Shown here one piece after another: positions 1-64,000 of a DNA stretch of 64,000 nt. Numbering within the stretch: the first letter of the stretch is position 1; the number at the start of each line of letters is the position of its first letter. The notes beneath the pieces are model-generated. The model did no database searches and was not told the DNA's origin. It saw nothing but the letters and a program-made list of their open reading frames with translations. The DNA comes from an uncultured bacterium (GTDB lineage: Bacteria > Cyanobacteriota > Vampirovibrionia > Gastranaerophilales > Gastranaerophilaceae): assembly GCA_902779645.1 (NCBI GenBank), contig CACZCH010000003.1, forward strand, positions 62,001 through 126,000, given 5' to 3'. Both the position numbers and the translations under genes were made by a program.

Positions 1-2
1 TG

Positions 3-368
3 GAAGGTATGTTTAACAATTCGAAATTAAATATGGTTTTAAATCCCGGTACGCTTGGAAAAGTAAATCTTCAATTGATTAATACAAAAGACGGTTTAAC
101 GGCACAGTTTACCGTAACTACGCAAGAGGCAAAAGATTTACTTATGAAAGGTTTTGACGGGTTAAAAGAAAGTTTGCTTGCTCAAGGAGTTAGTATTGAC
201 AGCTTGTCAATAAAACTTGAAGAAGCTGATAATGAAAATCTTTTTGATTGGACAGAGCAAGAAGGTTCAAAAGGCGGTTATAAACAACAGCAGACAAAAA
301 AACAAAAAGAAAATGAACAAAGTTTTGAAAAAATGATGTTCGATATAGAAAACGAAGAAAATGTATAA
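3..368 (+). CDS. fliK: Flagellar hook-length control protein FliK, C-terminal part (5' end outside window)
   Basis: The reading frame is open at the left edge, so this is the end of a longer gene and the ATG at 9 is probably internal. The pattern MVLNPGTLGKVNLQL, a second strand, then GLKESLLAQG matches the FliK C-terminal (Flg_hook) domain, which contacts FlhB to switch flagellar export from hook to filament subunits. After it comes a variable Gln/Lys/Glu-rich tail, as is usual. The gene lies 18 bp before flgD, the normal hook-operon order, which supports the call. FliK proteins diverge strongly, so the name rests on this domain and the neighbours. Confidence 0.8.
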   Translation, partial: EGMFNNSKLNMVLNPGTLGKVNLQLINTKDGLTAQFTVTTQEAKDLLMKGFDGLKESLLAQGVSIDSLSIKLEEADNENLFDWTEQEGSKGGYKQQQTKKQKENEQSFEKMMFDIENEENV

Positions 369-386
369 AAATATTGGGAGAAGGTT

Positions 387-863
387 ATGTCTACAATTAC
401 AAGCCAAATAACGGCAATGAAAAACGAAACAGCATTAGTGCAAAACCAACAGGCGCGTACTACTGGCATGCAAAATGACAGCAATATGTTTTTGACTCTT
501 ATGCTTAAACAATTGGAATGTCAGGATCCAACGGAGCCAATGGATAATACTGAATGGTTATCTCAATTGGCACAGTACTCATCGCTGGAGCAAATGACTC
601 AAATGAACAGCGGTTTGGAAAATTGTGCAAAATACATTAATGCAATGTATGACGATATGATGATTAATTCTGAGATTAATCAAACATTGTCAATGATCGG
701 TAAAGATGTAACTCTTCAAATACCGAACGAATCGGATCCAAAAAATCCTACAACTGTAACCGGCAATGTTACAGAAGCAAGTTTTGAGGATGGAAGCGGA
801 AAAATAAAAGTTAACGGTCAATACTATTCAATTGAAAATGTTGTTTCAATCAGAGAAAAATAG
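387..863 (+). CDS. flgD: Flagellar hook assembly scaffold protein FlgD
   Basis: FlgD caps the growing hook and helps hook protein FlgE to polymerise outside the cell. The FlgD core is clear at residues 34-69: MFLTLMLKQLECQDPTEP, MDNTEWLSQLAQ and SSLEQ. At 158 residues it is shorter than the usual 220 or so and ends soon after a small beta segment, so the C-terminal Ig/tudor-like part is reduced. The start follows a GGGAGAAGG ribosome-binding site. It sits between fliK and flgE in one operon. Basis: motif plus gene order. Confidence 0.92.
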   Translation: MSTITSQITAMKNETALVQNQQARTTGMQNDSNMFLTLMLKQLECQDPTEPMDNTEWLSQLAQYSSLEQMTQMNSGLENCAKYINAMYDDMMINSEINQTLSMIGKDVTLQIPNESDPKNPTTVTGNVTEASFEDGSGKIKVNGQYYSIENVVSIREK

Positions 864-912
864 ACATAAAGATTTATAAAAATTATAACCAGACGAGAGA
901 GGAATATAAAAT

Positions 913-2241
913 ATGTCACAAGCATTACACACTTCAAGTACCGGTATAAATGCCGGACAATCCCAAATTAACGTTATTGCACATAACGTAGCAAACATTA
1001 ATACTGTTGCGTACAAGTCAGCTAATATGACTTTTGAAACACTTTATTCAAACAATTTGTCATATGGTAGTGCGGCAACAAAAGACGGCGGTGGTACTAA
1101 TCCGAAACAAATCGGCTTGGGTGTTAAAATTTCCGGTATTACAAGAAATTTTGACGCAGGTACGTTTGTTTCAACCGGAAGAGACTTGGATACAATGATT
1201 TCAGGTACAGGTTTCTTTGTCGTTCAAGATGCTGATAAACACCAATATTATACACGTGACGGTGTGTTTAATGTAGATTCAGCCGGTAACCTTGTTACTC
1301 AAAACGGTATGAAGGTTATGGGTGCAAAATCTATATATTCAAACGCAGGTTCTGATAAAACAGTTAAAATACCTAAAAACATGCTTGCAAAAATTTCGGG
1401 CGATCCTAATATTTCTTCAAGAAAGATAGAAGACTTAAATAATGCGAGTATTACAGAAGGTAAAGTTTCAGTTGATGTTACTGATACGAGCGGAAATACA
1501 ACCAATGTTCTTGTAGACATACCATCAGGTGACCAAACGGTAGGTACTATTGTAAGTAATTTCAATTCTGCTTTAAGTTCTTATGGTATAACATTTGCGG
1601 CTTCTGACGGTACAATATCGTATACGAATGCAGGTTCATACACAATGAAGTTTTCATCAGACGGTACAACAAGCAACTTTCTTGGTGAAACAGGATTAGC
1701 TAATAGTACTACTTCAAATTTATTAAGCGAAACTGTTATTCTTCAAGATATGGTTAACTACAATGATAAAAATGCAATTTCATTAAAAAGTACAGCAATT
1801 GATGAAAACGGTATTATTGTTGCAACTTATAATGACGGTTCTATTTTAACTCAATACGTAGATGAGTCAGAAGCTCTTCAATGGAAGTATACAACTCCTG
1901 AGGGAGTTACAATTTCAGGGAGCGATGTTACAGCAGAAGGTTCGTCAATTAAAGATTCAAACTTTGCGTTAGAACTTGCAACGATGGTAAACCAAGAAGG
2001 TCTTGTTTCTTTAAATAATAACTTGTGGGAATGGGGACCGGATGTTGGTGAAATATACTATGGTATTGCAGGTGAGATGGCATTTGGTTCAATTGAATCC
2101 GGCGGATATGAAGAATCAAACGTAGATATAGCACATGAATTATCAAATATGATATCAGCGCAAAGAATGATTCAAATGAACTCAAGAGTCTTTAATACAG
2201 CAAGTGAAGTAATGCAGCAGCTTGCATATCTGGGACAATAG
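913..2241 (+). CDS. flgE: Flagellar hook protein FlgE
   Basis: This 442-residue protein builds the flagellar hook. The N-terminal flagellar rod/hook signature (GINAGQSQINVIAHNVAN, then INTVAYKS) lies in the first 40 residues, and the C-terminal partner helix (SNMISAQRMIQMNSRVFNTA) lies in the last 35; these helices pack against each other in the axial structure. Between them are the D1 region (GTGFFVVQD, YTRDGVFNVDSAGNLVTQNG) and a variable, Ser/Thr-rich outer domain. The length is normal for FlgE and longer than FlgF or FlgG. It is the third gene of the visible hook operon and ends before a strong stem-loop. Confidence 0.93.
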   Translation: MSQALHTSSTGINAGQSQINVIAHNVANINTVAYKSANMTFETLYSNNLSYGSAATKDGGGTNPKQIGLGVKISGITRNFDAGTFVSTGRDLDTMISGTGFFVVQDADKHQYYTRDGVFNVDSAGNLVTQNGMKVMGAKSIYSNAGSDKTVKIPKNMLAKISGDPNISSRKIEDLNNASITEGKVSVDVTDTSGNTTNVLVDIPSGDQTVGTIVSNFNSALSSYGITFAASDGTISYTNAGSYTMKFSSDGTTSNFLGETGLANSTTSNLLSETVILQDMVNYNDKNAISLKSTAIDENGIIVATYNDGSILTQYVDESEALQWKYTTPEGVTISGSDVTAEGSSIKDSNFALELATMVNQEGLVSLNNNLWEWGPDVGEIYYGIAGEMAFGSIESGGYEESNVDIAHELSNMISAQRMIQMNSRVFNTASEVMQQLAYLGQ

Positions 2242-2263
2242 AGTAAATAAAATTTGAAATTTT

Positions 2264-2288
2264 CGGGCATCCTCATAAAGGATGCCCG
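2264..2288 (+). terminator. Strong stem-loop after flgE
   Basis: A perfect 10-bp stem (CGGGCATCCT / AGGATGCCCG) with a 5-base loop lies 22 bp after the flgE stop. There is no T-run on either strand, so it may be a weak terminator or an mRNA 3'-end stabiliser rather than a classical intrinsic terminator. Confidence 0.55.
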
Positions 2289-2441
2289 GGGATGCCAAAA
2301 TTCGTTAAAATTTTTGTCAAGTTCTTAACAAAAATCATATAACTTAACAAAACTTAACAATTCAAAACGGGTCAAAATGCATGTGAATCATGGGTTTCGG
2401 CATGAAGGTAAAAAGGGTAAAAAGTTGTTACAAAACAACAC

Positions 2442-2471
2442 TTGTACCTCTCATGATGTGTAGTATATAAT
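2442..2471 (+). promoter_or_regulatory. Promoter for yggS-sepF
   Basis: TTGTAC and TATAAT are separated by 18 bp, and the -10 box lies 20 bp before the yggS ATG, with GAGGGGAA as ribosome-binding site. The upstream spacer (2289-2441) is AT-rich and holds no gene. Confidence 0.65.
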
Positions 2472-2491
2472 TAGATTGAGGTTGAGGGGAA

Positions 2492-3196
2492 ATGTTTATA
2501 CCATCACAAAGCTGGGGCGAAGATATAGCAGTCGATAGCTCATCGGTTAAAAAGAACCTTGAATCAATAAAACAAAATATTGTACATTATAACGTTAGAA
2601 TTATCGCAGTTACTAAATATTTCGGACTTAAAGCTATTCAAGCGGGATATGAGGCAGGGATTAGGGATTTTGCGGAATCCAGAGCGGTTGAGTCTATTGC
2701 TAAAATTGAGCAATTGTCTGATGAGATTCGCAGGAATTCTACATTCCACTTCATAGGTCACTTACAATCGAATAAAGCAGACAAAGTTGTAAGACATTTT
2801 GATGTTATACATTCTGTTGACTCTTTAAAAATTGCAAGTGCAATTTCAAAAACAGCCTGTTCGTTAAATAAGAGAGAGAAAATTTTATTACAAGTAAACA
2901 ACGCCGGTGAAGAGCAAAAGTCAGGATATTCAAAGGAACAACTGCGAGAAGAGCTTAGAGAAATTCTTAAACTGGATGGAATAGAAGTTATCGGTTTGAT
3001 GAATATGGCTCCGTTTGGTGCCGGCGAAGAAGAGCTTACTCGTTTGTTCAGCGATATAAAAAAGTTCAGAGATGAGCTTGAAAAAGATTATAAAATCTCA
3101 CTTCCCGAACTTTCGATGGGGATGAGTGATGATTACAAAGTTGCTGTCGCTTGTGGTGCAACAATGGTCAGAATAGGAAGAAAGTTATTTACATAA
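2492..3196 (+). CDS. yggS: PLP homeostasis protein, YggS/PROSC family
   Basis: This is a pyridoxal-phosphate-binding protein of the YggS/PLPBP family, which buffers free PLP in the cytosol and has no known enzyme activity. Lys42 in IIAVTKYFG is the expected PLP Schiff-base lysine. HFIGHLQSNKADKV, GLMNMAP and the C-terminal LSMGMSDDY...VRIGRKLF are family signatures. At 234 residues it has the family length plus a short N-terminal extension. It precedes sepF by 22 bp; yggS-sepF adjacency is also seen in Gram-positives and cyanobacteria and ties the pair to the division cluster. Confidence 0.93.
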   Translation: MFIPSQSWGEDIAVDSSSVKKNLESIKQNIVHYNVRIIAVTKYFGLKAIQAGYEAGIRDFAESRAVESIAKIEQLSDEIRRNSTFHFIGHLQSNKADKVVRHFDVIHSVDSLKIASAISKTACSLNKREKILLQVNNAGEEQKSGYSKEQLREELREILKLDGIEVIGLMNMAPFGAGEEELTRLFSDIKKFRDELEKDYKISLPELSMGMSDDYKVAVACGATMVRIGRKLFT

Positions 3197-3218
3197 ATTA
3201 AAAATATTTGGAGGAGAA

Positions 3219-3758
3219 ATGGCATTATCAGAAGGATTTAGAGGTTTTGTTGACATGTTGAAAAACAGTTTTAGTCCCGAATCGGACGAACTGGATGAGG
3301 AAGGCGCATTTGCGTTTGGAGATGAATATCCTGTTGAGGATAATTTGGCTCGTAAACCGCAGAACGATTTGGATGATTTATATCCGACAACTACTGTACC
3401 TTCAGGTCTTACAAGACGTTTTGGAAGAAAGGAAACAAACGTAACTCCGATGCCAAATTCATATAAATCAAGTGAAGTAACAATTATTGAGCCGCGTTCA
3501 TTCTCAGAATCTGCTCAAATTGTAAGAAATTTGATTGATAAGAAAACTGTTATTTTACATTTAGACTTGTTAGACAAGGAACAATCACAAAGAACTATTG
3601 ACTTTGTCTGCGGTGCATCTCATGCATTAGGCGGAACTGTTCAAAAAGTTAGTGAAGCTGTTGTTCTTTTTGCTCCGAGCTCAGTTGCTCTTTCAGTTGA
3701 AAACAACACACCTGCTCAAAGCAAGTTTGCAGAATCACTTTGGAATAAACCTCTATAA
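3219..3758 (+). CDS. sepF: Cell division protein SepF
   Basis: SepF links FtsZ filaments to the membrane and to the septal machinery. The 179-residue protein starts with an amphipathic-helix candidate (RGFVDMLKNSF), then an acidic variable linker, then the SepF core at about residues 83-160: VTIIEPRSFSESAQIVRNLI, VILHLDLLDKEQSQRTIDF and GASHALGG. The ribosome-binding site GGAGG precedes the ATG. SepF in a cell that also has BamA and Skp is typical of the cyanobacterial/melainabacterial lineage (Cdv2 in cyanobacteria). It is co-transcribed with yggS. Confidence 0.93.
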   Translation: MALSEGFRGFVDMLKNSFSPESDELDEEGAFAFGDEYPVEDNLARKPQNDLDDLYPTTTVPSGLTRRFGRKETNVTPMPNSYKSSEVTIIEPRSFSESAQIVRNLIDKKTVILHLDLLDKEQSQRTIDFVCGASHALGGTVQKVSEAVVLFAPSSVALSVENNTPAQSKFAESLWNKPL

Positions 3759-3883
3759 GGTTTAAGGGATTTAATATATCGTGCCAATCAGGCAGACATT
3801 TATGGAGAGGAGATATATTTATCCCATACCCCGAAGTATGAAAATATTTATTTAATATATTGATTTGTGATAGTTGGATTTTC

Positions 3884-3912
3884 AGGGTGCTTTTGCACCC
3901 TTTATTTTTTTG
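3884..3912 (+). terminator. Intrinsic terminator after sepF
   Basis: AGGGTGC, a 4-base loop and GCACCCT are followed by TTATTTTTTT. It ends the yggS-sepF unit and abuts the 3' end of the convergent AAA+ gene. The stretch 3759-3883 has no convincing ORF: a 17-codon frame at 3802 lacks a ribosome-binding site. A 3' UTR or small RNA is possible. Confidence 0.85.
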
Positions 3913-3914
3913 TT

Positions 3915-5381
3915 TTAAAATCCGATAGATTTTCTTGTTGCGTTTGTCTTATACAAATCTTCTTTAATCTTTTTGTTTTGGTTTTCCGGCTTTTGAATAA
4001 CTTCTTCGTAGTCGGCAAGAGTTATATCTCTAATGCCGTTAATAAATGCCATTTTTCTTGTTTCCGTTGCAAAGTCTTCCAATGCTCTTATTGAGAAATT
4101 TTCTGTTAGTTCTGCAATTTTATCTAAAGCTTTTTCATCTTTAGCGAGAGTTTTTCCGTTATCTGTTTCTTCTAGTTTCATTTTTATAATAGACTTTCTT
4201 GCATCTTTATCAGGTAAACCGGTATAAACTTGCTGTCTAAGTCTTGATGAGAAGGCTTTATCAATACCGTCATAATTGTTTGTTGCAGCTATGACAATAA
4301 TGTTATTTTTAGGAGCTTCTTGAACTCGTTTTAAGAAAACGGCAAGCTCACTCTTTTTATGGTCATGCATAAAAGCATTTCTATTTCCTACAATACCGTC
4401 TACATCGTCTATAAATAAAATTACAGGTTTTTCTTCTGTCGCAATTGACGCTGCATAATCAAAAACGGCGCCTAAGTTAATTTCGCTTCCGTTAATGTAT
4501 TCTGAACCGAAAGAGTCAGTTGTTAATTCTAATAAAGGAAGCCCTGTCTCAACGGATAATCTTTCAACAATTGTTGTTTTACCACAGCCTGGGGGGCCGT
4601 AGAAAAGGATTCCGTTAGGTCTTTTTATACCATAATGTTCTTCATTATATTTTGCTTTTGCAGGTTCTTTTAAAGGAATAATTATATCTTCCATTAACTG
4701 TTTTTTAAGTTCTTTCATACCGCCCAGAGAATCAAAACCCTTTAACTCTTGTTTTGTTGTAGGTTCATAATGGAAAACTTTGCTTTTCCCAAGTTCTATT
4801 CTTTTTTGCAAATCTTCTGAAATATCTTCATCATCTTCATTATCAATGTATTCTTGTCTGAACATAGGAGACAAACTTGAAAAATCAAATTTTTGCTCAG
4901 GAAATATCTCATGCATTACAGTTGAAAGTACATCTACCATTTTTTCAGCTTCGTCTTGTTTTTGATGTTCAGATAACGTTGCAACAAGAGTATTCATCCA
5001 ATGCGCAGGATTTTGTTGAATATCTTCTCTCTGTTTTATTTCTTCTGAGTATGTTTCAAGTTCTTTTTTTCTGTAATCATAAGATGGGAATAGTGCATTA
5101 ACCATATTTGTTAAAAGAATTTTAGCGGGAAGGAAAGTTGCTATTAAAGCTGAAACCAAATAAGGTTTGTCTTTTCTTTCTGCTTCACGCAGATTCTTCT
5201 CCGCATTATTCGTTGAAGTCACCATTTCTTTCAGGTATCTGTAATATGCCTTATTCTTCTTTTGAGCATCAAACATTCTGACAAGTTCTGCGTTAACTTG
5301 AGGATTATATCCGAAAGAAGTGTTTACCCCTGTATTTCTCCCTGTACCAGAATTTACCCCTTGAATTTTTTGTATTTGCAT
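3915..5381 (-). CDS. AAA+ ATPase with SF-type N-terminal tag and IGF tail
   Basis: This is a 488-residue single-ring AAA+ ATPase. Walker A GPPGCGKTT is at 262-270, Walker B ILFIDDVD at 321-328, sensor 1 ATNN at 366-369 and an SSRLR arginine finger at 378-382. The closest known types are FtsH/Cdc48/spastin-like remodelers, but there is no protease domain. The N terminus is an Asn/Gly-rich leader ending in TSFGYNP (residues 21-27). A hydrophobic stretch at about 74-98 could insert in or lie on a membrane. It ends RKSIGF, almost as in the AAA+ protein at 8474-9976. Substrate unknown. Confidence 0.85.
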   Translation of the reverse strand: MQIQKIQGVNSGTGRNTGVNTSFGYNPQVNAELVRMFDAQKKNKAYYRYLKEMVTSTNNAEKNLREAERKDKPYLVSALIATFLPAKILLTNMVNALFPSYDYRKKELETYSEEIKQREDIQQNPAHWMNTLVATLSEHQKQDEAEKMVDVLSTVMHEIFPEQKFDFSSLSPMFRQEYIDNEDDEDISEDLQKRIELGKSKVFHYEPTTKQELKGFDSLGGMKELKKQLMEDIIIPLKEPAKAKYNEEHYGIKRPNGILFYGPPGCGKTTIVERLSVETGLPLLELTTDSFGSEYINGSEINLGAVFDYAASIATEEKPVILFIDDVDGIVGNRNAFMHDHKKSELAVFLKRVQEAPKNNIIVIAATNNYDGIDKAFSSRLRQQVYTGLPDKDARKSIIKMKLEETDNGKTLAKDEKALDKIAELTENFSIRALEDFATETRKMAFINGIRDITLADYEEVIQKPENQNKKIKEDLYKTNATRKSIGF

Positions 5382-5515
5382 TTTTTTCCCTTTATATTTA
5401 CTGTCAAAAATCTCTTAAAAGATAAAAATTAATCTTAAAAATTTACCCCTTATGCATAGTTATAAACTAGTAAATTTTTTTTTTGCTATTAATCTTTACA
5501 AAGTTTTACAAAAAT

Positions 5516-6007
5516 TTATTTTTTTATTTTATATACAAAATTTCTTGCCCATTCCATTAATTCGGGATAAAGTTTGTAGTGATAGCCGTGTTCAAACCAT
5601 TCTGCCTGACTCTTTGATAAACTTTTGATTCCGTTTATTATTTCGTAGATAAAAGTATACATACCTGTTCTGTCAGCTCCTGCTTTGCAGTGAATATGAG
5701 CTTTACCCCCTTGAGATTTTATTTCTTCCATTTTTTTAAGGAACAAATTAATATTTTTTTCTTCAGGATGTCTTGTATGAGAAGGGATAGAATGGTATCT
5801 GAGTCCGACCTTTTCAGCTTCTTCTTTTTCATTAAAATTTATATCAGGCGAGAGAGTTCTAAAATTGAACAGATCTGTTACGCCTTGTTCTTTGAGCCAA
5901 GCAAAGTCCTCTTTTTGAGGCTGTGCAGAACGCGACAAAAATTTATCTATAATCGCATAATTGTTAGGTTTTCCGTAGAAGTTTGTAGTTGATAATCTAA
6001 GGTTCAT
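5516..6007 (-). CDS. Dual-specificity/tyrosine phosphatase-like protein
   Basis: The HCKAGADRTG motif near residue 106 is the HCx5R(S/T) loop of Cys-based phosphatases, with Cys as nucleophile and Arg binding phosphate. The rest (FLSRSAQP, LKEQGVTDLFNFRT, HIHCKAG) resembles the DSP/PTP-like phosphatases that act on phosphotyrosine, phosphoserine or inositol phosphates. I place the start at the ATG at 6007, which has AGGAG 6 bp upstream; an in-frame ATG at 6028 would add seven residues without a good site. There is no signal peptide, so it is cytosolic. The N terminus, RLSTTNFYGKPNN, may be a short form of the NF/SF tag. Substrate cannot be told. Confidence 0.8.
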   Translation of the reverse strand: MNLRLSTTNFYGKPNNYAIIDKFLSRSAQPQKEDFAWLKEQGVTDLFNFRTLSPDINFNEKEEAEKVGLRYHSIPSHTRHPEEKNINLFLKKMEEIKSQGGKAHIHCKAGADRTGMYTFIYEIINGIKSLSKSQAEWFEHGYHYKLYPELMEWARNFVYKIKK

Positions 6008-6045
6008 GCCATCTCCTTTTATATGCATAAAAACCTATAAAAAAT

Positions 6046-7548
6046 TTATTTGCTGTTATATTTTTTTATAAACTCAATTGCTTCTTCTTTTGAGTTAACT
6101 TCTTCGTTTAGTTGTGCTTCGTGGAGTTCTATTATTATTTTACCTAGGATTGGAGATTGGTTAATATTCAATATCTTCATAATCTCACGTCCGTCTAATA
6201 ATTTGGGAAGCGGCTTCAATGTCGGTTTAACTTCCAAATAAAAATCAAGAAGTTTGTTTAGGCCGTTGATGTTGTTTTCGGTCATTTCTTTTGTAACAGC
6301 CGGACCTTGGGCAGACATTCTGTCAGCTTTAGCAAGTATTATATTATCAATTACATTTTCTCCCATTTTTCGAATGTAGCGCATCATGATTTTTTTATCG
6401 GCATTTGGGGCAGATATTACACTTGAGGGGTAAATATGTTGTCGTATCATTTCTGATATGTATTCGATTTGTTTATTTGAAAATTTGAGTTCTTTAAGTA
6501 TCGGGGCGACCATTTTAGCACCTATTAAATCGTGCTTAATGAACCTGTGTCGGTAGTTTTTATCGTTAGGGTAATCCATCATATCTGAATATTTCCATAT
6601 ACATTCACCGTCTTTTTCAATTGTCCATGTTGAAGGCTTTCCTATATCGTGTAAAAATCCTGCAAGTTTAAGGTGGTTAATTCTGGGATATCCGCCAAAA
6701 TCAACTTTGTTAAGATGTTCAAGAACTTCCCCTTCTGATGATTCGTATTGTAGTTCTATTTGTTTTACGGTTTCTATGACATGATGAATTAAATCCAAAT
6801 GGTGATGACTATTTGACGGTATCTTTTTTATTTCTTTAACACAAGGGAAAACAATTTCTAAAATACCTGAATCAAGCATTTCAAGAAGAACCTTAGCTGT
6901 ACCATTGTATTCATCTTCATTATATTTACCCCCATTATATTTACCCCCATTATATTTATCCCAGTTATATTTACCCCTGCCTCCGAACAGTTTCATTATT
7001 TCATCATGGATACGTTCTTTTGCGGGTTTTAGAATAAGCTCTTTGTGTTTGATTAAAATATCCATTAAATCATTATCTATTTTGAATCCTGTTACAGCGG
7101 AAAATCTGAAAGCACGGAGTATTCTGAGCGGATCATCAATAAAATTTTCTTCTTTTATTCCTCGAATAACTTTGTTTTTTATATCTTCTATTCCACCTGT
7201 AATATCAATAAACTTTTCTTCTTTCAGGTCATAAGCTATTGCGTTGATTGTAAAATCACGCCTCATTAAATCTTCTTCAATTGTGTTTCCGCACATTTCT
7301 GCGATATCAAGATAGTTTTCTTTGTCTTTTAAAATGAGCCTGTATATTTTATTCTCATTATCAAGAGTTATAAAAGTTGCATCAAATTGCTCTGCAAGCT
7401 TTTTGGCGAATTTTTCTGCACCTTTTATGGTAATATCCCTATCCTTTATATCATTTACCTCTTTTCCCATAAGAAAGTCGCGTATGGAACCGCCGACAAG
7501 ATATCCTTCGTGAATATTTTTCAGTATAAAATCATCCTTGATATTCAT
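6046..7548 (-). CDS. cca: CCA-adding tRNA nucleotidyltransferase with HD domain
   Basis: This enzyme adds or repairs the 3' CCA end of tRNAs. The class II head motif GYLVGGSIRDFLMGK and the catalytic DRD pair are near the N terminus; RRDFTINAIAYDL, DPLRILRAFRF and the neck/body follow. A C-terminal HD domain (FLHDIGKPS, RHRFIKHD) suggests phosphatase/phosphodiesterase activity, as in some bacterial Cca. I start at the ATG at 7548, with GGAG 9 bp upstream, overlapping rsmE by 17 bp; a TTG at 7563 is the alternative. Odd feature: a 15-bp tandem repeat inside the gene (6906-6980) encodes a (D/G)KYNG-type low-complexity insert. Confidence 0.93.
   Translation of the reverse strand: MNIKDDFILKNIHEGYLVGGSIRDFLMGKEVNDIKDRDITIKGAEKFAKKLAEQFDATFITLDNENKIYRLILKDKENYLDIAEMCGNTIEEDLMRRDFTINAIAYDLKEEKFIDITGGIEDIKNKVIRGIKEENFIDDPLRILRAFRFSAVTGFKIDNDLMDILIKHKELILKPAKERIHDEIMKLFGGRGKYNWDKYNGGKYNGGKYNEDEYNGTAKVLLEMLDSGILEIVFPCVKEIKKIPSNSHHHLDLIHHVIETVKQIELQYESSEGEVLEHLNKVDFGGYPRINHLKLAGFLHDIGKPSTWTIEKDGECIWKYSDMMDYPNDKNYRHRFIKHDLIGAKMVAPILKELKFSNKQIEYISEMIRQHIYPSSVISAPNADKKIMMRYIRKMGENVIDNIILAKADRMSAQGPAVTKEMTENNINGLNKLLDFYLEVKPTLKPLPKLLDGREIMKILNINQSPILGKIIIELHEAQLNEEVNSKEEAIEFIKKYNSK
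6906..6980 (-). repeat. 15-bp coding minisatellite inside cca
   Basis: Five tandem 15-bp units lie here: two are identical (6921-6935 and 6936-6950, TATATTTACCCCCAT on the plus strand), and the others are degenerate. In protein they read as repeated five-residue units of type GKYNG. The unit length keeps the frame, so copy-number change would only lengthen or shorten a surface loop. Confidence 0.9.
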
Positions 7549-8263
7549 ATATGATATCTCCAAGGGCTGCCGTTACGGCTGTATCAGCTTTCAAAATCAA
7601 ATCTCCAAGGGAGATTACGGGTAATTTTTTTTCTTTGAAGAATTCGAATTCTCTTTGCGAAAATCCGCCTTCAGGGCCGATTATTACAAGTATTTTTTCA
7701 CCTTTATTAATTGGATTTTTACTTAAATACTGTTTCAAACTCAGTTCAGTTGAACGCTCGCCAAACACTACTATTCGGTCAAAATCCTTTTCTATAACAT
7801 TTTTTATGTCACTTATACCATAGCAAGTCGGGATTTTTGCACGCTCACACTGTTTGGATGCTTCATACATAATTTTTTGCCACTTTTCTATTTTAGCTTG
7901 TGCTACATCTTTTTTAACCGCACAATTGTCAGTTATAACGGGATAGACTCCTCTTACGCCCAATTCAGTTGCTTTTTCCATAACCGTTAATTGTGAATCA
8001 CTTCTAAGCGGAGACTGTGCCAAAAACAAATCAAATTCTAAATCCCGCTTAGAGGGGTAAGATTTTTTAATTTCACAAGTTATCGTGCTATTAGTTATTT
8101 GAGTAATAATCGTTTCATATTGGATTTGCTCATTATCAATCAATAACAAATTTTCTCCGACCCTTGCGCGCAGGGCTCGTGCAATATGACGGTAATTTTC
8201 TTTATCGTTTATAGTAATAAATTTTTCTTGAATATTTTCTTTTGTAATAAAGAAGTGCGGCAT
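7532..8263 (-). CDS. rsmE: 16S rRNA m3U1498 methyltransferase RsmE
   Basis: RsmE methylates N3 of U1498 in 16S rRNA using SAM and belongs to the SPOUT (knotted) methyltransferases. The N-terminal PUA-like part (MPHFFI, HIARALRARVGENLLLID) is followed by the catalytic core: ATELGVRGVYPVITDNC, WQKIMYEASKQCERAKIP, and the knot motifs VIIGPEGGFSQREFEF and ISLGDLILKADTAVTAAL. Length (243) fits the family. The 3' end overlaps cca, so the two are likely co-transcribed. Confidence 0.95.
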   Translation of the reverse strand: MPHFFITKENIQEKFITINDKENYRHIARALRARVGENLLLIDNEQIQYETIITQITNSTITCEIKKSYPSKRDLEFDLFLAQSPLRSDSQLTVMEKATELGVRGVYPVITDNCAVKKDVAQAKIEKWQKIMYEASKQCERAKIPTCYGISDIKNVIEKDFDRIVVFGERSTELSLKQYLSKNPINKGEKILVIIGPEGGFSQREFEFFKEKKLPVISLGDLILKADTAVTAALGDIIYEYQG

Positions 8264-8324
8264 AACTTACATCCTTATTGAAGTATTATACAATAAATTG
8301 AATTATCTTGCGCAAAAAAAGTTT

Positions 8325-8469
8325 GTCATTCTGAGGCAATAATTATTTATGCCGAAGAATCTTAAACACTTTATGAAAAAATTTTCCACCAATAAAACAA
8401 TTGTTGGATTCAGAAATGACTATTCATATAAGTTACTTCGCCCTTAATGGTTATATGGCTCAGTATGAC
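8325..8469. repeat. MITE-like palindromic element (imperfect terminal inverted repeats)
   Basis: The left end, GTCATTCTGAGGCAATAA, and the reverse complement of the right end, GTCATACTGAGCCATATAA, match imperfectly over about 18 bp and enclose about 110 bp without an ORF. An inner CGAAGAATCTT follows the left arm. It fills most of the gap between rsmE (minus) and the next minus-strand gene. Confidence 0.5.
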
Positions 8470-8473
8470 TTTT

Positions 8474-9976
8474 TTACTTGTTAAATCCAATTGGTCTGCG
8501 GTCTGAACCTTCACGTGTTTCTATGAATTTCTGAATTGATTTATCAAAATCTTCTTGATTAATTCTGAAGTTACGTTTATCTTTTCCTGTGATTGTGCCG
8601 TTTTCCATTTTTTCGTGAATGCCTGCTCTATCATAACCGAGAATATGAGCTTCATTTATTATGTATCTGATATCAGCACCGCTTGCATTAAGTTCAAACA
8701 TTCTTTTTATTAGTGTTTCTTCATCAATATCTTTATCTATTGGCTTATTTGCGGAATGTATTTTGTAAATTTGTCTTACACCGTCCAAGTCAGGTTTTTT
8801 TGCTTCCAAATGTTTGCTTAATCTTCCCGAACGTGTCAAAGCTTTATCCAGCGCTTTAAAATTGTTTGTAGCACCAATTACATAAATATTGTCTTTACTT
8901 TGATCCAAATCACTAATCAGTGTTAGCAGTTGGTTTAGGGTTTTATCTCCGTGAACATCTGTTCCGCCTCTCGATTTTCCTATTGCATCGATTTCATCAA
9001 TAAACAAAATACTTGGCTGTTTTTGTCTTGCTTCTTCAAATAAATTTCGCCAGTTTTCTTCCGATTCGCCAACCCATTTTGATTCCATCTCCAAACCGTT
9101 CAGACTGATAAAGTTGGCTTCCGCTTCATTTGCTAAAGCTCTTGCGATATGGGTTTTACCTGTCCCCGGAGGCCCGTATAAAATAAACCCTTTGTTGACG
9201 TCAAAGTTTTCGTACATCTCAGGATATTTTATCGGGAAAAGAATACTTCTTTTAAGTTCTTTTATGAGTTCATCTTGCCCGCCGACATCTTTAAAGGTTA
9301 CTTTAGTCTCTTTTTCTTTTACTTCTCTTGAGAGCTGCGAAACGACTTTTCTGTTTAGTTTTTCAATTTCTTCTTGTACACCTTTTGAGAAATCTACGGC
9401 TTTACAGAAATTTTTTCTGTATCCTGTCAAATCTACTTTTGGTTTATCTTTTATTTGAAGAGCTTCTTTGTTATTCGGCATTATGATTAAATCATTATCA
9501 TATATATAAAAACTGTCATTAGCGGTTAAAACATCCGTTTTAAGAGCTTCCGCATCATGAAGTCTTATATCATAATCATTCAAATTTATGACTTGTCTGT
9601 CTCCGTCTTTATCTTTGAAGAATCCAAGATATCCTTTGTGTTTTTCTTCCGGCAGGTAAAATACGCGTTTAATTAAAGTATCAATATTATCAATGCACTC
9701 AAGAAGTTTTAGTTTTGTTTGGCTTAAGCTTTTGCCGACAAGAATTACGTCTCCGTTCTCCATTTTTTCAAACATTGAAGCCAGTCTGTCCTCAAGCGGT
9801 ATTTTTAGTACAAATTCTAAGGATTCCTTTGATACAGCTCTAAATGATATTTGATTATAGTTTTTATTTAATAAATTCAAATCTGTTATGTTATTTGAAT
9901 AATTATTTTTAACTTGTTTATTATTTTTATTAATTTGACTGTTTAAAGCAATATTGTTAATTGGTAATATTTTCAT
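8474..9976 (-). CDS. AAA+ ATPase with SFRA N-terminal tag and IGF tail
   Basis: This 500-residue AAA+ ATPase has a Cdc48/FtsH-type core: DVGGQDELIKELK, Walker A GPPGTGKT at 268-275, an ESKWVGESEENW pore-loop region, Walker B SILFIDEID at 322-330 and GATNNFKALDKALTRSGR with sensor 1 and arginine fingers. No protease motif (HExxH) is present. The first 50 residues are an Asn-rich leader ending in ISFRAVS (tag at 43-49). The C terminus RRPIGFNK recalls RKSIGF of the AAA+ protein at 3915-5381. The two share tag, fold and tail but differ in their middle domains, so they are related yet not recent copies. Role unknown. Confidence 0.87.
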   Translation of the reverse strand: MKILPINNIALNSQINKNNKQVKNNYSNNITDLNLLNKNYNQISFRAVSKESLEFVLKIPLEDRLASMFEKMENGDVILVGKSLSQTKLKLLECIDNIDTLIKRVFYLPEEKHKGYLGFFKDKDGDRQVINLNDYDIRLHDAEALKTDVLTANDSFYIYDNDLIIMPNNKEALQIKDKPKVDLTGYRKNFCKAVDFSKGVQEEIEKLNRKVVSQLSREVKEKETKVTFKDVGGQDELIKELKRSILFPIKYPEMYENFDVNKGFILYGPPGTGKTHIARALANEAEANFISLNGLEMESKWVGESEENWRNLFEEARQKQPSILFIDEIDAIGKSRGGTDVHGDKTLNQLLTLISDLDQSKDNIYVIGATNNFKALDKALTRSGRLSKHLEAKKPDLDGVRQIYKIHSANKPIDKDIDEETLIKRMFELNASGADIRYIINEAHILGYDRAGIHEKMENGTITGKDKRNFRINQEDFDKSIQKFIETREGSDRRPIGFNK

Positions 9977-10038
9977 TTTTGCATTTTTCCCCTTATATAT
10001 TATCTAAAACCCCTAAAAAATAAATTTGCGGGTTAATA

Positions 10039-10434
10039 TTATTTTCTTTTTAAATATGTTTCAAAACTTTTGTCTTCAACTGTATATCCGCACCCTTCGT
10101 GTAATTTACCCTGATAATTTATTTTTTTAGCAGGATAATTTCTGCACATTTTTAAACGTTTGTCGTAAACCGAACATAAGCCTTCTTCTGTCACATATTT
10201 ACAGGCAAAAATCAAATTTCCTTCTTCATCTTTTCCTCTTATATAAAATCTTCTGTATTGAGGAAAAAGGAATTGCATAATTTTAAAATCAGTTGTTGTA
10301 TATGTATCAAATGCATACATATAACGGCAGCATTTCCCGCACTTCAGACATTTACCCGTAATTTTGTATTCCATTTTTTCAGGCACAAAATATGATAAAA
10401 ATTCATTTTTTAAAATTGTCAAAAAACTTAACAT
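10039..10434 (-). CDS. YkgJ-family cysteine cluster protein
   Basis: The 131-residue protein has the UPF0153/YkgJ cysteine pattern: CLKCGKCCRYMYAF near residue 34, then FACKYVTEEGLCSVYDKR and KMCRNYP, and a last Cys in EGCGYTV. Such proteins are thought to bind zinc or iron (inference for the family; biochemical role unsettled). The first 18 residues are weakly hydrophobic but not a clear signal peptide. It is divergent from the PBP1a gene with a 131-bp shared upstream region. Confidence 0.8.
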   Translation of the reverse strand: MLSFLTILKNEFLSYFVPEKMEYKITGKCLKCGKCCRYMYAFDTYTTTDFKIMQFLFPQYRRFYIRGKDEEGNLIFACKYVTEEGLCSVYDKRLKMCRNYPAKKINYQGKLHEGCGYTVEDKSFETYLKRK

Positions 10435-10565
10435 TCGGTTTGTGATATATCCCTATAAAATATTTCTTTGGTAAAATATAGTTAATAATATACAACACAC
10501 AAAAAGTTGTAGTCAACGTAATTATCACAAAGAGCTTTTAAAGATATTTATGAGGAGTAAAATAT

Positions 10566-12716
10566 ATGGGAAATTACAATGTTCCTAAATACAAAAGACG
10601 TGTAAGTAAAAGCAAAGTTGCAGTTGATAATTCTATTTTTAGTTTATTAACTTATGCTCTTGTATTTGTAATAGGTATAGCACTTGCAGGATTATTAGCA
10701 TTGAAACTTTATCTTGTTTCTCTTCCGCCTATAAAGAACTTAAATTCACTTAAACCAAATATTGTTACAACATTTTGCGCAAGTGACGGCGAGGTAATAA
10801 AAACTTTTGCAGCATATACATATTCAAATGTAGAACTGAAAGATGTTCCCGAACAGCTGGTAAAAGCACTTATTGCAACAGAAGACAAGAACTTCTATAA
10901 GCATGAGGGGTATGACTTATTTGGTCTTGCTCGTTCTATGGTGGCTAACGTACTTGCAGGACACGTTGTGCAGGGTGCAAGTACAATTACGCAACAGCTT
11001 TCTAGAATATTGTTCCTGTCTAATGAAAAAACTTTCACAAGAAAAATTAAAGAGCTTCAAGTAGCAGCTCAGATTGAAAAAACCATTTCCAAAGACAAAA
11101 TTTTAGAAATGTATTTGAATAATGTGTACTTGGGTTCAGGAGCTTATGGTGTTAAAGGTGCGGCTAAAATATACTTTAATAAAGAGTTAAATCAATTAAC
11201 TCTTCCAGAAATGGCTTTAATAGCAGGACTTCCGCAAGCACCGTCTGTATATTCACCTTATAATAACAAAGAATTGGCTAAAAAACGCAGAAATCAAGTT
11301 CTGCTAAGAATGTACAAAATGAAATATATTGATAAAGAAACTTATCAAAAATCAAAAGAAGCGCCTATTGTACTATCTACAATGCCTATAATGTACGCTA
11401 CAAACAAGGCTCCGTATTTTTGTGATTATGTAATGAAAGACCTTCAAAAATTGGGATTTTCAGAAGATGAGATTGTAAACGGCGGACTAAAAATTATAAC
11501 AACATTAGATTATAAATCACAAATAAAAGCTAATGAGGCTATTTTAGCAAACTTAAAAGCTTGGGGTATGACAAAAGATAAAAACCAAGCCGCTGTATTC
11601 TCATTTAGTCCTATTGACGGAAGAATTCTTGTTTATGCAGGCGGAAAAGATTATACAAAGAGCCAATATGACAGAGTTTCTCAATCACAAAGACCATCCG
11701 GTTCTGCTTTTAAGCCGTTTATTTATACCGCGGCAATTGAAAAAGGATTTTCTCCAAATGATATGATTGATGATTTGCCAGTAAAATTAGGCAATTGGAC
11801 TCCCAGAAACTACGGCAATAAATATCGCGGAAAAATTCCTTTGTATACAGCCTTGATGGTTTCTTCAAATGTATGTGCCGCTCGTTTAATGGATGATATT
11901 GGTGTGAGACCGGTAATTCAGCTAGCAAGAGTTATGGGTATAACAACACCGATACCTTATGATTATACAATTGCACTTGGTTCAAACAGTGTTAAACTTT
12001 TTGAAATGACAAGAGCTTTTGGTGTTTTTGCGAACGGAGGTTATAAGGTTGAACCTTATGCAATAGAAAGAGTTGAATCTTCAAGAGGTACAATTCTTTA
12101 TGAAGCAAGAAAAGCAAGAACAAGCAAAGTACTGAATATTAATACTGCAGCTACAATGACTGCAATTATGAAAACGGTAATTACAAACGGTACGGGCCGT
12201 GCAGCGAATATAGGCAAACCTGCAGCAGGTAAAACAGGTACGACAGATGACAGTAAAGATGCATATTTTATAGGTTTTACGCCTGATGTTGCAACAGGTG
12301 TTTGGGTAGGGAATGACGATAATTCTCAAATGGGCGGTGTAACAGGCGGTACTATTCCTGCTAAAATATGGCATGACGTAATGATTGTAGCAACTCAACA
12401 GTATGGGAATGCTGATTTTGAATACCCTGAAGTTGTTTTGAATCCGTTTAAAGCGTCAAGTGTTTCAGTTATACCGCAAGGCGCTGATGCTCAAAAAGCA
12501 GCAGATGAGGCTTTAGAAAGTGAAAAAGCAGATGATAAGATGCTGAAAGAAGAGAGGTTAACGCCTCCTGTTCCTCCGGTAGTAAAGCCGTTTCCTCTTA
12601 AATCAGAACCGTTAAAAAGAGAAACTCCTAAGATAGAAGTTCCTGTACAGAGAGGTGAGACGCAGACAAATAACTTTGCACCTATACCGTTACAATCTGC
12701 TCCTGTCGGACAATAG
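10566..12716 (+). CDS. mrcA: Class A penicillin-binding protein 1A (transglycosylase/transpeptidase)
   Basis: A bifunctional peptidoglycan synthase, anchored by one N-terminal membrane helix (about residues 25-50). The GT51 glycosyltransferase domain shows IATEDKNFYKHEGYD with its catalytic Glu, GASTITQQLSR, and KILEMYLNNVYLGSGAYG. The transpeptidase domain shows the three active-site motifs: SGSAFKP (SxxK), SSN and KTGTT. The C-terminal 80 residues are Pro/Glu/Lys-rich and probably disordered. GAGGAG precedes the ATG. It leads a plus-strand envelope cluster with bamA and skp; the symbol is by family, not proven orthology. Confidence 0.95.
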   Translation: MGNYNVPKYKRRVSKSKVAVDNSIFSLLTYALVFVIGIALAGLLALKLYLVSLPPIKNLNSLKPNIVTTFCASDGEVIKTFAAYTYSNVELKDVPEQLVKALIATEDKNFYKHEGYDLFGLARSMVANVLAGHVVQGASTITQQLSRILFLSNEKTFTRKIKELQVAAQIEKTISKDKILEMYLNNVYLGSGAYGVKGAAKIYFNKELNQLTLPEMALIAGLPQAPSVYSPYNNKELAKKRRNQVLLRMYKMKYIDKETYQKSKEAPIVLSTMPIMYATNKAPYFCDYVMKDLQKLGFSEDEIVNGGLKIITTLDYKSQIKANEAILANLKAWGMTKDKNQAAVFSFSPIDGRILVYAGGKDYTKSQYDRVSQSQRPSGSAFKPFIYTAAIEKGFSPNDMIDDLPVKLGNWTPRNYGNKYRGKIPLYTALMVSSNVCAARLMDDIGVRPVIQLARVMGITTPIPYDYTIALGSNSVKLFEMTRAFGVFANGGYKVEPYAIERVESSRGTILYEARKARTSKVLNINTAATMTAIMKTVITNGTGRAANIGKPAAGKTGTTDDSKDAYFIGFTPDVATGVWVGNDDNSQMGGVTGGTIPAKIWHDVMIVATQQYGNADFEYPEVVLNPFKASSVSVIPQGADAQKAADEALESEKADDKMLKEERLTPPVPPVVKPFPLKSEPLKRETPKIEVPVQRGETQTNNFAPIPLQSAPVGQ

Positions 12717-12745
12717 ACTTTATAAATAAAAAAGGAAAAACAATT

Positions 12746-13633
12746 ATGCAAACAGACGAAATAAAAATAGTTACAGGTGAGAATCCTACACAAAATGCAG
12801 GATTTGAACCAAATGACAGAATGATTGATTATGAAACGAGCAAAAATTTAAGCTATGCAGATTTAGTAAGTATATACAAAGGTTTAAATGTAATAAGTGA
12901 ATTCTATGATGTTCTTGCAGCAGCAACAGCTACTCCTGTCGGAATTTGCGCGGTTTCATTAGGGAAAACTCTTTATGATGCAGTTACGGCTGTTATGGAT
13001 TCTAATCCTGTTGATTTTATGAGTTCGACTATTTTGCTTTCAAACGAAGTTGACAGTGACCTTGCAAAAATGCTTAAGGAGACACATATTGTAGTTGCCC
13101 CAAAATTTACTAAAAATGCGATAGAGTATTTTGAAACTCATGATGTTTGTTATGTGACAATAAAAACGGCTTTAAAAGATTATAAAAAATACCTGTCAAA
13201 TCAGATAACAGAGACTCCTTTGGGAACTCTAACTCAAACTCCAAATTTAAGCGAACTTGATAAGGATTCATTTAAAGTTGTTACAAAAATAAAACCTACT
13301 GTTGAGCAAGTTGAAGATGCTGTTTTTGCGTGGAAGGTTGCGAAACATGTTTCTTCTCGCGCAATTGTTGTCGCAAAAGATCTTAAGACTACCGCAATCT
13401 CTCAAGGTTTGCAATCGGCTTCAATTGAGTACGCCCTTGACTACTCTTGTGACAGGTCAAAGGAAGCTATACTTGCGTTTGATTCAAACATAACTCTGCA
13501 CGATTTGAATGTGGCTGCACAAGGACGCATATCTTTGGTAATTCTTCCGTCTGCATCAAAAGAAATTGTTGAAAATGCAGATAAGCTGAATATGTCTGTA
13601 ATTACAACAGGATTTACAAATCTGCTGTATTAA
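12746..13633 (+). CDS. PurH-like AICAR transformylase-fold protein, probably inactive
   Basis: The 295 residues align by eye along the AICAR formyltransferase half of PurH. VTGENPTQNAGF corresponds to RYGENPHQ.A. The block FKVVTKIKPTVEQVEDAVFAWKVAKHV matches the family VVT.R.PT..E..D..FAWKV.KHV. A GRISLVILPSAS segment and a TGFTNLLY end match the usual C terminus. The IMP-cyclohydrolase half is absent. The catalytic KHANPCG segment reads ATATPVG, so the essential Lys-His pair is lost, and the FGG and FFPF motifs are also missing. It is likely a pseudoenzyme. It lies 29 bp after PBP1a with its own ribosome-binding site (AAAAAGGAAA). Role unknown. Confidence 0.72.
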   Translation: MQTDEIKIVTGENPTQNAGFEPNDRMIDYETSKNLSYADLVSIYKGLNVISEFYDVLAAATATPVGICAVSLGKTLYDAVTAVMDSNPVDFMSSTILLSNEVDSDLAKMLKETHIVVAPKFTKNAIEYFETHDVCYVTIKTALKDYKKYLSNQITETPLGTLTQTPNLSELDKDSFKVVTKIKPTVEQVEDAVFAWKVAKHVSSRAIVVAKDLKTTAISQGLQSASIEYALDYSCDRSKEAILAFDSNITLHDLNVAAQGRISLVILPSASKEIVENADKLNMSVITTGFTNLLY

Positions 13634-13688
13634 TTTTACACAAAAGAGTAGTATATTAAGAGAAATTAACTATTTTGTTAAAATTGCT

Positions 13689-13718
13689 TTGATTTGCATA
13701 TTTATGATAAAATATAAT
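13689..13718 (+). promoter_or_regulatory. Promoter for bamA
   Basis: TTGATT and TATAAT with an 18-bp spacer lie 24 bp before the GTG start of bamA, in the gap after the PurH-like gene. Confidence 0.6.
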
Positions 13719-13742
13719 TATACATTGCTGTGGAGTCGGTAG

Positions 13743-15653
13743 GTGAAAAATCTATCATTTATATATAAAAATTTAATAGTTTTATCCTTGGTATTGACTG
13801 CCCTAACAGTACCATCTTCATACTGCTCCGCGCAAGATGAATCCGATGGTTTAATTAATGAAACGGATTATATTGAAGAATCAACCTACGATTCAAGTAC
13901 AGCATATATTAGCGATATTGAGATTCTTGGCTCTAATATTATCAAGTCAGATTACATTCTTTCAAAGATGAAATTAAAAAAAGGTGATTTGTATGATAAA
14001 GAAGCTATGCAGCAGGATTTGAAAACTATATATAAACTCGGTTATTTTACCGAAAAAATGAAAGCAATCCCTGTTAAGAACTCAAATGGTACAATATCAT
14101 TAAAAATCATAGTAGAAGAAAATTTACCTATTACGGACTTCACAGTAGAGGGTAATACAGTTGTATCAACAGAAGAAATTATGCAATATCTGCTTCCTCT
14201 TAAAGGAAAACCTCAAAACATCGCAGCAATAAATCAGGCAATGGAGCAGATTAATCAATGTTATTATGCAAAGGGATATATTTTATCAAAAATTGACTCC
14301 ATATACGATGACCCCGATGGTACGCTTAATATAGGCATAACGGAAGGAAAAATTAATTCTATATCAATTACAGGAAACGAAAAAACAAAAGATTATGTAA
14401 TTAAGCGTAATATAATGACAGAAGCCGGCAGTGTGTACAATGAAAATCAAATGAAACAGGATTTGGTCAGATTGTATTCAACTCAGGCATTCAAGGATGT
14501 TAACAGAACAATTGAAGCATCACCTGATGATCCGGATAAATTTGATGTTACGATAGAGTTGAAAGAACAAAGAACAGCATCTGTATCAGTAGGCGGAGGG
14601 CTTGATTCTGCTACCGGTGTGTTTGGTTCACTTGGTATAACAGATAATAACTTCCGAGGCAGAAATCAAAGAGTTTCTTTGACAGGTATGGTCGGTTCCG
14701 GTGTCTTGATGAGTGATTCGTCAATTTTGAGAAAGGTTAACTATCAAGCTGAAATTAGCTTTTTTGAACCTCATTTCTTGAATGCGGATAACTCATTAAT
14801 GAGTAAGTTGTATTACAGAGATTTGGGCAGTTATCAAATTCCTCTTGCAATGGAACGCAGAATCGGAATAGAAAGCACATTGGCACATCGTTTGAAGGTG
14901 AACAAAAGGTTATCTTCTACGTTTACTTTAGGTGTTGAACATATTCATCTTTCGGAAGGTGATAAAGCAAGAATTGAAAGCCTATACAATTTGCACGGTT
15001 TGAATATAGCTGATCGTGCAAAAGAGCTTGAAGGCGGGCTATTCTTGAAGGTAGCTCCGGGTATATCTTATGACTCAAGAGATTCTGCGATAGTTCCCAG
15101 AAATGGTGTAATTGCTTCTGTAAGATTTGAAGAAGCTCTCGGGCTTGATGGATTTAGTAAAACAAACGGAAGGTTAACAGGTATGGCTAAAAAATATATA
15201 CCTGTTGCTAAGAAGTCCTCTTTATCTTTCACAGGACGAGGCGGTTTGAAAGTTCATGGCTCTGATTTTCCTGAAATTATGGCTTACCGTTTAGGCGGTC
15301 CTTATACTGTCAGGGGGTACAAAGTTAACGGTGTAGGTACAGGTACATCGTTCATTATGGGTTCTGTAGAACTTGCTACCCCAATACCGTTTGTTGATAA
15401 GTTAAAACTGGCTTTCTTGCAAAATCTGAGATTAACATTCTGGGTTGATGCAGGTACTGTATTTGATCCTACAATATCAAGTATTATATACGATAGACCT
15501 CTTCATGCAATTACTGCAGGTGTAGGTTTGAAGATAAATATGCCGGGAGTAGGACCGTTGTCAATCGATTACGGCTTCCCGCTCACGAATCCGGGACCGA
15601 ACGGAAATCGTAACGGATACTTTACGTTTGGTGTAGGCGATATGATGTATTAG
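13743..15653 (+). CDS. bamA: Outer-membrane assembly protein BamA (Omp85)
   Basis: BamA folds beta-barrel proteins into the outer membrane. A signal peptide covers about residues 1-30 (hydrophobic core, then SYCSAQ). Three POTRA domains follow, starting near ISDIEILGSNIIKSDYI, ITDFTVEGNTVV and INSISITGNEKTKDY; three is the usual cyanobacterial number, versus five in E. coli. The 16-strand barrel has the Omp85 signature RLGGPYTVRGYKVNG and ends in FTFGVGDMMY. Start is GTG, with GGAG upstream. It is direct evidence that the cell is diderm. skp follows 81 bp later. Confidence 0.95.
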   Translation: MKNLSFIYKNLIVLSLVLTALTVPSSYCSAQDESDGLINETDYIEESTYDSSTAYISDIEILGSNIIKSDYILSKMKLKKGDLYDKEAMQQDLKTIYKLGYFTEKMKAIPVKNSNGTISLKIIVEENLPITDFTVEGNTVVSTEEIMQYLLPLKGKPQNIAAINQAMEQINQCYYAKGYILSKIDSIYDDPDGTLNIGITEGKINSISITGNEKTKDYVIKRNIMTEAGSVYNENQMKQDLVRLYSTQAFKDVNRTIEASPDDPDKFDVTIELKEQRTASVSVGGGLDSATGVFGSLGITDNNFRGRNQRVSLTGMVGSGVLMSDSSILRKVNYQAEISFFEPHFLNADNSLMSKLYYRDLGSYQIPLAMERRIGIESTLAHRLKVNKRLSSTFTLGVEHIHLSEGDKARIESLYNLHGLNIADRAKELEGGLFLKVAPGISYDSRDSAIVPRNGVIASVRFEEALGLDGFSKTNGRLTGMAKKYIPVAKKSSLSFTGRGGLKVHGSDFPEIMAYRLGGPYTVRGYKVNGVGTGTSFIMGSVELATPIPFVDKLKLAFLQNLRLTFWVDAGTVFDPTISSIIYDRPLHAITAGVGLKINMPGVGPLSIDYGFPLTNPGPNGNRNGYFTFGVGDMMY

Positions 15654-15734
15654 TGATAATGTGCCTTGAAGCTAAAACATTAAGAAAATAAGAAAATATA
15701 AAATAATAAAAGTAAAAATGAAAGGAGTAATAAC

Positions 15735-16181
15735 ATGAAAGGTCTAAAATTAGGTTTAATAGCTCTTGCTATGATTGCTGTAACAGGTGTTGTTAATGCA
15801 GGAGGTGTCGGATATATTGATTATGCAAAAGTAATCGATAACTATGACTATGCAAAACAAGTAACAAAAGAAGTTGATGCTAAAGGTTTAGAAATGCAGC
15901 AATATCTTGTTGACAAAGAAAAAGAATATAAATCTTTAGATACACCTTTGAAAAAACAAACTTTTGAAGAAAGAGTTTCTCAAGAATTCAAAGCAAAAGA
16001 AACTGCTTATATGTCATTGAGAGAAAAAAGAGAAAAAGAAGTTTATACAAAAATTCAGGAAGCAGCGAAAGCTGTTATGGTTGAACAAAAACTTGATGCG
16101 GTAATGGATGCAAGAGGAGTATTTGTCGGTGGTGTCGATATTACTCAAAGTGTAATTCAAAAATTAAAAACTGCAAAATAA
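15735..16181 (+). CDS. skp: Periplasmic chaperone Skp/OmpH family
   Basis: Skp holds unfolded outer-membrane proteins in the periplasm. The 148-residue protein has a signal peptide (residues 1-22, ending VVNAGG), the OmpH start GVGYIDYAKVIDN, a long charged coiled coil (about 40-115) and the closing DARGVFVGGVDITQSVIQKL. Length and design match the family. It follows bamA, the classical partner gene, and has an AAAGGAG ribosome-binding site. Confidence 0.9.
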   Translation: MKGLKLGLIALAMIAVTGVVNAGGVGYIDYAKVIDNYDYAKQVTKEVDAKGLEMQQYLVDKEKEYKSLDTPLKKQTFEERVSQEFKAKETAYMSLREKREKEVYTKIQEAAKAVMVEQKLDAVMDARGVFVGGVDITQSVIQKLKTAK

Positions 16182-16223
16182 CAAAACAAAAAGGAGTTCA
16201 TTAGAAATAAAGGGAAGAAGTTT

Positions 16224-17690
16224 ATGTACAACAAAAAAATGCAATATGTAATAAAGTCAGTTCCAACAGATGATAAGCAGGCATTAGAAGATTTGCTTAA
16301 CAAAATGTCCGAAGATGGCTGGGACTTATATACAATGCATGAAGTTGAGACAGACGATTCTTACGAATTTAATTGCATTTTTATGAAACAAAAACAGGAA
16401 GAAGAGCAAACCGATTTAGATGATATTGTAAACATTACAAGCTTTAAATATAGAATGGAAAAAATGCTTGCAGCTCCTTCAAGTCCTTATGCTTCTTGTA
16501 AAGAGATTCAATTAAAAATTTCAAACCAAAAAGATCGTATTAAAAAGATTAAATCTCAGTTAGAAAGTGACAGTCTTTCTCCTGATGAGAAAAATCAACT
16601 GAATACTCAAATGTCGGATGAACTCAGACAGCTTGACAGCTTGAAGCAATCTTTGGTCAATGAGATATCTCCGGATACAATGTTTGCAACAATCAAGGAA
16701 GAAAAGTTTGTTGTTAATTTATCGGAAGAAATTCTTGAACTTATTTCAATGGAAGCTAATGATAATTTGCTTGCTGAAACAGTTAAAATCAGACAAAAAC
16801 TTGCGGACTCTTTAGGGTATGTAATTCCTCATATTCATTTTCATAACAGTGATGAACTTAATCAAAACGAATTCAGTATAAAAATTCATGATATAGAGCT
16901 CTTTAGAACCGTTGTTTTCCCCGGATATGTTGCATACTATAAAGATGAGCTCAAAGGGTACAAAAGAACAGAGGATGATATTGTACTGAGTGATGAGATT
17001 ACAGGTAAAAAGCTTATTTGGATTCCGCAGGAAAAAGTTAAAGATTTTTGGCTCCACGGTATGACTGCTGTTGAGTATATAGGTCGTGCAATAGAAGCAA
17101 TTGCAATAGAAGAAGTTTCGGATATTATGGACTACAATGACGTTAACAAGTATGTAGAAAAAGTTATGGAAACAAATTCCTTCTTGGTTGATAATATTCT
17201 TCCTGATTTTATGGCAGCTTCTGATTTAAAATATCTTTTGACTTGTTTGATTAGAGAGCATGTTTCCGTTAAAAATATTGTTTATATTTTTGAAAAAATA
17301 AATGATTATGCAGGTGAACCTACAAAAGAAGATTTGCTTGATAAAGTCAGACTGGCTCTTTCTAAACATATTATAAAAGATTTGGCGGTAGAGGGAGAAC
17401 TCAGAGTTATTGAATTTTCAGATGAAACATTAGAGAAAATATATGCATTCTTTAGCGAAGACGAAGATGAAAATATTATAAGAATTGAAGCAAAAGATGT
17501 TGAAGAGATTTCAAATAATTTAATAAAATTTGCAAAATCAAAGAAAATAAAGAATCCAACAATCGTTGTTCCGATGGATATCAGACATATGGTGTTTGTA
17601 ATTTTAAGTGAATTTGTTCCGAATTTGACGGTTCTTGCTCACGAAGAACTTGTTTCCGAGTGTGATATTAAGTTTATCGGAAAAGTTTAA
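16224..17690 (+). CDS. Soluble FlhA-type (FHIPEP) export-gate domain protein with DUF4177-like N terminus
   Basis: The first 55 residues (YVIKSV..., LLNKMSEDGWDLYTM) resemble the DUF4177 fold. A coiled coil follows at about 95-150. From about residue 160 to the end the protein matches the cytoplasmic domain of FlhA/type III export gates: IRQKLADSLGYVIPHIHFHN, FSIKIHDIELFRTVVFPGY, a segment like LLGRQEVQ.L, LTCLIREHVSVKNIVYIFEK and IVVPMDIRHMVFVILSEF. The 6-8 membrane helices of real FlhA are absent and there is no signal peptide, so it is cytosolic. It lies far from the hook genes, 42 bp after skp. Function unknown; a regulator or decoy of flagellar export is one idea. Confidence 0.78.
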   Translation: MYNKKMQYVIKSVPTDDKQALEDLLNKMSEDGWDLYTMHEVETDDSYEFNCIFMKQKQEEEQTDLDDIVNITSFKYRMEKMLAAPSSPYASCKEIQLKISNQKDRIKKIKSQLESDSLSPDEKNQLNTQMSDELRQLDSLKQSLVNEISPDTMFATIKEEKFVVNLSEEILELISMEANDNLLAETVKIRQKLADSLGYVIPHIHFHNSDELNQNEFSIKIHDIELFRTVVFPGYVAYYKDELKGYKRTEDDIVLSDEITGKKLIWIPQEKVKDFWLHGMTAVEYIGRAIEAIAIEEVSDIMDYNDVNKYVEKVMETNSFLVDNILPDFMAASDLKYLLTCLIREHVSVKNIVYIFEKINDYAGEPTKEDLLDKVRLALSKHIIKDLAVEGELRVIEFSDETLEKIYAFFSEDEDENIIRIEAKDVEEISNNLIKFAKSKKIKNPTIVVPMDIRHMVFVILSEFVPNLTVLAHEELVSECDIKFIGKV

Positions 17691-17801
17691 AAACATCTTG
17701 ATTGCCTTACCGGCTTATTTAATATTTTGTTCTTTGAGATTATTCTATGGTAAAGTTAGGATGCATAAGGTAGAGAATATCTTATGCAAGAAAGGATTTT
17801 T

Positions 17802-18197
17802 ATGAACAAAAATATTATTTGGATTTTACTTATTTTCTTAGTCCCTATTGCCGTATATTTCGGTTTAACAAGAGAAAATCTAACACCTCCGCCAGCAGTT
17901 GCTCTTACAACAGGAGATGAGATAATAAAATTTTCTTCTCCGATGTGCTATGAATGTCAAGAGCTTGAAAAAGTTATGGCAGAAGTATTTCCAAGATACA
18001 ACGATAAGATTAATTTACGTAAAATAGACGTAACAAAGCATGATAAAAACGTTAAAGCCTTGATAAAAGAATACAATGTTACTCTTGTACCGACTACTGT
18101 ATTCAAAAACCAAGACGGTCGTGTTACAAGAAGAATAGAAGGCTCTATGCAGCCAAAAATTTTAGAAAATTACATAATAGAATTAATAAACGAGTAA
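17802..18197 (+). CDS. Membrane-anchored thioredoxin-like protein
   Basis: One N-terminal membrane helix (IIWILLIFLVPIAVYFGL) anchors a thioredoxin fold facing out of the cytosol. The redox motif is CYEC (in SSPMCYECQELEKV), followed by INLRKIDVTKHD and the cis-Pro region TLVPTTVFKNQDG. I choose the ATG at 17802, with AAAGGA 5 bp upstream, over the ATG at 17784. It lies 8 bp before a CcdA-type gene, the usual electron donor across the membrane, so it probably passes reducing power to periplasmic cysteines. Exact substrate unknown. Confidence 0.82.
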   Translation: MNKNIIWILLIFLVPIAVYFGLTRENLTPPPAVALTTGDEIIKFSSPMCYECQELEKVMAEVFPRYNDKINLRKIDVTKHDKNVKALIKEYNVTLVPTTVFKNQDGRVTRRIEGSMQPKILENYIIELINE

Positions 18198-18205
18198 GGT
18201 TATAT

Positions 18206-18874
18206 ATGTTACATTGGCTATTATTATTTGTATCAGCATTTTTAGGCGGTGTTATTGCTTCAATATCGCCCTGTTCGCTTGCAATGCTTCCTTTAATGAT
18301 TGGTTATGTCGGAGGTTGCTCTAAAGAAACTCCGTATAGAACATTTATTCAATTAAGTTGTTTTGTCTTAGGTACAGCAATTGTTTTTACGATAATCGGC
18401 ATAATTTGTGCAATTACGGGGAGTGTATTTGCTTCAGCTTTGGGTGGTTATTTTACCATTATTATGGCATCTTTGCTTTTTGTTATCGGGCTTAAGATTA
18501 CTGGTATATTGGACTTTGAGATACCTGTTATTATAAAATCAATGCCTCAAAATAACACAAGCTCGCTGGTTATATATCCTTTGCTTTTAGGTATAGCTTT
18601 CGCTCTTGCGGGAACACCCTGTTCTACTCCGATTTTAGCCGGAATAATGGTGTTTGCAGCTATGGGGAAAAATCTTCCGGCAGCTGTTATCATGCTGTTT
18701 TTATTCGCAATAGGGCAGGGATTAATTCTTATTATTGCCGGATTGTTTACATCAGGGTTAAAAAATATTAAAAAGTTTTCGCATATCACGGATAAAATTG
18801 TAAAAATCAGCGGTTGGTTAATAATTTTAGTTGCTATATACCTGTATTACAAAGTATTTTCACCATTAATATAA
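18206..18874 (+). CDS. ccdA: CcdA/DsbD-type transmembrane thiol electron carrier
   Basis: A 222-residue membrane protein with about six helices. The two redox cysteines sit in the expected helices: ASISPCSLAMLPLMIGY near residue 25 and AGTPCSTPILAGIM near residue 138. CcdA takes electrons from cytosolic thioredoxin and gives them to outward-facing thioredoxin-like proteins. The gene just upstream encodes such a protein, so the pair is a complete relay. In other bacteria CcdA serves cytochrome c maturation, but no such genes are visible here. Confidence 0.9.
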   Translation: MLHWLLLFVSAFLGGVIASISPCSLAMLPLMIGYVGGCSKETPYRTFIQLSCFVLGTAIVFTIIGIICAITGSVFASALGGYFTIIMASLLFVIGLKITGILDFEIPVIIKSMPQNNTSSLVIYPLLLGIAFALAGTPCSTPILAGIMVFAAMGKNLPAAVIMLFLFAIGQGLILIIAGLFTSGLKNIKKFSHITDKIVKISGWLIILVAIYLYYKVFSPLI

Positions 18875-18951
18875 ATAATTATGAACAAAAAGAATTTATT
18901 ATTTGTTTATTAAATGTTGATAGTTTAACTATGACTAAAAAGGAGAATACT

Positions 18952-19290
18952 ATGTCAGAAGAATTAAAATTAACAGAAGAAAAAGAACCTAAATGTTTTT
19001 GTCAAAGCAAAGGGTTTAGAAAGTTTTTAGTAATTGCACTTGGTACATTTGTAGGTGTGTATTCTGCATTAAGTTTGTTCGCAGCAATTCATAAACCGCA
19101 AATCCCGCCATGCCCATTCGGTGGTTTCTATGCTCCTCCTGCACCTATGGCTGCTCCATGTCCATTTAAAAATCATAGAGAACATTTCGATAAGGGCTTT
19201 ATAGGTGATAGAGGTGATTTTCAAAAAGCAGTAAGAGGAGATAAAAAAATCGCTCCTTTTGATAAAGACAGATTCGATGATAAAGATTAA
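18952..19290 (+). CDS. Small membrane protein with external Cys-Pro-Phe motifs
   Basis: A 112-residue protein of no family I recognise. It has a short cytosolic start with CFC (residues 18-20), one membrane helix (FLVIALGTFVGVYSALSLFAAI, about 27-48), then an outside segment with two CPF motifs separated by a Pro/Ala-rich linker (PCPFGGFYAPP, APCPFKN) and a highly charged C terminus rich in Asp, Lys, Arg. I start at the ATG with AGGAG 9 bp upstream. It follows ccdA by 77 bp and ends before an intrinsic terminator. Its two external cysteines make it a plausible target of the preceding relay (inference). Confidence 0.72.
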   Translation: MSEELKLTEEKEPKCFCQSKGFRKFLVIALGTFVGVYSALSLFAAIHKPQIPPCPFGGFYAPPAPMAAPCPFKNHREHFDKGFIGDRGDFQKAVRGDKKIAPFDKDRFDDKD

Positions 19291-19307
19291 CTTTATGCAA
19301 TATTAAT

Positions 19308-19350
19308 AAAAAGATTGTTGTTTGATTCAAACAACAATCTTTTTATTTTA
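19308..19350 (+). terminator. Intrinsic terminator after the Cys-Pro-Phe protein
   Basis: A long stem (AAAAAGATTGTTGTTT with its complement around a 5-base loop) ends in TTTTTATTTTA. It closes the thioredoxin-ccdA unit. Confidence 0.88.
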
Positions 19351-19439
19351 CTATTAAATATTTAATATATATCTCATGCATGTCGTTTGTATACAGTTTT
19401 AAGTTGTGTAACAATTTAAAAAATTTTTCTTAAAAAAAG

Positions 19440-19625
19440 GCAATTTCTGAAGATAAAAATACTTTATATATATGTAAGACGAAATTAAAAGGATGGAAAA
19501 ACAAAAACAAAGGTTAAGGTAAATAAACCAAAACCTTTATAAAACAAGACTTTTTATACTCTCTCTTAATATCCTCGTGTTTATTTAATGTTGCTAATTA
19601 TTCGTTAGCAACTTTTCTTTATTTC
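19440..19625 (+). ncRNA. Candidate small RNA or peptide-coding transcript
   Basis: This part of the 395-bp gap between two gene ends has no gene, but it ends in a clear intrinsic terminator (GTTGCTAA, 7-base loop, TTAGCAAC, then TTTTCTTTATTT at 19590-19625). An AT-rich box (TATATATA near 19465) could be a -10 region. A 9-codon frame starts at 19493 with AAAAGG before it. A terminator with no upstream gene on this strand suggests a short transcript. Unproven. Confidence 0.4.
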
Positions 19626-19657
19626 AAAGCCTCCTAAATAATTATTTAGGAGGCTTT
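19626..19657 (-). terminator. Stem-loop after speE
   Basis: A perfect inverted repeat (AAAGCCTCCTAAATAA with its complement) lies 29 bp past the speE stop. It probably ends the minus-strand speE transcript, though the T-run is poor. Confidence 0.65.
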
Positions 19658-19685
19658 AAAGAATAATATTGAAAATATTTACACT

Positions 19686-20558
19686 TTATAATAATTCTTT
19701 TAAATAATTTGGAAGAGCAAATCTTGCGTTGTGGTATTCTTTGTTATAGATTTTGCAAGTTTTAGTGATTGCTTCGCCGCGTCTTTCGTCGTAGTAAGAA
19801 AGCGGTTTAACATCTTCCGAACAGAAAGCCCATGCCCAGTATCCTCCCGGGTATGTTGGGATATTGGAAGTATAAGTTGAAACAATAGGGAATACTCTCT
19901 TAAGTTGAGTGTACATTTTTTTAATTTCTTCTTTGTTTGTAAATGGTGATTCTGACTGAGCAACCATTATACCGCCTTTTTTCATTGAGCGTTTCACGTT
20001 TGTATAGAATTCGTCAGTGAACAAACCTTCTCCCGGTCCCATTGGGTCTGTTGAATCAATCAAAACTATATCAAACATATTTTCTTTATCTTTAATATAT
20101 TCAATAGCATCTTCTACTAAGATTTCACATTTTGGGTTATCAAGTTCGCAAGAGATTGTTGGCAGATATTTTTTGCAGGCATCAATAACCATACCGTCTA
20201 TTTCACAGAGAACAACTTTTTCTACTGTATCGTGTTTAAGAACTTCTCTGACTGTTCCGCCGTCACCTCCGCCTATAACAAGAACTGTTTTTGGACATGG
20301 ATGCTGCATCATAGGAATATGAGCAATCATTTCGTGATAATGGAATTCATCACCCTCTGTTGTCATCATTAAGTCATCAAGAGTAAGAACTCTTCCGAGT
20401 TTAGAATCTGTATCAAAGATTTCTACTTTTTGGAACTTTGATTGCTCAGAAAACAAAATGTCTTTTGTTTTTATAGCAATTCCATATCCTCCCGGAGTTA
20501 TTTCTTTATAAATATTTTGTTCTTTATCTATGCCTTGTAAAACTATTGTTTGTGTCAT
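19686..20558 (-). CDS. speE: Spermidine synthase SpeE
   Basis: Transfers aminopropyl from decarboxylated SAM to putrescine. Seen in the 290 residues: the N-terminal tetramer domain, LGRVLTLDDLMMTTEGDEF, YHEMIAHIPMMQHP, the nucleotide site VLVIGGGDGGTVREVLKH, CEIDGMVIDACKKYLP and the active-site DIVLIDSTDPMGPGEGLF. Length and motifs are canonical. The start lies 1 bp after the stop of the HIT gene, so the two are translationally linked. Confidence 0.96.
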   Translation of the reverse strand: MTQTIVLQGIDKEQNIYKEITPGGYGIAIKTKDILFSEQSKFQKVEIFDTDSKLGRVLTLDDLMMTTEGDEFHYHEMIAHIPMMQHPCPKTVLVIGGGDGGTVREVLKHDTVEKVVLCEIDGMVIDACKKYLPTISCELDNPKCEILVEDAIEYIKDKENMFDIVLIDSTDPMGPGEGLFTDEFYTNVKRSMKKGGIMVAQSESPFTNKEEIKKMYTQLKRVFPIVSTYTSNIPTYPGGYWAWAFCSEDVKPLSYYDERRGEAITKTCKIYNKEYHNARFALPNYLKELL

Positions 20559-20559
20559 T

Positions 20560-20877
20560 TTAAACTATTCCTCCTGAAAGTATATGTATATGCAGATGGA
20601 AAACTTCCTGTCCTGCTTCTTTACCTGTATTTATTACTGTTCTGTACGATTTAATACCGAGTTTTTTTGTAACTTCTTTTACTGTCATCATTAATTTCCC
20701 TAACAATTTTTCATCATCAAGTTCATTTAATGACTCAACATGCATTCTCGGAACGACAAGAAGATGAATATTTGCTTTTGGATTAATATCTTTAAATACA
20801 ACTGCGTATTCGTTTTCATATACAAATTCGGTACCGAACTCACCGTTTATAATTTTGCAAAATATACAATTATCCAT
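20560..20877 (-). CDS. HIT family (HINT-like) nucleotide hydrolase
   Basis: A 105-residue histidine-triad protein. The N terminus DNCIFCKIINGEF has the usual Cys pair, and the catalytic triad is in QEVFHLHIHILSGG (HxHxH). Bacterial HINT proteins cleave nucleoside phosphoramidates such as aminoacyl-AMP adducts. It lies directly upstream of speE and after an ankyrin gene in a minus-strand unit. Length is a little short because the C-terminal loop is reduced. Confidence 0.92.
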   Translation of the reverse strand: MDNCIFCKIINGEFGTEFVYENEYAVVFKDINPKANIHLLVVPRMHVESLNELDDEKLLGKLMMTVKEVTKKLGIKSYRTVINTGKEAGQEVFHLHIHILSGGIV

Positions 20878-20896
20878 TATATTTATCCTTTTACCC

Positions 20897-21478
20897 TTAC
20901 TGTTTTTTATAATTAGTTAAAATCAAATCTTTTAGTGTGCTGTCATTAAGTTTTAATGCTTTTTTTAATGAAGCTTCATCAACATCTGCACCTGATTTGA
21001 CAAGAAGAGTTGATATTTCTTCGCTCTTTTTAGAAAGTGCTAAAGTCAGCATACTTTTTCCTGTCGACATGTCATTAACTTTTGCTCCGTGCTTAATAAG
21101 GACTTTTACTGTGTTAACATTTTGAGTTGATATAGCAAGCGCCATTAGAGACTTCCCGTTAATTTGTTGGTTTGGGTCTACTCCTGCTGTTAGAAGCTTA
21201 TCAACAATTTCAGGTTTATTTAATTTTATTGCCCAGTATACGGCAGGCATTTTCAAAATAGTAGTATTCGGGTCATAACCTGAAGCTATGAATAAACTTA
21301 TTACATCTTTATCACCATTTTTAACTGCCTTAAGAATCCCTGTAGCATTGTAGTTATAATTTTTTTGAATGATTTGTTTGATAATTTGCTCTTTCGGAGT
21401 CAAATCATCAGAAGCATTAACCGATATTGCTCCAAAAATGAGAACTGATATTAAACTAACAGTCAGTAATTTTTTCAT
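20897..21478 (-). CDS. Exported ankyrin-repeat protein
   Basis: A signal peptide covers residues 1-22 (hydrophobic core LTVSLISVLIFGAISVNA, then SDD). The rest is four to five ankyrin repeats, visible as GDKDVISLFIASGYDPN, NKPEIVDKLLTAGVDPN, QNVNTVKVLIKHGAKVN and KSEEISTLLVKSGADVD. It is therefore a periplasmic or exported binding scaffold; partner unknown. It is in line with the HIT and speE genes (19-bp gap). Confidence 0.88.
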   Translation of the reverse strand: MKKLLTVSLISVLIFGAISVNASDDLTPKEQIIKQIIQKNYNYNATGILKAVKNGDKDVISLFIASGYDPNTTILKMPAVYWAIKLNKPEIVDKLLTAGVDPNQQINGKSLMALAISTQNVNTVKVLIKHGAKVNDMSTGKSMLTLALSKKSEEISTLLVKSGADVDEASLKKALKLNDSTLKDLILTNYKKQ

Positions 21479-21521
21479 ACACTTCCCTCCTTAAAAATTA
21501 TATCATGATTATTTAATAAAA

Positions 21522-21983
21522 TTAGATTGATTCCGATAAATTATCCTGCTTATATGCATTAACTCCAAGTTTGTCACAGCGTTCATTATATGGGTGTCCT
21601 GCATGTCCTTTTACCCATTCAAATTTATATTCATGCCCCTGCATTGCTTTCAAGAGCCTTTGCCAAAGTTCAACATTTTTGACGTTTTTCCAATTTTTCT
21701 TAACCCAGCCGTCAATCCATTTTTTGTTAAATGCATCACATACGTATTTTGAATCTGATACAATTGTGACATCTGCAGGTTTTTTTAGTGCTTCAAAGCC
21801 CACAATCACGGCTAATAATTCCATTTGGTTATTTGTAACGTGTTTGTATCCTGCGGAAAATTCTTTTTCGTGTTTTATGCCGTTGGAATCAACATAAACC
21901 AAAATTGCGCCGTATCCTCCGGGTCCTGGGTTCCCGCTGCATGCCCCGTCTGTGTATAGAGTTACTTTAACTTTGTCTGTCAT
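21522..21983 (-). CDS. rnhA: Ribonuclease HI
   Basis: Cuts RNA in RNA:DNA hybrids. All catalytic acids are visible: Asp in LYTDGACSGNPGPGGYGA, Glu in NNQMELLAVIVG, Asp in IVSDSKYVCDAF, and the late HAGHPYNERCDKL with His and Asp. The basic protrusion (KKWIDGWVKKNWKNVKN) is present. At 153 residues it has the standard length. It follows a terminator and heads the minus-strand unit that runs to speE. Confidence 0.97.
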   Translation of the reverse strand: MTDKVKVTLYTDGACSGNPGPGGYGAILVYVDSNGIKHEKEFSAGYKHVTNNQMELLAVIVGFEALKKPADVTIVSDSKYVCDAFNKKWIDGWVKKNWKNVKNVELWQRLLKAMQGHEYKFEWVKGHAGHPYNERCDKLGVNAYKQDNLSESI

Positions 21984-22001
21984 AAGTACAATTAATGCAT
22001 A

Positions 22002-22033
22002 AAAATACCCTCTTGTATATAAGAGGGTATTTT
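22002..22033 (-). terminator. Bidirectional-type terminator between HEAT-like gene and rnhA
   Basis: AAAATACCCTCTT, a 6-base loop and AAGAGGGTATTTT: a perfect 13-bp stem with A and T runs on both sides. It ends the minus-strand gene at 22058-22339. Confidence 0.88.
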
Positions 22034-22057
22034 ATGTTCATCAAAATTTTATTCAGC

Positions 22058-22339
22058 CTATGCAGCAACGCCTTGGATTTCAGAGATAAGATATTTAGCA
22101 ACCCATTCAAAATCTTTGTTGCAGCTTGCAGCTTTTTTAAGGTATTCAACAGAAGCTTCACCGATTCTGATAAGTGTCATAGCAGCAACACCTCTTTTTA
22201 CACCTTTAACTGTTTGAAGTTGGTTAACGAGTTCAGGAACTACTACTGAACCTTTATCTACCAAAATGTTTTCAAGCTGGTTTTTAGTTGTATTATCTGC
22301 TGTTTCTAACTTATTAAGAATTTCAGTAACTGTTGACAT
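22058..22339 (-). CDS. Small HEAT-like helical protein
   Basis: A 93-residue, all-helical protein with HEAT-like repeats (VVVPELVNQLQTVKGVKRGVA, MTLIRIGEASVEYLKKA). No catalytic motif. Such short HEAT proteins mediate protein contacts, and in cyanobacteria similar repeats occur in phycobilin lyases, but nothing ties this one to pigments. It is a single gene with its own promoter and terminator, suggesting steady independent expression. Function unknown. Confidence 0.75.
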   Translation of the reverse strand: MSTVTEILNKLETADNTTKNQLENILVDKGSVVVPELVNQLQTVKGVKRGVAAMTLIRIGEASVEYLKKAASCNKDFEWVAKYLISEIQGVAA

Positions 22340-22378
22340 TTCTATCTCCTTCTAAATTTATTTTTCATTTGCAATTTT

Positions 22379-22406
22379 ATTATAGACTAAATTTTTACAA
22401 AATTAA
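22379..22406 (-). promoter_or_regulatory. Promoter for the small HEAT-like gene
   Basis: On the minus strand TTAATT and TATAAT are 16 bp apart, and the -10 box lies about 40 bp before the ATG, which has AGAAGGAG as ribosome-binding site. Confidence 0.5.
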
Positions 22407-22465
22407 GATTTCTTTGCATAATCTTAATATCATCTTAAACTCTTCTTTACATCTCGCATAACTAC

Positions 22466-22494
22466 TTGATAAATAGAGGGTTTTAGGATAAAAT
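22466..22494 (+). promoter_or_regulatory. Promoter for the 22.6-29.5 kb operon
   Basis: TTGATA and TAAAAT with a 17-bp spacer, 84 bp before the first gene. It is the only good promoter I see ahead of the tightly packed plus-strand run up to rubredoxin. Confidence 0.6.
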
Positions 22495-22578
22495 CAAGAT
22501 AATGAATTTTCCGTTTAATGGTGTAAATATATTTTGTAAATATAAAGAGCAAAATATAAGATTAAATGAAAGGGGTTT

Positions 22579-24174
22579 ATGAATAAGATTCAGATAAAAG
22601 CAGAGGTTTTGGCTACGCTTACGGCGTTAGCTACGACGACAAAACCTGATCCGGCTCTAATCACGGATTTGAGAAATATAGAAGATAAAAAAGCGGTTCT
22701 TGATATCTTGATAAGAGAGCTTATTACAGCGCCTGAACAAAAGGCAATGCTTGTATGCTGGCTTTTAACAGAGCTGATTGATAAAGACATGCTCTCAGAT
22801 GAACTGTGGAACGTAATTAAGGCTCCTGAATATAATGACCATGTTAAGATGATTGCGTTTAACATGCTCAAAGATTTGGGTAATAAAGTTGATTATGATG
22901 TTATAAGCGGGTACTTCGAACAGTTTAATGAGCTTATTAATGAAGAAACAAAGCAACTCCTTGAAACAGCTATAATGAACCCTGAAGCACAAATTGATTT
23001 TATGGATTTTCTGAATGCAATTTCCGATAATGACAAAATTACCTTAATAAAATCACTTGAAGAAGACTATGCAGACGATAGTCTTGCAAATATTCTGATT
23101 CCTGTATTTTTGTACTATATGGACTCTGAGGTCGGATTTACAGCTTTAGAGATTTTGGGCAGAACAAAATCTCAGCTTGCTTATCACGCAATAGAAAAAG
23201 CTAAGTCTTTTGCCCCGCAATCATTGCATAGCAGAATGAACAAAGCGTTATCCGAACTAAAGATGTCCGGTATAAGAGTTGATAAAACAGAAGAATTTTA
23301 CAAAAATATTCTAAAAGAATCTAAACCTTATAAAACTTATGTTTCATTTCCTGATGGGCACGGAAATATGGCGATTATTTTCTCAAGAAAAAGAGAAAAC
23401 GGATCTCTCCAGTTCTTGGCAATAGTTGTAAATCCAAGATATGGAATTTTAGATGCATTTGGCTTCCATACGATGACTGAGCAGGATTTTTATAGAGTCG
23501 TCGATAAATTTTATAATTATCAGGAAAGATATGATGTCAAGCCGGAAATAGTTAAGCATATTTTGAATCAGGCGGAAGAAAATTCTCATGCAAATGACGA
23601 ACCAATCCCTTACGAATATATTTGCTGGCAAAGCATTCTGCTTGATATTACACCTGAACGTCCTGAACTTGATATTGAGAAAAAAGAACTTAATCAAAAA
23701 GATATTGATAAGCTATGTTTGAGTGAATACGTTCAGAACTGGTTTTTTGATGAAATTACATCCGATACTTTTGCAAGTTTTATTGAGAAGTTGTCAGAAG
23801 AGTATAAGAAAAATAACTTTAATGTAGATGCCGATAAATTTATTGCGGATCATTATGATGAAATTTATACCGCGCCCGAGCTTGCTTATAAGCTTGTAAC
23901 ATTTAGTCTTGCGGCTTATTTAAGATACACTAAAGGTGATATAGAACTGGCTCAAATATTCTATTCATTAGGTACAAATTATCAGTTCTTGACTAATATT
24001 GTACGGAAAAGTATTTATGAATATTATGTCGGATTAAGATACGTTCTTAAGAATAAACAGAAAACCAAGAATGCTTTTCAAACTAAAACTTCCCAAGAAG
24101 GTGCTGATTTTAAACTGCTTCAATTGGATTTGATTATATCGAGCATAGAAGCAAGGTGGGTTGATAATGCATAA
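22579..24174 (+). CDS. Large helical protein of unknown function, head of ruvX-tilS operon
   Basis: I do not recognise this 531-residue protein. The first 240 residues are helical with HEAT-like periodicity (ALITDLRNIEDKKAVLDILI, HVKMIAFNMLKDLG, GFTALEILGRTKSQLAYHA). A middle alpha/beta segment (YVSFPDGHGNMAIIFSRKRE, LQFLAIVVNPRYGILDAFGF) looks like a separate domain, and the C-terminal 200 residues are helical again. There is no signal peptide or membrane helix. AAAGGGG precedes the ATG. The 3' end overlaps ruvX by 8 bp, so it is co-translated with housekeeping genes. Confidence 0.75.
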   Translation: MNKIQIKAEVLATLTALATTTKPDPALITDLRNIEDKKAVLDILIRELITAPEQKAMLVCWLLTELIDKDMLSDELWNVIKAPEYNDHVKMIAFNMLKDLGNKVDYDVISGYFEQFNELINEETKQLLETAIMNPEAQIDFMDFLNAISDNDKITLIKSLEEDYADDSLANILIPVFLYYMDSEVGFTALEILGRTKSQLAYHAIEKAKSFAPQSLHSRMNKALSELKMSGIRVDKTEEFYKNILKESKPYKTYVSFPDGHGNMAIIFSRKRENGSLQFLAIVVNPRYGILDAFGFHTMTEQDFYRVVDKFYNYQERYDVKPEIVKHILNQAEENSHANDEPIPYEYICWQSILLDITPERPELDIEKKELNQKDIDKLCLSEYVQNWFFDEITSDTFASFIEKLSEEYKKNNFNVDADKFIADHYDEIYTAPELAYKLVTFSLAAYLRYTKGDIELAQIFYSLGTNYQFLTNIVRKSIYEYYVGLRYVLKNKQKTKNAFQTKTSQEGADFKLLQLDLIISSIEARWVDNA

Positions 24175-24565
24175 AATAATGGCGCTTGATGTTGGGACAA
24201 AACGAATAGGTATAGCATTGAGCGATTTTTTGCATGTTATTGCAACTGCGCATTCTACAATTTCAAGACAGCCTGAGAAAAAGGCGCTTGAGGAAATCCA
24301 AAGGATTGCAAAAGAAAACCATGTTGAGAAGATTGTTGTGGGGCTTCCTAAAAACATGGATGGTTCAATCGGGTTTCAGGGACAGGATTGTATAGATTTT
24401 TCACAAAAAATTATTGGTTTTGATATAATATTAGAAGATGAAAGGCTGACTTCCGAAGAAGCTGAAAGCAGACTTCGGGCGAGGAAAGTTGATTTCAGAA
24501 AAAATAAGGGACTTGTGGATATGGAAAGTGCCTGTGTGATACTTGAACAATATTTAGGACGGTAA
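24167..24565 (+). CDS. ruvX: Holliday junction resolvase-like RuvX/YqgF
   Basis: RuvX/YqgF is an RNase H-fold nuclease implicated in 16S rRNA processing and, in E. coli annotation, Holliday junction cleavage. Motifs: MALDVGTKRIGIALSD at the start, KIVVGLPKNMDGSIG, DERLTSEEAESRL and the closing DMESACVILEQYL. I place the start at the ATG at 24167, after AAGGTGGG; a TTG at 24161 would add two residues. Length (132) fits. It is followed after 3 bp by a DUF1292 gene, the same pairing known as yrrK-yrzB in Firmicutes. Confidence 0.95.
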   Translation: MHKIMALDVGTKRIGIALSDFLHVIATAHSTISRQPEKKALEEIQRIAKENHVEKIVVGLPKNMDGSIGFQGQDCIDFSQKIIGFDIILEDERLTSEEAESRLRARKVDFRKNKGLVDMESACVILEQYLGR

Positions 24566-24568
24566 ATT

Positions 24569-24856
24569 ATGAGTGAAGAACAACAAGAACAACAATTTGT
24601 AGAAGTTTTATGGGAAGACGGAAGTAAAATTAATTGTGAAATCTATGATGTAATAGATTATGAAAACAAGACGTATGCTCTTTTAATTCCTCAAGACGAA
24701 GATAGTGAAGAAGAGGAAGAAATGATTGTCATGGAATACGTAGAAGAAGATGAAGACAACGGATTCTTTAAAACGATTGAAGATGAGGACGAATTTAACA
24801 GAGTTTGTGAATATGTTCAATCTCTTGAAGAAGAATTTGATGACGAGGAAGAATAG
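24569..24856 (+). CDS. DUF1292 acidic protein (YrzB-like)
   Basis: A 95-residue, very acidic protein with the DUF1292 pattern: a first strand pair with DGS (VEVLWEDGSKINCEIYDVI), YENKTYALLIPQDE, and a C-terminal helix FNRVCEYVQSLEEEFDD. Its function is unknown in all bacteria, but the link with ruvX/yqgF is conserved in Firmicutes, which suggests a shared role in RNA processing (inference). Confidence 0.88.
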   Translation: MSEEQQEQQFVEVLWEDGSKINCEIYDVIDYENKTYALLIPQDEDSEEEEEMIVMEYVEEDEDNGFFKTIEDEDEFNRVCEYVQSLEEEFDDEEE

Positions 24857-24858
24857 TT

Positions 24859-26193
24859 TTGTTTGAACGATTTACTGAAAGAGCACTTAATGTAGTTTCC
24901 GAAAGCCAGCGTCTTGCGGGTGTAATGGGCTGTATGGAGGTATCGCCCGAACATTTGCTTCTTGCGCTTGTAAATGAGGCAAAAGGAGTTTCTTTAAAAC
25001 TTTTCAGAATGTTTGGGATCTCTTCCGAAAGACTTCAGCCGGAGGTTGCAAAATATGTTAAAACAAGTTCAAAAAGATACGAAAATATAACTTTTAGCCA
25101 TGAGTGCAAAGAAATTTTGAAACATACTTTAGACTTGGCAAGTAAATCCGGAAATAACAATATTCTTTTTGAACATTTATTTTTATCGGTTATCGCAGAT
25201 AAAAACTCTAATATTCAAACCATTTTGGAGAAGTTTAACTTTGATTATTATGCATCACGCGACATTTTAACTAAACTTGTCCAAAGAAAGATAAAGCGCC
25301 TTGAACACCCAGAAACAGAAGAAGAAGCAATTAAAAGTGATTTTGAATCAATTTATGAAGGGGAAGCGCTTTCGGGAGTTTTTGACAGGGCTGTTTCAAA
25401 GCTTTCTGCCAAAGGATATGAGATATTGGGTACTGAACAGATTGTATCTTCCATTTTGGAAAATTGTGACTCTGAACTTGTCAAGACTGCAAATAAATTC
25501 GGATTAAATACAGAGAATTTTGAGGCAAAGCTTGCTGAACAGCAATCAAGACAATCAGAGTATGAAGGTAAAAAAATAATTTTTACTCCGAACGCATTTT
25601 TGATGATGAATAATGCTTTTCAGATAGCAAAGGAACTGGGCTCATCAGAGATTACACCGGAGCATATTATTTTAAGCCTGCTAAAGAATAAGAAAGGTAT
25701 AGCTTACGATATTATTAATGAGTTGGATATAAACGGCGATGAATTATCGGAAGAGATTTTAAAACCTATCGAAAAACAAATGCCCGAAACGCTTTCCATT
25801 ATGAAATATGCTAAGGAAGAGGCAAGAAGAATCGGAAGAAATGTTGTCGGCACGGAAATGTTCCTGCTTGGTATTATATCTGAAGGGACAAGCGTTGCTT
25901 TTGAGGTTTTGAACGATTTAGAGATAACAATGAAGGATGCGCGTCTTGTAGTTGAGAATCTTGTCGGATATGGAGATGAGTATTTTGATAAGGAAATAAC
26001 TTTCACTCCGAGAGCAAAAAAAGTTCTGGAAAGAGCATGGCTTTCAGCAAAGACGCAAGGTAAACAAAAAATAGAGGCAACTGATCTTTTGCTTGCTATA
26101 TTAGATGAACCGAATTCTCTTGCAATGAAAGCGCTTGACCAGCTCGGAGTAGATGCGGTAGAGATTCGTCACGGTATAAAATATGATAGATAG
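24859..26193 (+). CDS. Clp-N repeat array protein without ATPase domain
   Basis: The 444-residue protein starts exactly like ClpC (MFERFTERALNVVSES), which supports the TTG start at 24859. It has six Clp-N half repeats, i.e. about three whole Clp-N domains: near residues 1-40, 75-110, 175-205, 240-285, 310-350 and 375-420. They read as CMEVSPEHLLLAL, NNILFEHLFLSVI, LGTEQIVSSIL, EITPEHIILSLL, VGTEMFLLGI and IEATDLLLAILD. No Walker motifs occur anywhere, so it cannot unfold proteins itself. It may act as an adaptor or substrate binder for a Clp protease, recalling plant/cyanobacterial ClpT-type proteins. The end overlaps tilS by 11 bp. Confidence 0.82.
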   Translation: MFERFTERALNVVSESQRLAGVMGCMEVSPEHLLLALVNEAKGVSLKLFRMFGISSERLQPEVAKYVKTSSKRYENITFSHECKEILKHTLDLASKSGNNNILFEHLFLSVIADKNSNIQTILEKFNFDYYASRDILTKLVQRKIKRLEHPETEEEAIKSDFESIYEGEALSGVFDRAVSKLSAKGYEILGTEQIVSSILENCDSELVKTANKFGLNTENFEAKLAEQQSRQSEYEGKKIIFTPNAFLMMNNAFQIAKELGSSEITPEHIILSLLKNKKGIAYDIINELDINGDELSEEILKPIEKQMPETLSIMKYAKEEARRIGRNVVGTEMFLLGIISEGTSVAFEVLNDLEITMKDARLVVENLVGYGDEYFDKEITFTPRAKKVLERAWLSAKTQGKQKIEATDLLLAILDEPNSLAMKALDQLGVDAVEIRHGIKYDR

Positions 26194-27535
26194 AATTGTC
26201 GAATTTTTAAAGAAATATCATCTTGAGGACAAGACTGTTATAGTCGGATTTTCCGGCGGATATGATTCAATGTGCCTTTTGGATATTCTGTCAAAAGTAA
26301 AAGATTTACCTGAATTTTTTGATTTTAACGTTATTGCTGCACATTTTAATCACAATTGGCGCGGAGAAGAATCTTTAAGAGAACAGGAAGTCTGCAGATT
26401 GTTTGCAGCTTCAAGAGGGTTTGAGTTTTATACAAAAACAGCTCCTTCTAATCTTAAAAAAACTGAAAATGATGCAAGAATTGCAAGATACGAGTTTTTT
26501 GAAGAAGCATATGAAGAGTATGATGCAGATGCTGTTTTTACTGCACATAACAAAGATGATAATGCAGAAACGGTTTTGTATAGAGTTATAAAAGGCACAG
26601 GAGTAATAGGACTCAGAGGAATCTCAGAAAAAAGAAAATATTTTTACCGCCCGCTTTTAAAAACTTACAGAAAAGAAATAATGGAATATTGCAAGAAAAA
26701 TAACCTTACTCCAAATGAAGATTCTTCTAACAATAATACCGAGTACAAAAGAAATTTCTTGAGACTTAATGTAATACCGACTTTAGAAAAAATCAATCCT
26801 GAGGTAAAAGAAGCGCTTAATACTTTGGCAGAAAATGCAATAAGCGATAATGAAATTATTGAAGAATTTCTTTCTTCGATAAGGCCAAGAGTATTTGATG
26901 TAGACAGAATTAGAGTAGAAGAATATAAAAAGCTTTCAATTCCTATAAAAAAACGTTTTGTGTATGAATATGTTCAATTACTAGGGCTTGATTATGATTC
27001 TAAAAAAGTTAATGAGATATTTGATTTTATTGAATCTAATATAGATAAAAGAAACGGTTCGACATTATCGCTTGCAACTGCTATGTGGCTATATACTGAT
27101 AATAAGACAGTAGAAACAATTCCTCATAAAAAACAGGTTCTTGCGGACAAACTTAAGCCAATAAAGATCGAAAAAGAAGGTACATATAAGTTTGGAGAAA
27201 CTACTTTTACCATTAAAAAATATGCGGAAAACGAACTGTTTATCTTCCCTGAATCAACAGCTAATTTTGCTTATGTTGATTTATCGGAAGAAAAATTCCC
27301 GCTTACAATCAGAGCAAGAAAAGAAGGGGATATTATTACACCTTTTGGTATGAACGGTTCTATGAAGCTCAAGAAATATATGAACGGAAAAGGAGTTTCT
27401 AAGCATAAACGAGATGATATTCCGCTTTTATGCTCCGAAACAGAAGTTTTGTGGGTTGCCGGGGTTGGAATAAGTAATAGAATAGGCGTTAAAATAAAGC
27501 CTACACACGTAATTGAAGTAGAAGCAAAAAAATAA
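26183..27535 (+). CDS. tilS: tRNA(Ile)-lysidine synthetase TilS
   Basis: Modifies C34 of the tRNA-Ile CAU anticodon to lysidine, so that it reads AUA. The PP-loop ATP site SGGYDS is at residues 24-29; AAHFNHNWRGEESLREQE, TAHNKDDNAETVLYRVIKGTG, GLRGI and RPLL follow. The C-terminal TilS domain (LTIRARKEGDIITPFGMNGSMKLKK is its core) is present. The length of 450 is normal for the long form. It starts inside the end of the Clp-N array gene and is followed by hpt, a conserved tilS-hpt pair. Confidence 0.95.
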   Translation: MIDRIVEFLKKYHLEDKTVIVGFSGGYDSMCLLDILSKVKDLPEFFDFNVIAAHFNHNWRGEESLREQEVCRLFAASRGFEFYTKTAPSNLKKTENDARIARYEFFEEAYEEYDADAVFTAHNKDDNAETVLYRVIKGTGVIGLRGISEKRKYFYRPLLKTYRKEIMEYCKKNNLTPNEDSSNNNTEYKRNFLRLNVIPTLEKINPEVKEALNTLAENAISDNEIIEEFLSSIRPRVFDVDRIRVEEYKKLSIPIKKRFVYEYVQLLGLDYDSKKVNEIFDFIESNIDKRNGSTLSLATAMWLYTDNKTVETIPHKKQVLADKLKPIKIEKEGTYKFGETTFTIKKYAENELFIFPESTANFAYVDLSEEKFPLTIRARKEGDIITPFGMNGSMKLKKYMNGKGVSKHKRDDIPLLCSETEVLWVAGVGISNRIGVKIKPTHVIEVEAKK

Positions 27536-27553
27536 GAGGTAAATTGATTAATT

Positions 27554-28084
27554 ATGGTTAAAGAAGATAAAATAAAACCGTTATTAACAGAAGAAGAAAT
27601 TCAAGATGGAATTCAGAAGCTTGCTGACGAACTTAATAAAAGATATGAAAATAAAGAAGTCTATCTTATTTGTGTACTAAAAGGTTCGGTTATGTTTATG
27701 GTTGATTTGGCAAAACGCTTAACGATGCCCGTAAAGATGGAGTTTGTAAAATTATCAAGTTATGGGTCCGGTACAACATCAAGCGGAAAAGTTGTTGCTG
27801 TTGACATTACTTTGCCGGATTTGAGCGGTAAAAATGTTTTGGTTATAGAGGATATTGTTGATTCGGGGCATACTGCAAGATTTATGATTGATTATCTTAA
27901 TAACAGATTTAAACTTAATGATTTTAAATTCTGTGCCCTTTTAAATAAAAAAGTTAAACGCGCAGTTGAGGCAGAAGCAGATTATTATTGTTTTGAGGTA
28001 GATAATAAATTCCTTGTGGGGTACGGTTTGGATAAGGATGGATGTTACAGAAATCTGCCTTATATAGGATATATAGAGGTATAA
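27554..28084 (+). CDS. hpt: Hypoxanthine phosphoribosyltransferase
   Basis: Salvages hypoxanthine/guanine with PRPP to IMP/GMP. Motifs: VYLICVLKGSVMFMVDLAKRL, FVKLSSYGSGTTSSG (flexible loop), PRPP site VLVIEDIVDSGHTA and FKFCALLNKKVKR, then the C-terminal FLVGYGLDKDGCYRNLPYIG. Length (176) is typical. It lies 18 bp after tilS; in many bacteria ftsH comes next, but here a flavodiiron gene does. Confidence 0.96.
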   Translation: MVKEDKIKPLLTEEEIQDGIQKLADELNKRYENKEVYLICVLKGSVMFMVDLAKRLTMPVKMEFVKLSSYGSGTTSSGKVVAVDITLPDLSGKNVLVIEDIVDSGHTARFMIDYLNNRFKLNDFKFCALLNKKVKRAVEAEADYYCFEVDNKFLVGYGLDKDGCYRNLPYIGYIEV

Positions 28085-28102
28085 ATATTTAAGGAGGAAT
28101 TA

Positions 28103-29305
28103 ATGTACGATATTAGAAAAATTAGTGAAGATATTATATATATAGGTTGTTCGGACAGAAGGCTCGCTTTATTTGAAAGCGCATATCCTATTCCGAGTGG
28201 TATTTCATATAATTCATATTTAATTTTAGACGAAAAAACAGTTCTTATGGATACAGTTGACAAAGCATGTTCAGGACAATTCTTCCAGAACCTTGAGGCA
28301 GGATTAAACGGCAGAGAGCTGAATTATTTAATTATTCATCACATGGAGCCTGACCACTGCGCTTTGCTCGAAGATGTTATTGCTATTTACCCTGAAGTTA
28401 AAATTGTCACTACTGCAAAATCGGTAGCTTTAATTAAGCAATTTTTTGATTTTGACATAGACTCTCGTGTGATGGTTGTTAAAGAGGGAGACAGTTTAAA
28501 CACGGGTAAACACGAATTTATATTTACCCTCGCTCCTATGGTTCATTGGCCTGAAGTTATGGTATCTTATGATAAAACTGATAAAACTTTGTATTCAGCG
28601 GATGCTTTCGGCTCATTCGGTGCTATAAACGGAAATCTTTTTGATTCGAATGTTAATTTTGAGAAAGATTATCTTGATGAAGCAAGAAGATATTATACAA
28701 ACATTGTAGGCAAATACGGGCCTCAGGTTCAAATGCTTCTTAAAAAAGCAAGCTCACTTGATATTAAAACTATTTGCCCCCTTCACGGTTTGATTATAAA
28801 AGACAATATATCTATGTTTACAGAAAAATATGACAAGTGGTCAAGATATGAAGCTGAGGAAAAATCTGTTCTTATCGCTTATTCTTCAGTATACGGAGGA
28901 ACGGAAAATGCGGTAAATATTTTGGCAGGTAAATTGGCAGACAAAGGTGTTAAGGGGATGAAAATGTATGACGTATCTCATACTCATTCATCTTATGTTC
29001 TTTCTGATGCATTTAAGTATTCGCATATAGTGTTTGCGACAACAACTTACAATAACGGTATTTTTGAGACAATGGAACATCTTCTTCATAATATATCTGC
29101 CCATAACCTCCAAAACCGCAAGGTTGTTCTTATACAGAATGGTTCTTGGGCGCCGACTTGCGGAAATGCAATGAAAACTATTTTAGAAGGGCTTAAAGGT
29201 ACGGAAATAATAGATGAATCAATTTGTATAAAATCAGCTTTAAAAGAAGAACAGCTTGCAGAATTAGATTGTCTTGCAGACAAAATGGTTAGTAGTTTAA
29301 ATTAA
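28103..29305 (+). CDS. fprA: Flavodiiron protein (FprA, O2/NO reductase)
   Basis: A cytosolic A-type flavoprotein that reduces O2 to water and/or NO to N2O. The metallo-beta-lactamase-like domain has the diiron ligands HHMEPDHC and the later His in MVHWPEVM and CPLHGL. The flavodoxin domain (from about residue 255, [16 protein letters not shown]) carries FMN. Length (400) is the standard two-domain form. Its electron donor rubredoxin is encoded 13 bp downstream. It fits an oxygen-sensitive anaerobe in a microaerobic gut niche (inference). Confidence 0.96.
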
Positions 29306-29318
29306 AAGGAGAAAAATT

Positions 29319-29477
29319 ATGCAAAAGTATGTATGTTCAGTGTGTGGTTATGTTTATGATCCGGCAGTAGGCGATCCTGATAATGGTATCGCACCAGGTA
29401 CATCATTTGAAGATTTACCGGAAGATTGGGCTTGCCCTCTTTGCTCAGTAGGCAAAGATATGTTTAATGCTCAATAG
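29319..29477 (+). CDS. Rubredoxin
   Basis: A 52-residue rubredoxin with the two iron-binding CxxC knuckles: [12 protein letters not shown] near the N terminus and [13 protein letters not shown] near the C terminus, plus the conserved [15 protein letters not shown] between them. AAAAGGAG precedes the ATG. It is the obvious electron donor for the flavodiiron protein encoded just upstream, and the last gene before an intrinsic terminator. Confidence 0.97.
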
Positions 29478-29498
29478 TAAGGTTTAAGTAAGAAAAAT

Positions 29499-29540
29499 AA
29501 GTGCGGAACAATATAATATTTTTTGTTCCGCACTTATTTA
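29499..29540 (+). terminator. Terminator between rubredoxin and murJ
   Basis: AAGTGCGGAACA and TGTTCCGCACTT form a 12-bp stem with a 13-base AT loop, followed by ATTTACTT. It lies between convergent genes and may act on both strands. Confidence 0.8.
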
Positions 29541-31124
29541 CTTAATAATTCTTTTTATAAGTTCTTTAGCATAGTCCATCTTGAAGGAAAGATTTAAAAC
29601 CGTATAAAGGATTCCGCAGAATAGCGTTACGACTACAATTTTAGAGAATTCAAATATATACTTTGGAAGTTCAATATTATTAAACCATACGCAGATAACC
29701 CATCCTGCGATAAATGTTATAATTCCGGCTAAAGCCATTTTACCAAAATTTATATATAGTGATTTATAATCAAGTTTAATTTGTCTGTGCATAAATAAAC
29801 CGAGCATTGTTGCGTTGAATAGGGTTATAAATGAAGTAGAAAGTGTAATTCCTGCTATACCCATATTAAGTTTTAGTATAAACAGCCAGTTTAAAAATGC
29901 TTTGAGTGCAATTGATGATGTTGCAATTACAAATGGTGTTTTAGAATCGTTGTAAGCGTAATATACTCGTGTAATTGAATCTCTGAATACATAAGGCAAA
30001 ATAGAGAATGATAAGAAGCATAAAGCTTCTGATACCATAATAACTGCATTAGAATTGAAGGCCCCGCGCTCAAATACAAGTGATATACCGTCTTGTGCAA
30101 GTAATAATATTAAAATTATCATAGGTATAGCAGCAAAAAAGAGAACGCCAACACCTTTATTAAAATACGTTCGGATTGATTCTTCGTTTCCTTCTCCTGC
30201 AAGTCTTGAAAAAATCGGGAAAAGAGGAACAAGAAATGCCGTTACTAAGATTCCTACGGGGAATTGGAAAATCCTGTTTGCAAATACAACAGCTGTCCAA
30301 GCGCCAAGAACCAAATTTGAAGCAAAAAACATGTCTATATATATGCTTATTTGTCCTATTGTCGAACTCAAAATCGCAGGGAAAAGAAGTTCGGTAATGT
30401 TTTTAAATTGCAGATTATTTTTTATATCCAAATTTGGTTTTATTCTGTATCCTATTTGTCTTAATTTTGGAAACTGGATAAGTATTTGGCAAATTGCACC
30501 CAATACAGTAGCTCCGGCAAGTACGTATCCCGAATGATCATTATGTGCAAGTGAGATTGAGATAATCACAACAAGACTCAAAATCATAGGTGAAAGATTT
30601 GGTAGAATGTACTTTTTATGTACAACCAGAAGTCCGTAATAAATACCTATAATTCCGCCGATTAGAATAATCGGTGACATGATTTTGAAATGAGCAGAAG
30701 CTAGTGCGACAAGTTCGGGACTACCCGCAGAGATTATGAGCCCCATAATCTTATCCGAGAAAAAGAACCCTAAAATTGCGCAAAGCGCAAAGAATATAAA
30801 AGATACTGTTAAGAATGTATTATATAGTCTGTTAACCTCTTCTGAGGGTTTATCTTCTGCTCTTACAAGTTTTGAAAACACGGCAACCGCGGCACTGTGA
30901 AAAGGTCCTCCGACTCCGCCCAATATAATTATTGCAAGAGAAGGTATTTGAAGTGCATAAAAGTATGCATCAGATACGAGAGTTGCACCATAAAAGTTTG
31001 CAACAACCATATCACGGACAAAACCTATAAGTTTGCTTGCAATCGTTACAACGGCAATAAGCCAAGCCGCTTTAAGAACTCCGCCTTCAAGATTTTTTGA
31101 ATTGTTTTGACTTGCTTCTTCCAA
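29538..31124 (-). CDS. murJ: Lipid II flippase MurJ
   Basis: Moves the peptidoglycan precursor lipid II across the inner membrane. A 528-residue polytopic protein of the MOP superfamily with about 14 helices. Seen: the MurJ start AAWLIAVVTIASKLIGFVRD with its conserved Arg, VVANFYGA, GGVGGPFHSAAVAVFS, QFPVGILVTAFLVPLFPIFSRLA and YVFRDSITRVYYAYND. Start is TTG with AAAGGA upstream. It follows the SpoIID-like gene by 13 bp. Confidence 0.95.
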   Translation of the reverse strand: MEEASQNNSKNLEGGVLKAAWLIAVVTIASKLIGFVRDMVVANFYGATLVSDAYFYALQIPSLAIIILGGVGGPFHSAAVAVFSKLVRAEDKPSEEVNRLYNTFLTVSFIFFALCAILGFFFSDKIMGLIISAGSPELVALASAHFKIMSPIILIGGIIGIYYGLLVVHKKYILPNLSPMILSLVVIISISLAHNDHSGYVLAGATVLGAICQILIQFPKLRQIGYRIKPNLDIKNNLQFKNITELLFPAILSSTIGQISIYIDMFFASNLVLGAWTAVVFANRIFQFPVGILVTAFLVPLFPIFSRLAGEGNEESIRTYFNKGVGVLFFAAIPMIILILLLAQDGISLVFERGAFNSNAVIMVSEALCFLSFSILPYVFRDSITRVYYAYNDSKTPFVIATSSIALKAFLNWLFILKLNMGIAGITLSTSFITLFNATMLGLFMHRQIKLDYKSLYINFGKMALAGIITFIAGWVICVWFNNIELPKYIFEFSKIVVVTLFCGILYTVLNLSFKMDYAKELIKRIIK

Positions 31125-31137
31125 AATTTATCCTTTA

Positions 31138-32799
31138 TTATTCTTCTTCATCATCCTGATAGTTTGGCTTGTTGTATTTTTCAACTAATTCAATATATAA
31201 CTTTACAGAACGTCCTAACGATGGTGCGTGGAATGTAACAGTATTAAATCCGTCATCAATGTATCTTGAGATATCAATTTTGTGTTCTCTGTGAAAAATA
31301 GGCATTGAAAGAGAAAATTCATGTTCTCTGCCGTTGATCATAACAGCTATTTTAGGAGAACTGGTTTCAGTTACAACAATCTGTGCTCTTCCAATTGGAG
31401 CCCAGAATGTTTGTTTAACATCTTCACCGCTTACGGTTACGGGAACGGTTCCCAGGTTTATATCAGTATAATAGTGTCTCAAAATATTGTAATACGGTTG
31501 TTTAAGCTTTGTTGCCATATACCCTGCTCCGAATTGGCTCATCCCGACACCATGCCCAAAACCTCCGCCGAAAATTTTTATAGCTTGTACATTACCATAG
31601 TTATCGATTGTTTTTTCAAACACAGCATTTGCGCTCGGAAGTGATATACCGTCTTTTTGGAATGTTCTTCTTACAACAAGCTCTTTAGAAACTATGTAAC
31701 AACCTTTGGTAGTAAGGATTTCAACTTCCATTATCTTACCGGAGCGGCCTCGTTTCATTACTTTTATATCTTTTATTTTTCCTATATCTTCATGCTCTCT
31801 TACTGCAGGATGCACAAAACCCGTTTTGGATTGTGCAGGGAGTGTTTTTCTCAAAACATCCTCCAGCTCTCTAACTCCCCATTCTTTTGACCATCTGTAA
31901 TAAGGAGATTCAATATCAAAAGATGGAACTCTTGCTTCATAGAATTTTTTAGCTTTTATATCATCATCAAGCGGTTCAAAATCAGATTTATCAGGAACTG
32001 CTTTTAAATACGGCTTCGTAGGAGAAGGAAAAGCTTTGGTGTTAGGATCGGAAAAAGCATTTGAATAACTTTCAGTGTATCCGCCTGCTGTTGAGCTGTA
32101 CAATGCTAAAATAAGTTCATTGTTATGCAGAGCTACGACTCCGTCTGTTTCCATAACAGCACGGGTAGAAAGTTCTTCTTCTGTATTCGCGCCAAAATAT
32201 ACTTGGCTTGCAACGCTGTCTACAACATTAAATTCTTTATATGCTTGTGTCCTTGGTGTGAGTACATAGTTCCTTGCAGCAACAGCTTGTGCTTTCAAAG
32301 CTTCAAGCCCAAACCTTACAGGCATTTCGTTGGGCACAACACCTTTCAGATATTCTTGGGTTTCAACAAGGTTAACAATATAAAATCCGTCTCTATTATT
32401 ACTTTGAACAATCTCAAAAGCTCCGTGATAAAGAGCAGGTTTTCCTTTTCTTGTTAAATCTCTTACACCGAGTAATCCTTTCGGACTTATAAGAACTAAA
32501 TCCTGAAAAACATGAGCACGGTTTTCTATTTCTACTATCAAACCCTTTTGGCTCATTCTTATGTTTATGTTTGTATCAGGAGAAACTCTTGTTATAACAG
32601 ATTTCGTAGCTTTGTCGCAAAGCTCGCATTCGGCAGTACCATAGAGCGTAACTTCCTGTTTTTTTACATTTTGGAACTTATTATCCGTAATTCCGACTCT
32701 TACAATATCAAAATCATTAAGAGCATAGACGCTATTAAAGCTTAGCGCAAGTCCCAACAAAATTGAACTTAATACTATTTTCCATTTTCCATTTTTCAT
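31138..32799 (-). CDS. SpoIID/LytB-domain cell-wall protein
   Basis: An exported protein: signal peptide at residues 1-26 (MKNGKWKIVLSSILLGLA... SVYA). The SpoIID/LytB core lies at about 150-450: YLKGVVPNEMPVRFGLEALK, AQAVAARNYVL, YSSTAGGYTESY and FGGGFGHGVGMSQFGAGYMA. SpoIID proteins cleave denuded glycan strands as lytic transglycosylases. A CELC motif near residue 58 of the mature part could bind metal or form a disulfide. A TTG start at 32820 would overlap cysS; I prefer the ATG, which gives a normal signal peptide. It sits between cysS and murJ. Confidence 0.87.
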   Translation of the reverse strand: MKNGKWKIVLSSILLGLALSFNSVYALNDFDIVRVGITDNKFQNVKKQEVTLYGTAECELCDKATKSVITRVSPDTNINIRMSQKGLIVEIENRAHVFQDLVLISPKGLLGVRDLTRKGKPALYHGAFEIVQSNNRDGFYIVNLVETQEYLKGVVPNEMPVRFGLEALKAQAVAARNYVLTPRTQAYKEFNVVDSVASQVYFGANTEEELSTRAVMETDGVVALHNNELILALYSSTAGGYTESYSNAFSDPNTKAFPSPTKPYLKAVPDKSDFEPLDDDIKAKKFYEARVPSFDIESPYYRWSKEWGVRELEDVLRKTLPAQSKTGFVHPAVREHEDIGKIKDIKVMKRGRSGKIMEVEILTTKGCYIVSKELVVRRTFQKDGISLPSANAVFEKTIDNYGNVQAIKIFGGGFGHGVGMSQFGAGYMATKLKQPYYNILRHYYTDINLGTVPVTVSGEDVKQTFWAPIGRAQIVVTETSSPKIAVMINGREHEFSLSMPIFHREHKIDISRYIDDGFNTVTFHAPSLGRSVKLYIELVEKYNKPNYQDDEEE

Positions 32800-32801
32800 T
32801 T

Positions 32802-34178
32802 TTAATTTTTTAATTCCCAAACAGTACCTTCCTTAGAATCTTTTAATACTATTCCGGCATTATCTAACGATATTCTTATTTTATCTGCAATTTCCCAATT
32901 TTTTTCTGCTCTTGCAATCTTTCTTTTTTCAATAATTTCTTCCATTGAACCGAAGTTTTCACCAAGTTCAGAATTGATAATATTTAATTTTTCTTGAATT
33001 TCTTCTTCGCTTAAAGTAGCTTTTTCAAACGTAAAACCAAGAGTTGAAGCAAGCTTGTAAAGGAGTGTGTATGCATAATCAACATCTTTATTCGCTTTAT
33101 TAGTCAAATCAAACAGCACTGCAAGCGCTTTAGAGGTATTTAAATCATCATCCATAGCTTCAACAAAAGCTTTATATTCGTCATACTGAGTTATGTCTAT
33201 ATTATCATTCACTGCACCTTTAGCATTAAGCATACGTTTTACGCCTGCTTGTGCAGAAGATAATGCTTCGTCGGAAAACTCAACAGGCATTCTGTAATGG
33301 TTTGTAAGGATAAAGAACCTGATTGTATTTGAGTCATAATTTTTGAGTAAGTCATCTATGGTTAAAAAATTACCGAGAGATTTTGACATCTTTTCTTTAT
33401 TGATAGTTACAAAGCCATTGTGAAGCCAGTAATTAACAAACTTACAGCTGTTAGCACACTCGGATTGAGCTATCTCGTTCTCGTGGTGAGGGAAAATTAA
33501 ATCAGCTCCGCCGGCGTGAATATCAATTGTCTTACCTAAATATTTTCTGCTCATTGCTGAACATTCTATGTGCCACCCCGGACGTCCGACACCCCAAGGT
33601 GAATTATATCCGAATTTTTCATCTTTTTTCCAAAGTGCAAAATCAAGCGGATCCTCTTTTTGTTCCCCTACTTCTATTCTTGCTCCGCTTTCTAATTGGT
33701 CAATCGGCTGGCCGCTTAATGAACCGTACTTACCGAACTTTTTAACTCTGAAATATACATCTCCATTTGCTTCATAGGCGTATCCTTTGGCAATCAAATC
33801 TTTTACCATTGATATCATTTCCCCTAAGGTTTTGGTTGCAAAAGGTTCTATATCAGGGGGTAAATTATTTAGTTTTTTCATAGAATCACTAAATCTTTGA
33901 TACCAATATTTAGAAACTTCTTCAGGCGTTTTTCCTTCTTTTTCAGCTTTTTTAAGAATTTTATCGTCCACATCGGTTACATTTCTGCAATATGTAACAT
34001 CATATCCTTTGAACTTTAAGTATCTGTATAAAACATCCCAAGTTATATAGCATCTTGCGTGCCCAAGGTGTGCATTATCGTATACCGTTGGTCCGCAAAC
34101 ATACATTTTAACCTTATTGTCTTCAATCGGTTTAAACTCTTCGGTTTGACTGTTATATGTATTATGAAGCTTCAACAT
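32802..34178 (-). CDS. cysS: Cysteinyl-tRNA synthetase
   Basis: Class I synthetase charging tRNA-Cys. MYVCGPTVYDNAHLGHARCY holds the first zinc Cys and the HIGH motif (here HLGH); the further zinc ligands are in WHIECSAMS and FPHHENEIAQSE; KMSKSLGNFLT is the KMSKS loop. The C-terminal anticodon-binding helical domain is complete. At 458 residues it is canonical. It overlaps no neighbour at its start, but its end adjoins the SpoIID-like gene. Confidence 0.97.
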   Translation of the reverse strand: MLKLHNTYNSQTEEFKPIEDNKVKMYVCGPTVYDNAHLGHARCYITWDVLYRYLKFKGYDVTYCRNVTDVDDKILKKAEKEGKTPEEVSKYWYQRFSDSMKKLNNLPPDIEPFATKTLGEMISMVKDLIAKGYAYEANGDVYFRVKKFGKYGSLSGQPIDQLESGARIEVGEQKEDPLDFALWKKDEKFGYNSPWGVGRPGWHIECSAMSRKYLGKTIDIHAGGADLIFPHHENEIAQSECANSCKFVNYWLHNGFVTINKEKMSKSLGNFLTIDDLLKNYDSNTIRFFILTNHYRMPVEFSDEALSSAQAGVKRMLNAKGAVNDNIDITQYDEYKAFVEAMDDDLNTSKALAVLFDLTNKANKDVDYAYTLLYKLASTLGFTFEKATLSEEEIQEKLNIINSELGENFGSMEEIIEKRKIARAEKNWEIADKIRISLDNAGIVLKDSKEGTVWELKN

Positions 34179-34242
34179 AAAATCCCCTCTCCTGATAGAC
34201 GCAAGTTAATTTTATAATAAATATAAATATGTGTAAATAATA

Positions 34243-35901
34243 TTATATTTTTTTAACAGCTTTAGCAACGATATCTCTTGTCTGCCAAAAGTAAACTTTT
34301 CCGTCTTTGGAGATTCCCCCTTCTATGTCTTGAGGATGCTTAAAGAATTTTTCAAGAACTAAAGCACCTGAAGTTAAAATACTCAGAAATGGTGTCAAAA
34401 TATTCCAATTTTCTGTAATTTTGTCTGTTGGGTGTTCTTGATTTATGATATTACCTTTTTCATCAAATAAATAACTTGCTAAAGGAGATTGTTTTCTTTC
34501 TAATGTAAGTTCTTTGGTTTTCTTATTATATTTAATCAATGCATTTGCAGGTTTCATATATCCCAAACTATTATCTGATAAATCAATTATGATATTATTA
34601 TCACCGTCATCTGTATAAAGAGTATATTCATAATAAGGATAAATTCTTTCCTGAACAATAACCGATGGTTGAATATCTTTTTCATTAATTCCGTATTTCG
34701 TATGCACTTTTTTTGCCATATCCGATAAACGCAAATGTTCTCCGCCGATTACATCATAAACGGCTTTGTCTATAATACTACCAAAATCATACACACTTAT
34801 TGATTCGTAAATCCCTGCGGAGGAAAAACTGTTCAAATCTTCTGTATTATAATTAGAACGAATGATTAAACCATTTCGGGACAAACCTAATTCTTTTATT
34901 TTATTTTCAGTATCTTGATAATATATCCCTTCTTTTATACGTTTTTTCCATTCTTCCTTGTCATCAACATTAAGATATTCTATATATTTATTTACGTAGC
35001 CTTCAGGAATAACAAAGCCCTTCGGTATATTAATATCTTTTAAAATTCCGTTACGAACAAGTTTTTGCATCAGAGATATTCTATATCCTTTGTTTCCGCA
35101 ATTTTGAGGTGTTAGTTCATCAAAATTCAAAAGTCGTTCAACATTTTCTAACTTTGGAGGAGTAATTGCGGAAGAAGATACAGAATTGACATTCTCAGTT
35201 GTTAATTCACTTATCCCTATTTCTTTGTATTCAAGAATTTCTCTTTCGTTATTTATTGAAAGATATTTGCCTTCTTGATTTTTTAGGTCGTTGAATTTAT
35301 TATCATCCCAAACTATACTAAATACTTGATATTTATTTCTTGTTAAATTTGCAATGTGGTCTAAAACACCCATTTTAGCTGACGAAACAATAATACTTTT
35401 TACATTTTTCGGTATATCTGTTAAAATCACGTCTTCTTCTTTTTCTATCTCATTGAGGATTAATATTGCAGGAACATCTTTTGGAATATCAAAAGTATTA
35501 ACATAAACTTTTCCTTTTACTTCGCCTTTTGAAATAGCTTGTTCCAAAGGCAATCGGTTATATTTTCTATCTTCTATTGTCGCAGTTTTTATGAATTTTA
35601 GAGGATTAATAACCTGTTCTATGCCGCCTTTTTCATATTTACCCGTATCTTTATAAAATATTCTATACTTATTTGTACTTACGGAAGATTGCGTAGTATA
35701 AAATTTCCCATCATAAACCATAGGGATTTCATATTTTTCACCTTCTTTTTCATATATTAGAACTGGTTCTTTTCCGAGGTTTTCCTGATTGTCTGTCGAA
35801 ATTGCAGTATGATAAAAATATTTCCCTCTTTTTTGAACAGTAAAGAAGTTTGCCTTAAAGTTTATAAATTTGTTAGTTGTGCTTATTTTGTTGATTTGCA
35901 T
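34243..35901 (-). CDS. Glucan water dikinase/PPDK-like protein with NFKA tag
   Basis: The C-terminal 260 residues are a PPDK-type ATP-binding domain: GLIIRSNYNTEDLNSFSSAG, IYESISVYDF and PQDIEGGISKDGKVYFWQTR match glucan water dikinase/PEP synthase. A middle segment (about 130-220) resembles the phosphohistidine domain: the line MGVLDHIANLTRN corresponds to the DVLSHVSVRARN of plant-type dikinases, with His kept. The N-terminal 110 residues could be a carbohydrate-binding domain. The protein starts MQINKISTTNKFINFKANFF, the SF/NF tag. I start at the ATG at 35901 (AGAGGTG upstream), not the GTG at 35913. Glycogen phosphorylation is possible but unproven. Confidence 0.72.
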   Translation of the reverse strand: MQINKISTTNKFINFKANFFTVQKRGKYFYHTAISTDNQENLGKEPVLIYEKEGEKYEIPMVYDGKFYTTQSSVSTNKYRIFYKDTGKYEKGGIEQVINPLKFIKTATIEDRKYNRLPLEQAISKGEVKGKVYVNTFDIPKDVPAILILNEIEKEEDVILTDIPKNVKSIIVSSAKMGVLDHIANLTRNKYQVFSIVWDDNKFNDLKNQEGKYLSINNEREILEYKEIGISELTTENVNSVSSSAITPPKLENVERLLNFDELTPQNCGNKGYRISLMQKLVRNGILKDINIPKGFVIPEGYVNKYIEYLNVDDKEEWKKRIKEGIYYQDTENKIKELGLSRNGLIIRSNYNTEDLNSFSSAGIYESISVYDFGSIIDKAVYDVIGGEHLRLSDMAKKVHTKYGINEKDIQPSVIVQERIYPYYEYTLYTDDGDNNIIIDLSDNSLGYMKPANALIKYNKKTKELTLERKQSPLASYLFDEKGNIINQEHPTDKITENWNILTPFLSILTSGALVLEKFFKHPQDIEGGISKDGKVYFWQTRDIVAKAVKKI

Positions 35902-36230
35902 TTTGATACACACCTCTTGGGGTAGATATTAATATAAATTTGTAAAGTGTTCAAGTGTTTTAAAACCTTGATTGTTTTTATATTGTTACAATATATAAAT
36001 ATGCAATTATAAAATCTTAAAGATATTGATTTAACTAACAAACGGATTAATAAAAAAGAAAAATACTTATATTCAATATGTTGCCATAGTTTAAATAAAC
36101 AATCGATAACAATTCTTAACATAAATAGCCAAATCTCAATAATAATGCTTGCATTAAGATTTTTAGCAAATATGATTATATAAGATGACATATAGTGTTG
36201 TCTGTTGAAAGCCGAAAATAGAGGACAAAA
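35902..36230. promoter_or_regulatory. Divergent upstream region, dikinase-like gene and infA
   Basis: 329 bp, very AT-rich, with no credible ORF. It must hold the promoters of the minus-strand dikinase-like gene and of the plus-strand ribosomal run. A weak candidate for the latter is TTAAGA - 17 bp - TATATA near 36153-36181. The 5' UTR of infA is not obviously structured. Confidence 0.45.
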
Positions 36231-36446
36231 ATGGCAAAAGACGTAATAGAAATTGAAGGAAAGATTTTAGAATCCATGCCGAACGCAATGTTCAGAGTAG
36301 AACTTGAAAACGGGCATGAAATCTTAGCTCATATATCGGGTAAAATCAGAAAAAACTTTATAAGAATTTTACCTGGAGATAGGGTAAAGGTAGAGATGAC
36401 TCCCTATGATTTAAGCAAAGGCAGAATAACTTTCAGATTAAAATAA
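36231..36446 (+). CDS. infA: Translation initiation factor IF-1
   Basis: Binds the ribosomal A site during initiation. The 71-residue OB-fold protein is canonical: [35 protein letters not shown] in order, then [26 protein letters not shown]. It heads the ribosomal run, with rpmJ 34 bp later, the order found in most bacteria. Confidence 0.97.
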
Positions 36447-36480
36447 CTAGTAGATTATAAATAACAAAAAGGAAAAAATT

Positions 36481-36594
36481 ATGAAAACAAGAACATCAGT
36501 AAAACCTATGTGCGACAAGTGCAAGGTAATTAAAAGAAAAGGCAGAGTTGCCGTAATTTGTGAAAATCCAAAACACAAACAAAGACAAGGCTAA
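36481..36594 (+). CDS. rpmJ: 50S ribosomal protein L36
   Basis: A 37-residue protein: [30 protein letters not shown] and KHKQRQG, with the zinc ligands Cys, Cys, Cys and His of the zinc-binding (C+) L36. AAAAAGGAAAAA precedes the ATG. The stop codon overlaps the left arm of the repeat element at 36591. Confidence 0.98.
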
Positions 36595-36709
36595 ATTTTG
36601 CGTAGAGTGAGCGTAAGCGAAACTCGAAGAAGCACGGAGCGAATGAGTGGAACTTTTTACGTTAGTAAAAATGAAACGAATGACAGCGGAGTGTGAAGCA
36701 ATAATTTAG
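36591..36709 (+). repeat. Palindromic repeat A, copy 1 (rpmJ-rpsM spacer)
   Basis: 119 bp bounded by CTAAATT and AATTTAG. It shares a 26-bp identical block (36603-36628) and a GAAGCAATAATT end with copy 2 at 39545-39662. An inner hairpin TTTTTAC-gtta-GTAAAAA is at 36654-36671. The left arm includes the rpmJ stop codon. Confidence 0.85.
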
Positions 36710-36756
36710 GACAAGCGTAAAAAATATAAGTAGTAGAAAAATAAAGGAAAACAAAC

Positions 36757-37122
36757 ATGGCAAGATTAGTAGGGGTAGACTTACCTCGTAACAAAAGATT
36801 AGAAATCGCTCTTACCTATATTTACGGAATAGGACCAGCAAGAGCAAAGAAAATTCTTGAAGTAACAGGAATTTCTCCTGATTTAAGAACAGATGATTTA
36901 ACAGAATCAGATATTAAAGAATTAAGAAATGCTTTATCTGAGTACAACATTGAAGGTGATTTGAGACGTGAAGTTACTATGAATATCAAACGTCTTCAAG
37001 AAATTAACTCATACAGAGGTATGAGACATAAAAGAGGACTTCCTTGCAGAGGTCAAAGAACAAAGACTAATGCAAGAACCCGCAGAGGTAAAAAGACTGC
37101 AATAGCAGGTAAGAAGAAGTAA
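36757..37122 (+). CDS. rpsM: 30S ribosomal protein S13
   Basis: Sits in the 30S head and contacts 16S rRNA and the P-site tRNA. Canonical in sequence ([52 protein letters not shown]) and length (121). It is followed by a 151-bp spacer carrying repeat B before rpsK, whereas the usual gap is a few tens of bases. Confidence 0.98.
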
Positions 37123-37156
37123 TAATATCGCGATTCGCGACAAGTAATTTACAAAA

Positions 37157-37230
37157 CGTGAATTGTGAGTCGTGAATCGTGAATCGAAATTTAAAAATCG
37201 ACTCACCATTCACGACTTACGGCTCACGAA
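37157..37230. repeat. Palindromic repeat B, copy 1 (rpsM-rpsK spacer)
   Basis: A 74-bp hairpin. The left arm is four 7-bp units of type CGTGAAT, the middle is AT-rich, and the right arm is their reverse complement (ATTCACG type). It agrees with copy 2 (40928-41001) at about 69 of 74 positions. Confidence 0.88.
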
Positions 37231-37273
37231 TATCACTAGAAAATAAATAGTAAAAACATAAAGGAACAAAAAA

Positions 37274-37660
37274 ATGGCAAGACCAAAAACTACAAAGAAA
37301 AAAGAAAAGAAGAATGTATTACAAGGTGTTGTGCACATACAATCAACCTTCAATAATACAATTGTAACTTCTACTGATATGCAAGGTAATGCTATTGCTT
37401 GGGCAACAGCAGGTGCATCAGGATTCAAGGGTGCAAGAAAAGGTACTCCGTTTGCAGCTCAGTCTGCTGCTGAATCAGTTGCTAAAAAATCAATAGATCA
37501 AGGCATGAAAAAAGTTGAAGTTTACATTAAAGGACCTGGTTCAGGTCGTGAAACTGCAATAAGAGCAATTCAGCAAGCAGGTTTGGAAATAACATTGATT
37601 AAAGATGTTACTCCGATTCCTCACAATGGTTGCAGACCACCTAAAAAGCGTCGTGTATAG
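37274..37660 (+). CDS. rpsK: 30S ribosomal protein S11
   Basis: Platform protein of the 30S subunit. Typical blocks: [66 protein letters not shown] and the conserved end [18 protein letters not shown]. Length 128. Standard position between rpsM and rpsD. Confidence 0.98.
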
Positions 37661-37911
37661 TACGCTTTTGCTTTGGTGCCTATAAAGGTACCAAGGCGCA
37701 AAGGCACTAAGGTGCTAAGATAATATTTTAGTAAATTAGTCCTTAAATTATTTATAGTACAATGAAAGAGAACTAATATTTATATGGTAAAAGGTAATAT
37801 TTCTTATTGCCTCTTTGCCTTAGAAACTTAGTTTCTTAAGTAACAACCGGGGCTTGAGTTCCCGCCAAGGACGCAAACCATAGATGCCCGGCAAAAGAAA
37901 AGGAGAAAAAA
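37661..37911 (+). repeat. Spacer with imperfect inverted repeat C, leader of rpsD
   Basis: 251 bp with no gene. The left part (about 37686-37720) has repeated AAGG(C/T)GC-type units, and a rough inverse (GCCTCTTTGCCTTAG) occurs near 37818-37832. Closer to rpsD, CCGGG (37848) and CCCGG (37888) could pair. S4 regulates its own mRNA in several bacteria; whether this leader does so is not shown. Confidence 0.5.
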
Positions 37912-38514
37912 ATGGCAAGATACACAGGACCAAGTAATAAATTATTCAGAAACAAAGGTGTTAAAGATTTATCAAACAGAAAGTTAACATCTTCTATGAG
38001 ACAAACCGCTTCAGGACAACACGGAGCAGACAGAAAAAAACCTTCTGAATATGCTATTCACTTAAATGAAAAACAAAAAATCAGATTTACATATTTAGTA
38101 AGCGAAAAACAATTTGCTAAATATTACCACGAAGCTGCAAGAAGAAAAGGCGTAACAGGTACTATTTTGCTTCAAATTCTTGAATCAAGATTAGATAACG
38201 TTTTATTCAGAGCAGGTTTAGGTGTTACAAGAAAACAAACCAGACAAATTGTTAACCATGGACATGCTCTTGTTAACGGTAAAAAAGTTGACATTCCGTC
38301 ATATTTAGTCAAAGCAGGCGACGTTATTACAATTAAAGCAAGAAGCAATGACTTTATAAAAACAGTTATGAGCGCTATTGATTTGTCAGGTATACCTGCT
38401 TGGTTAACATTAGATAAAGACGCTTTGAAGATTACATTTGAAAGAATTCCTCAAAGAGAAGAATTAGACCCTGATTTCAAAGAACAACTTGTTATAGAAT
38501 ACTATTCAAAATAA
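37912..38514 (+). CDS. rpsD: 30S ribosomal protein S4
   Basis: A primary 16S rRNA-binding protein and assembly initiator. At 200 residues it has the S4 N-terminal domain without the zinc-binding Cys set and the S4 RNA-binding domain (ESRLDNVLFRAGLGVTRKQTRQIVNHGHALVNGKKVD in order). The unusual 251-bp leader contains repeat C. It lies 19 bp before rpoA. Confidence 0.98.
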   Translation: MARYTGPSNKLFRNKGVKDLSNRKLTSSMRQTASGQHGADRKKPSEYAIHLNEKQKIRFTYLVSEKQFAKYYHEAARRKGVTGTILLQILESRLDNVLFRAGLGVTRKQTRQIVNHGHALVNGKKVDIPSYLVKAGDVITIKARSNDFIKTVMSAIDLSGIPAWLTLDKDALKITFERIPQREELDPDFKEQLVIEYYSK

Positions 38515-38533
38515 GCTGATAGGAGAGAATAAT

Positions 38534-39544
38534 ATGGAATTAAAAATTAAAACCGTTAGTACAATGACAGGATCAGACGGATCACAATATGGTAAGTTTA
38601 CTATTGAGCCGTTGGAAAGAGGATTTGGAACAACTATCGGTAATGCTTTAAGAAGAGTTTTACTTTCAAGCTTGGAAGGTACAGCAGTAACTTCTTGCAG
38701 AATCGAAGGTATAACTCATGAATATACTGCAATTCCTGGTGTTTTAGAAGATGTTATTGATGTTATGTTAAACCTTAAAGGTTTGGCAGTAAAAACTGAT
38801 TCTAAAGAACCTCAAACATTAAGAATTGATATTGATAAACCGGGTGCAGTTTTAGCAAGCGACATCCAACTTCCTGCAGGTGTTAAAGTTGTTAACCCTG
38901 ATTGGCTGATTTGTACAATCGCTGAAGGTGGTTCTTTCCACGCTGAAATCGTTGTAGAAACAGGAAAAGGTTATGTTGCTAATGATATTCCGAGAAATGC
39001 TAAAGCAGGTGTTCCTATCGATATGCTTCCGATTGATGCAACATTTATGCCTGTTAAAAGAGTAAGATATGATGTTGAAAGTGCACGTGTTGGTGACAAC
39101 ATTGACTTTGACAAATTAACTCTTGAAATATGGTCAAACGGTACAATTGATGTTACAACAGCATTAACTCAAGCTGCTGATTTATTGATTGAACACTTTG
39201 TTCAAATCTCTTCAATTGCAGGAAGCAGTGTTCATAAAGAAATTGAAGAAGAAGTTTCAGATGAAACCTCAGACGTAGTTGTTTCAGATTCATCAAGCGA
39301 CGAACCTTCAATTACAATTGATGAGTTAGAATTATCTGTAAGAGCTTACAATTGCTTAAAAAGAGCAAGTATAAACTCAATGGCGGAATTATTGAAGAAA
39401 TCAGAACATGATTTATTAAATATCAAAAACTTCGGTAAAAAATCATCAGATGAAGTTATTGAAAGACTCCATCACTTCGGTTTGGACTTAGCTCCAGGAC
39501 CAAAAGTAGATGAAAACGGAGTTATTATAGAAACAGCAGAATAA
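38534..39544 (+). CDS. rpoA: RNA polymerase alpha subunit
   Basis: Both domains are visible: alpha-NTD (FTIEPLERGFGTTIGNALRR, LSSLEGTAVTSCRIEG, HEYTAIPGVLEDV) and alpha-CTD (IDELELSVRAYNCLKRASI, NSMAELLKKSEHDLLNIKNF, GKKSSDEV), joined by an acidic Ser/Asp/Glu linker at about 235-258. Length 336 is normal. It is followed by repeat A copy 2 before rplQ. Confidence 0.98.
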   Translation: MELKIKTVSTMTGSDGSQYGKFTIEPLERGFGTTIGNALRRVLLSSLEGTAVTSCRIEGITHEYTAIPGVLEDVIDVMLNLKGLAVKTDSKEPQTLRIDIDKPGAVLASDIQLPAGVKVVNPDWLICTIAEGGSFHAEIVVETGKGYVANDIPRNAKAGVPIDMLPIDATFMPVKRVRYDVESARVGDNIDFDKLTLEIWSNGTIDVTTALTQAADLLIEHFVQISSIAGSSVHKEIEEEVSDETSDVVVSDSSSDEPSITIDELELSVRAYNCLKRASINSMAELLKKSEHDLLNIKNFGKKSSDEVIERLHHFGLDLAPGPKVDENGVIIETAE

Positions 39545-39662
39545 CTGAATTTTGTATAGAGTGAGCGTAAGCGAAACTCGAAATAGTGCGGAACTGAACG
39601 AATGTCGGTTTTGCGTCAGCAAAACATAATGAGTAACAGTAGAGCGTGAAGCAATAATTCAG
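39545..39662 (+). repeat. Palindromic repeat A, copy 2 (rpoA-rplQ spacer)
   Basis: 118 bp bounded by CTGAATT and AATTCAG. The inner hairpin GTTTTGC-gtca-GCAAAAC is at 39608-39625. Compared with copy 1, both the outer ends and the inner hairpin differ in sequence but keep perfect pairing. The 26-bp core (39557-39582) is identical. Confidence 0.85.
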
Positions 39663-39715
39663 ATTTAGAAAAAACGAAACATAAATAGTAAAAAGACAAT
39701 AAAGGAAACAAAACA

Positions 39716-40144
39716 ATGAGACACCAAACAAAGAAAAATACGCTTGGTAAAGCACAAGACCAAAGAAAAGCTTTGTTGCGTTCATTATGTACCGAACTTA
39801 TTACTTATGGAGAAATCAAAACAACAATGGCAAGAGCAAAAGCTCTTCAACCTTATGCTGAAAATGTTATCTCTATGGCTAAGAAAGGTGATTTGAACTC
39901 AAGAAGACTAGCAGGTCGTTACATTTTCGATAAGGAAATTGGACAATTTATCGATACTGCAACAGGTGAAGTGTTCGAAACTAAGCAAGACGGTAAAAAA
40001 TTAGCACCTCAAACTGTTTTAAGAAAATTATTTAGCGTTATTGGCGTTAAATATTCTTCAAGACAAGGCGGATATACAAGAATCTTTAGACTTCCTCCGC
40101 GCAGAGGGGATGCTTCTGAGATGGCATTAATTCAATTGGTATAA
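39716..40144 (+). CDS. rplQ: 50S ribosomal protein L17
   Basis: Binds 23S rRNA near the exit tunnel. MRHQTKKNTLGKAQDQRKALLR and the following TELITYGEIKTTMARAK are the L17 signature. At 142 residues it is slightly longer than the 120-residue minimum, owing to an insert near KDGDLNSRRLAG-like residues and a longer C terminus. truA starts 4 bp after it. Confidence 0.97.
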   Translation: MRHQTKKNTLGKAQDQRKALLRSLCTELITYGEIKTTMARAKALQPYAENVISMAKKGDLNSRRLAGRYIFDKEIGQFIDTATGEVFETKQDGKKLAPQTVLRKLFSVIGVKYSSRQGGYTRIFRLPPRRGDASEMALIQLV

Positions 40145-40148
40145 TTGA

Positions 40149-40946
40149 ATGAGATATGCTCTAGATGTTCAGTATAGGGGAAAAAATTATGCAGGAAGCC
40201 AAATTCAATTTGAAAATGGCAAGCAGATAGATGAACCGACTATACAAGGAGAACTTGAAAGGGCATTAGGTACATTGATAATTGGCGGTAAAACAGCCAA
40301 TCATAAACAAAACCGACAGGTTAAAACAATCTTCTCCGGAAGGACCGATAAAGGTGTTAATGCGCTGGGACAAGTCGTTCATTTTGATACCGATAAAGAA
40401 ATTGTTGCTTCAAGCTTTATCTACCATATAAATGAAATACTCCCTGATGACATCTCGGTTAATAACTTGAGAGTTGTTCCCGACTCGTTTCACGCTCAAA
40501 AGTCGGCAACGGCAAGATATTACAGATATGAACTAATAAACAGACGTTATAAACAAGCGTTTGACGGTGATATCTTAAGAGTTAAATACGAGCTTGATGT
40601 AGAGCGGATGCAAACTGCTTTGAACTTCTTACTCGGTGAACACGATTTTTCAAGTTTTAAAAGTTCCGGAACGCTAAACCCAAGCAAAGTTTGTACATTA
40701 ACCAGAGCCGAAGTTGAAAAACAAGGCGATAGAGTTTTTATCCATCTTGAGGGGAATCGTTTTCTTTACAATATGGTAAGAACAATAGTCGGCACGCTTC
40801 TTGAGATAGAAGGTCATAAGCTCCCTGTTGAGTATATGAAAGAAGTCTTAGAGGCGCATGACCGCCGTAAGGCGGGGCAAACAGTTAATCCATACGGATT
40901 GACATTGATGAGGGTAGAATACCCTGCCGTGAATTGTGAATCGTGA
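40149..40946 (+). CDS. truA: tRNA pseudouridine(38-40) synthase TruA
   Basis: Makes pseudouridine in the anticodon stem-loop at positions 38-40. The catalytic Asp is in FSGRTDKGVNALGQVVHF; RYYRYELINRR, EHDFSSFKSSG and RFLYNMVRTIVGTLLEI are further signatures. Odd: the last codons (Val-Asn-Cys-Glu-Ser) and the TGA stop come from repeat B copy 2, so the natural C terminus has been replaced or extended by a repeat. No clear ribosome-binding site; probably coupled to rplQ. Confidence 0.95.
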   Translation: MRYALDVQYRGKNYAGSQIQFENGKQIDEPTIQGELERALGTLIIGGKTANHKQNRQVKTIFSGRTDKGVNALGQVVHFDTDKEIVASSFIYHINEILPDDISVNNLRVVPDSFHAQKSATARYYRYELINRRYKQAFDGDILRVKYELDVERMQTALNFLLGEHDFSSFKSSGTLNPSKVCTLTRAEVEKQGDRVFIHLEGNRFLYNMVRTIVGTLLEIEGHKLPVEYMKEVLEAHDRRKAGQTVNPYGLTLMRVEYPAVNCES

Positions 40947-41001
40947 ATCGTGAATCGATATTTAAAAATCGGCTCACCATTCACGACTCACGACTCACGA
41001 A
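40928..41001. repeat. Palindromic repeat B, copy 2 (truA 3' end)
   Basis: 74 bp, the same design as copy 1: four 7-bp units, an AT-rich middle, and inverse units. It begins inside the truA coding region, 19 bp before its end, and fills most of the truA-rplM spacer. Confidence 0.88.
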
Positions 41002-41018
41002 ATACAAATAAATTATAA

Positions 41019-41477
41019 ATGGAGACAAGAAAAATGCTAAATAAGACATATTCAGCAAAACCTCTTGAAGTAGAAAGAAAATGGTATTTAATCGATGCTG
41101 AAGGAGAAATTCTTGGTCGTTTGGCTACCAGAATTGCAAATATTTTAAGAGGCAAAAATAAACCTGAATACACTCCTAACGTTGATACAGGTGATTTTGT
41201 TATTGTTATCAATGCAGAAAAAGTGTTAGTTTCAGGTAATAAAGAAACAGATAAAATTTATTATCACCACACAGGTTTCCCTGGTGGACTTAAATCAGCT
41301 TCTGTTAAAGAAGTACGTGAAAAAGATGCAACAAAGTTAATTGAAAAAGCTGTTAAAGGTATGTTGCAACACAACACTTTAGGTGACACTCAATTCACTA
41401 AGTTGAAAGTATATTGCGGTCCTGAACATCCGCATGCAGCACAAAAACCTATCGTGCTAGAAAAGGAGGCTAAATAA
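41019..41477 (+). CDS. rplM: 50S ribosomal protein L13
   Basis: Early-assembly 23S rRNA-binding protein. Signatures: [60 protein letters not shown] and [19 protein letters not shown]. Length 152. Its stop overlaps the rpsI start region by one base (TAATG-type junction), so the two are translated together. Confidence 0.97.
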
Positions 41478-41875
41478 TGGCTGAATCTAAAGAAATTATG
41501 GCAACCGGTAGAAGAAAATGTGCTATCGCAGTTGTTAAGCTTGTAAAAGGTAAAGGCAGAATTTTCGTTAACGGAAAGAAATTAACTGATTATATCGGTA
41601 ATATGCCTGCAGTAGAAATGATGATTTATAGACCGTTAGTTCTAACTGAAAATCAAGATAAATACGATGTAAGAGTTAAGGCAGTAGGCGGCGGTATCGT
41701 TGCTCAAGCAGCTGCTATCAGACATGGTATCTCAAGAGCGTTGCTTAAATCTAACGAAGAATACAAAAATGTTCTTAAGGCAGAAGGTTTATTAACTCGT
41801 GACGCACGTGTTAAAGAACGTAAGAAATACGGTAGAAAAAGAGCTCGTAAGAGATTCCAATTCTCAAAACGTTAA
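41477..41875 (+). CDS. rpsI: 30S ribosomal protein S9
   Basis: Its C-terminal tail reaches the P-site tRNA. Signatures: ATGRRKCAIAVVKLVKGKG, VKAVGGGIVAQAAAIRHGIS, LLTRDARVKERKKYG and the basic end KRARKRFQFSKR. Length 132. It is the last gene of the ribosomal run and is followed by an intrinsic terminator. Confidence 0.98.
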   Translation: MAESKEIMATGRRKCAIAVVKLVKGKGRIFVNGKKLTDYIGNMPAVEMMIYRPLVLTENQDKYDVRVKAVGGGIVAQAAAIRHGISRALLKSNEEYKNVLKAEGLLTRDARVKERKKYGRKRARKRFQFSKR

Positions 41876-41894
41876 TATTCAAAAGAATATATAC

Positions 41895-41928
41895 AAAAAA
41901 GAACTCCTTTTGCAGGGGTTCTTTTTTT
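41895..41928 (+). terminator. Intrinsic terminator of the ribosomal run
   Basis: AAAAAAGAACTCC pairs with GGGGTTCTTTTTTT around TTTTGCA, directly after rpsI. Confidence 0.92.
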
Positions 41929-42044
41929 GTCTAATGCTAGACTATATTCTTGGTTTGTGTTAGGTTATACTTAATTGAGTTATTGGGCAGTGTCCAGTCT
42001 ACTATTTTTTGACGACGAAATTTAAGGGAGATATATAAATTATA

Positions 42045-44363
42045 ATGACAGCTTCGGTTGCAGAGAAAAAAACAAAAAAAGAAAAAGTTTTGGTAATAGT
42101 CGAGTCGCCTGCTAAATCTAAGACCATTAAAAAGATTTTAGGTGACGGATATCAAATAGAGGCAAGCTTTGGTCATGTAAGAAATCTGCCGGATAATGTT
42201 TTGGGTTTTGATGTTCATAACGGATTTAAGCCGACATATGTCATTATTCCTGATAAGAAAAAAGTTGTTACAAAATTGAGTGAACTTGCTAAACGTTCTG
42301 ATAGAGTGCTATTGGCATCAGACCCTGACCGAGAGGGAGAAGCCATTGCGTGGCACGTTAGAGAACTTTTGCCGGTAGATGATGATAAAGTTCAAAGAAT
42401 CGAGTTTAATGAAATAACTCCAAAAGCTGTTAAGTATGCTGTTGAACATTCTCGTGAAATCGATATGGACAGAGTAAAAGCTCAGCAGACAAGACAAATA
42501 TTAGATAAGCTTGTAGGTTACAAGCTTTCACCCGTTCTTTGGAAACAACTGGGTAACTACCACTTATCTGCAGGACGTGTTCAATCTGTTGCACTTCGTA
42601 TGATTTGCGAAAGAGAAGAAGAAATTGAAGCATTCGTCCCGAAAGAATATTGGTCAATCCATGCAATCATGGATAAAGAGGGTAAATTATTTGAAGCTGA
42701 GGTCAATAAGTACAAAGGTAAAAAATTTGATATAAATAATGAAGAAGAAGCCGCAAAAATTAAAGAAGTTCTTCTTAATCCTCAAACGGAATGCATAGTT
42801 GAAAAAGTTACTAAAAAAGAAACAAAACGCAAACCGACTGCCCCTTTTATAACATCGACTCTTCAAAGAGCCGCAAGTACAAAACTGGGCTTTGGTGTTC
42901 AAAAAACGATGCAGGTCGCGCAAAAATTATATGAAGGTATGGAAATTGACGGAACTCCGGTCGGTTTGATTACTTATATGAGAACAGACAGCGTCCGTAT
43001 ATCAGATGATGCACATGAGGCAGCAAAAGAGTTTATTCTTAATAACTATGGCAAAGAATATTATCCCGATAAAACTAATATTTATGTAAAAGGGAAACAG
43101 AATGTTCAGGACGCGCACGAAGCAATAAGACCGTCTTATCCAAATCGAACACCGGAGAGTTTGAAGCCTTATTTGGATAATGACCAGTACAGATTATATA
43201 AGCTGATTTGGGAAAAGTTTATGTCTTCTGAGATGCAGGCTGCCACGATAGCTAATAAAACAATAGATATAAAAGCCGGTGATTATAATCTCAAAGCAGG
43301 TACAAGTAAAGTTATGTTTGATGGGTTCTTAAAGCTCTATAATGACGCGGAGGAAGAAGAACAGCAGGCAGAAGCAAAAATTCCTGATTTAAACGAGGGT
43401 GATAAAGTAATCTGCAAAGAAGTTTCTCCAAAACAGCACTTTACTCAGCCGCCTCCAAGGTATAATGAAGCATCTTTGGTTAAGGCGCTTGAAGAACATG
43501 GAATTGGCAGACCGTCAACTTATGCAACCATAATTACGGTTATTCAAACCCGTAAATATGTGGAAAAGAAAGACAAAGCTCTAAAACCGACTCTGCTTGG
43601 CAGAACCGTTTGCAAACAGCTAGTAACACAGTTTGCTAATATCATGGATTATAAATTTACAGCAGGTATGGAAGAAAAGCTTGACCTTATTGCAGAAAAG
43701 AAAGCTGTTTGGAATGTGGTTCTGCAAGAATTCTATACTCCGTTTATGGAAGTTGTTCAATCCGTAATGAAGGATGCTAAGAAGGTAACAATAGAAAGTG
43801 ACAAAAAATGTCCTAACTGCGGACGCGTTATGCTTGTAAAAACAAGTCGTTTCGGGACTCAATTCCTTGGCTGTTCTGGTTATCCTGAGTGCAAAACTAT
43901 TATTTCTATCAATAATATGAATGAACTTGATAGTGCAAGCGAAGATGAAAACAGCGAACAACCAAAAGAAGAAATGGCAGTAGACGAAAAATGCGACAAA
44001 TGCGGCGGGCAAATGACTTTTAAAATGGGTCCTTACGGAAAGTATTTGGAGTGCAAAGAATGCGGGAATCGTAAAAAGTATGTTCGCTCAACAGGCGTCA
44101 AATGTCCTAAGTGCGGAGAAGGTACAATTATTGAAAAGAAATCAAAGCATGGCAAGATATTCTTTGGTTGCAATCGTTATCCTGATTGTTCTTATGCCTT
44201 GTGGGATGAACCGACGGGAAATAAATGTCCTGAATGCGGAGAACTTTTATTAAAGAAAAAGACTAAAAACGGCGAGTATGAAGTTTGTTCAAACAGAACT
44301 TGTTCTTACAGAAAACCGATTATATCTGAAAATATGGAAATTGGAGAAAATAAAAAAGATTAG
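42045..44363 (+). CDS. topA: DNA topoisomerase I (type IA)
   Basis: Relaxes negative supercoils. The Toprim domain is at the start (VLVIVESPAKSKTIKKIL, ASDPDREGEAIAWHV), and the active-site Tyr lies in GLITYMRTDSVRIS. QRAASTKLGFGVQKTMQVAQ and HGIGRPSTYATIITVI are also canonical. The C terminus has four Cys4 zinc fingers (CPNCGRVML..., CDKCGGQM..., CPKCGEGTI..., CPECGELLL...), one more than E. coli TopA has of full type. Length 772. It has its own upstream region after the ribosomal terminator. Confidence 0.97.
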   Translation: MTASVAEKKTKKEKVLVIVESPAKSKTIKKILGDGYQIEASFGHVRNLPDNVLGFDVHNGFKPTYVIIPDKKKVVTKLSELAKRSDRVLLASDPDREGEAIAWHVRELLPVDDDKVQRIEFNEITPKAVKYAVEHSREIDMDRVKAQQTRQILDKLVGYKLSPVLWKQLGNYHLSAGRVQSVALRMICEREEEIEAFVPKEYWSIHAIMDKEGKLFEAEVNKYKGKKFDINNEEEAAKIKEVLLNPQTECIVEKVTKKETKRKPTAPFITSTLQRAASTKLGFGVQKTMQVAQKLYEGMEIDGTPVGLITYMRTDSVRISDDAHEAAKEFILNNYGKEYYPDKTNIYVKGKQNVQDAHEAIRPSYPNRTPESLKPYLDNDQYRLYKLIWEKFMSSEMQAATIANKTIDIKAGDYNLKAGTSKVMFDGFLKLYNDAEEEEQQAEAKIPDLNEGDKVICKEVSPKQHFTQPPPRYNEASLVKALEEHGIGRPSTYATIITVIQTRKYVEKKDKALKPTLLGRTVCKQLVTQFANIMDYKFTAGMEEKLDLIAEKKAVWNVVLQEFYTPFMEVVQSVMKDAKKVTIESDKKCPNCGRVMLVKTSRFGTQFLGCSGYPECKTIISINNMNELDSASEDENSEQPKEEMAVDEKCDKCGGQMTFKMGPYGKYLECKECGNRKKYVRSTGVKCPKCGEGTIIEKKSKHGKIFFGCNRYPDCSYALWDEPTGNKCPECGELLLKKKTKNGEYEVCSNRTCSYRKPIISENMEIGENKKD

Positions 44364-44382
44364 GTTCTGCCTAATCTTTTTT
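44352..44382 (+). terminator. Terminator at the end of topA
   Basis: AAAAAAGATTAGG and CCTAATCTTTTTT form a 13-bp stem around a 5-base loop. The left arm includes the last topA codons and the stop. Confidence 0.9.
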
Positions 44383-44403
44383 CATATTAGTTATTTGGTT
44401 AAT

Positions 44404-44574
44404 CTAACCTTTGATTTTAAAATCTTTCGGCAGATTTAAAAAGTTAGTATTCAAATATTCCGTTCTTGCGACAGTTTCTTCCGGCATATCTTCTTTTTTA
44501 TATGGTTCGGTTTTTTGCGGATAATAGTGATAGCTATAATCATTAAAAGAATTCCATTTGTGAGTTGTATTCAT
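44404..44574 (-). CDS. Small hypothetical protein, 56 residues
   Basis: An open frame of 56 residues, rich in Tyr, Asn, Lys and His (starts MNTTHKWNSFNDYSYHYYPQ, ends LPKDFKIKG), with GAAGGAAA 5 bp before the ATG. It occupies most of the 304-bp gap between topA and the cyclase gene, on the strand of the latter. No family recognised, no membrane helix, no cysteine. The ribosome-binding site and the placement make it credible, but it could be chance. Confidence 0.55.
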   Translation of the reverse strand: MNTTHKWNSFNDYSYHYYPQKTEPYKKEDMPEETVARTEYLNTNFLNLPKDFKIKG

Positions 44575-44667
44575 ATTATTTTTCCTTCTTTAGGCATATA
44601 TCCTCACCATGTATAACGACATTTTTTTTGAAAACTTTAGAGAAGAAACAAATAATGTTACAAAAAT

Positions 44668-46656
44668 TTACATTGTTAATCCAATAACTTCATATATGTC
44701 CATTTTTTCAGATTTTCCTCGAATCTCTACATCGGATATTTTATTTACATTAATATGTTTTTCCGAGTATTTGTAAGTAGATTGGCTTATTAAAATTTTG
44801 GTTTTGTATGTCTTATTATAGCTTTCCAAACGACTTGCAAGGTTCACGGTATCACCGATAACAGTGTATTCCATACGCTTTTCTGATCCGATATTACCGA
44901 CAAAAACTTCTCCAGTATTAATACCGACTCCGATTCGGATTGTGGGCTTACCTTCTTTTTGCCATTTTGAATCAAGTTCTTCTACTTTTTTAAGCATTTC
45001 GTATCCGCATTTAACGGCATTTAACGGGTGATTCTCGTCTTGAATGGGTTCTCCGAATACTGCCATAACAGCATCCCCTATAAATTTATTAATAATACCG
45101 TTGTATTTAGTTACGATTGGTTCCATAGCGGAAAAATATTCATTTAAAAGTTCTGAAACTTCTTGTGCAGACATCTTTTCTGACATAGAAGTAAAACCTC
45201 TTATATCCGAAAAGAGAACTGTTACGACAGCTTTTTTCCCTCCTAATCCGAGATTGTCTATGTTTTTGATAACATCTTTCATAACGTCTTCTGACATATA
45301 TTTACCCATTGCATTTTTTACTTTTTCTTTTGTTTTTGCTTCTATAATATATTGGTGAATATAAGCTAAAATCATTGTTATAATTGACATTACAATAGGA
45401 GTGGCAATGTTAATAATTATGCAGTGGTAGAAAGATATATAGCCGAATAAAAATATTAGGCAAATGATTACAAAAGTGTAATTTATTGCTTTAAGAAGGG
45501 CATGAGTTCTGATTGTGAAGTAAACAAAAAGCATGCAAGTTAATGTAATTAATAAATTTAACCAATTCGGGATAAGCTTCATAAAATCATTATGAACAAG
45601 ATTGTCCAAGCTTGTTGCTTGTAAATCGGCACCGGAATATCCTACTCCGAGCGGTGTATTTTTGATGTCGTTTAAGCCATTTCCAACAGACACATTTGCC
45701 CCGAATACAACGTATTTATCCTTGAACAAATCAGGACTAATTATAGGTTTTTTACCGGCTTTGATATTATCGTAAGAATCCATTATATCAACAGCAGAGT
45801 ATTTAATGTGAGCATATCCGTTCTTTTTGTACTGCTTGTAGAATTTAATCGGAACGATTGATTGAAAAGGAGTCTGTATATATTTAAGTTTGTACCCCAA
45901 ATCAGGAATTTGGATAAAATTGTTATCAATTATAATTTGAGGATTGTTATTTGCGACTAAAAAGCTTTTCATCGCAAGAGAAGGGATTATAACGCCTTTA
46001 TAGTTTGTCAAAAACTCTTGTGTTCTATAAACTTCATCTCCGAAAAATATTGAAAGATATCCATCCAAAAAACCGGGGACAATTGTAATTGAACCAATAT
46101 TTTTTACGGAATTAATAAATTCATTCGGAGATATTAGCATACTTCTGTATAAATATGGTAAGTACGTATTAACTTCTATATTTTTGATACCGAATTTCTT
46201 TATAAAGAAATTATCATATTCTTCACCTTTTCTGATATCGCTATAATCATTAGTATTAAACATTACACCTTCAACAAGATTATCAAAATGCTTTAATACT
46301 TCAAAATATTTTTTATCAGCAAGACTATTTTCAAAATCGAGTGTTGTGAAAATCGAATCATATACAACAACTTTTGGTTTAGCATACTCTTGAAAATATT
46401 TCAGAACCTTGTTGTGCAAATCTCTTTTCCAAGGCCATCGATATTTTTCGGTAGATTTATCATCTATAATTACAAGAACAATATCATCGTGTCCATATAT
46501 ATTTTTGACATTATCAAACGGTAAACGTTCTGTTACAACATGTCTCATCATAAAATCATAAGTTTTTGGTTCTAAAAAAATATATGTTAACAGAGCGATA
46601 ATCGATAATATAATAAGAACAAAAATTGTAATAAAAGCGTATTTAATTTTTTTCAT
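44668..46656 (-). CDS. CHASE2-domain adenylate/guanylate cyclase
   Basis: A 662-residue class III cyclase. It has one N-terminal membrane helix (about 7-28), a large extracytoplasmic CHASE2 sensor (about 35-360: DIVLVIIDDKSTEKYRWPWKR, GVGYSGADLQATSLDNL), three helices (about 365-440) and the cyclase domain (about 475-655). VTVLFSDIRGFTSMSEKM and GDAVMAVFGEP hold the two metal Asp residues; IRIGVGINTGEVFVGNIGSE and TVIGDTVNLASRLES follow. It probably makes cAMP in response to an outside signal; the substrate choice (ATP or GTP) is not proven. Divergent from eda. Confidence 0.9.
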   Translation of the reverse strand: MKKIKYAFITIFVLIILSIIALLTYIFLEPKTYDFMMRHVVTERLPFDNVKNIYGHDDIVLVIIDDKSTEKYRWPWKRDLHNKVLKYFQEYAKPKVVVYDSIFTTLDFENSLADKKYFEVLKHFDNLVEGVMFNTNDYSDIRKGEEYDNFFIKKFGIKNIEVNTYLPYLYRSMLISPNEFINSVKNIGSITIVPGFLDGYLSIFFGDEVYRTQEFLTNYKGVIIPSLAMKSFLVANNNPQIIIDNNFIQIPDLGYKLKYIQTPFQSIVPIKFYKQYKKNGYAHIKYSAVDIMDSYDNIKAGKKPIISPDLFKDKYVVFGANVSVGNGLNDIKNTPLGVGYSGADLQATSLDNLVHNDFMKLIPNWLNLLITLTCMLFVYFTIRTHALLKAINYTFVIICLIFLFGYISFYHCIIINIATPIVMSIITMILAYIHQYIIEAKTKEKVKNAMGKYMSEDVMKDVIKNIDNLGLGGKKAVVTVLFSDIRGFTSMSEKMSAQEVSELLNEYFSAMEPIVTKYNGIINKFIGDAVMAVFGEPIQDENHPLNAVKCGYEMLKKVEELDSKWQKEGKPTIRIGVGINTGEVFVGNIGSEKRMEYTVIGDTVNLASRLESYNKTYKTKILISQSTYKYSEKHINVNKISDVEIRGKSEKMDIYEVIGLTM

Positions 46657-46687
46657 AATCTTCCTTGAATTTATTTATACTCTTTTA

Positions 46688-46696
46688 TGGTATAAT
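46688..46696 (+). promoter_or_regulatory. Extended -10 promoter of eda-kdgK-csaB
   Basis: TGGTATAAT, a TGn-extended -10 box, 26 bp before the eda ATG. No good -35 box at the right distance. Confidence 0.5.
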
Positions 46697-46722
46697 ATTT
46701 TGAAGTAAAAGGACACATACAA

Positions 46723-47361
46723 ATGACTGAAAATTATATTCAAATGATAGCAGAGGATAAAATTTATCCGATTATAAGATGCGAGGACGCAGAATTTGCA
46801 GTCCAAACAGCAAGAGCGCTTGTGGACGGAGGGGTTCGGGTTATAGAAATGACAGTAGAGCATCCTCAAATGTACGAAGCAATAAAAGAGGTTTCTAAAT
46901 TCGCCCATGTTTGTGCCGGGGGGATTATAACATCTTTGCAGGCTGACGCTGCATTTGACAACGGAGCTGTTATGTTCTCATCACCGATTTTTCAAATGAG
47001 CTTAATTAAAATTTCCAAGAATAAACATGTTCCGTTCTTAGCAGGAGCAACGACCGCTAATGAAGCTTATAATGCTTGGAAGTCGAGAATTCCTTTAATT
47101 AAAATATTCCCGACAGAAGCTATGGGAGGAGTTCGTTATATAGAAGATATTTTGAGACAAATGCCGTTTTTGAACCTTCTTCCGATGGGCAATATCAAAC
47201 TTAATGAAGTTGTTACTTATATTAAAGCCGGTGCAATAGCGGTTGGTGTCGGGAGAGACTTCCACCAAGGATTTGAGCCAAAAGTTATAACAGCAAGAAC
47301 GAGAGATATTATAAAAGAAATAAGAGATTATAAAAAATGGACCAACAAAAAACAGATATAG
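46723..47361 (+). CDS. eda: 2-keto-3-deoxy-6-phosphogluconate aldolase
   Basis: Splits KDPG to pyruvate and glyceraldehyde-3-phosphate. The class I aldolase motifs are clear: IYPIIRCEDAEFAVQTARAL, GGVRVIEMTVEHP (with the catalytic Glu), VCAGGIIT and the Schiff-base Lys in PLIKIFPTEAMGG. Length 212. The gene overlaps the PfkB-type kinase by 25 bp, and together they could turn 2-keto-3-deoxygluconate into central metabolites (uronate or pectin breakdown). No Edd dehydratase is visible here. Confidence 0.92.
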   Translation: MTENYIQMIAEDKIYPIIRCEDAEFAVQTARALVDGGVRVIEMTVEHPQMYEAIKEVSKFAHVCAGGIITSLQADAAFDNGAVMFSSPIFQMSLIKISKNKHVPFLAGATTANEAYNAWKSRIPLIKIFPTEAMGGVRYIEDILRQMPFLNLLPMGNIKLNEVVTYIKAGAIAVGVGRDFHQGFEPKVITARTRDIIKEIRDYKKWTNKKQI

Positions 47362-48275
47362 CAATTATAGGTGAATGCCTTATTGAATTAACTTCTAACG
47401 GAAGCCTTGCAGAGAGTTCGACACTGAACAAATATTTTGGTGGAGATACGGTTACAACTGCTGTTGCAGTATCCAGATTAGGCGGAAAAGTCAGCTATAT
47501 TACAAAAGTAGGCAATGACGGGTTTAGCGAGTTTATTATATCAAGTCTTAAAAAAGAAAATATTGATACGTCTTTGATAAAGACTAATGATGAACAAAAC
47601 GGGATGTATATTATTGCAAATAAACTCGATAAAAAAGAACTTTTGTATTATAAACGCAAAACAGCAGCAACAAAGCTCTCAATAGAAGATTTATCTGACG
47701 AATATATAAAAAGCTTGAAACTTATTTATTCGACAGGAATTGTGCAATCCTTGAGTGCAAGCTCTCGTGAACTTGTAAGAGAAAGTTTCAGAATTGCCCG
47801 CGAAAATGAGATTATAACAGCTTATGATCCGAATTACACCTCCTGCTTTATGAGCTCATCCGATACAAAAGAACTTCTTGAGGAGATTGTGGAATACACT
47901 GATATCATTTTCTTAAGTCTTAAGGGGGATGCGGTAAGACTTTATGAAGTTGATTCAATAGAGCAGATTATGAAACATTTTTGGGATAAAGGAGTGAAGA
48001 TAGTTGTAATAAAGTCTCACATTGATAACGGCTATTATACAGGATATAACGGAAATATAAGCTTTACTGAATTTTATAATACAGCAAAAGCTGTTGATGT
48101 TACAGCTTCCGGTGACGTATTTAACGGAGGATTCTTGTACGCAATAACTAATGGATACCAACCTAACGATGCTTCAAAGTTTGCATCAATTGTATCGGGG
48201 CTTCAAACTCAAAACTATGGAGCAATTCAATCAATCCCCTATTTAAAAAATGTTATGGAGAATCTTGAAGCATGA
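47337..48275 (+). CDS. kdgK: PfkB-family sugar kinase, probably 2-keto-3-deoxygluconate kinase
   Basis: A ribokinase-fold kinase of 312 residues. IGECLIELTSNGS and YFGGDTVTTAVAVSRLGG are the N-terminal motifs; the catalytic/anion-hole motif reads DVTASGDVFNGGFLYAI (PfkB DTxGAGD with two substitutions, but Asp kept). The overlap with eda argues for KDG as substrate, since kinase and aldolase act in sequence. The substrate is inferred from this context only. Confidence 0.82.
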   Translation: MDQQKTDIAIIGECLIELTSNGSLAESSTLNKYFGGDTVTTAVAVSRLGGKVSYITKVGNDGFSEFIISSLKKENIDTSLIKTNDEQNGMYIIANKLDKKELLYYKRKTAATKLSIEDLSDEYIKSLKLIYSTGIVQSLSASSRELVRESFRIARENEIITAYDPNYTSCFMSSSDTKELLEEIVEYTDIIFLSLKGDAVRLYEVDSIEQIMKHFWDKGVKIVVIKSHIDNGYYTGYNGNISFTEFYNTAKAVDVTASGDVFNGGFLYAITNGYQPNDASKFASIVSGLQTQNYGAIQSIPYLKNVMENLEA

Positions 48276-49192
48276 AATATATTGTTTCGGGTTACATAGG
48301 GTTTGATAACTTTGGAGATGAAGCAATAGCAAGCGTTTTAATTCAAAAGCTAAAAAAAGCCGGTGCAGAAAAGATAACATACATATCTTCAAATCCTAAA
48401 AAAACTTCTGAAATTCATGGTGTAAATTCTTGCTCTATGCTTGGCTTTTTACCCTCTCTTATTAAATCCGATATTCTAATCTCAGGCGGAGGAAGCCTTT
48501 TACAGGATAAAACAAGTTTGAAGAGTCTTATATATTATCTTCTTGTTATTTTTAGCGCACTTGTTTTAAGAAAAAAAGTTCAAATATACGCTCAAGGTAT
48601 AGGTCCCATAAATTCTAAACTAGGGCAGATTTTTACTAAATTATTGCTGAAAAGAGTTAATGAGATAACAGTAAGAGACAAAAAATCACAAGAACTTTTA
48701 AATAAATGGGGAATCCCATCTCTTCTTGTCAAAGATCCAGTTTTTGATATGGAAATACCGCAAAATGATAAAAAAGATATCTTAGGAGTTCAATTAAGGG
48801 CATTTGACGGAGTAGATGAAATATTTTTAGATAATTTGGCAAGAGCAATTACAAAATATTTTCCGCATAAAAAAATCCAAATTATATCACTCCAAGACAG
48901 CATTGATTTAGAAGTTTGTAATAACTTTGAAAAAATACTTAAAACAAAAGGTTTATTTGATGTTGAAGTATTAAGCAGTCTTTCAATTAATGAAGCAATA
49001 GACATTATCTCAAGCTTGGAATACTTAATTGCAATGAGGTTCCATGCAAACGTAATCGGAGTTAAATCAGAAGTAAAAACTCTTGCAATAAACTATGACC
49101 CGAAAGTTGAAAAACTTGCTGAAGAATATCATTTGCCTCTCATAAATTCTAATGATAAAGATTTTTCTCATGAATTCGAAAGGCTTCTCTAA
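48272..49192 (+). CDS. csaB: Polysaccharide pyruvyl transferase CsaB
   Basis: Adds pyruvate ketals to cell-wall polysaccharide, the usual docking site for SLH-domain proteins. Signatures: IVSGYIGFDNFGDEAIASVL at the start, DILISGGGSLLQD, VQIYAQGIGPINSKLG, ITVRDKKSQELL, DPVFDM and AMRFHANVIGVKS. Length 306. The ATG overlaps the stop of the kinase (ATGA). In cyanobacteria SLH porins need this modification, so a diderm use is plausible. Why it is fused to a sugar-acid operon is not clear. Confidence 0.93.
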   Translation: MKYIVSGYIGFDNFGDEAIASVLIQKLKKAGAEKITYISSNPKKTSEIHGVNSCSMLGFLPSLIKSDILISGGGSLLQDKTSLKSLIYYLLVIFSALVLRKKVQIYAQGIGPINSKLGQIFTKLLLKRVNEITVRDKKSQELLNKWGIPSLLVKDPVFDMEIPQNDKKDILGVQLRAFDGVDEIFLDNLARAITKYFPHKKIQIISLQDSIDLEVCNNFEKILKTKGLFDVEVLSSLSINEAIDIISSLEYLIAMRFHANVIGVKSEVKTLAINYDPKVEKLAEEYHLPLINSNDKDFSHEFERLL

Positions 49193-49221
49193 TTGACTTA
49201 AGCTCATGTTTTAAGTATCTT
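49193..49221 (+). promoter_or_regulatory. Promoter for yidC
   Basis: TTGACT and TATCTT with a 17-bp spacer, 51 bp before the yidC ATG; it starts on the last base of the csaB stop. Confidence 0.55.
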
Positions 49222-49272
49222 TAAATAGTGCGTCGTGCATAAAAAAAGAGTTAAACAAGGGAAGAGAAAACT

Positions 49273-50355
49273 ATGGATTTTACAACATTAACTATAAAAG
49301 TATTAAAAATGCTATCAATCGTTGGCGGGTACGGTATCGGAATTATTTTACTAACGATTATTGTGAGAGCCGCTATGTGGCCTTTAGGCGTTTCTCAACA
49401 GCGTTCAATGAGAACTATGCAAATGCTCCAGCCTAAAATGAAGGCGATTCAGGAAAGATATAAAAGTAATCCGCAAGTAATGCAGCAAAAGATGATGGAG
49501 TTCTATAAAGAACACAAATTTAACCCTATGGCCGGTTGTTTTCCGCTTCTTATACAAATGCCAATTTTTATTCTTTTGTATTCAACTTTAATGAGTCCGC
49601 AATTTATCTCTATGGCAGGGGATTCGCAATTCCTATTTATTAAAAGACTTGATGCAACAATGAAAACATCAGCAGGTGTTTCAAATGACGGAGTTTTTGG
49701 TGTTTCAAAGTATGATTCGTTTATGACAGGTAAATCCGCAAAAGTTTATTTCAAAACTGACCTTGAGCCGATAGATAATGTTAAAATTGAAAAACCGAAT
49801 AAAGCGGTTGAAGTTCAAGGAACTCTAAACCCTGGTGAACCTGCTGATTTTAAAGTCAGCTTGGATAGTTTGAACCTAAAGTTCAGCCAGCTTGACCAAA
49901 TCGAAAAGGCAGAAATTGCTGTAACAGATATTAATACCAAAGAAGTTGAAAATATGACTTTCGTTAGGAAAGATGGACTGCTTGTAAGCACAATTCCTAC
50001 AAAAGAAGTAAAACCGGCTTTCCATTGGGATGTATTTGCGTTGCTAATTCTGTTTATGATAACTATGGTCATGTCTCAAAAAGCTATGATGGCTATGAAC
50101 AAGAATGCTAACCAAGATCCTGCGCAGGCAGCTCTGCAAAAGCAAATGAATACGTTTATGCCTCTCATGCTCGGTTTTACTTTCTTCATTATACCTATTC
50201 CTGCCGGTGTACTTTTATACTTAGTTGCAAGCAACTGTTTCCAAGTTGTTCAAACTGTTATTATAAATAAACAGCTTGAGCTTGAAGATGCTCAAAAAGA
50301 AAATAAAATTAGCGATATTGATGTAGCTAATGCCAAACAAATACAGGAAAAATAA
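49273..50355 (+). CDS. yidC: Membrane protein insertase YidC/Oxa1 with large extracytoplasmic insert
   Basis: Inserts and folds inner-membrane proteins. Conserved parts: GIGIILLTIIVRAAMWPLGV with the groove Arg, MLQPKMKAIQERYKSNPQ, FNPMAGCFPLLIQMPIFILLY, and the last helices FALLILFMITMVMSQKAMM and MPLMLGFTFFIIPIPAGVLLY. The N-terminal P1 domain of proteobacterial YidC is missing. Instead about 125 residues, partly beta-rich (VYFKTDLEPIDNVKIEKPN and on), are inserted in the loop after the second conserved helix. The gene has its own promoter and is not in the rnpA-rpmH cluster. Confidence 0.93.
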   Translation: MDFTTLTIKVLKMLSIVGGYGIGIILLTIIVRAAMWPLGVSQQRSMRTMQMLQPKMKAIQERYKSNPQVMQQKMMEFYKEHKFNPMAGCFPLLIQMPIFILLYSTLMSPQFISMAGDSQFLFIKRLDATMKTSAGVSNDGVFGVSKYDSFMTGKSAKVYFKTDLEPIDNVKIEKPNKAVEVQGTLNPGEPADFKVSLDSLNLKFSQLDQIEKAEIAVTDINTKEVENMTFVRKDGLLVSTIPTKEVKPAFHWDVFALLILFMITMVMSQKAMMAMNKNANQDPAQAALQKQMNTFMPLMLGFTFFIIPIPAGVLLYLVASNCFQVVQTVIINKQLELEDAQKENKISDIDVANAKQIQEK

Positions 50356-50476
50356 AATCTAAAATTTAACAAGAAACAATTTTATGAAGTTACGATGTAA
50401 ATATTTGTAAAGTTGTTTCTTTGTTTTTAGCAAAAAAAATATTTATTCTTTTTAAAATGGTCATAGGAGTTTTGTA

Positions 50477-50812
50477 ATGCAGATACAAAAAAATAATCAA
50501 CTTAATTTTAAATCATTAAGCTTTACTCCGAATGCATTGAATGCCCTGAGCAAAAGATTGCCGTCAGGTCAATTTATGCAAGTACAAGAAAAATACATAA
50601 AAAAGTATGAAAAATCCCCGTTTGAAATAGTTATTGATACACAGACAGGCGGAAGTCAAAGGTTAATAGCTAAAATAAAAGAATTAAAAAATATTAAAGG
50701 CGTTTTGAAGATCTGGTCCATTGTAGATATTTTTAAAGAAAATTCGTTTTCAAGTATGTTCCGCAGTCCAGAAAAGTTTTTAGAAAAATTAGACAAGAAA
50801 CATTTTTTTTAA
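50477..50812 (+). CDS. Small tagged protein, NFKS type (paralogue 1)
   Basis: 111 residues with no known family. It begins MQIQKNNQLNFKSLSFTPNA, i.e. the Gln/Asn-rich leader with NF/SF motif. A central stretch, KYIKKYEKSPFEIVIDTQTGG, is matched in the next gene by LKKQYEKSPVNTILDLADTSG. The C terminus (SMFRSPEKFLEKLDKKHFF) also aligns. No signal peptide or membrane helix. TAGGAG precedes the ATG. The two genes are diverged tandem copies. Confidence 0.8.
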   Translation: MQIQKNNQLNFKSLSFTPNALNALSKRLPSGQFMQVQEKYIKKYEKSPFEIVIDTQTGGSQRLIAKIKELKNIKGVLKIWSIVDIFKENSFSSMFRSPEKFLEKLDKKHFF

Positions 50813-50860
50813 AAATAAATAATAATTAACACAAATCAAATATTAAAAAAGAGTTTATTT

Positions 50861-51208
50861 ATGCAAGTTAACAACAATTATCAACCGAGTTTTCAAGGAG
50901 TTTTTATCTCTAACAAATTGCAAAATGCAATTAAAAAGGGTAATATCAAGAAAAGAAGTTTGCAGTTCATCGAAGTGTTAAAAAAGCAATATGAAAAAAG
51001 CCCTGTAAATACAATTTTGGATTTGGCAGATACTTCAGGTAACAGATTGGATGCTCAAATCTTTTACGGAAAAGTGAATTCTCCGATTGCAAACAAAACA
51101 TTCGGATATTATGAAGAAGATTCTGTTTTGAACTTTTTCGGAATGGGGAAAAAGGCATTTATAGATAAAGTAAAAAATATTATAACAAAACTCGAAAAAG
51201 CTTTTTAA
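50861..51208 (+). CDS. Small tagged protein, SFQG type (paralogue 2)
   Basis: 115 residues, related to the gene upstream. It begins MQVNNNYQPSFQGVFISNKL, again a short Asn/Gln leader plus an SF-x-G motif. The shared YEKSP motif and the final helical segment (KKAFIDKVKNIITKLEKAF) mark the homology. No enzyme motif, no hydrophobic segment. A weak AAAGAG site precedes the ATG. Function unknown; possibly cargo or partner of the system that reads the tag (inference). Confidence 0.78.
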   Translation: MQVNNNYQPSFQGVFISNKLQNAIKKGNIKKRSLQFIEVLKKQYEKSPVNTILDLADTSGNRLDAQIFYGKVNSPIANKTFGYYEEDSVLNFFGMGKKAFIDKVKNIITKLEKAF

Positions 51209-51242
51209 ATCAGAGTGAATGCAAAGTAACGATTTTTTGTAA

Positions 51243-51248
51243 TATAAT
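51243..51248 (+). promoter_or_regulatory. -10 box next to queA start (leaderless mRNA candidate)
   Basis: TATAAT ends 6 bp before the queA ATG. Transcription starting about 7 bp after the box would begin at or next to the start codon. No Shine-Dalgarno sequence is seen. No clear -35 box. Confidence 0.4.
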
Positions 51249-51254
51249 TATATT

Positions 51255-52313
51255 ATGTTACTTTCAGAATTTGATTATACACTGCCGGAAGAATTGATAG
51301 CGCAAACTCCTGCTGAAAAGCGGGAGAATTCGCGTATGATGGTTCTAAAAACAGGAAACGGCATTAACGAAACTATTGAGCACAAGCACTTTTATGACAT
51401 TGTGGATTTGCTTGATGAAAACCATGTTTTGATATTGAATAATACAAAGGTAATTCCTGCACGTTTGTACGGATACAAAGATACCGGTGCAAAGATAGAA
51501 GTTTTTCTTTTAAAAGAACACGAAAATAAAGAATGGGAAGTTCTTATTAAACCTTCTAAGAGAGTTAAAGAAGGAACTGTTATAAAAATTGCAGACGAGT
51601 TATCCGTAGAAGTTATCAGACCGCTTCCTGACGATGGGAAATGGCTTGTCAGAATGATTTATGAAGGTGATATCTTAGATATTTTGCACAAAGTCGGGAA
51701 TATTCCGCTCCCCCCTTATATCGAAAGAAAAATGACGAATGAGGAGCTTAAAAAGCTTGATTTTGAACGTTATCAAACTGTTTATGCAAAAGATGAAGGC
51801 TCTGTTGCAGCCCCGACAGCAGGATTACATTTTACTCAAGAGATACTAAACAAGCTGGCTCAAAAAGGAGTTGAGATTGGGTATGTAACTCTAAATGTGG
51901 GTATAGGAACATTCCGTCCCGTAAAATGCGAAAATGTACTGGACCACAAAATGGATTCGGAAAGCTTTGAAATCACTCAAGAGACAGCAGACTTAATTAA
52001 TATAGCAAAAGCTGAAGGAAAGAAAATTGTTGCAGTCGGAACGACTACTGTTAGAACTCTGGAAACAGCTTATAAGCAATTTGGGTGTATAAAGGCTTGC
52101 AAGTCAGCATCAGAACTCTTTATTTACCCACCATATGAGTTTAAGGTTATAGATAAGCTGATTACAAACTTTCACCTGCCCAAATCAACATTATTAATGT
52201 TGGTAAGTGCACTTGCCGGTAAAGATTTTATATTTAAGGCGTATGAAGAAGCAATAAAAAATAAATATCGTTTTTACAGCTACGGCGATTGTATGTTCAT
52301 CAATAAAGTTTGA
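51255..52313 (+). CDS. queA: S-adenosylmethionine:tRNA ribosyltransferase-isomerase QueA
   Basis: Builds epoxyqueuosine in tRNAs with GUN anticodons, using the ribose of SAM. The start LLSEFDYTLPEELIAQTPAEKRENSRMM is the canonical QueA N terminus, so the ATG is right. DEGSVAAPTAGLHFT, HKMDSESFEI, VGTTTVRTLETA and FHLPKSTLLMLVSALAG are family signatures. Length 352 is standard. There is no ribosome-binding site, but a TATAAT lies 6 bp upstream, hence a possible leaderless transcript. tRNA-Gly follows 35 bp later. Confidence 0.96.
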   Translation: MLLSEFDYTLPEELIAQTPAEKRENSRMMVLKTGNGINETIEHKHFYDIVDLLDENHVLILNNTKVIPARLYGYKDTGAKIEVFLLKEHENKEWEVLIKPSKRVKEGTVIKIADELSVEVIRPLPDDGKWLVRMIYEGDILDILHKVGNIPLPPYIERKMTNEELKKLDFERYQTVYAKDEGSVAAPTAGLHFTQEILNKLAQKGVEIGYVTLNVGIGTFRPVKCENVLDHKMDSESFEITQETADLINIAKAEGKKIVAVGTTTVRTLETAYKQFGCIKACKSASELFIYPPYEFKVIDKLITNFHLPKSTLLMLVSALAGKDFIFKAYEEAIKNKYRFYSYGDCMFINKV

Positions 52314-52348
52314 AAAATATAATAAATGCATTATAATAGAATTACTAC

Positions 52349-52420
52349 GCGGACGTAATTCAGTGGTAGAATGCAACCTTCCCAAGGTTGACGTCGAGGG
52401 TTCGAGCCCCTTCGTCCGCT
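52349..52420 (+). tRNA. tRNA-Gly (anticodon CCC)
   Basis: The acceptor stem GCGGACG/CGTCCGC, D-arm, anticodon stem CAACC/GGTTG with loop TTCCCAA, and T-arm GAGGG-TTCGAGC-CCCTT give a complete cloverleaf of 72 nt. Anticodon CCC reads GGG (Gly). The 3' CCA is not encoded. Confidence 0.95.
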
Positions 52421-52601
52421 TATTTTTTTACAATGAACATGTATATATAAGGGGCGAGAACCACCAATCAAAGTTTGGTCAGGGTATGAACGCAAGCTGA
52501 GCGGAGGCTGGAGCAGTTTTGTTTGTAGAAACGTAAGTTTCAAAAACAAAATGCACAATTGCCGTTCAATGCGAGGCGAAGCAAGACAGCCCCTTCGTCC
52601 G
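52405..52601 (+). repeat. Direct repeat of tRNA-Gly 3' end (att-like), flanking a 169-bp spacer
   Basis: AGCCCCTTCGTCCG occurs at 52405-52418 inside tRNA-Gly and again at 52588-52601. The spacer between has no gene but contains a hairpin (TTTTGTTT...GAAACgtaaGTTTC...AAACAAAA, near 52517-52551). It resembles the scar of a small element integrated at a tRNA gene, or a partial tRNA duplication. Confidence 0.6.
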
Positions 52602-52628
52602 TTTTTGATTAAGCAAAGGGCTATTCTT

Positions 52629-53084
52629 TTATTTTGTTTTAGCTTTTGTTAATTCTGAGATTGCATCTTTAAAGATTCTAATATATTTAGAATAAGTTTT
52701 TACTAAATTTTCGAAGTCGGAATCTGGAACACTTTCCATTACGTTGGTTTGAATCTCAACTATCGGTAATATATGTTTCTGAATATATTTTTTGCCATCT
52801 TCAGTTAAATATATAGGCATGTTTGGGTATTTACCTGTTTTTAGTGTAATAAGCCCGTTTTTCTCAAGTTTTTTTATAGTTGAATTAGTTGTTTTTTTGT
52901 TTATATATCCGTTGTTAGCAATATCTTTTTGTAAACAGCCTTCACCAAGCTCCATTATAGAAAATAAAACAACATATTCACTGTCTGACAAGCCGTTGTT
53001 AAGTAGTAGTGTCTGATACATGTTATCGATTTCACAGCACATACTATTTAAATATTTTACCTTGTCATTAATTTTAAAATTCAT
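52629..53084 (-). CDS. MarR-family transcriptional regulator
   Basis: A 151-residue winged-helix regulator: LSDSEYVVLFSIMELGEGCLQ at the start of the DNA-binding part, then KDIANNGYINKKTTNSTIKKLEKNGLI as recognition helix and TLKTGKYPNMPIYLTEDGKKY as wing, with helical ends for dimerisation. MarR proteins usually repress nearby genes until a ligand binds. It faces away from the exported-protein gene at 53163, with a shared 78-bp region. Confidence 0.9.
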   Translation of the reverse strand: MNFKINDKVKYLNSMCCEIDNMYQTLLLNNGLSDSEYVVLFSIMELGEGCLQKDIANNGYINKKTTNSTIKKLEKNGLITLKTGKYPNMPIYLTEDGKKYIQKHILPIVEIQTNVMESVPDSDFENLVKTYSKYIRIFKDAISELTKAKTK

Positions 53085-53114
53085 ATTTTTATGATATCAC
53101 AAATTTTGAGTTTG

Positions 53115-53144
53115 TAGACAATATTTAACAAAAAATGTTATAAT
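53115..53144 (+). promoter_or_regulatory. Promoter and possible MarR operator
   Basis: TAGACA - 18 bp - TATAAT, with TGT extending the -10 box. AACA-N5-TGTT, a small palindrome, overlaps the spacer just before the -10 and could be the MarR site. Confidence 0.5.
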
Positions 53145-53162
53145 ATAAAAAAGGATTTTAGT

Positions 53163-53594
53163 ATGAAAAAGATTGTTATTTTATTATTCTTTTTAGCTCC
53201 GCTTTTTGTTTTTGCGACGGAAGAAGTGTCTTTGGAAGGTTTAGATGAACCACAGTGGAAGGACTTTGCACCGGTAGCGTATGTTGATGTAAAAGAGCCG
53301 AAGGGTTTGGGTAAATTTAATGATGTAGTTGCTTATTGGTACAAGCGCAGAGTTGAGTTTGAAAACGGAATAGAAAAATGTCGTGCAGTAGAACATAATG
53401 ATGATAAAATAAGATGTTATCAGGACTTGAAGGTTAAACAATATCAAAAAAATAGTGATTATAATGCAAGAATTGAAGCAATGGAGCGTGAAAGAATGAA
53501 TCCTGTTGAGATGCAAAATCCAACCACAAATATGTATCCGATAGGTGGTTTTATCCAAAATCTCGGCAGATACCAGCCAAATGAATTCAATTAA
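53163..53594 (+). CDS. Small exported protein of unknown function
   Basis: 143 residues with a signal peptide (MKKIVILLFFLAPLFVFA, cut before TEEV). The mature part is charged and helical, with a Cys pair in EKCRAVEHNDDKIRCYQDLK that could form a disulfide; this C...R..CY spacing occurs in many small periplasmic proteins. The C terminus is Asn/Pro-rich. It may be controlled by the divergent MarR regulator. No family name can be given. Confidence 0.75.
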   Translation: MKKIVILLFFLAPLFVFATEEVSLEGLDEPQWKDFAPVAYVDVKEPKGLGKFNDVVAYWYKRRVEFENGIEKCRAVEHNDDKIRCYQDLKVKQYQKNSDYNARIEAMERERMNPVEMQNPTTNMYPIGGFIQNLGRYQPNEFN

Positions 53595-53664
53595 GAGAAT
53601 AACTGTACAGCAAATGTTATTGTCAGATTTGTTGAATAATTTAGTATTTTATAAAAAAAAACAT

Positions 53665-53694
53665 AAAAAAACCACTCTTTGAGTGGTTTTTTTT
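53665..53694. terminator. Bidirectional terminator between exported-protein gene and tRNA-Glu
   Basis: AAAAAAACCACTC-ttt-GAGTGGTTTTTTTT. It serves the plus-strand gene ending at 53594 and the minus-strand tRNA that ends at 53696. Confidence 0.9.
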
Positions 53695-53695
53695 A

Positions 53696-53771
53696 TGGTA
53701 CCCCCAAGCGAATTCGAATCGCTGTCTACACCGTGAAAGGGTGTTGTCCTAGGCCTCTAGACGATGGGGGC
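53696..53771 (-). tRNA. tRNA-Glu (anticodon TTC)
   Basis: On the minus strand: acceptor GCCCCCA/TGGGGGT (G1 pairs with T72 as wobble), D-arm GTCTAGAGGCCTAGGAC, anticodon loop CTTTCAC within ACACC/GGTGT, T-arm AGCGA-TTCGAAT-TCGCT. The discriminator A and CCA are encoded. 76 nt with CCA. Confidence 0.95.
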
Positions 53772-53897
53772 TTATTGACAATATTAATAGTATCAAATCA
53801 ATCTTGTATGTCAAGCGTTTCAAGTAAAATTAATTTTATTGTCTTGAAATAGTCATATATTAGTCCTAAAATAGTCTTAACGAAAGAAGGTTATAGT

Positions 53898-54650
53898 ATG
53901 ATTCACAGAAAATCAAGAGAAGAAATTAAGCGCATGCGTCACGCAGGACATATAGTTGCTTTAGTTCATAAAAAAATGAGAGAAGTCGTTGAACCGGGAA
54001 TTTCAACAAAAGAACTCGATAACATCGCTATGAAAGTTATAAAAGAAAATAAAGCTATTCCGACTTTTTTGGGATATAACGGTTTCCCCGCAAGCATCTG
54101 TACTTCAATTAATGAAAAAGTTGTTCACGGAATACCAAGCGAAAAAGAAATACTCAAAGAAGGTGATATCATAGCAATCGATGTCGGAGCTACATACGGC
54201 GGGATGGTCGGAGATAGTGCTTGGTCTTACGCAGTAGGCAAAATCTCAGAAGAAAAACAAAAACTAATGAAAGCAACAGAAGAAGCTCTTTTTGCAGGTA
54301 TCTCAAAAATGAGAGCCGGAAATGTACTTGATGATATATCAGGAGCTGTTGAAGATGTTGCAAACTCATACGGGATGGGAATTGTCCGTAACTATGGCGG
54401 ACACGGTGTCGGACACGAAATGCACGAAGACCCGTTTTTGTTTAATTACCGAGTAGGTGACAAAACTCTCATCAAACAAGGTTACGTAATCGCAATAGAA
54501 CCAATGTTAAACCTAGGCTGTGATGATGTATTTGTCGAAGAGGACAATTGGGGTGTAATTACTAAAGACAGAATGCCTTCCGCTCACTTTGAACACACAG
54601 TCCTTGCAACAGATGACGAACCAATTTTAATGACAACCCTTATGGAGTAG
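53898..54650 (+). CDS. map: Methionine aminopeptidase
   Basis: Removes the initiator Met from new proteins. Metal ligands: Asp pair in IIAIDVGATYGGMVGDSAWS, His in GGHGVGHEMHEDP, Glu in VIAIEPMLN and Glu in the C-terminal FEHTV region. Type Ia, 250 residues, without the N-terminal zinc-finger extension. GAAAGAAGG precedes the ATG. It is a single gene, closed by a terminator. Confidence 0.97.
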   Translation: MIHRKSREEIKRMRHAGHIVALVHKKMREVVEPGISTKELDNIAMKVIKENKAIPTFLGYNGFPASICTSINEKVVHGIPSEKEILKEGDIIAIDVGATYGGMVGDSAWSYAVGKISEEKQKLMKATEEALFAGISKMRAGNVLDDISGAVEDVANSYGMGIVRNYGGHGVGHEMHEDPFLFNYRVGDKTLIKQGYVIAIEPMLNLGCDDVFVEEDNWGVITKDRMPSAHFEHTVLATDDEPILMTTLME

Positions 54651-54672
54651 CGTAAAGGGGTAAATATAGAAT

Positions 54673-54710
54673 AAAAAAAAGGTGCATCATTTGATGCACC
54701 TTTTTTTATT
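54673..54710 (+). terminator. Terminator between map and LysM gene
   Basis: AAAAAAAAGGTGCATCA with its complement and TTTTTTTATT; convergent position, likely active on both strands. Confidence 0.9.
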
Positions 54711-54754
54711 CTACTTTCGTGTATTTTAATGCACGCTACTTGCTATGAACTTAA

Positions 54755-55114
54755 TTAAAAAAGATTGTATACCCAATTCAATAAGTCGCAAAATTTACCA
54801 ATAGGGTCATATCCGCTTTCTTTAGGTTCAGTAGCTTTAGCATTATTCTTATTTGCCTCTACTTGTCTTTCATATTCTTCTCGTCTTTGTTGATATTCTG
54901 TCCAAGTTGAGTTTTTATATGTAGGAACTTTTATTTTTTGATCAGGTCTTACTGTACTTTCCGGCTTTAGCCCCGGATTTATATCTGCAATATCTTTAGT
55001 TGATACGTGATTTGCAAATGCGATTTCTCTTAGTGTCTGACCTTTTTTAATGGTATGCACATAAGTTGAATCTGTTGCAGGTTTTACAGGTGCCTTTGGC
55101 ATTTTTACTACCAT
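54755..55114 (-). CDS. LysM-domain protein without signal peptide
   Basis: 119 residues. One LysM domain lies at about 18-64 (YVHTIKKGQTLREIAFANHV, DIADINPGLKPESTV, PDQKIKVPTY), which binds N-acetylglucosamine chains such as peptidoglycan. A charged coiled region and an aromatic C-terminal end (FCDLLNWVYNLF) follow. No signal peptide or N-terminal hydrophobic stretch is seen, although the ATG has a good AAAGGAG site. It may be exported by another route or work in the cytosol. Confidence 0.83.
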   Translation of the reverse strand: MVVKMPKAPVKPATDSTYVHTIKKGQTLREIAFANHVSTKDIADINPGLKPESTVRPDQKIKVPTYKNSTWTEYQQRREEYERQVEANKNNAKATEPKESGYDPIGKFCDLLNWVYNLF

Positions 55115-55230
55115 GATTATTTCTCCTTTTATAATGTAATATCCTCTATGTATATATAAAGTATTTCACAGAGAAATAATTGCCTTTTTTATGGCAATAT
55201 GTGAAGAAATGTAAAGATAATTTTAAAAAT

Positions 55231-57072
55231 TTAGAGTCCCAAAGAGGGTGCAATGCTTATAAATGTTCTTACTAAATCTGCATCCCATTGAGTTCCTGCA
55301 CCTTCTTCAAGAATAGAAACAGCCTTTTCTATATTCATACCTTTTCTGTAAGGACGGTCACTGGTAAGAGCATGGTATGTATCAGCAATTGCGACAATCT
55401 TAGCTGCAAGTGGTATATTGCCATTAGAAAGTCCTTCAGGATATCCTTTTCCGTCAATTCTTTCATGGTGATATTTAACAATCGGTATCAAGTCTCTTAG
55501 TGATGCATTTGGCATAAGTACTTTTTCCGCACCAATTGTCGGGTGTTGTTTCATAATTATCCATTCTTCATCAGATAGCGGCCCTTCTTTTTGAAGAACT
55601 CTTTCAGGTATGCCGATTTTACCGACATCGTGAAGAAGTGCGCCTAATCTGATACGTTCAATTTCATCTTCAGGAAGGTTAATTGCTCTTGCCAAAGCTT
55701 CAGAATACCTTGAAACGCAAGTTGAGTGGTCTTTTGTATAAGGGTCTTTAGCATCGATTGCACTGGCTAGAGAAGATGCAATTTCAAAAATTCTGTTACT
55801 TGGAATTTCAGCGTGGTCTAAGTTAAACTTAGCCAAAAGTTCATCTTCAAAGTTAACACCCAGCTGTGCGTGACGTTTACCTAATACTTCTGCATAAGAT
55901 TTTAGAGCAACATCATCCCAGAAGTTGAAGTCTGCAGAACTTATAATTGCAGACATGCCGTCTTTGTATCCTCTTGCTTTTGAGATATACATAGCTTGTT
56001 CTGCTAATATTAACAATTTTTCTTTATCATCAGCGCATTGGGGATATGATGAAATACCGACAGAAACCTTAACCGGTCCTACATCATCAATATAGAAACA
56101 GGAAAGGGCATAAGTTAAATATTCTGCAACATATTTTGCCTGTTCAACATTTGTATTAGGAAGTATTATAGCTAGTTCATCACCGCCGTAACGAGCTGCA
56201 ATGTCACCTTCTCTGACGTTTTTGCGTATATTTCCCGCAACAAGCTTAATTACTTCGTCTCCTTTAGCGTGCCCCATATCTCTGTTAATTTTGGTAATAT
56301 TACAAATATCAAGCATAATTACAGATAAATTTTGTTTAGAGGTTTTAGCCCTTGAGATTTCGTCAGCTAAAAGCTCTTGGAAACATCTGTGGTTATAGAG
56401 CAACGTCAAGTTGTCCGTATTAACAAATTTATCGCTGGTTTCAATTAATTCATTGTTATGAGATATAAGTGCAACGTAATTTGCAAGCAAAGTATAAAGC
56501 TGGACATTCTGTCTTGCATAATTATCGGCAATAATAAGCACGCCAATACATTTGTTTACTGAAATTAATGGCAGAATAGCAATTGGATTATTTTTAAAAT
56601 ATGCAATTTTTAAAAATGATACATCATCTTTAAACATCAGTTGTTGAGTTTTAAATACTTCTATAATCGGGTTGTCTGCATCCTTCATGAAAACTTTTGT
56701 TGTATAGAAGTTGCCTAATTTATCTTGTAGTCTCAGATTTATACAATTAGATTTTTCTTTGTATAAACCAATTGCACAGAATCCTGAGTCAATATTTTGA
56801 AGAATAATACTATATAGGTCTGAATAAAATTTATAAATGTTATCAATCGGATATAGCTTAATAACCTCGTCAAGAACGGTTTTATAATCCAGTGTTTTTC
56901 CTTTTTCTGTTGAATAAGATTTGTTTTTCGGATTTGTAAGGAAATTGTTACAATTACTGTGCGTCAAGGAGTTAACCTTGGAAACAAGGTTATTTGCTGA
57001 TATTGGCGAAGTTACGCCTCCATTGTTGGTTTTATAGATATTTATATCAGTTAAAAACTTTTCGTTGTTCAC
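55231..57072 (-). CDS. GAF-GGDEF-HD-GYP cyclic-di-GMP turnover protein
   Basis: 613 residues with a GAF-like sensor at about 70-210, a diguanylate cyclase GGDEF domain (active site RYGGDELAIILPN; an RxxD inhibitory site, REGD, five residues upstream) and an HD-GYP phosphodiesterase at the C terminus (LLHDVGKIGIPERVL, HHERIDGKGYPEGLSNGNIP, IVAIADTYHALTSDRPYR). Both halves keep catalytic residues, so it could make and break c-di-GMP. Start is GTG with AAGGTG upstream. In a flagellated cell it may control motility or attachment (inference). No membrane helix. Confidence 0.93.
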   Translation of the reverse strand: MNNEKFLTDINIYKTNNGGVTSPISANNLVSKVNSLTHSNCNNFLTNPKNKSYSTEKGKTLDYKTVLDEVIKLYPIDNIYKFYSDLYSIILQNIDSGFCAIGLYKEKSNCINLRLQDKLGNFYTTKVFMKDADNPIIEVFKTQQLMFKDDVSFLKIAYFKNNPIAILPLISVNKCIGVLIIADNYARQNVQLYTLLANYVALISHNNELIETSDKFVNTDNLTLLYNHRCFQELLADEISRAKTSKQNLSVIMLDICNITKINRDMGHAKGDEVIKLVAGNIRKNVREGDIAARYGGDELAIILPNTNVEQAKYVAEYLTYALSCFYIDDVGPVKVSVGISSYPQCADDKEKLLILAEQAMYISKARGYKDGMSAIISSADFNFWDDVALKSYAEVLGKRHAQLGVNFEDELLAKFNLDHAEIPSNRIFEIASSLASAIDAKDPYTKDHSTCVSRYSEALARAINLPEDEIERIRLGALLHDVGKIGIPERVLQKEGPLSDEEWIIMKQHPTIGAEKVLMPNASLRDLIPIVKYHHERIDGKGYPEGLSNGNIPLAAKIVAIADTYHALTSDRPYRKGMNIEKAVSILEEGAGTQWDADLVRTFISIAPSLGL

Positions 57073-57265
57073 TTATTCACCTTCACACTACTACAATATA
57101 AAAACAAAACAATTTTTGAAATTGACTATTTGTAACAAAAAATTTACATTTCTTTTCTTCATTTTCCCTATTAATTACATGCTAACATTTTTTCAGCTTT
57201 TTTCTACCCCAAAACACAAGTATTTTTACAAATGTTTATAATTTGTGTAAGATATACACCAATTT

Positions 57266-58495
57266 TTATAAAGATATTAGTAGATCAAAAACTCCTTCAG
57301 CGTAGGTGGGATGTGCAAAACACATCTTTTGGATGTCCGATACTTTTACATTATTTTGAATAGCTGTTAACAGAATATGTATTAAGCTTGAAGCTTCCTT
57401 TGAAACAATATGTGCTCCATAGATTTTATCATCTTTAGTAATAAGTTTTATAAAACCGTCTGTACAATTATCGCACCATGCTTTTCCTAGAGCTGTAATC
57501 GGAAGCACGCTTTTCTTATACGTTTCGTCTGTGTCTTGTTCTCTGAGCCCGACCCATGCGATTTCAGGTTCACCGTATATAACGGACGGTACAAGATTTT
57601 TATTAAAAGGAATACCTAGAGCTTTTGCTTTTGCCTGATGAATTGCATAGTGTGCAAGTTGAATCTCTCCGCAAGCATCTCCAAGAACCGATTCACATTC
57701 GCATGTCGGGCAAACAGGAATTCTTCCGGCTGCAACAAGAATTTTTTCTGCTGTAATAGTATTTTGACTTTTTAATGTTATATTTTGACCTTCTATTTTT
57801 TCTATGCTGTCATTCAAAAAGAATTTGATTTTCTTTTGTTTAAAAATACGTTCAATTCTTTTGGAAACCTCTATATCAGCAAGCGGAATAAGGTGTTCCG
57901 CCATCTCAGTTAAGGTTACTTCTACCCCAAAGTTTGACAGAATTCTTGCCCACTCAACTCCGATTGCTCCGGAACCAACTATAAGTATTGATTTTGGGAG
58001 TTCTTCCAGATTAAGAATATCATCAGAGCTGAGAATAAATTCTCCGTCAAATTCAAGTCCCTTAATTTCTTTCGGCTTTGAACCTGTTGCAAGAATAATG
58101 TTTTTAACACTGTATTCTTCATCTTTCGCAATTACAGTATTTTTATCTTTCACACAAGCTTCTGCGTGTATAATTTTTACACCACTGTTTTTAACAGCAA
58201 GTTCTAACGATTTTCGGATTTTTTCTACTGTTTGGTTTTTATTATCAATTATTTTAGAAAAATCAAATGTAATATTATCCGCATATATTCCGTATGAGGA
58301 CATATTTTTCATTTGTGAATAAACATCAGATGCGTGTAAAAAGGATTTAGTAGGTATACATCCTTTATTCAAACAAGTTCCGCCCATTTTATCCTTTTCG
58401 AATAAAACAACAGTTTTACCCTGACGTGCAAGCATCATGCCGACAGTATAACCAGCAGGACCTCCGCCTATAATCCCGTAATCAAAATTTTCCAT
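57266..58495 (-). CDS. Dihydrolipoamide dehydrogenase-like flavoprotein, internally shortened
   Basis: Class I pyridine nucleotide-disulfide oxidoreductase, 409 residues. FAD site YGIIGGGPAGYTVGMML; redox disulfide GGTCLNKGCIPTKS; NAD site ILIVGSGAIGVEWARIL; C-terminal catalytic block FAHPTYAEGVF (His-Pro kept). After VAAGRIP about 20-25 residues usual for the family are missing; VCPTCECESVLGDACG stands there instead, before LAHYAIHQ. Start is the ATG at 58495 (GGAGG upstream); an upstream frame from 58546 has no site. Could be Lpd of a 2-oxoacid complex or a relative; partners are not nearby. Confidence 0.83.
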   Translation of the reverse strand: MENFDYGIIGGGPAGYTVGMMLARQGKTVVLFEKDKMGGTCLNKGCIPTKSFLHASDVYSQMKNMSSYGIYADNITFDFSKIIDNKNQTVEKIRKSLELAVKNSGVKIIHAEACVKDKNTVIAKDEEYSVKNIILATGSKPKEIKGLEFDGEFILSSDDILNLEELPKSILIVGSGAIGVEWARILSNFGVEVTLTEMAEHLIPLADIEVSKRIERIFKQKKIKFFLNDSIEKIEGQNITLKSQNTITAEKILVAAGRIPVCPTCECESVLGDACGEIQLAHYAIHQAKAKALGIPFNKNLVPSVIYGEPEIAWVGLREQDTDETYKKSVLPITALGKAWCDNCTDGFIKLITKDDKIYGAHIVSKEASSLIHILLTAIQNNVKVSDIQKMCFAHPTYAEGVFDLLISL

Positions 58496-58514
58496 AAACT
58501 CCTCCGATAAATAG

Positions 58515-58523
58515 ATTATAACA
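58515..58523 (-). promoter_or_regulatory. Extended -10 promoter of the flavoprotein gene
   Basis: On the minus strand TGTTATAAT, a TGn-extended -10 box, about 20 bp before the ATG. No good -35 box. Confidence 0.45.
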
Positions 58524-58654
58524 TAAAGTATGCAGTAGAAAAGCATATCAGTCTTAAAAATTACGCTGTATGTAAAGATTTATTTATAAGAAGAAACTAA
58601 TTTATTTCTTTGATATATTAGAATTATGATAGAACATATAGAGGAGAAATTGAT

Positions 58655-59614
58655 ATGATAATGCTTGCGGTTGGTTTATTGTTAAGTATGGTTTTATGTT
58701 TGCTTTTTGGTGTACCTTATATAGATTTTTTAAAGAAAAAAACAATAGGACAATATGTTCTAGATTTGGCGCCGGAAGCTCACGCTAAAAAACAAGGTAC
58801 ACCAACAACGGGCGGTGTTTTTATAATCTCGGCAATTATCCTTGCATCAATTATTACACTCTATATGGCTGAACAGATGGGGAATTCTGCTTGGATAGTG
58901 CTTATAACATTAGGCTTTATGGGATTAGCAGGGCTTCAAGATGATTATTTGAAAATCAAAGGAAAAGAAAACAAAGGCTTAAGCCCGAGAGGAAAGCTTG
59001 TAAGACAAATTTTAATTGCTCTTATTCCTACTATATACGCAATACAACATTACGGGACAGTTATAACTCTTGGTTCAAAAAGCTTTGACGTCGGTTTTTT
59101 CTATCCTGTATTAGCGGTTTTTATAATAACAGGAGCTTCTAATGCTTATAATCTTACAGATGGTTTGGATGGACTGGCTGCATCAACAGGCATTCCAGCT
59201 TTTTTGGCATGCGGAGTTTTGGCTTTTGTAAGCGGACATACTGATATAGCTATAATATCTGCAACAGTTGTTGGTGCTTTGATTGGTTTTTTAAGATACA
59301 ATAAACCGAAAGCTCAAGTATTTATGGGGGATACAGGTTCTCTTGCTTTAGGCGGATTGTTAGGCACATTATCTGTTATGGGAAGATTTGAACTTCTGCT
59401 TGCAATATTCGGCGGAGTGTTTGTTATGGAAACTTTGTCAGTTATTATTCAGGTTACAAGTTATAAACTTACAGGCAAAAGAGTTTTCAAAATGTCGCCT
59501 ATTCACCATCATTTTGAGCTATGCGGACATAGCGAATTGAGGATTGTAAAAGAGTTTGCTATTGTATCTTTAATTCTGTCTATAATTGCAATCGGGCTGT
59601 ATTTCTTTATCTAA
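58655..59614 (+). CDS. mraY: Phospho-N-acetylmuramoyl-pentapeptide-transferase MraY
   Basis: Makes lipid I from UDP-MurNAc-pentapeptide and undecaprenyl phosphate in the inner membrane. A 319-residue protein with about ten helices: HAKKQGTPTTGGVFII, LQDDYLKIKGKENKGLSPR (catalytic Asp pair), NAYNLTDGLDGLAAS, FMGDTGSLALGG and MSPIHHHFELCG. AGAGGAG precedes the start. It is alone here, not in a mra/dcw cluster. Confidence 0.96.
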   Translation: MIMLAVGLLLSMVLCLLFGVPYIDFLKKKTIGQYVLDLAPEAHAKKQGTPTTGGVFIISAIILASIITLYMAEQMGNSAWIVLITLGFMGLAGLQDDYLKIKGKENKGLSPRGKLVRQILIALIPTIYAIQHYGTVITLGSKSFDVGFFYPVLAVFIITGASNAYNLTDGLDGLAASTGIPAFLACGVLAFVSGHTDIAIISATVVGALIGFLRYNKPKAQVFMGDTGSLALGGLLGTLSVMGRFELLLAIFGGVFVMETLSVIIQVTSYKLTGKRVFKMSPIHHHFELCGHSELRIVKEFAIVSLILSIIAIGLYFFI

Positions 59615-59624
59615 ATTAAAGAAA

Positions 59625-59667
59625 CCCCTCTTTAGCAAAATAAATAAAGCCTGCTAAAGAAGGGAGG
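59625..59667 (+). terminator. Long stem-loop after mraY
   Basis: CCCCTCTTTAGCA and TGCTAAAGAAGGGAGG form a near-perfect stem with a 14-base loop. No T-run follows; GGGAGG in the right arm could serve as a ribosome-binding site for the next short frame, giving a possible sequestration switch. Confidence 0.5.
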
Positions 59668-59675
59668 ATTGAGCG

Positions 59676-59723
59676 ATGAGGATTCTTTATTATGATAAAG
59701 CTATTCCGCTGATACCACATTAA
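59676..59723 (+). CDS. Possible 15-residue leader peptide before rdgB
   Basis: A frame of 15 codons (MRILYYDKAIPLIPH) with GGGAGG 8 bp upstream, inside the mraY-rdgB gap and 42 bp before rdgB. The ribosome-binding site lies in the stem of the preceding hairpin. No homology can be judged at this size. Confidence 0.3.
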   Translation: MRILYYDKAIPLIPH

Positions 59724-59765
59724 ACTTTAGTACTATCGATATAAATAAATAAAAAGGTATAAAAT

Positions 59766-60341
59766 ATGAAAATAGTTTTGGCATCATCAAATAAACATAA
59801 GGTTCAAGAGATAAATGATATTGTGAAATCATTAAATTTACCTCTTGAATTTATACTTCCGCCAGAAGGTTTTGATCCGATAGAGAATGGAGAAACTTTT
59901 GAAGAAAACTCTTATATAAAAGCAAAAGAAGCTTGGAAACTTTCTAAAACATGGACGTTGGCGGATGATTCAGGATTATGTATCGATGCACTCGGGGGAA
60001 AACCGGGAATACATTCGGCAAGATATGCTGAAACTCCGGCTCTAAGAATTGAAAGAGTTTTAAACGAGCTTGAGGGTGTTCAAAACAGAAAGGCTCATTT
60101 CACTTGTGTAATGACACTTATTAATCCGCAAGGCGAAGTAGAATACAAATATATGGGAATTTGCGAAGGATCTATTATTGAAGAAACACGAGGAACAAAC
60201 GGATTCGGATATGACCCGATTTTCTTGGTAAAAGGTGATACAAGAACTATGGCAGAATTAAGTAAAGAAGAAAAAAATCGAGTTTCTCATCGTTCTATCG
60301 CTCTAAGACACATTCTTAGTTATTTACAGCAGTTGATTTAA
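59766..60341 (+). CDS. rdgB: XTP/dITP pyrophosphatase RdgB
   Basis: Clears non-canonical purine nucleotides (HAM1 family). Motifs: VLASSNKHKVQEINDIV, FEENSYIKAKEAW, LADDSGLCIDALGGKPGIHSARYA (in two parts), GFGYDPIFLV and SHRSIALRHI. Length 191 is standard. The small gene for a MIF homologue follows 44 bp later. Confidence 0.96.
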   Translation: MKIVLASSNKHKVQEINDIVKSLNLPLEFILPPEGFDPIENGETFEENSYIKAKEAWKLSKTWTLADDSGLCIDALGGKPGIHSARYAETPALRIERVLNELEGVQNRKAHFTCVMTLINPQGEVEYKYMGICEGSIIEETRGTNGFGYDPIFLVKGDTRTMAELSKEEKNRVSHRSIALRHILSYLQQLI

Positions 60342-60385
60342 TAAAGGAATATTAATTTTTGTAGTGTTTAAAAAAGGAGGAATTT

Positions 60386-60730
60386 ATGCCTTATATTGAA
60401 GCAAAATTGAGTATTAAAATAGATGAAAAACAAAAAGACGATATACAAAAAAAGCTTACAGATGCGGTTTCTGCCGCTTTCTCAAAACCAAAATCTTATA
60501 TTATGACAAATATTGAGGATTCAAAATATTTGTATATGGGCGGGCAAAAAGCAGAAAAAGGAGCTTATATAATTATTCGTTCGCTTGGTTCTGTTTCAAA
60601 AGCTTCATGTCAAAATGCAACAAATGAAATATGCAAAATGCTTTCTAATGATTACGGATTAAACGGTTCAAATATTTATATAACCTACCATCCGGTTGAG
60701 TTCTGGGGTTGGAACGGAAGTATGTTTTAA
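60386..60730 (+). CDS. MIF/tautomerase-superfamily protein
   Basis: 114 residues starting Met-Pro, so that cleavage of Met gives the catalytic N-terminal proline of the tautomerase superfamily. The size (about 114 rather than 60-70) and the pattern match macrophage migration inhibitory factor: KKLTDAVSAAFSKPKSYIMTNIED, LYMGGQKAEKGAYIIIRSLGS and the end NIYITYHPVEFWGWNGSMF, which parallels the MIF YINYYD...VGWNNSTF. Probably a cytosolic keto-enol tautomerase; substrate unknown. AAAAGGAGG precedes the ATG. Confidence 0.88.
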   Translation: MPYIEAKLSIKIDEKQKDDIQKKLTDAVSAAFSKPKSYIMTNIEDSKYLYMGGQKAEKGAYIIIRSLGSVSKASCQNATNEICKMLSNDYGLNGSNIYITYHPVEFWGWNGSMF

Positions 60731-60772
60731 TATCTCTCACTTATATACGTGAGTGCAAAAGTTCTTGTAATA

Positions 60773-60781
60773 TGGTATAAT
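60773..60781 (+). promoter_or_regulatory. Extended -10 promoter of sugar transferase gene
   Basis: TGGTATAAT, a TGn-extended -10 box, 40 bp before the ATG. Same form as at 46688-46696. Confidence 0.5.
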
Positions 60782-60821
60782 TACAAAGGTTAATAGTGTT
60801 ATATTAGGAGCTTTGAAAAGT

Positions 60822-62159
60822 ATGAATTATATATATGGATTTATTGATGCCTTAATTGTTGCAGGTATTGTTTACCTAATGTTTTCGCCATTACAGCCGA
60901 GTGTACAGCAAATAACTGCGATAATTGTTATATCTATTCTGTTAACAATAGGCTTACTTAGTGCAAAAGGAATATATTCAAAAACAGGTTATAAGCTGAA
61001 AGACTACTGTACAATTTTTGAAGGAGTTGCAGTATCATTTGTGATTATGTCGATTATGGCTTTTATTCTGGGTACGGAAGCTATGGTTGTCATACTTCTG
61101 GTATTCAGCGCTATGCTAATTTTCTTAGCTTTTACGTTGTTTCGAATTATTGCTTGGTTTATTTGCAAGGTATGCAATAAGACAAAAAATGTCTTAATCG
61201 TAGGTGCAGGTCAGGACGGAAAGCTTATTGCAGAGGAGATTAAACAAAGACCGGAACTTAAGCTTAATGTAGTCGGATTTTTAGATGACAACATGAATAA
61301 TATTGAAGACGAGGATTCTTCTATAAACATTCTAGGGCTTACATGTGACTCGGAAGCTGTTATAAAAGATAACAATGTAAAAATCGTAATTGTTGCAGTT
61401 AAATCACGTATGGATTCAGATATTCTGACCGACTTAGTTAAAGGTATTCCTCTGGGTGTAAAAGTATGGAGAATGTACAGATTTTACGAAAAAATCACAC
61501 ACAAATACCTTGTTTCAAAAATGTCGGTAAACTGGCTTTTTTACGACTGTGTAAGAAGAAAAGCCCTCATTTATGCATCACTTAAGCGTTTCTGTGATGT
61601 AATATCATCTATTGCAATTTTAATCTTAACTTTACCGCTTTCCATAATTGCAGCAATAGGAATTAAGCTTTCAGATTTAGGTCCTATATTCTTTACACAA
61701 ACAAGAATGGGTAAATTTGGGAAGCCTTTTAAGATGATTAAATTCAGAATTATGTACCAAGACAAAATTGCAGATGATTTTGATGATGATGTGAATGAGA
61801 TTACATCAGACGACCAGAGAATGATTCCTTTCTGTAAAATCTTAAGAAAATTCCATATAGATGAACTTCCTCAGATGATTAACGTACTTAGAGGTGACAT
61901 GAGTATAGTCGGCCCGCGCCCCGTCAGAGAAGAAGTTTACTACGAAAATAAGGAAAGTATTCCTTTCTGGGAATGCAGAAACTGGGTTCGTCCCGGTTGG
62001 TGCGGCTGGCAGCAGCTTAAGGTAAACGAACCGACTCCTGAACAAAGAGTAGGATATGATTTATACTATATTAAACACCAAAATTTACTTTGGGAAATTG
62101 CTATATTTATTGAGTTCATCGGTAAAGTAATTATAGGAAAAGCCCGCGGGAGTAAATAG
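60822..62159 (+). CDS. Undecaprenyl-phosphate sugar-1-phosphate transferase (WbaP-type)
   Basis: Starts assembly of a surface polysaccharide by placing a sugar phosphate on the lipid carrier. 445 residues: four or five N-terminal helices, a Rossmann-like middle part (NVLIVGAGQDGKLIAEEI) and the bacterial transferase domain (KRFCDVISSIAILILTLPLS, FTQTRMGKFGKPFKMIKFR, DELPQMINVLRGDMSIVGPR). I take the ATG at 60822, 11 bp after AGGAG; a TTG at 60813 is too close to that site. Which sugar is moved is not known. Confidence 0.92.
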   Translation: MNYIYGFIDALIVAGIVYLMFSPLQPSVQQITAIIVISILLTIGLLSAKGIYSKTGYKLKDYCTIFEGVAVSFVIMSIMAFILGTEAMVVILLVFSAMLIFLAFTLFRIIAWFICKVCNKTKNVLIVGAGQDGKLIAEEIKQRPELKLNVVGFLDDNMNNIEDEDSSINILGLTCDSEAVIKDNNVKIVIVAVKSRMDSDILTDLVKGIPLGVKVWRMYRFYEKITHKYLVSKMSVNWLFYDCVRRKALIYASLKRFCDVISSIAILILTLPLSIIAAIGIKLSDLGPIFFTQTRMGKFGKPFKMIKFRIMYQDKIADDFDDDVNEITSDDQRMIPFCKILRKFHIDELPQMINVLRGDMSIVGPRPVREEVYYENKESIPFWECRNWVRPGWCGWQQLKVNEPTPEQRVGYDLYYIKHQNLLWEIAIFIEFIGKVIIGKARGSK

Positions 62160-62185
62160 GTGGTATCTAAGTTTAATATTACAAA

Positions 62186-62218
62186 AATGCGGTTTTGATT
62201 TTTATCAAAACCGCATTT
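62186..62218. terminator. Terminator between sugar transferase gene and purA
   Basis: AAATGCGGTTTTGAT and its complement with a 4-base loop, in the gap between two convergent gene ends. Confidence 0.82.
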
Positions 62219-62238
62219 AAGTGTTATTCTTGTTATTT

Positions 62239-63516
62239 TTAATCAACAAAAATTGTCTGTTCTCTATCCGGTCCTACGCTTATTATACCGATAGGTGCCC
62301 CAATTAAATCTTCTACTTTAGATATATATTTTTTTGCATTTTCAGGCAAATCTTCATATTTTCTTATGTCGCTTAATGAAGTTTTCCACCCCGGCATGGT
62401 TTCATAAATAGGTTCCAAATATTTATGAATAAATACATCCGTCGGGTATGAAGTATAAACCTTATCATTTCTGCAATCTTTGTAAGCTACGCAAATTTTT
62501 ATTTCATCAAAAGAATCAAATACATCTATCTTAGTTAGCGCAACTTTTGTAATTCCGCCAACAAGAACAGCATATTTCATAATAACTGAGTCAAACCAAC
62601 CGCACCTTCTCGGTCTTCCTGTTGTTACGCCGAATTCGTGTCCGATATCTTGAATTTTTTTACCTGTTTCATCCGTAAGCTCTGTTACGAAAGGCCCTTC
62701 TCCGACACGCGTTACATAAGCTTTTGTAACACCGACAACTTCTTGAATCATAGCCGGGCCGTATCCGCTTCCGGTAGCAGCTCCGCCTCCGATTGGATTT
62801 GAACTTGTTACAAATGGGTATGTTCCGTAGTCTATATCAAGCATAACTCCTTGAGCTCCTTCGAAAAGGACTGTTCTGTCTTTGTATCTGTTTAATAAAT
62901 CCTGCCAGTCGAAAGCAACGTAAGGTCTAAACAGATCTGCATACTTTTCGCAAAGCGAGATTATGCAATTCTTTGTATATGGTTCAAGACCATATACTTT
63001 TTCCAATTGTTTATTTTTTATCGGTAAAATCATATCAAGTTTTTCCGATAGTGCTTCATAAGAGTACAAATCTTGAATCTTTAGCCCGATTCTTTGCATT
63101 TTATCAGTATAAGTAGGTCCTATCCCTCTTTTTGTTGTACCAATTTTGCCCTTACCGGCATTAGCTTCGCTCCAACCGTCAACCTCAATGTGATACGGCA
63201 TTGTGATAGAAGCTAGCGGTGATATTTTAAGGTTTTTAAAATTAACTCCTTGAGCTTTTAATTCATTAAACTCTTTTTCAAAAGATTCAGGGTGTATAAC
63301 TGTACCTGCACCGATGAAACAAATTGTTTTGTCATACAAAATGCCTGACGGAATCAAGTGAAATTTATATGTCTGACCGTTTGCAACAACTGTATGACCT
63401 GCATTACAACCACCTTGGTATCTTATTATTAAATCAGCTTTTTCTGCTAATAAATCAGTTATTTTAGCCTTACCTTCATCACCCCATTGTGCACCAATAA
63501 CGACTGTATTTTTCAT
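62239..63516 (-). CDS. purA: Adenylosuccinate synthetase
   Basis: First committed step from IMP to AMP. Seen in the 425 residues: VVIGAQWGDEGKAKITDLL (the P-loop GDEGKGK has Ala for the second Gly), RYQGGCNAGHTV, GTTKRGIGPTYTDK, LFEGAQGVMLDIDYGTYPFVT, TGRPRRCGWFD and ALTKIDVFD. Otherwise canonical. A terminator-like hairpin lies before its start, so it may have its own promoter. Confidence 0.96.
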   Translation of the reverse strand: MKNTVVIGAQWGDEGKAKITDLLAEKADLIIRYQGGCNAGHTVVANGQTYKFHLIPSGILYDKTICFIGAGTVIHPESFEKEFNELKAQGVNFKNLKISPLASITMPYHIEVDGWSEANAGKGKIGTTKRGIGPTYTDKMQRIGLKIQDLYSYEALSEKLDMILPIKNKQLEKVYGLEPYTKNCIISLCEKYADLFRPYVAFDWQDLLNRYKDRTVLFEGAQGVMLDIDYGTYPFVTSSNPIGGGAATGSGYGPAMIQEVVGVTKAYVTRVGEGPFVTELTDETGKKIQDIGHEFGVTTGRPRRCGWFDSVIMKYAVLVGGITKVALTKIDVFDSFDEIKICVAYKDCRNDKVYTSYPTDVFIHKYLEPIYETMPGWKTSLSDIRKYEDLPENAKKYISKVEDLIGAPIGIISVGPDREQTIFVD

Positions 63517-63540
63517 TTTAATTCACTCCTTAAAATTTAA

Positions 63541-63562
63541 AAGACCGGTATAAAACCGGTCC
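63541..63562 (-). terminator. Terminator/attenuator before purA
   Basis: On the minus strand GACCGGT and ACCGGTC form a stem with a 5-base loop followed by TTTTAAATTTT. It ends the small Cys-rich gene and lies 25 bp before the purA ATG. Confidence 0.75.
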
Positions 63563-63569
63563 TATAAAA

Positions 63570-63764
63570 CTATTGTTGAGCTTGTTTTGCAGCTCTTTGT
63601 TTTGCCTGTACGTCAAGCATCGAATTATGTGCCATCATATATACAGAACAAATTTTATAATTCTTTAAATACCAAGCACAGTTCTCTTGCATACATACAA
63701 TTTCTACTTGTGAGCCAACGCTCATTAGCGGACATAAAGGTATTGCTTTTTCATCTGATGCCAT
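63570..63764 (-). CDS. Small Cys-containing conserved protein
   Basis: 64 residues with spaced cysteines: LCPLMSVGSQVEIVCMQENCAWYLKN in order (CP, C, C) and YKICSVYMMAHN. The pattern CPLMS...C...CAWY...C is familiar from unnamed small proteins of Clostridia and Melainabacteria, which may bind a metal or Fe-S cluster (inference). The C-terminal tail is Lys/Gln/Ala-rich. It lies between the NfnA-like gene (10 bp) and purA. Function unknown. Confidence 0.75.
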   Translation of the reverse strand: MASDEKAIPLCPLMSVGSQVEIVCMQENCAWYLKNYKICSVYMMAHNSMLDVQAKQRAAKQAQQ

Positions 63765-63774
63765 CTTATATCTC

Positions 63775-64000
63775 CTATATTGTTGCTTTCAATAAATTAC
63801 AATTTTCATCTCGTTTGCGTTCTTGATCTTTGTATATTTTGGTTCTGTTTATAACCTCATCAAAGTCAATCTCGTGGGCATTAAAATCCGGCCCGTCGAC
63901 ACAAGCAAACTTAGTTTTTCCGCCGACTGTCAAACGGCATGCACCGCACATACCTGTTCCGTCAACCATTATCGGGTTCATACTTGCCTCCGTATAAATC
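63775..64000 (-). CDS. NfnA/PyrK-like FAD-NAD(P) ferredoxin reductase subunit, C-terminal end
   Basis: The frame stays open to the right edge, so the gene begins outside the window; an ATG at 63981 is internal. The visible end, ASMNPIMVDGTGMCGACRLT, then GGKTKFACVDGPDFNAH, holds the Cys ligands of the [2Fe-2S] centre in the NfnA/sulfide dehydrogenase-type FNR-like flavoprotein subunits, which move electrons between NAD(P)H and ferredoxin. This is normal in anaerobes. In such units the larger glutamate-synthase-like subunit is usually adjacent. Confidence 0.85.
   Translation of the reverse strand, partial: IYTEASMNPIMVDGTGMCGACRLTVGGKTKFACVDGPDFNAHEIDFDEVINRTKIYKDQERKRDENCNLLKATI

Follow-up and report, generated by a model that had tools for sequence, protein, structure and literature searches.

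The cytoplasmic ring of FlhA is usually studied as part of a membrane-embedded gate, and one gene in the window (the whole 64,000-nucleotide stretch of DNA that was analysed) raises the question of why a bacterium should encode the cytoplasmic half of such a protein on its own. The gene (16224..17690, +) starts with ATG and encodes 488 amino acids plus a stop codon. Pfam analysis revealed that residues 136–479 match positions 321–655 of the 657-position FHIPEP model (E 2.4e-46), scoring 158.9 bits where the cut-off is 29.1. Among the NCBIfam models, FlhA scored higher than SctV/HrcV (134.5 vs 86.7 bits), and an SctV rather than FlhA origin was rejected on this ground. The FlhA match covers model positions 316–678 only, and both scores are far under the full-length equivalog cut-offs (772.1 for FlhA) because the membrane half is absent. 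No membrane helix was detected in a hydropathy scan with 19-residue windows, the top window (1.61) falling on the C-terminal strand/helix itself. Judged by profile match and predicted D1–D4 fold, the protein belongs to the FHIPEP (FlhA/SctV) family as its cytoplasmic part; without an N-terminal membrane half, it is not a FlhA/SctV export gate proper.

A chance frame, a frameshift, or a pseudogene was ruled out by the open frame together with dN/dS values, which were approximately 0.03–0.07 within the genus where calculable and are approximate owing to high dS. The gene is under purifying selection. A split flhA, with the membrane half encoded next door, was likewise ruled out: the flanking genes encode Skp (148 aa) and a thioredoxin-like protein, and two full-length flhA genes are located on other contigs of the same genome, so the soluble protein is not one piece of a split gate.

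An AlphaFold2 model built with 22 orthologues (mean pLDDT 80.9, pTM 0.64) revealed four parts: a beta-alpha-beta-beta unit (residues 6–56), an acidic low-confidence stretch (59–85), two long helices (88–148), and an FlhA-C domain from approximately residue 158 to the end. Subdomain boundaries in the FlhA-C domain were transferred from the Salmonella FlhA numbering. On the basis of the model, structure comparison, and alignment, the first part of D1 spans residues 161–233 (16704..16922, +), followed by D2 (234–279; 16923..17060, +), the second part of D1 (280–301; 17061..17126, +), D3 (302–379; 17127..17360, +), and D4 (380–488; 17361..17687, +). Foldseek and VIA-align matched the model to FlhA-C and SctV-C chains with Z values of 22–30, and the closest solved chains by sequence were FlhA-C, the best being 3mix. 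Comparison with FlhA-C structures (PDB 3A5I, 6CH1-3, 7AMY, and 3MIX) gave VIA Z values of approximately 30 across 320–339 residues, and the model thus predicts a complete FlhA-C fold, D1–D4, over residues 158–488. The invariant FlhA-C residues L383, R391, G399, P403, W465, D508, L544, E559, R579, R655, and E676 (Salmonella numbering) are shared, whereas G368 and the dimple positions F459 and T490 are changed in the soluble proteins. The cytoplasmic domains of SctV, YscV, MxiA, and CdsV (7ALW, 4A5P, and 6WA6) have the same fold (Z 22–29), but they belong to full-length membrane proteins and are the weaker match by sequence, as the HrcV score indicates.

Unlike flagellar FlhA, the soluble protein is a separate gene product in which an N-terminal module takes the place of the membrane half. 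The first domain (aa 1–56; 16224..16391, +), a predicted beta-alpha-beta-beta fold with a pLDDT of 85 when folded alone, resembles DUF4177 (PF13783), a family for which we know of no function. All 22 isolated orthologous N-domains matched PF13783 (best E 4e-5), and single proteins scored 22–23 bits, under the Pfam gathering score of 25; given these scores, we describe the domain, which is fused to FlhA-C, as DUF4177-like rather than as a proven member. A DUF4177 scan of 28 related genomes returned two matches only (23.0 and 22.1 bits), both to the N-domain of this gene. When the N-domain was compared by fold on its own, even the best Foldseek match (E 0.044) was not convincing, and the similarity of the domain to the KCTD5 C-terminal domain (VIA Z 6.3) may merely reflect a common arrangement. 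The acidic segment that follows (aa 57–86; 16392..16481, +), with pLDDT below 50 at residues 59–85, contains a short helix, FKxxMEKM (aa 74–81). The strict motif occurs in 43 of 57 ORFs (one of the 57 is an FlhA2 fragment filed there in error) and in none of 90 full-length FlhA proteins; most of the remaining ORFs carry a close variant. The module ends in a two-helix coiled coil (aa 87–148; 16482..16667, +) in the AlphaFold2 model. The original prediction of a free FlhA cytoplasmic domain behind a DUF4177-like domain and a coiled coil is borne out by these results; its gene coordinates were exact, but it put the extent of the FHIPEP match at the last 330 residues, where about 340 were found.

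The gene is hosted by the order Gastranaerophilales, in which 190 of 192 genomes carry it when counted by best E-value. The two order genomes that lack it, G134 (98% complete) and G028 (83% complete), yielded FlhA matches only, by profile. A search of another 45 genomes of the class with profile A1 did not find the full architecture, the matches being just the FlhA-C part of longer FlhA proteins or other truncated FHIPEP genes. Across 292 phylum genomes, the best non-order E-value among the matches listed was 9.5e-51, whereas the full-length protein gave values of 2.9e-128 or lower. In a named genome collection, nearly all relatives carried the label Candidatus Gastranaerophilales, Melainabacteria, or uncultured gut bacterium; this search, the sole one reaching other phyla, was a pattern scan tied to the N-terminus of the soluble family. 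Throughout this order FlhA-C has been kept as a soluble protein in its own right, and the retention of the gene in nearly every known member suggests that it serves as an additional working component of a flagellum relative that lacks the filament. Subscription papers aside, we found no literature report of a soluble FlhA-C-only paralogue or of a T3SS in Gastranaerophilales.

The two full-length gates of the window's genome differ in their surroundings: FlhA1 adjoins fliP, fliR, and flhB (contig C9), and FlhA2 (G000 C1:216626-218602) lies in a fliE-fliF-fliG-like-fliH-flhA cluster in which some gene names were given by reading. In a phylogenetic tree of the C-domains, the soluble proteins and FlhA1 each formed a clade (100/100 for both), and the soluble clade branches in step with the order's families: the soluble gene has a single origin and is inherited vertically. 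Topology testing left room for a sister relation between the soluble clade and the order's FlhA2 (AU p 0.094), and the quick tree carried a warning that long branches meet. At eight alignment columns (≥80%), the soluble proteins agree with FlhA2 and not with FlhA1; these include a deletion of three residues at Salmonella positions 479–481. No column groups the soluble proteins with FlhA1 instead, and FlhA1 was rejected as the source on this ground. The likeness to FlhA2 includes Q392, D456, I545, K552, and F558 and a motif in D3, LIRExVSxKxIxxxFE. Profile scores were approximately 165–212 bits for the order's FlhA2 and 66–116 bits for FlhA1. By these characters the soluble protein is closest to FlhA2, and we infer that it arose from the FlhA2 lineage on the order's stem. 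FlhA2 itself, unlike the soluble protein, is membrane-bound.

FlhA2 was detected in 112 of 117 order genomes and FlhA1 in 40 of 117; a second FliP, located on contig C4 in the window's genome, was present (FliP2) in 35 of the 36 genomes checked. Of 11 genomes sampled that lack FlhA1, 10 have no Flagellin_N match, the exception being G095 with one, and rod-protein matches remain. In G001, which lacks flagellin, the second system comprises FliE, FliF, FliG-like, FliH, and FlhA2 (L310), FliN/FliM-type, FliO, FliP, FliQ, and FliR (L311), and the rod proteins FlgB, FlgC, and FlgF/G-like (L309). This second flagellum-type secretion system, which we name T3SS-2, is still found in genomes that no longer have flagellin and FlhA1. 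Earlier work took the incomplete flagellar gene sets in Gastranaerophilales to mean that flagella had been lost in part (PMC4040986, PMC3787301). Di Rienzi et al. reported two flhA among 13 flagellar genes common to four genomes, of which MEL.A1 is without filament and L/P rings (PMC3787301), and one of these two flhA may be the soluble FlhA-C gene. The soluble protein co-occurs with T3SS-2 rather than with a motile flagellum, a pattern that largely reflects shared ancestry within one order, where independent losses that could test the co-occurrence are few. G134, with FlhA2 and FliP2, lacks the soluble protein, which shows that T3SS-2 can occur in its absence. Conversely, G045, G096, and G121 carry the soluble protein and FliP2, with no full FlhA2 found and gaps possible.

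The reading that we favour, at a probability somewhat short of even, is that the soluble protein derives from the cytoplasmic half of FlhA2 and serves the T3SS-2 export platform as an accessory subunit, acting on the FlhA2 ring via D1 and D3. It would dock on the ring, or join it, through its D3/D1 surfaces and the end of the linker, while the DUF4177-like domain, the FKxxMEKM helix, and the coiled coil might recruit or order another component, candidates being the ATPase complex, a FliJ-like protein, or cargo; its action would not pass through chaperone binding in the canonical dimple. We counted in favour of this reading the near-universal retention, the FlhA2 diagnostic columns, the co-occurrence with FlhA2 and FliP2, the conservation of D3 and the DUF4177-like domain, the loss of the dimple, the purifying selection, and the adjacency to flagellar-type genes in one genus described below; counted against it were the absence of a T3SS-2 operon, the shared ancestry, G134, the three genomes without a full FlhA2, and an evolutionary rate faster than that of FlhA2. 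A more specific and rather unlikely form would make the T3SS-2 gate heteromeric or two-tiered, with a soluble ring joining or stacking on the FlhA2 ring via D3 and adding a crown of DUF4177-like domains and coiled coils. If true, a type III export platform would here possess a second FlhA-C subunit that is both dedicated and detachable.

The genomic neighbourhood bears on a different explanation, in which the protein has left secretion and become a neofunctionalised cytosolic scaffold on the FlhA-C fold, forming its own homo-oligomer in an unrelated housekeeping role; we regard this as doubtful, with a modest chance of being correct. The immediate upstream neighbours in the window are bamA and skp (13743..16181, +), and in f1 genomes the gene is flanked by bamA, skp, and nucleoside phosphorylase genes, named by reading. 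Neighbours in other families differ and are mostly housekeeping genes, which would suit such a scaffold, as would the divergence of D2, D4, and the dimple and the retention of the gene in G045, G096, and G121, where FlhA2 was not found. However, FliP2 is still present in these three genomes, so loss of the system is not demonstrated there, and D3 retains its FlhA2-type motif. Furthermore, in genus g36 (family f7; G007 and G013) the gene lies directly 5' of fliJ-, fliK-, flgD-, and flgE-like genes, named by reading, with FlgE also matched in the search; outside g36, no conserved operon with T3SS-2 genes was found. A conserved bamA-skp operon was ruled out by the variation between families, and the bamA-skp neighbourhood is incidental. 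The description of the gene as lying beside bamA-skp and not with flagellar genes therefore holds for its immediate neighbours but not in general, as g36 demonstrates, nor even for the window as a whole, which includes the C-terminal part of fliK, flgD (387-863), and flgE (913-2241) at 9..2241 (+), 14 kb upstream. Of these hook genes, flgE was also identified by match (G000:C3:62925), and fliK and flgD by reading and by their order in L099; their closeness to the soluble gene may be coincidence. Two other genes in the window, at 3915-5381 (-) and 8474-9976 (-), were read as AAA-type ATPases that carry long extensions at the N-terminus.

Conservation within the FlhA-C domain differed between subdomains. 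Across the 22 orthologues, column conservation was 0.73 for D3, the best conserved part of the gate domain and equal top with the DUF4177-like domain (also 0.73), 0.59 for D2, and 0.57 for D4, the lowest. Mean identity between the soluble protein and FlhA2 was 0.32 for D1, 0.17 for D2, 0.37 for D3, and 0.20 for D4. The soluble gene evolves faster than FlhA2, which is far more conserved in the order: within-order identity was 93% for D3 and 80% for D4 in FlhA2, whereas the corresponding values in the soluble protein were 50% and 28%. D4 and D2, least conserved here, are the binding places of FliJ and chaperones in known systems (PMC8166844).

FlhA-C is a chaperone docking platform whose dimple comprises D456, F459, and T490 (PMC8166844), and the cytosol would be the natural place of action for a soluble copy, withholding chaperones or cargo from the membrane gates as a decoy or delivering them as a loading platform. 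In the alignment mapping, the D456 position is kept in 17 of 19 soluble orthologues (D257 in the protein studied here) and W465 in 19 of 19, as this explanation would expect. However, the F459 position (T260) is T, S, or N in 16 of 19 soluble orthologues, where all FlhA1 rows have F or Y and all order FlhA2 have Y; the T490 position (R288) is mostly R, E, S, K, or Q, where all FlhA1 have T and order FlhA2 have T or S; and H491, in or beside the dimple, is mostly A or N, where order FlhA2 has H. These positions are now polar, charged, or variable, D2 is among the least conserved parts, and the dimple is degenerate. The loss of F459 and T490 disfavours the competition for chaperones that the original prediction had suggested, and we consider the decoy or loading role improbable. 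The other suggestion of that prediction, a ring formed by the soluble protein itself, may hold, and D3 is the best-kept part of the gate domain. With D3 and the new N-terminal domain conserved and the dimple lost, the family separates ring-related from chaperone-related surfaces.

The end of the FlhA linker (aa 149–160; 16668..16703, +) carries S149-P150-x-x-M153, which is invariant among the soluble proteins. In known FlhA, linker residues E351/W354/D356 stabilise the ring (PMC8166844), and the linker contacts the neighbouring subunit in FlhA-C nonamers (PMC8213127, PMC8166844). The conservation of this segment and of D3 would also fit an assembly or quality-control factor that transiently templates the FlhA2 ring through these surfaces and is then released, a role that the present data do not distinguish from that of a permanent subunit and that we consider quite improbable. 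A decaying duplicate without present function, to which the missing membrane half and the fast evolution might point, is scarcely credible, being contradicted by the selection data (dN/dS approximately 0.03–0.07), the retention in 190 of 192 genomes, the confident fold, and the conservation of D3 and the DUF4177-like domain.

FlhX of Campylobacterota is a truncated paralogue of FlhB with the FlhB C-terminal domain. It is counted among flagellar secretion proteins (PMC9321776) and offers a functional analogy, as a soluble cytoplasmic export-gate part encoded separately beside the full-length one; unlike the soluble FlhA-C protein, it derives from FlhB, not FlhA, and differs in fold and lineage. 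The soluble FlhA-C family provides a testable natural variant of the FlhA cytoplasmic domain, and it draws attention to a conserved, little-studied, filament-less flagellum-type secretion system in gut Gastranaerophilales.

Several further genes were observed in these genomes. The window's genome (2.06 Mb) contains eight flagellin-domain matches over several contigs, and a 2167-aa ORF, apparently rich in coiled coils, lies a few kb from flhA2 (L095 2631-9134, -). The same genome has a 213-aa truncated FHIPEP gene near a gyrB-like gene (L097 848-1489; G000 C15, -), whose match to FlhA falls into a D1-like and a D3-like piece, D2 and D4 being largely missing. Truncated FlhA-type genes seem to be a recurrent feature of the class, with further examples at L180 6146-7036, L306 1972-2979, L307 3998-4867, L303 2796-4457, L305 151-1113, and L301/L302; these encode 289–553 aa where whole, several have little or no membrane half, and one adjoins FlhA2.
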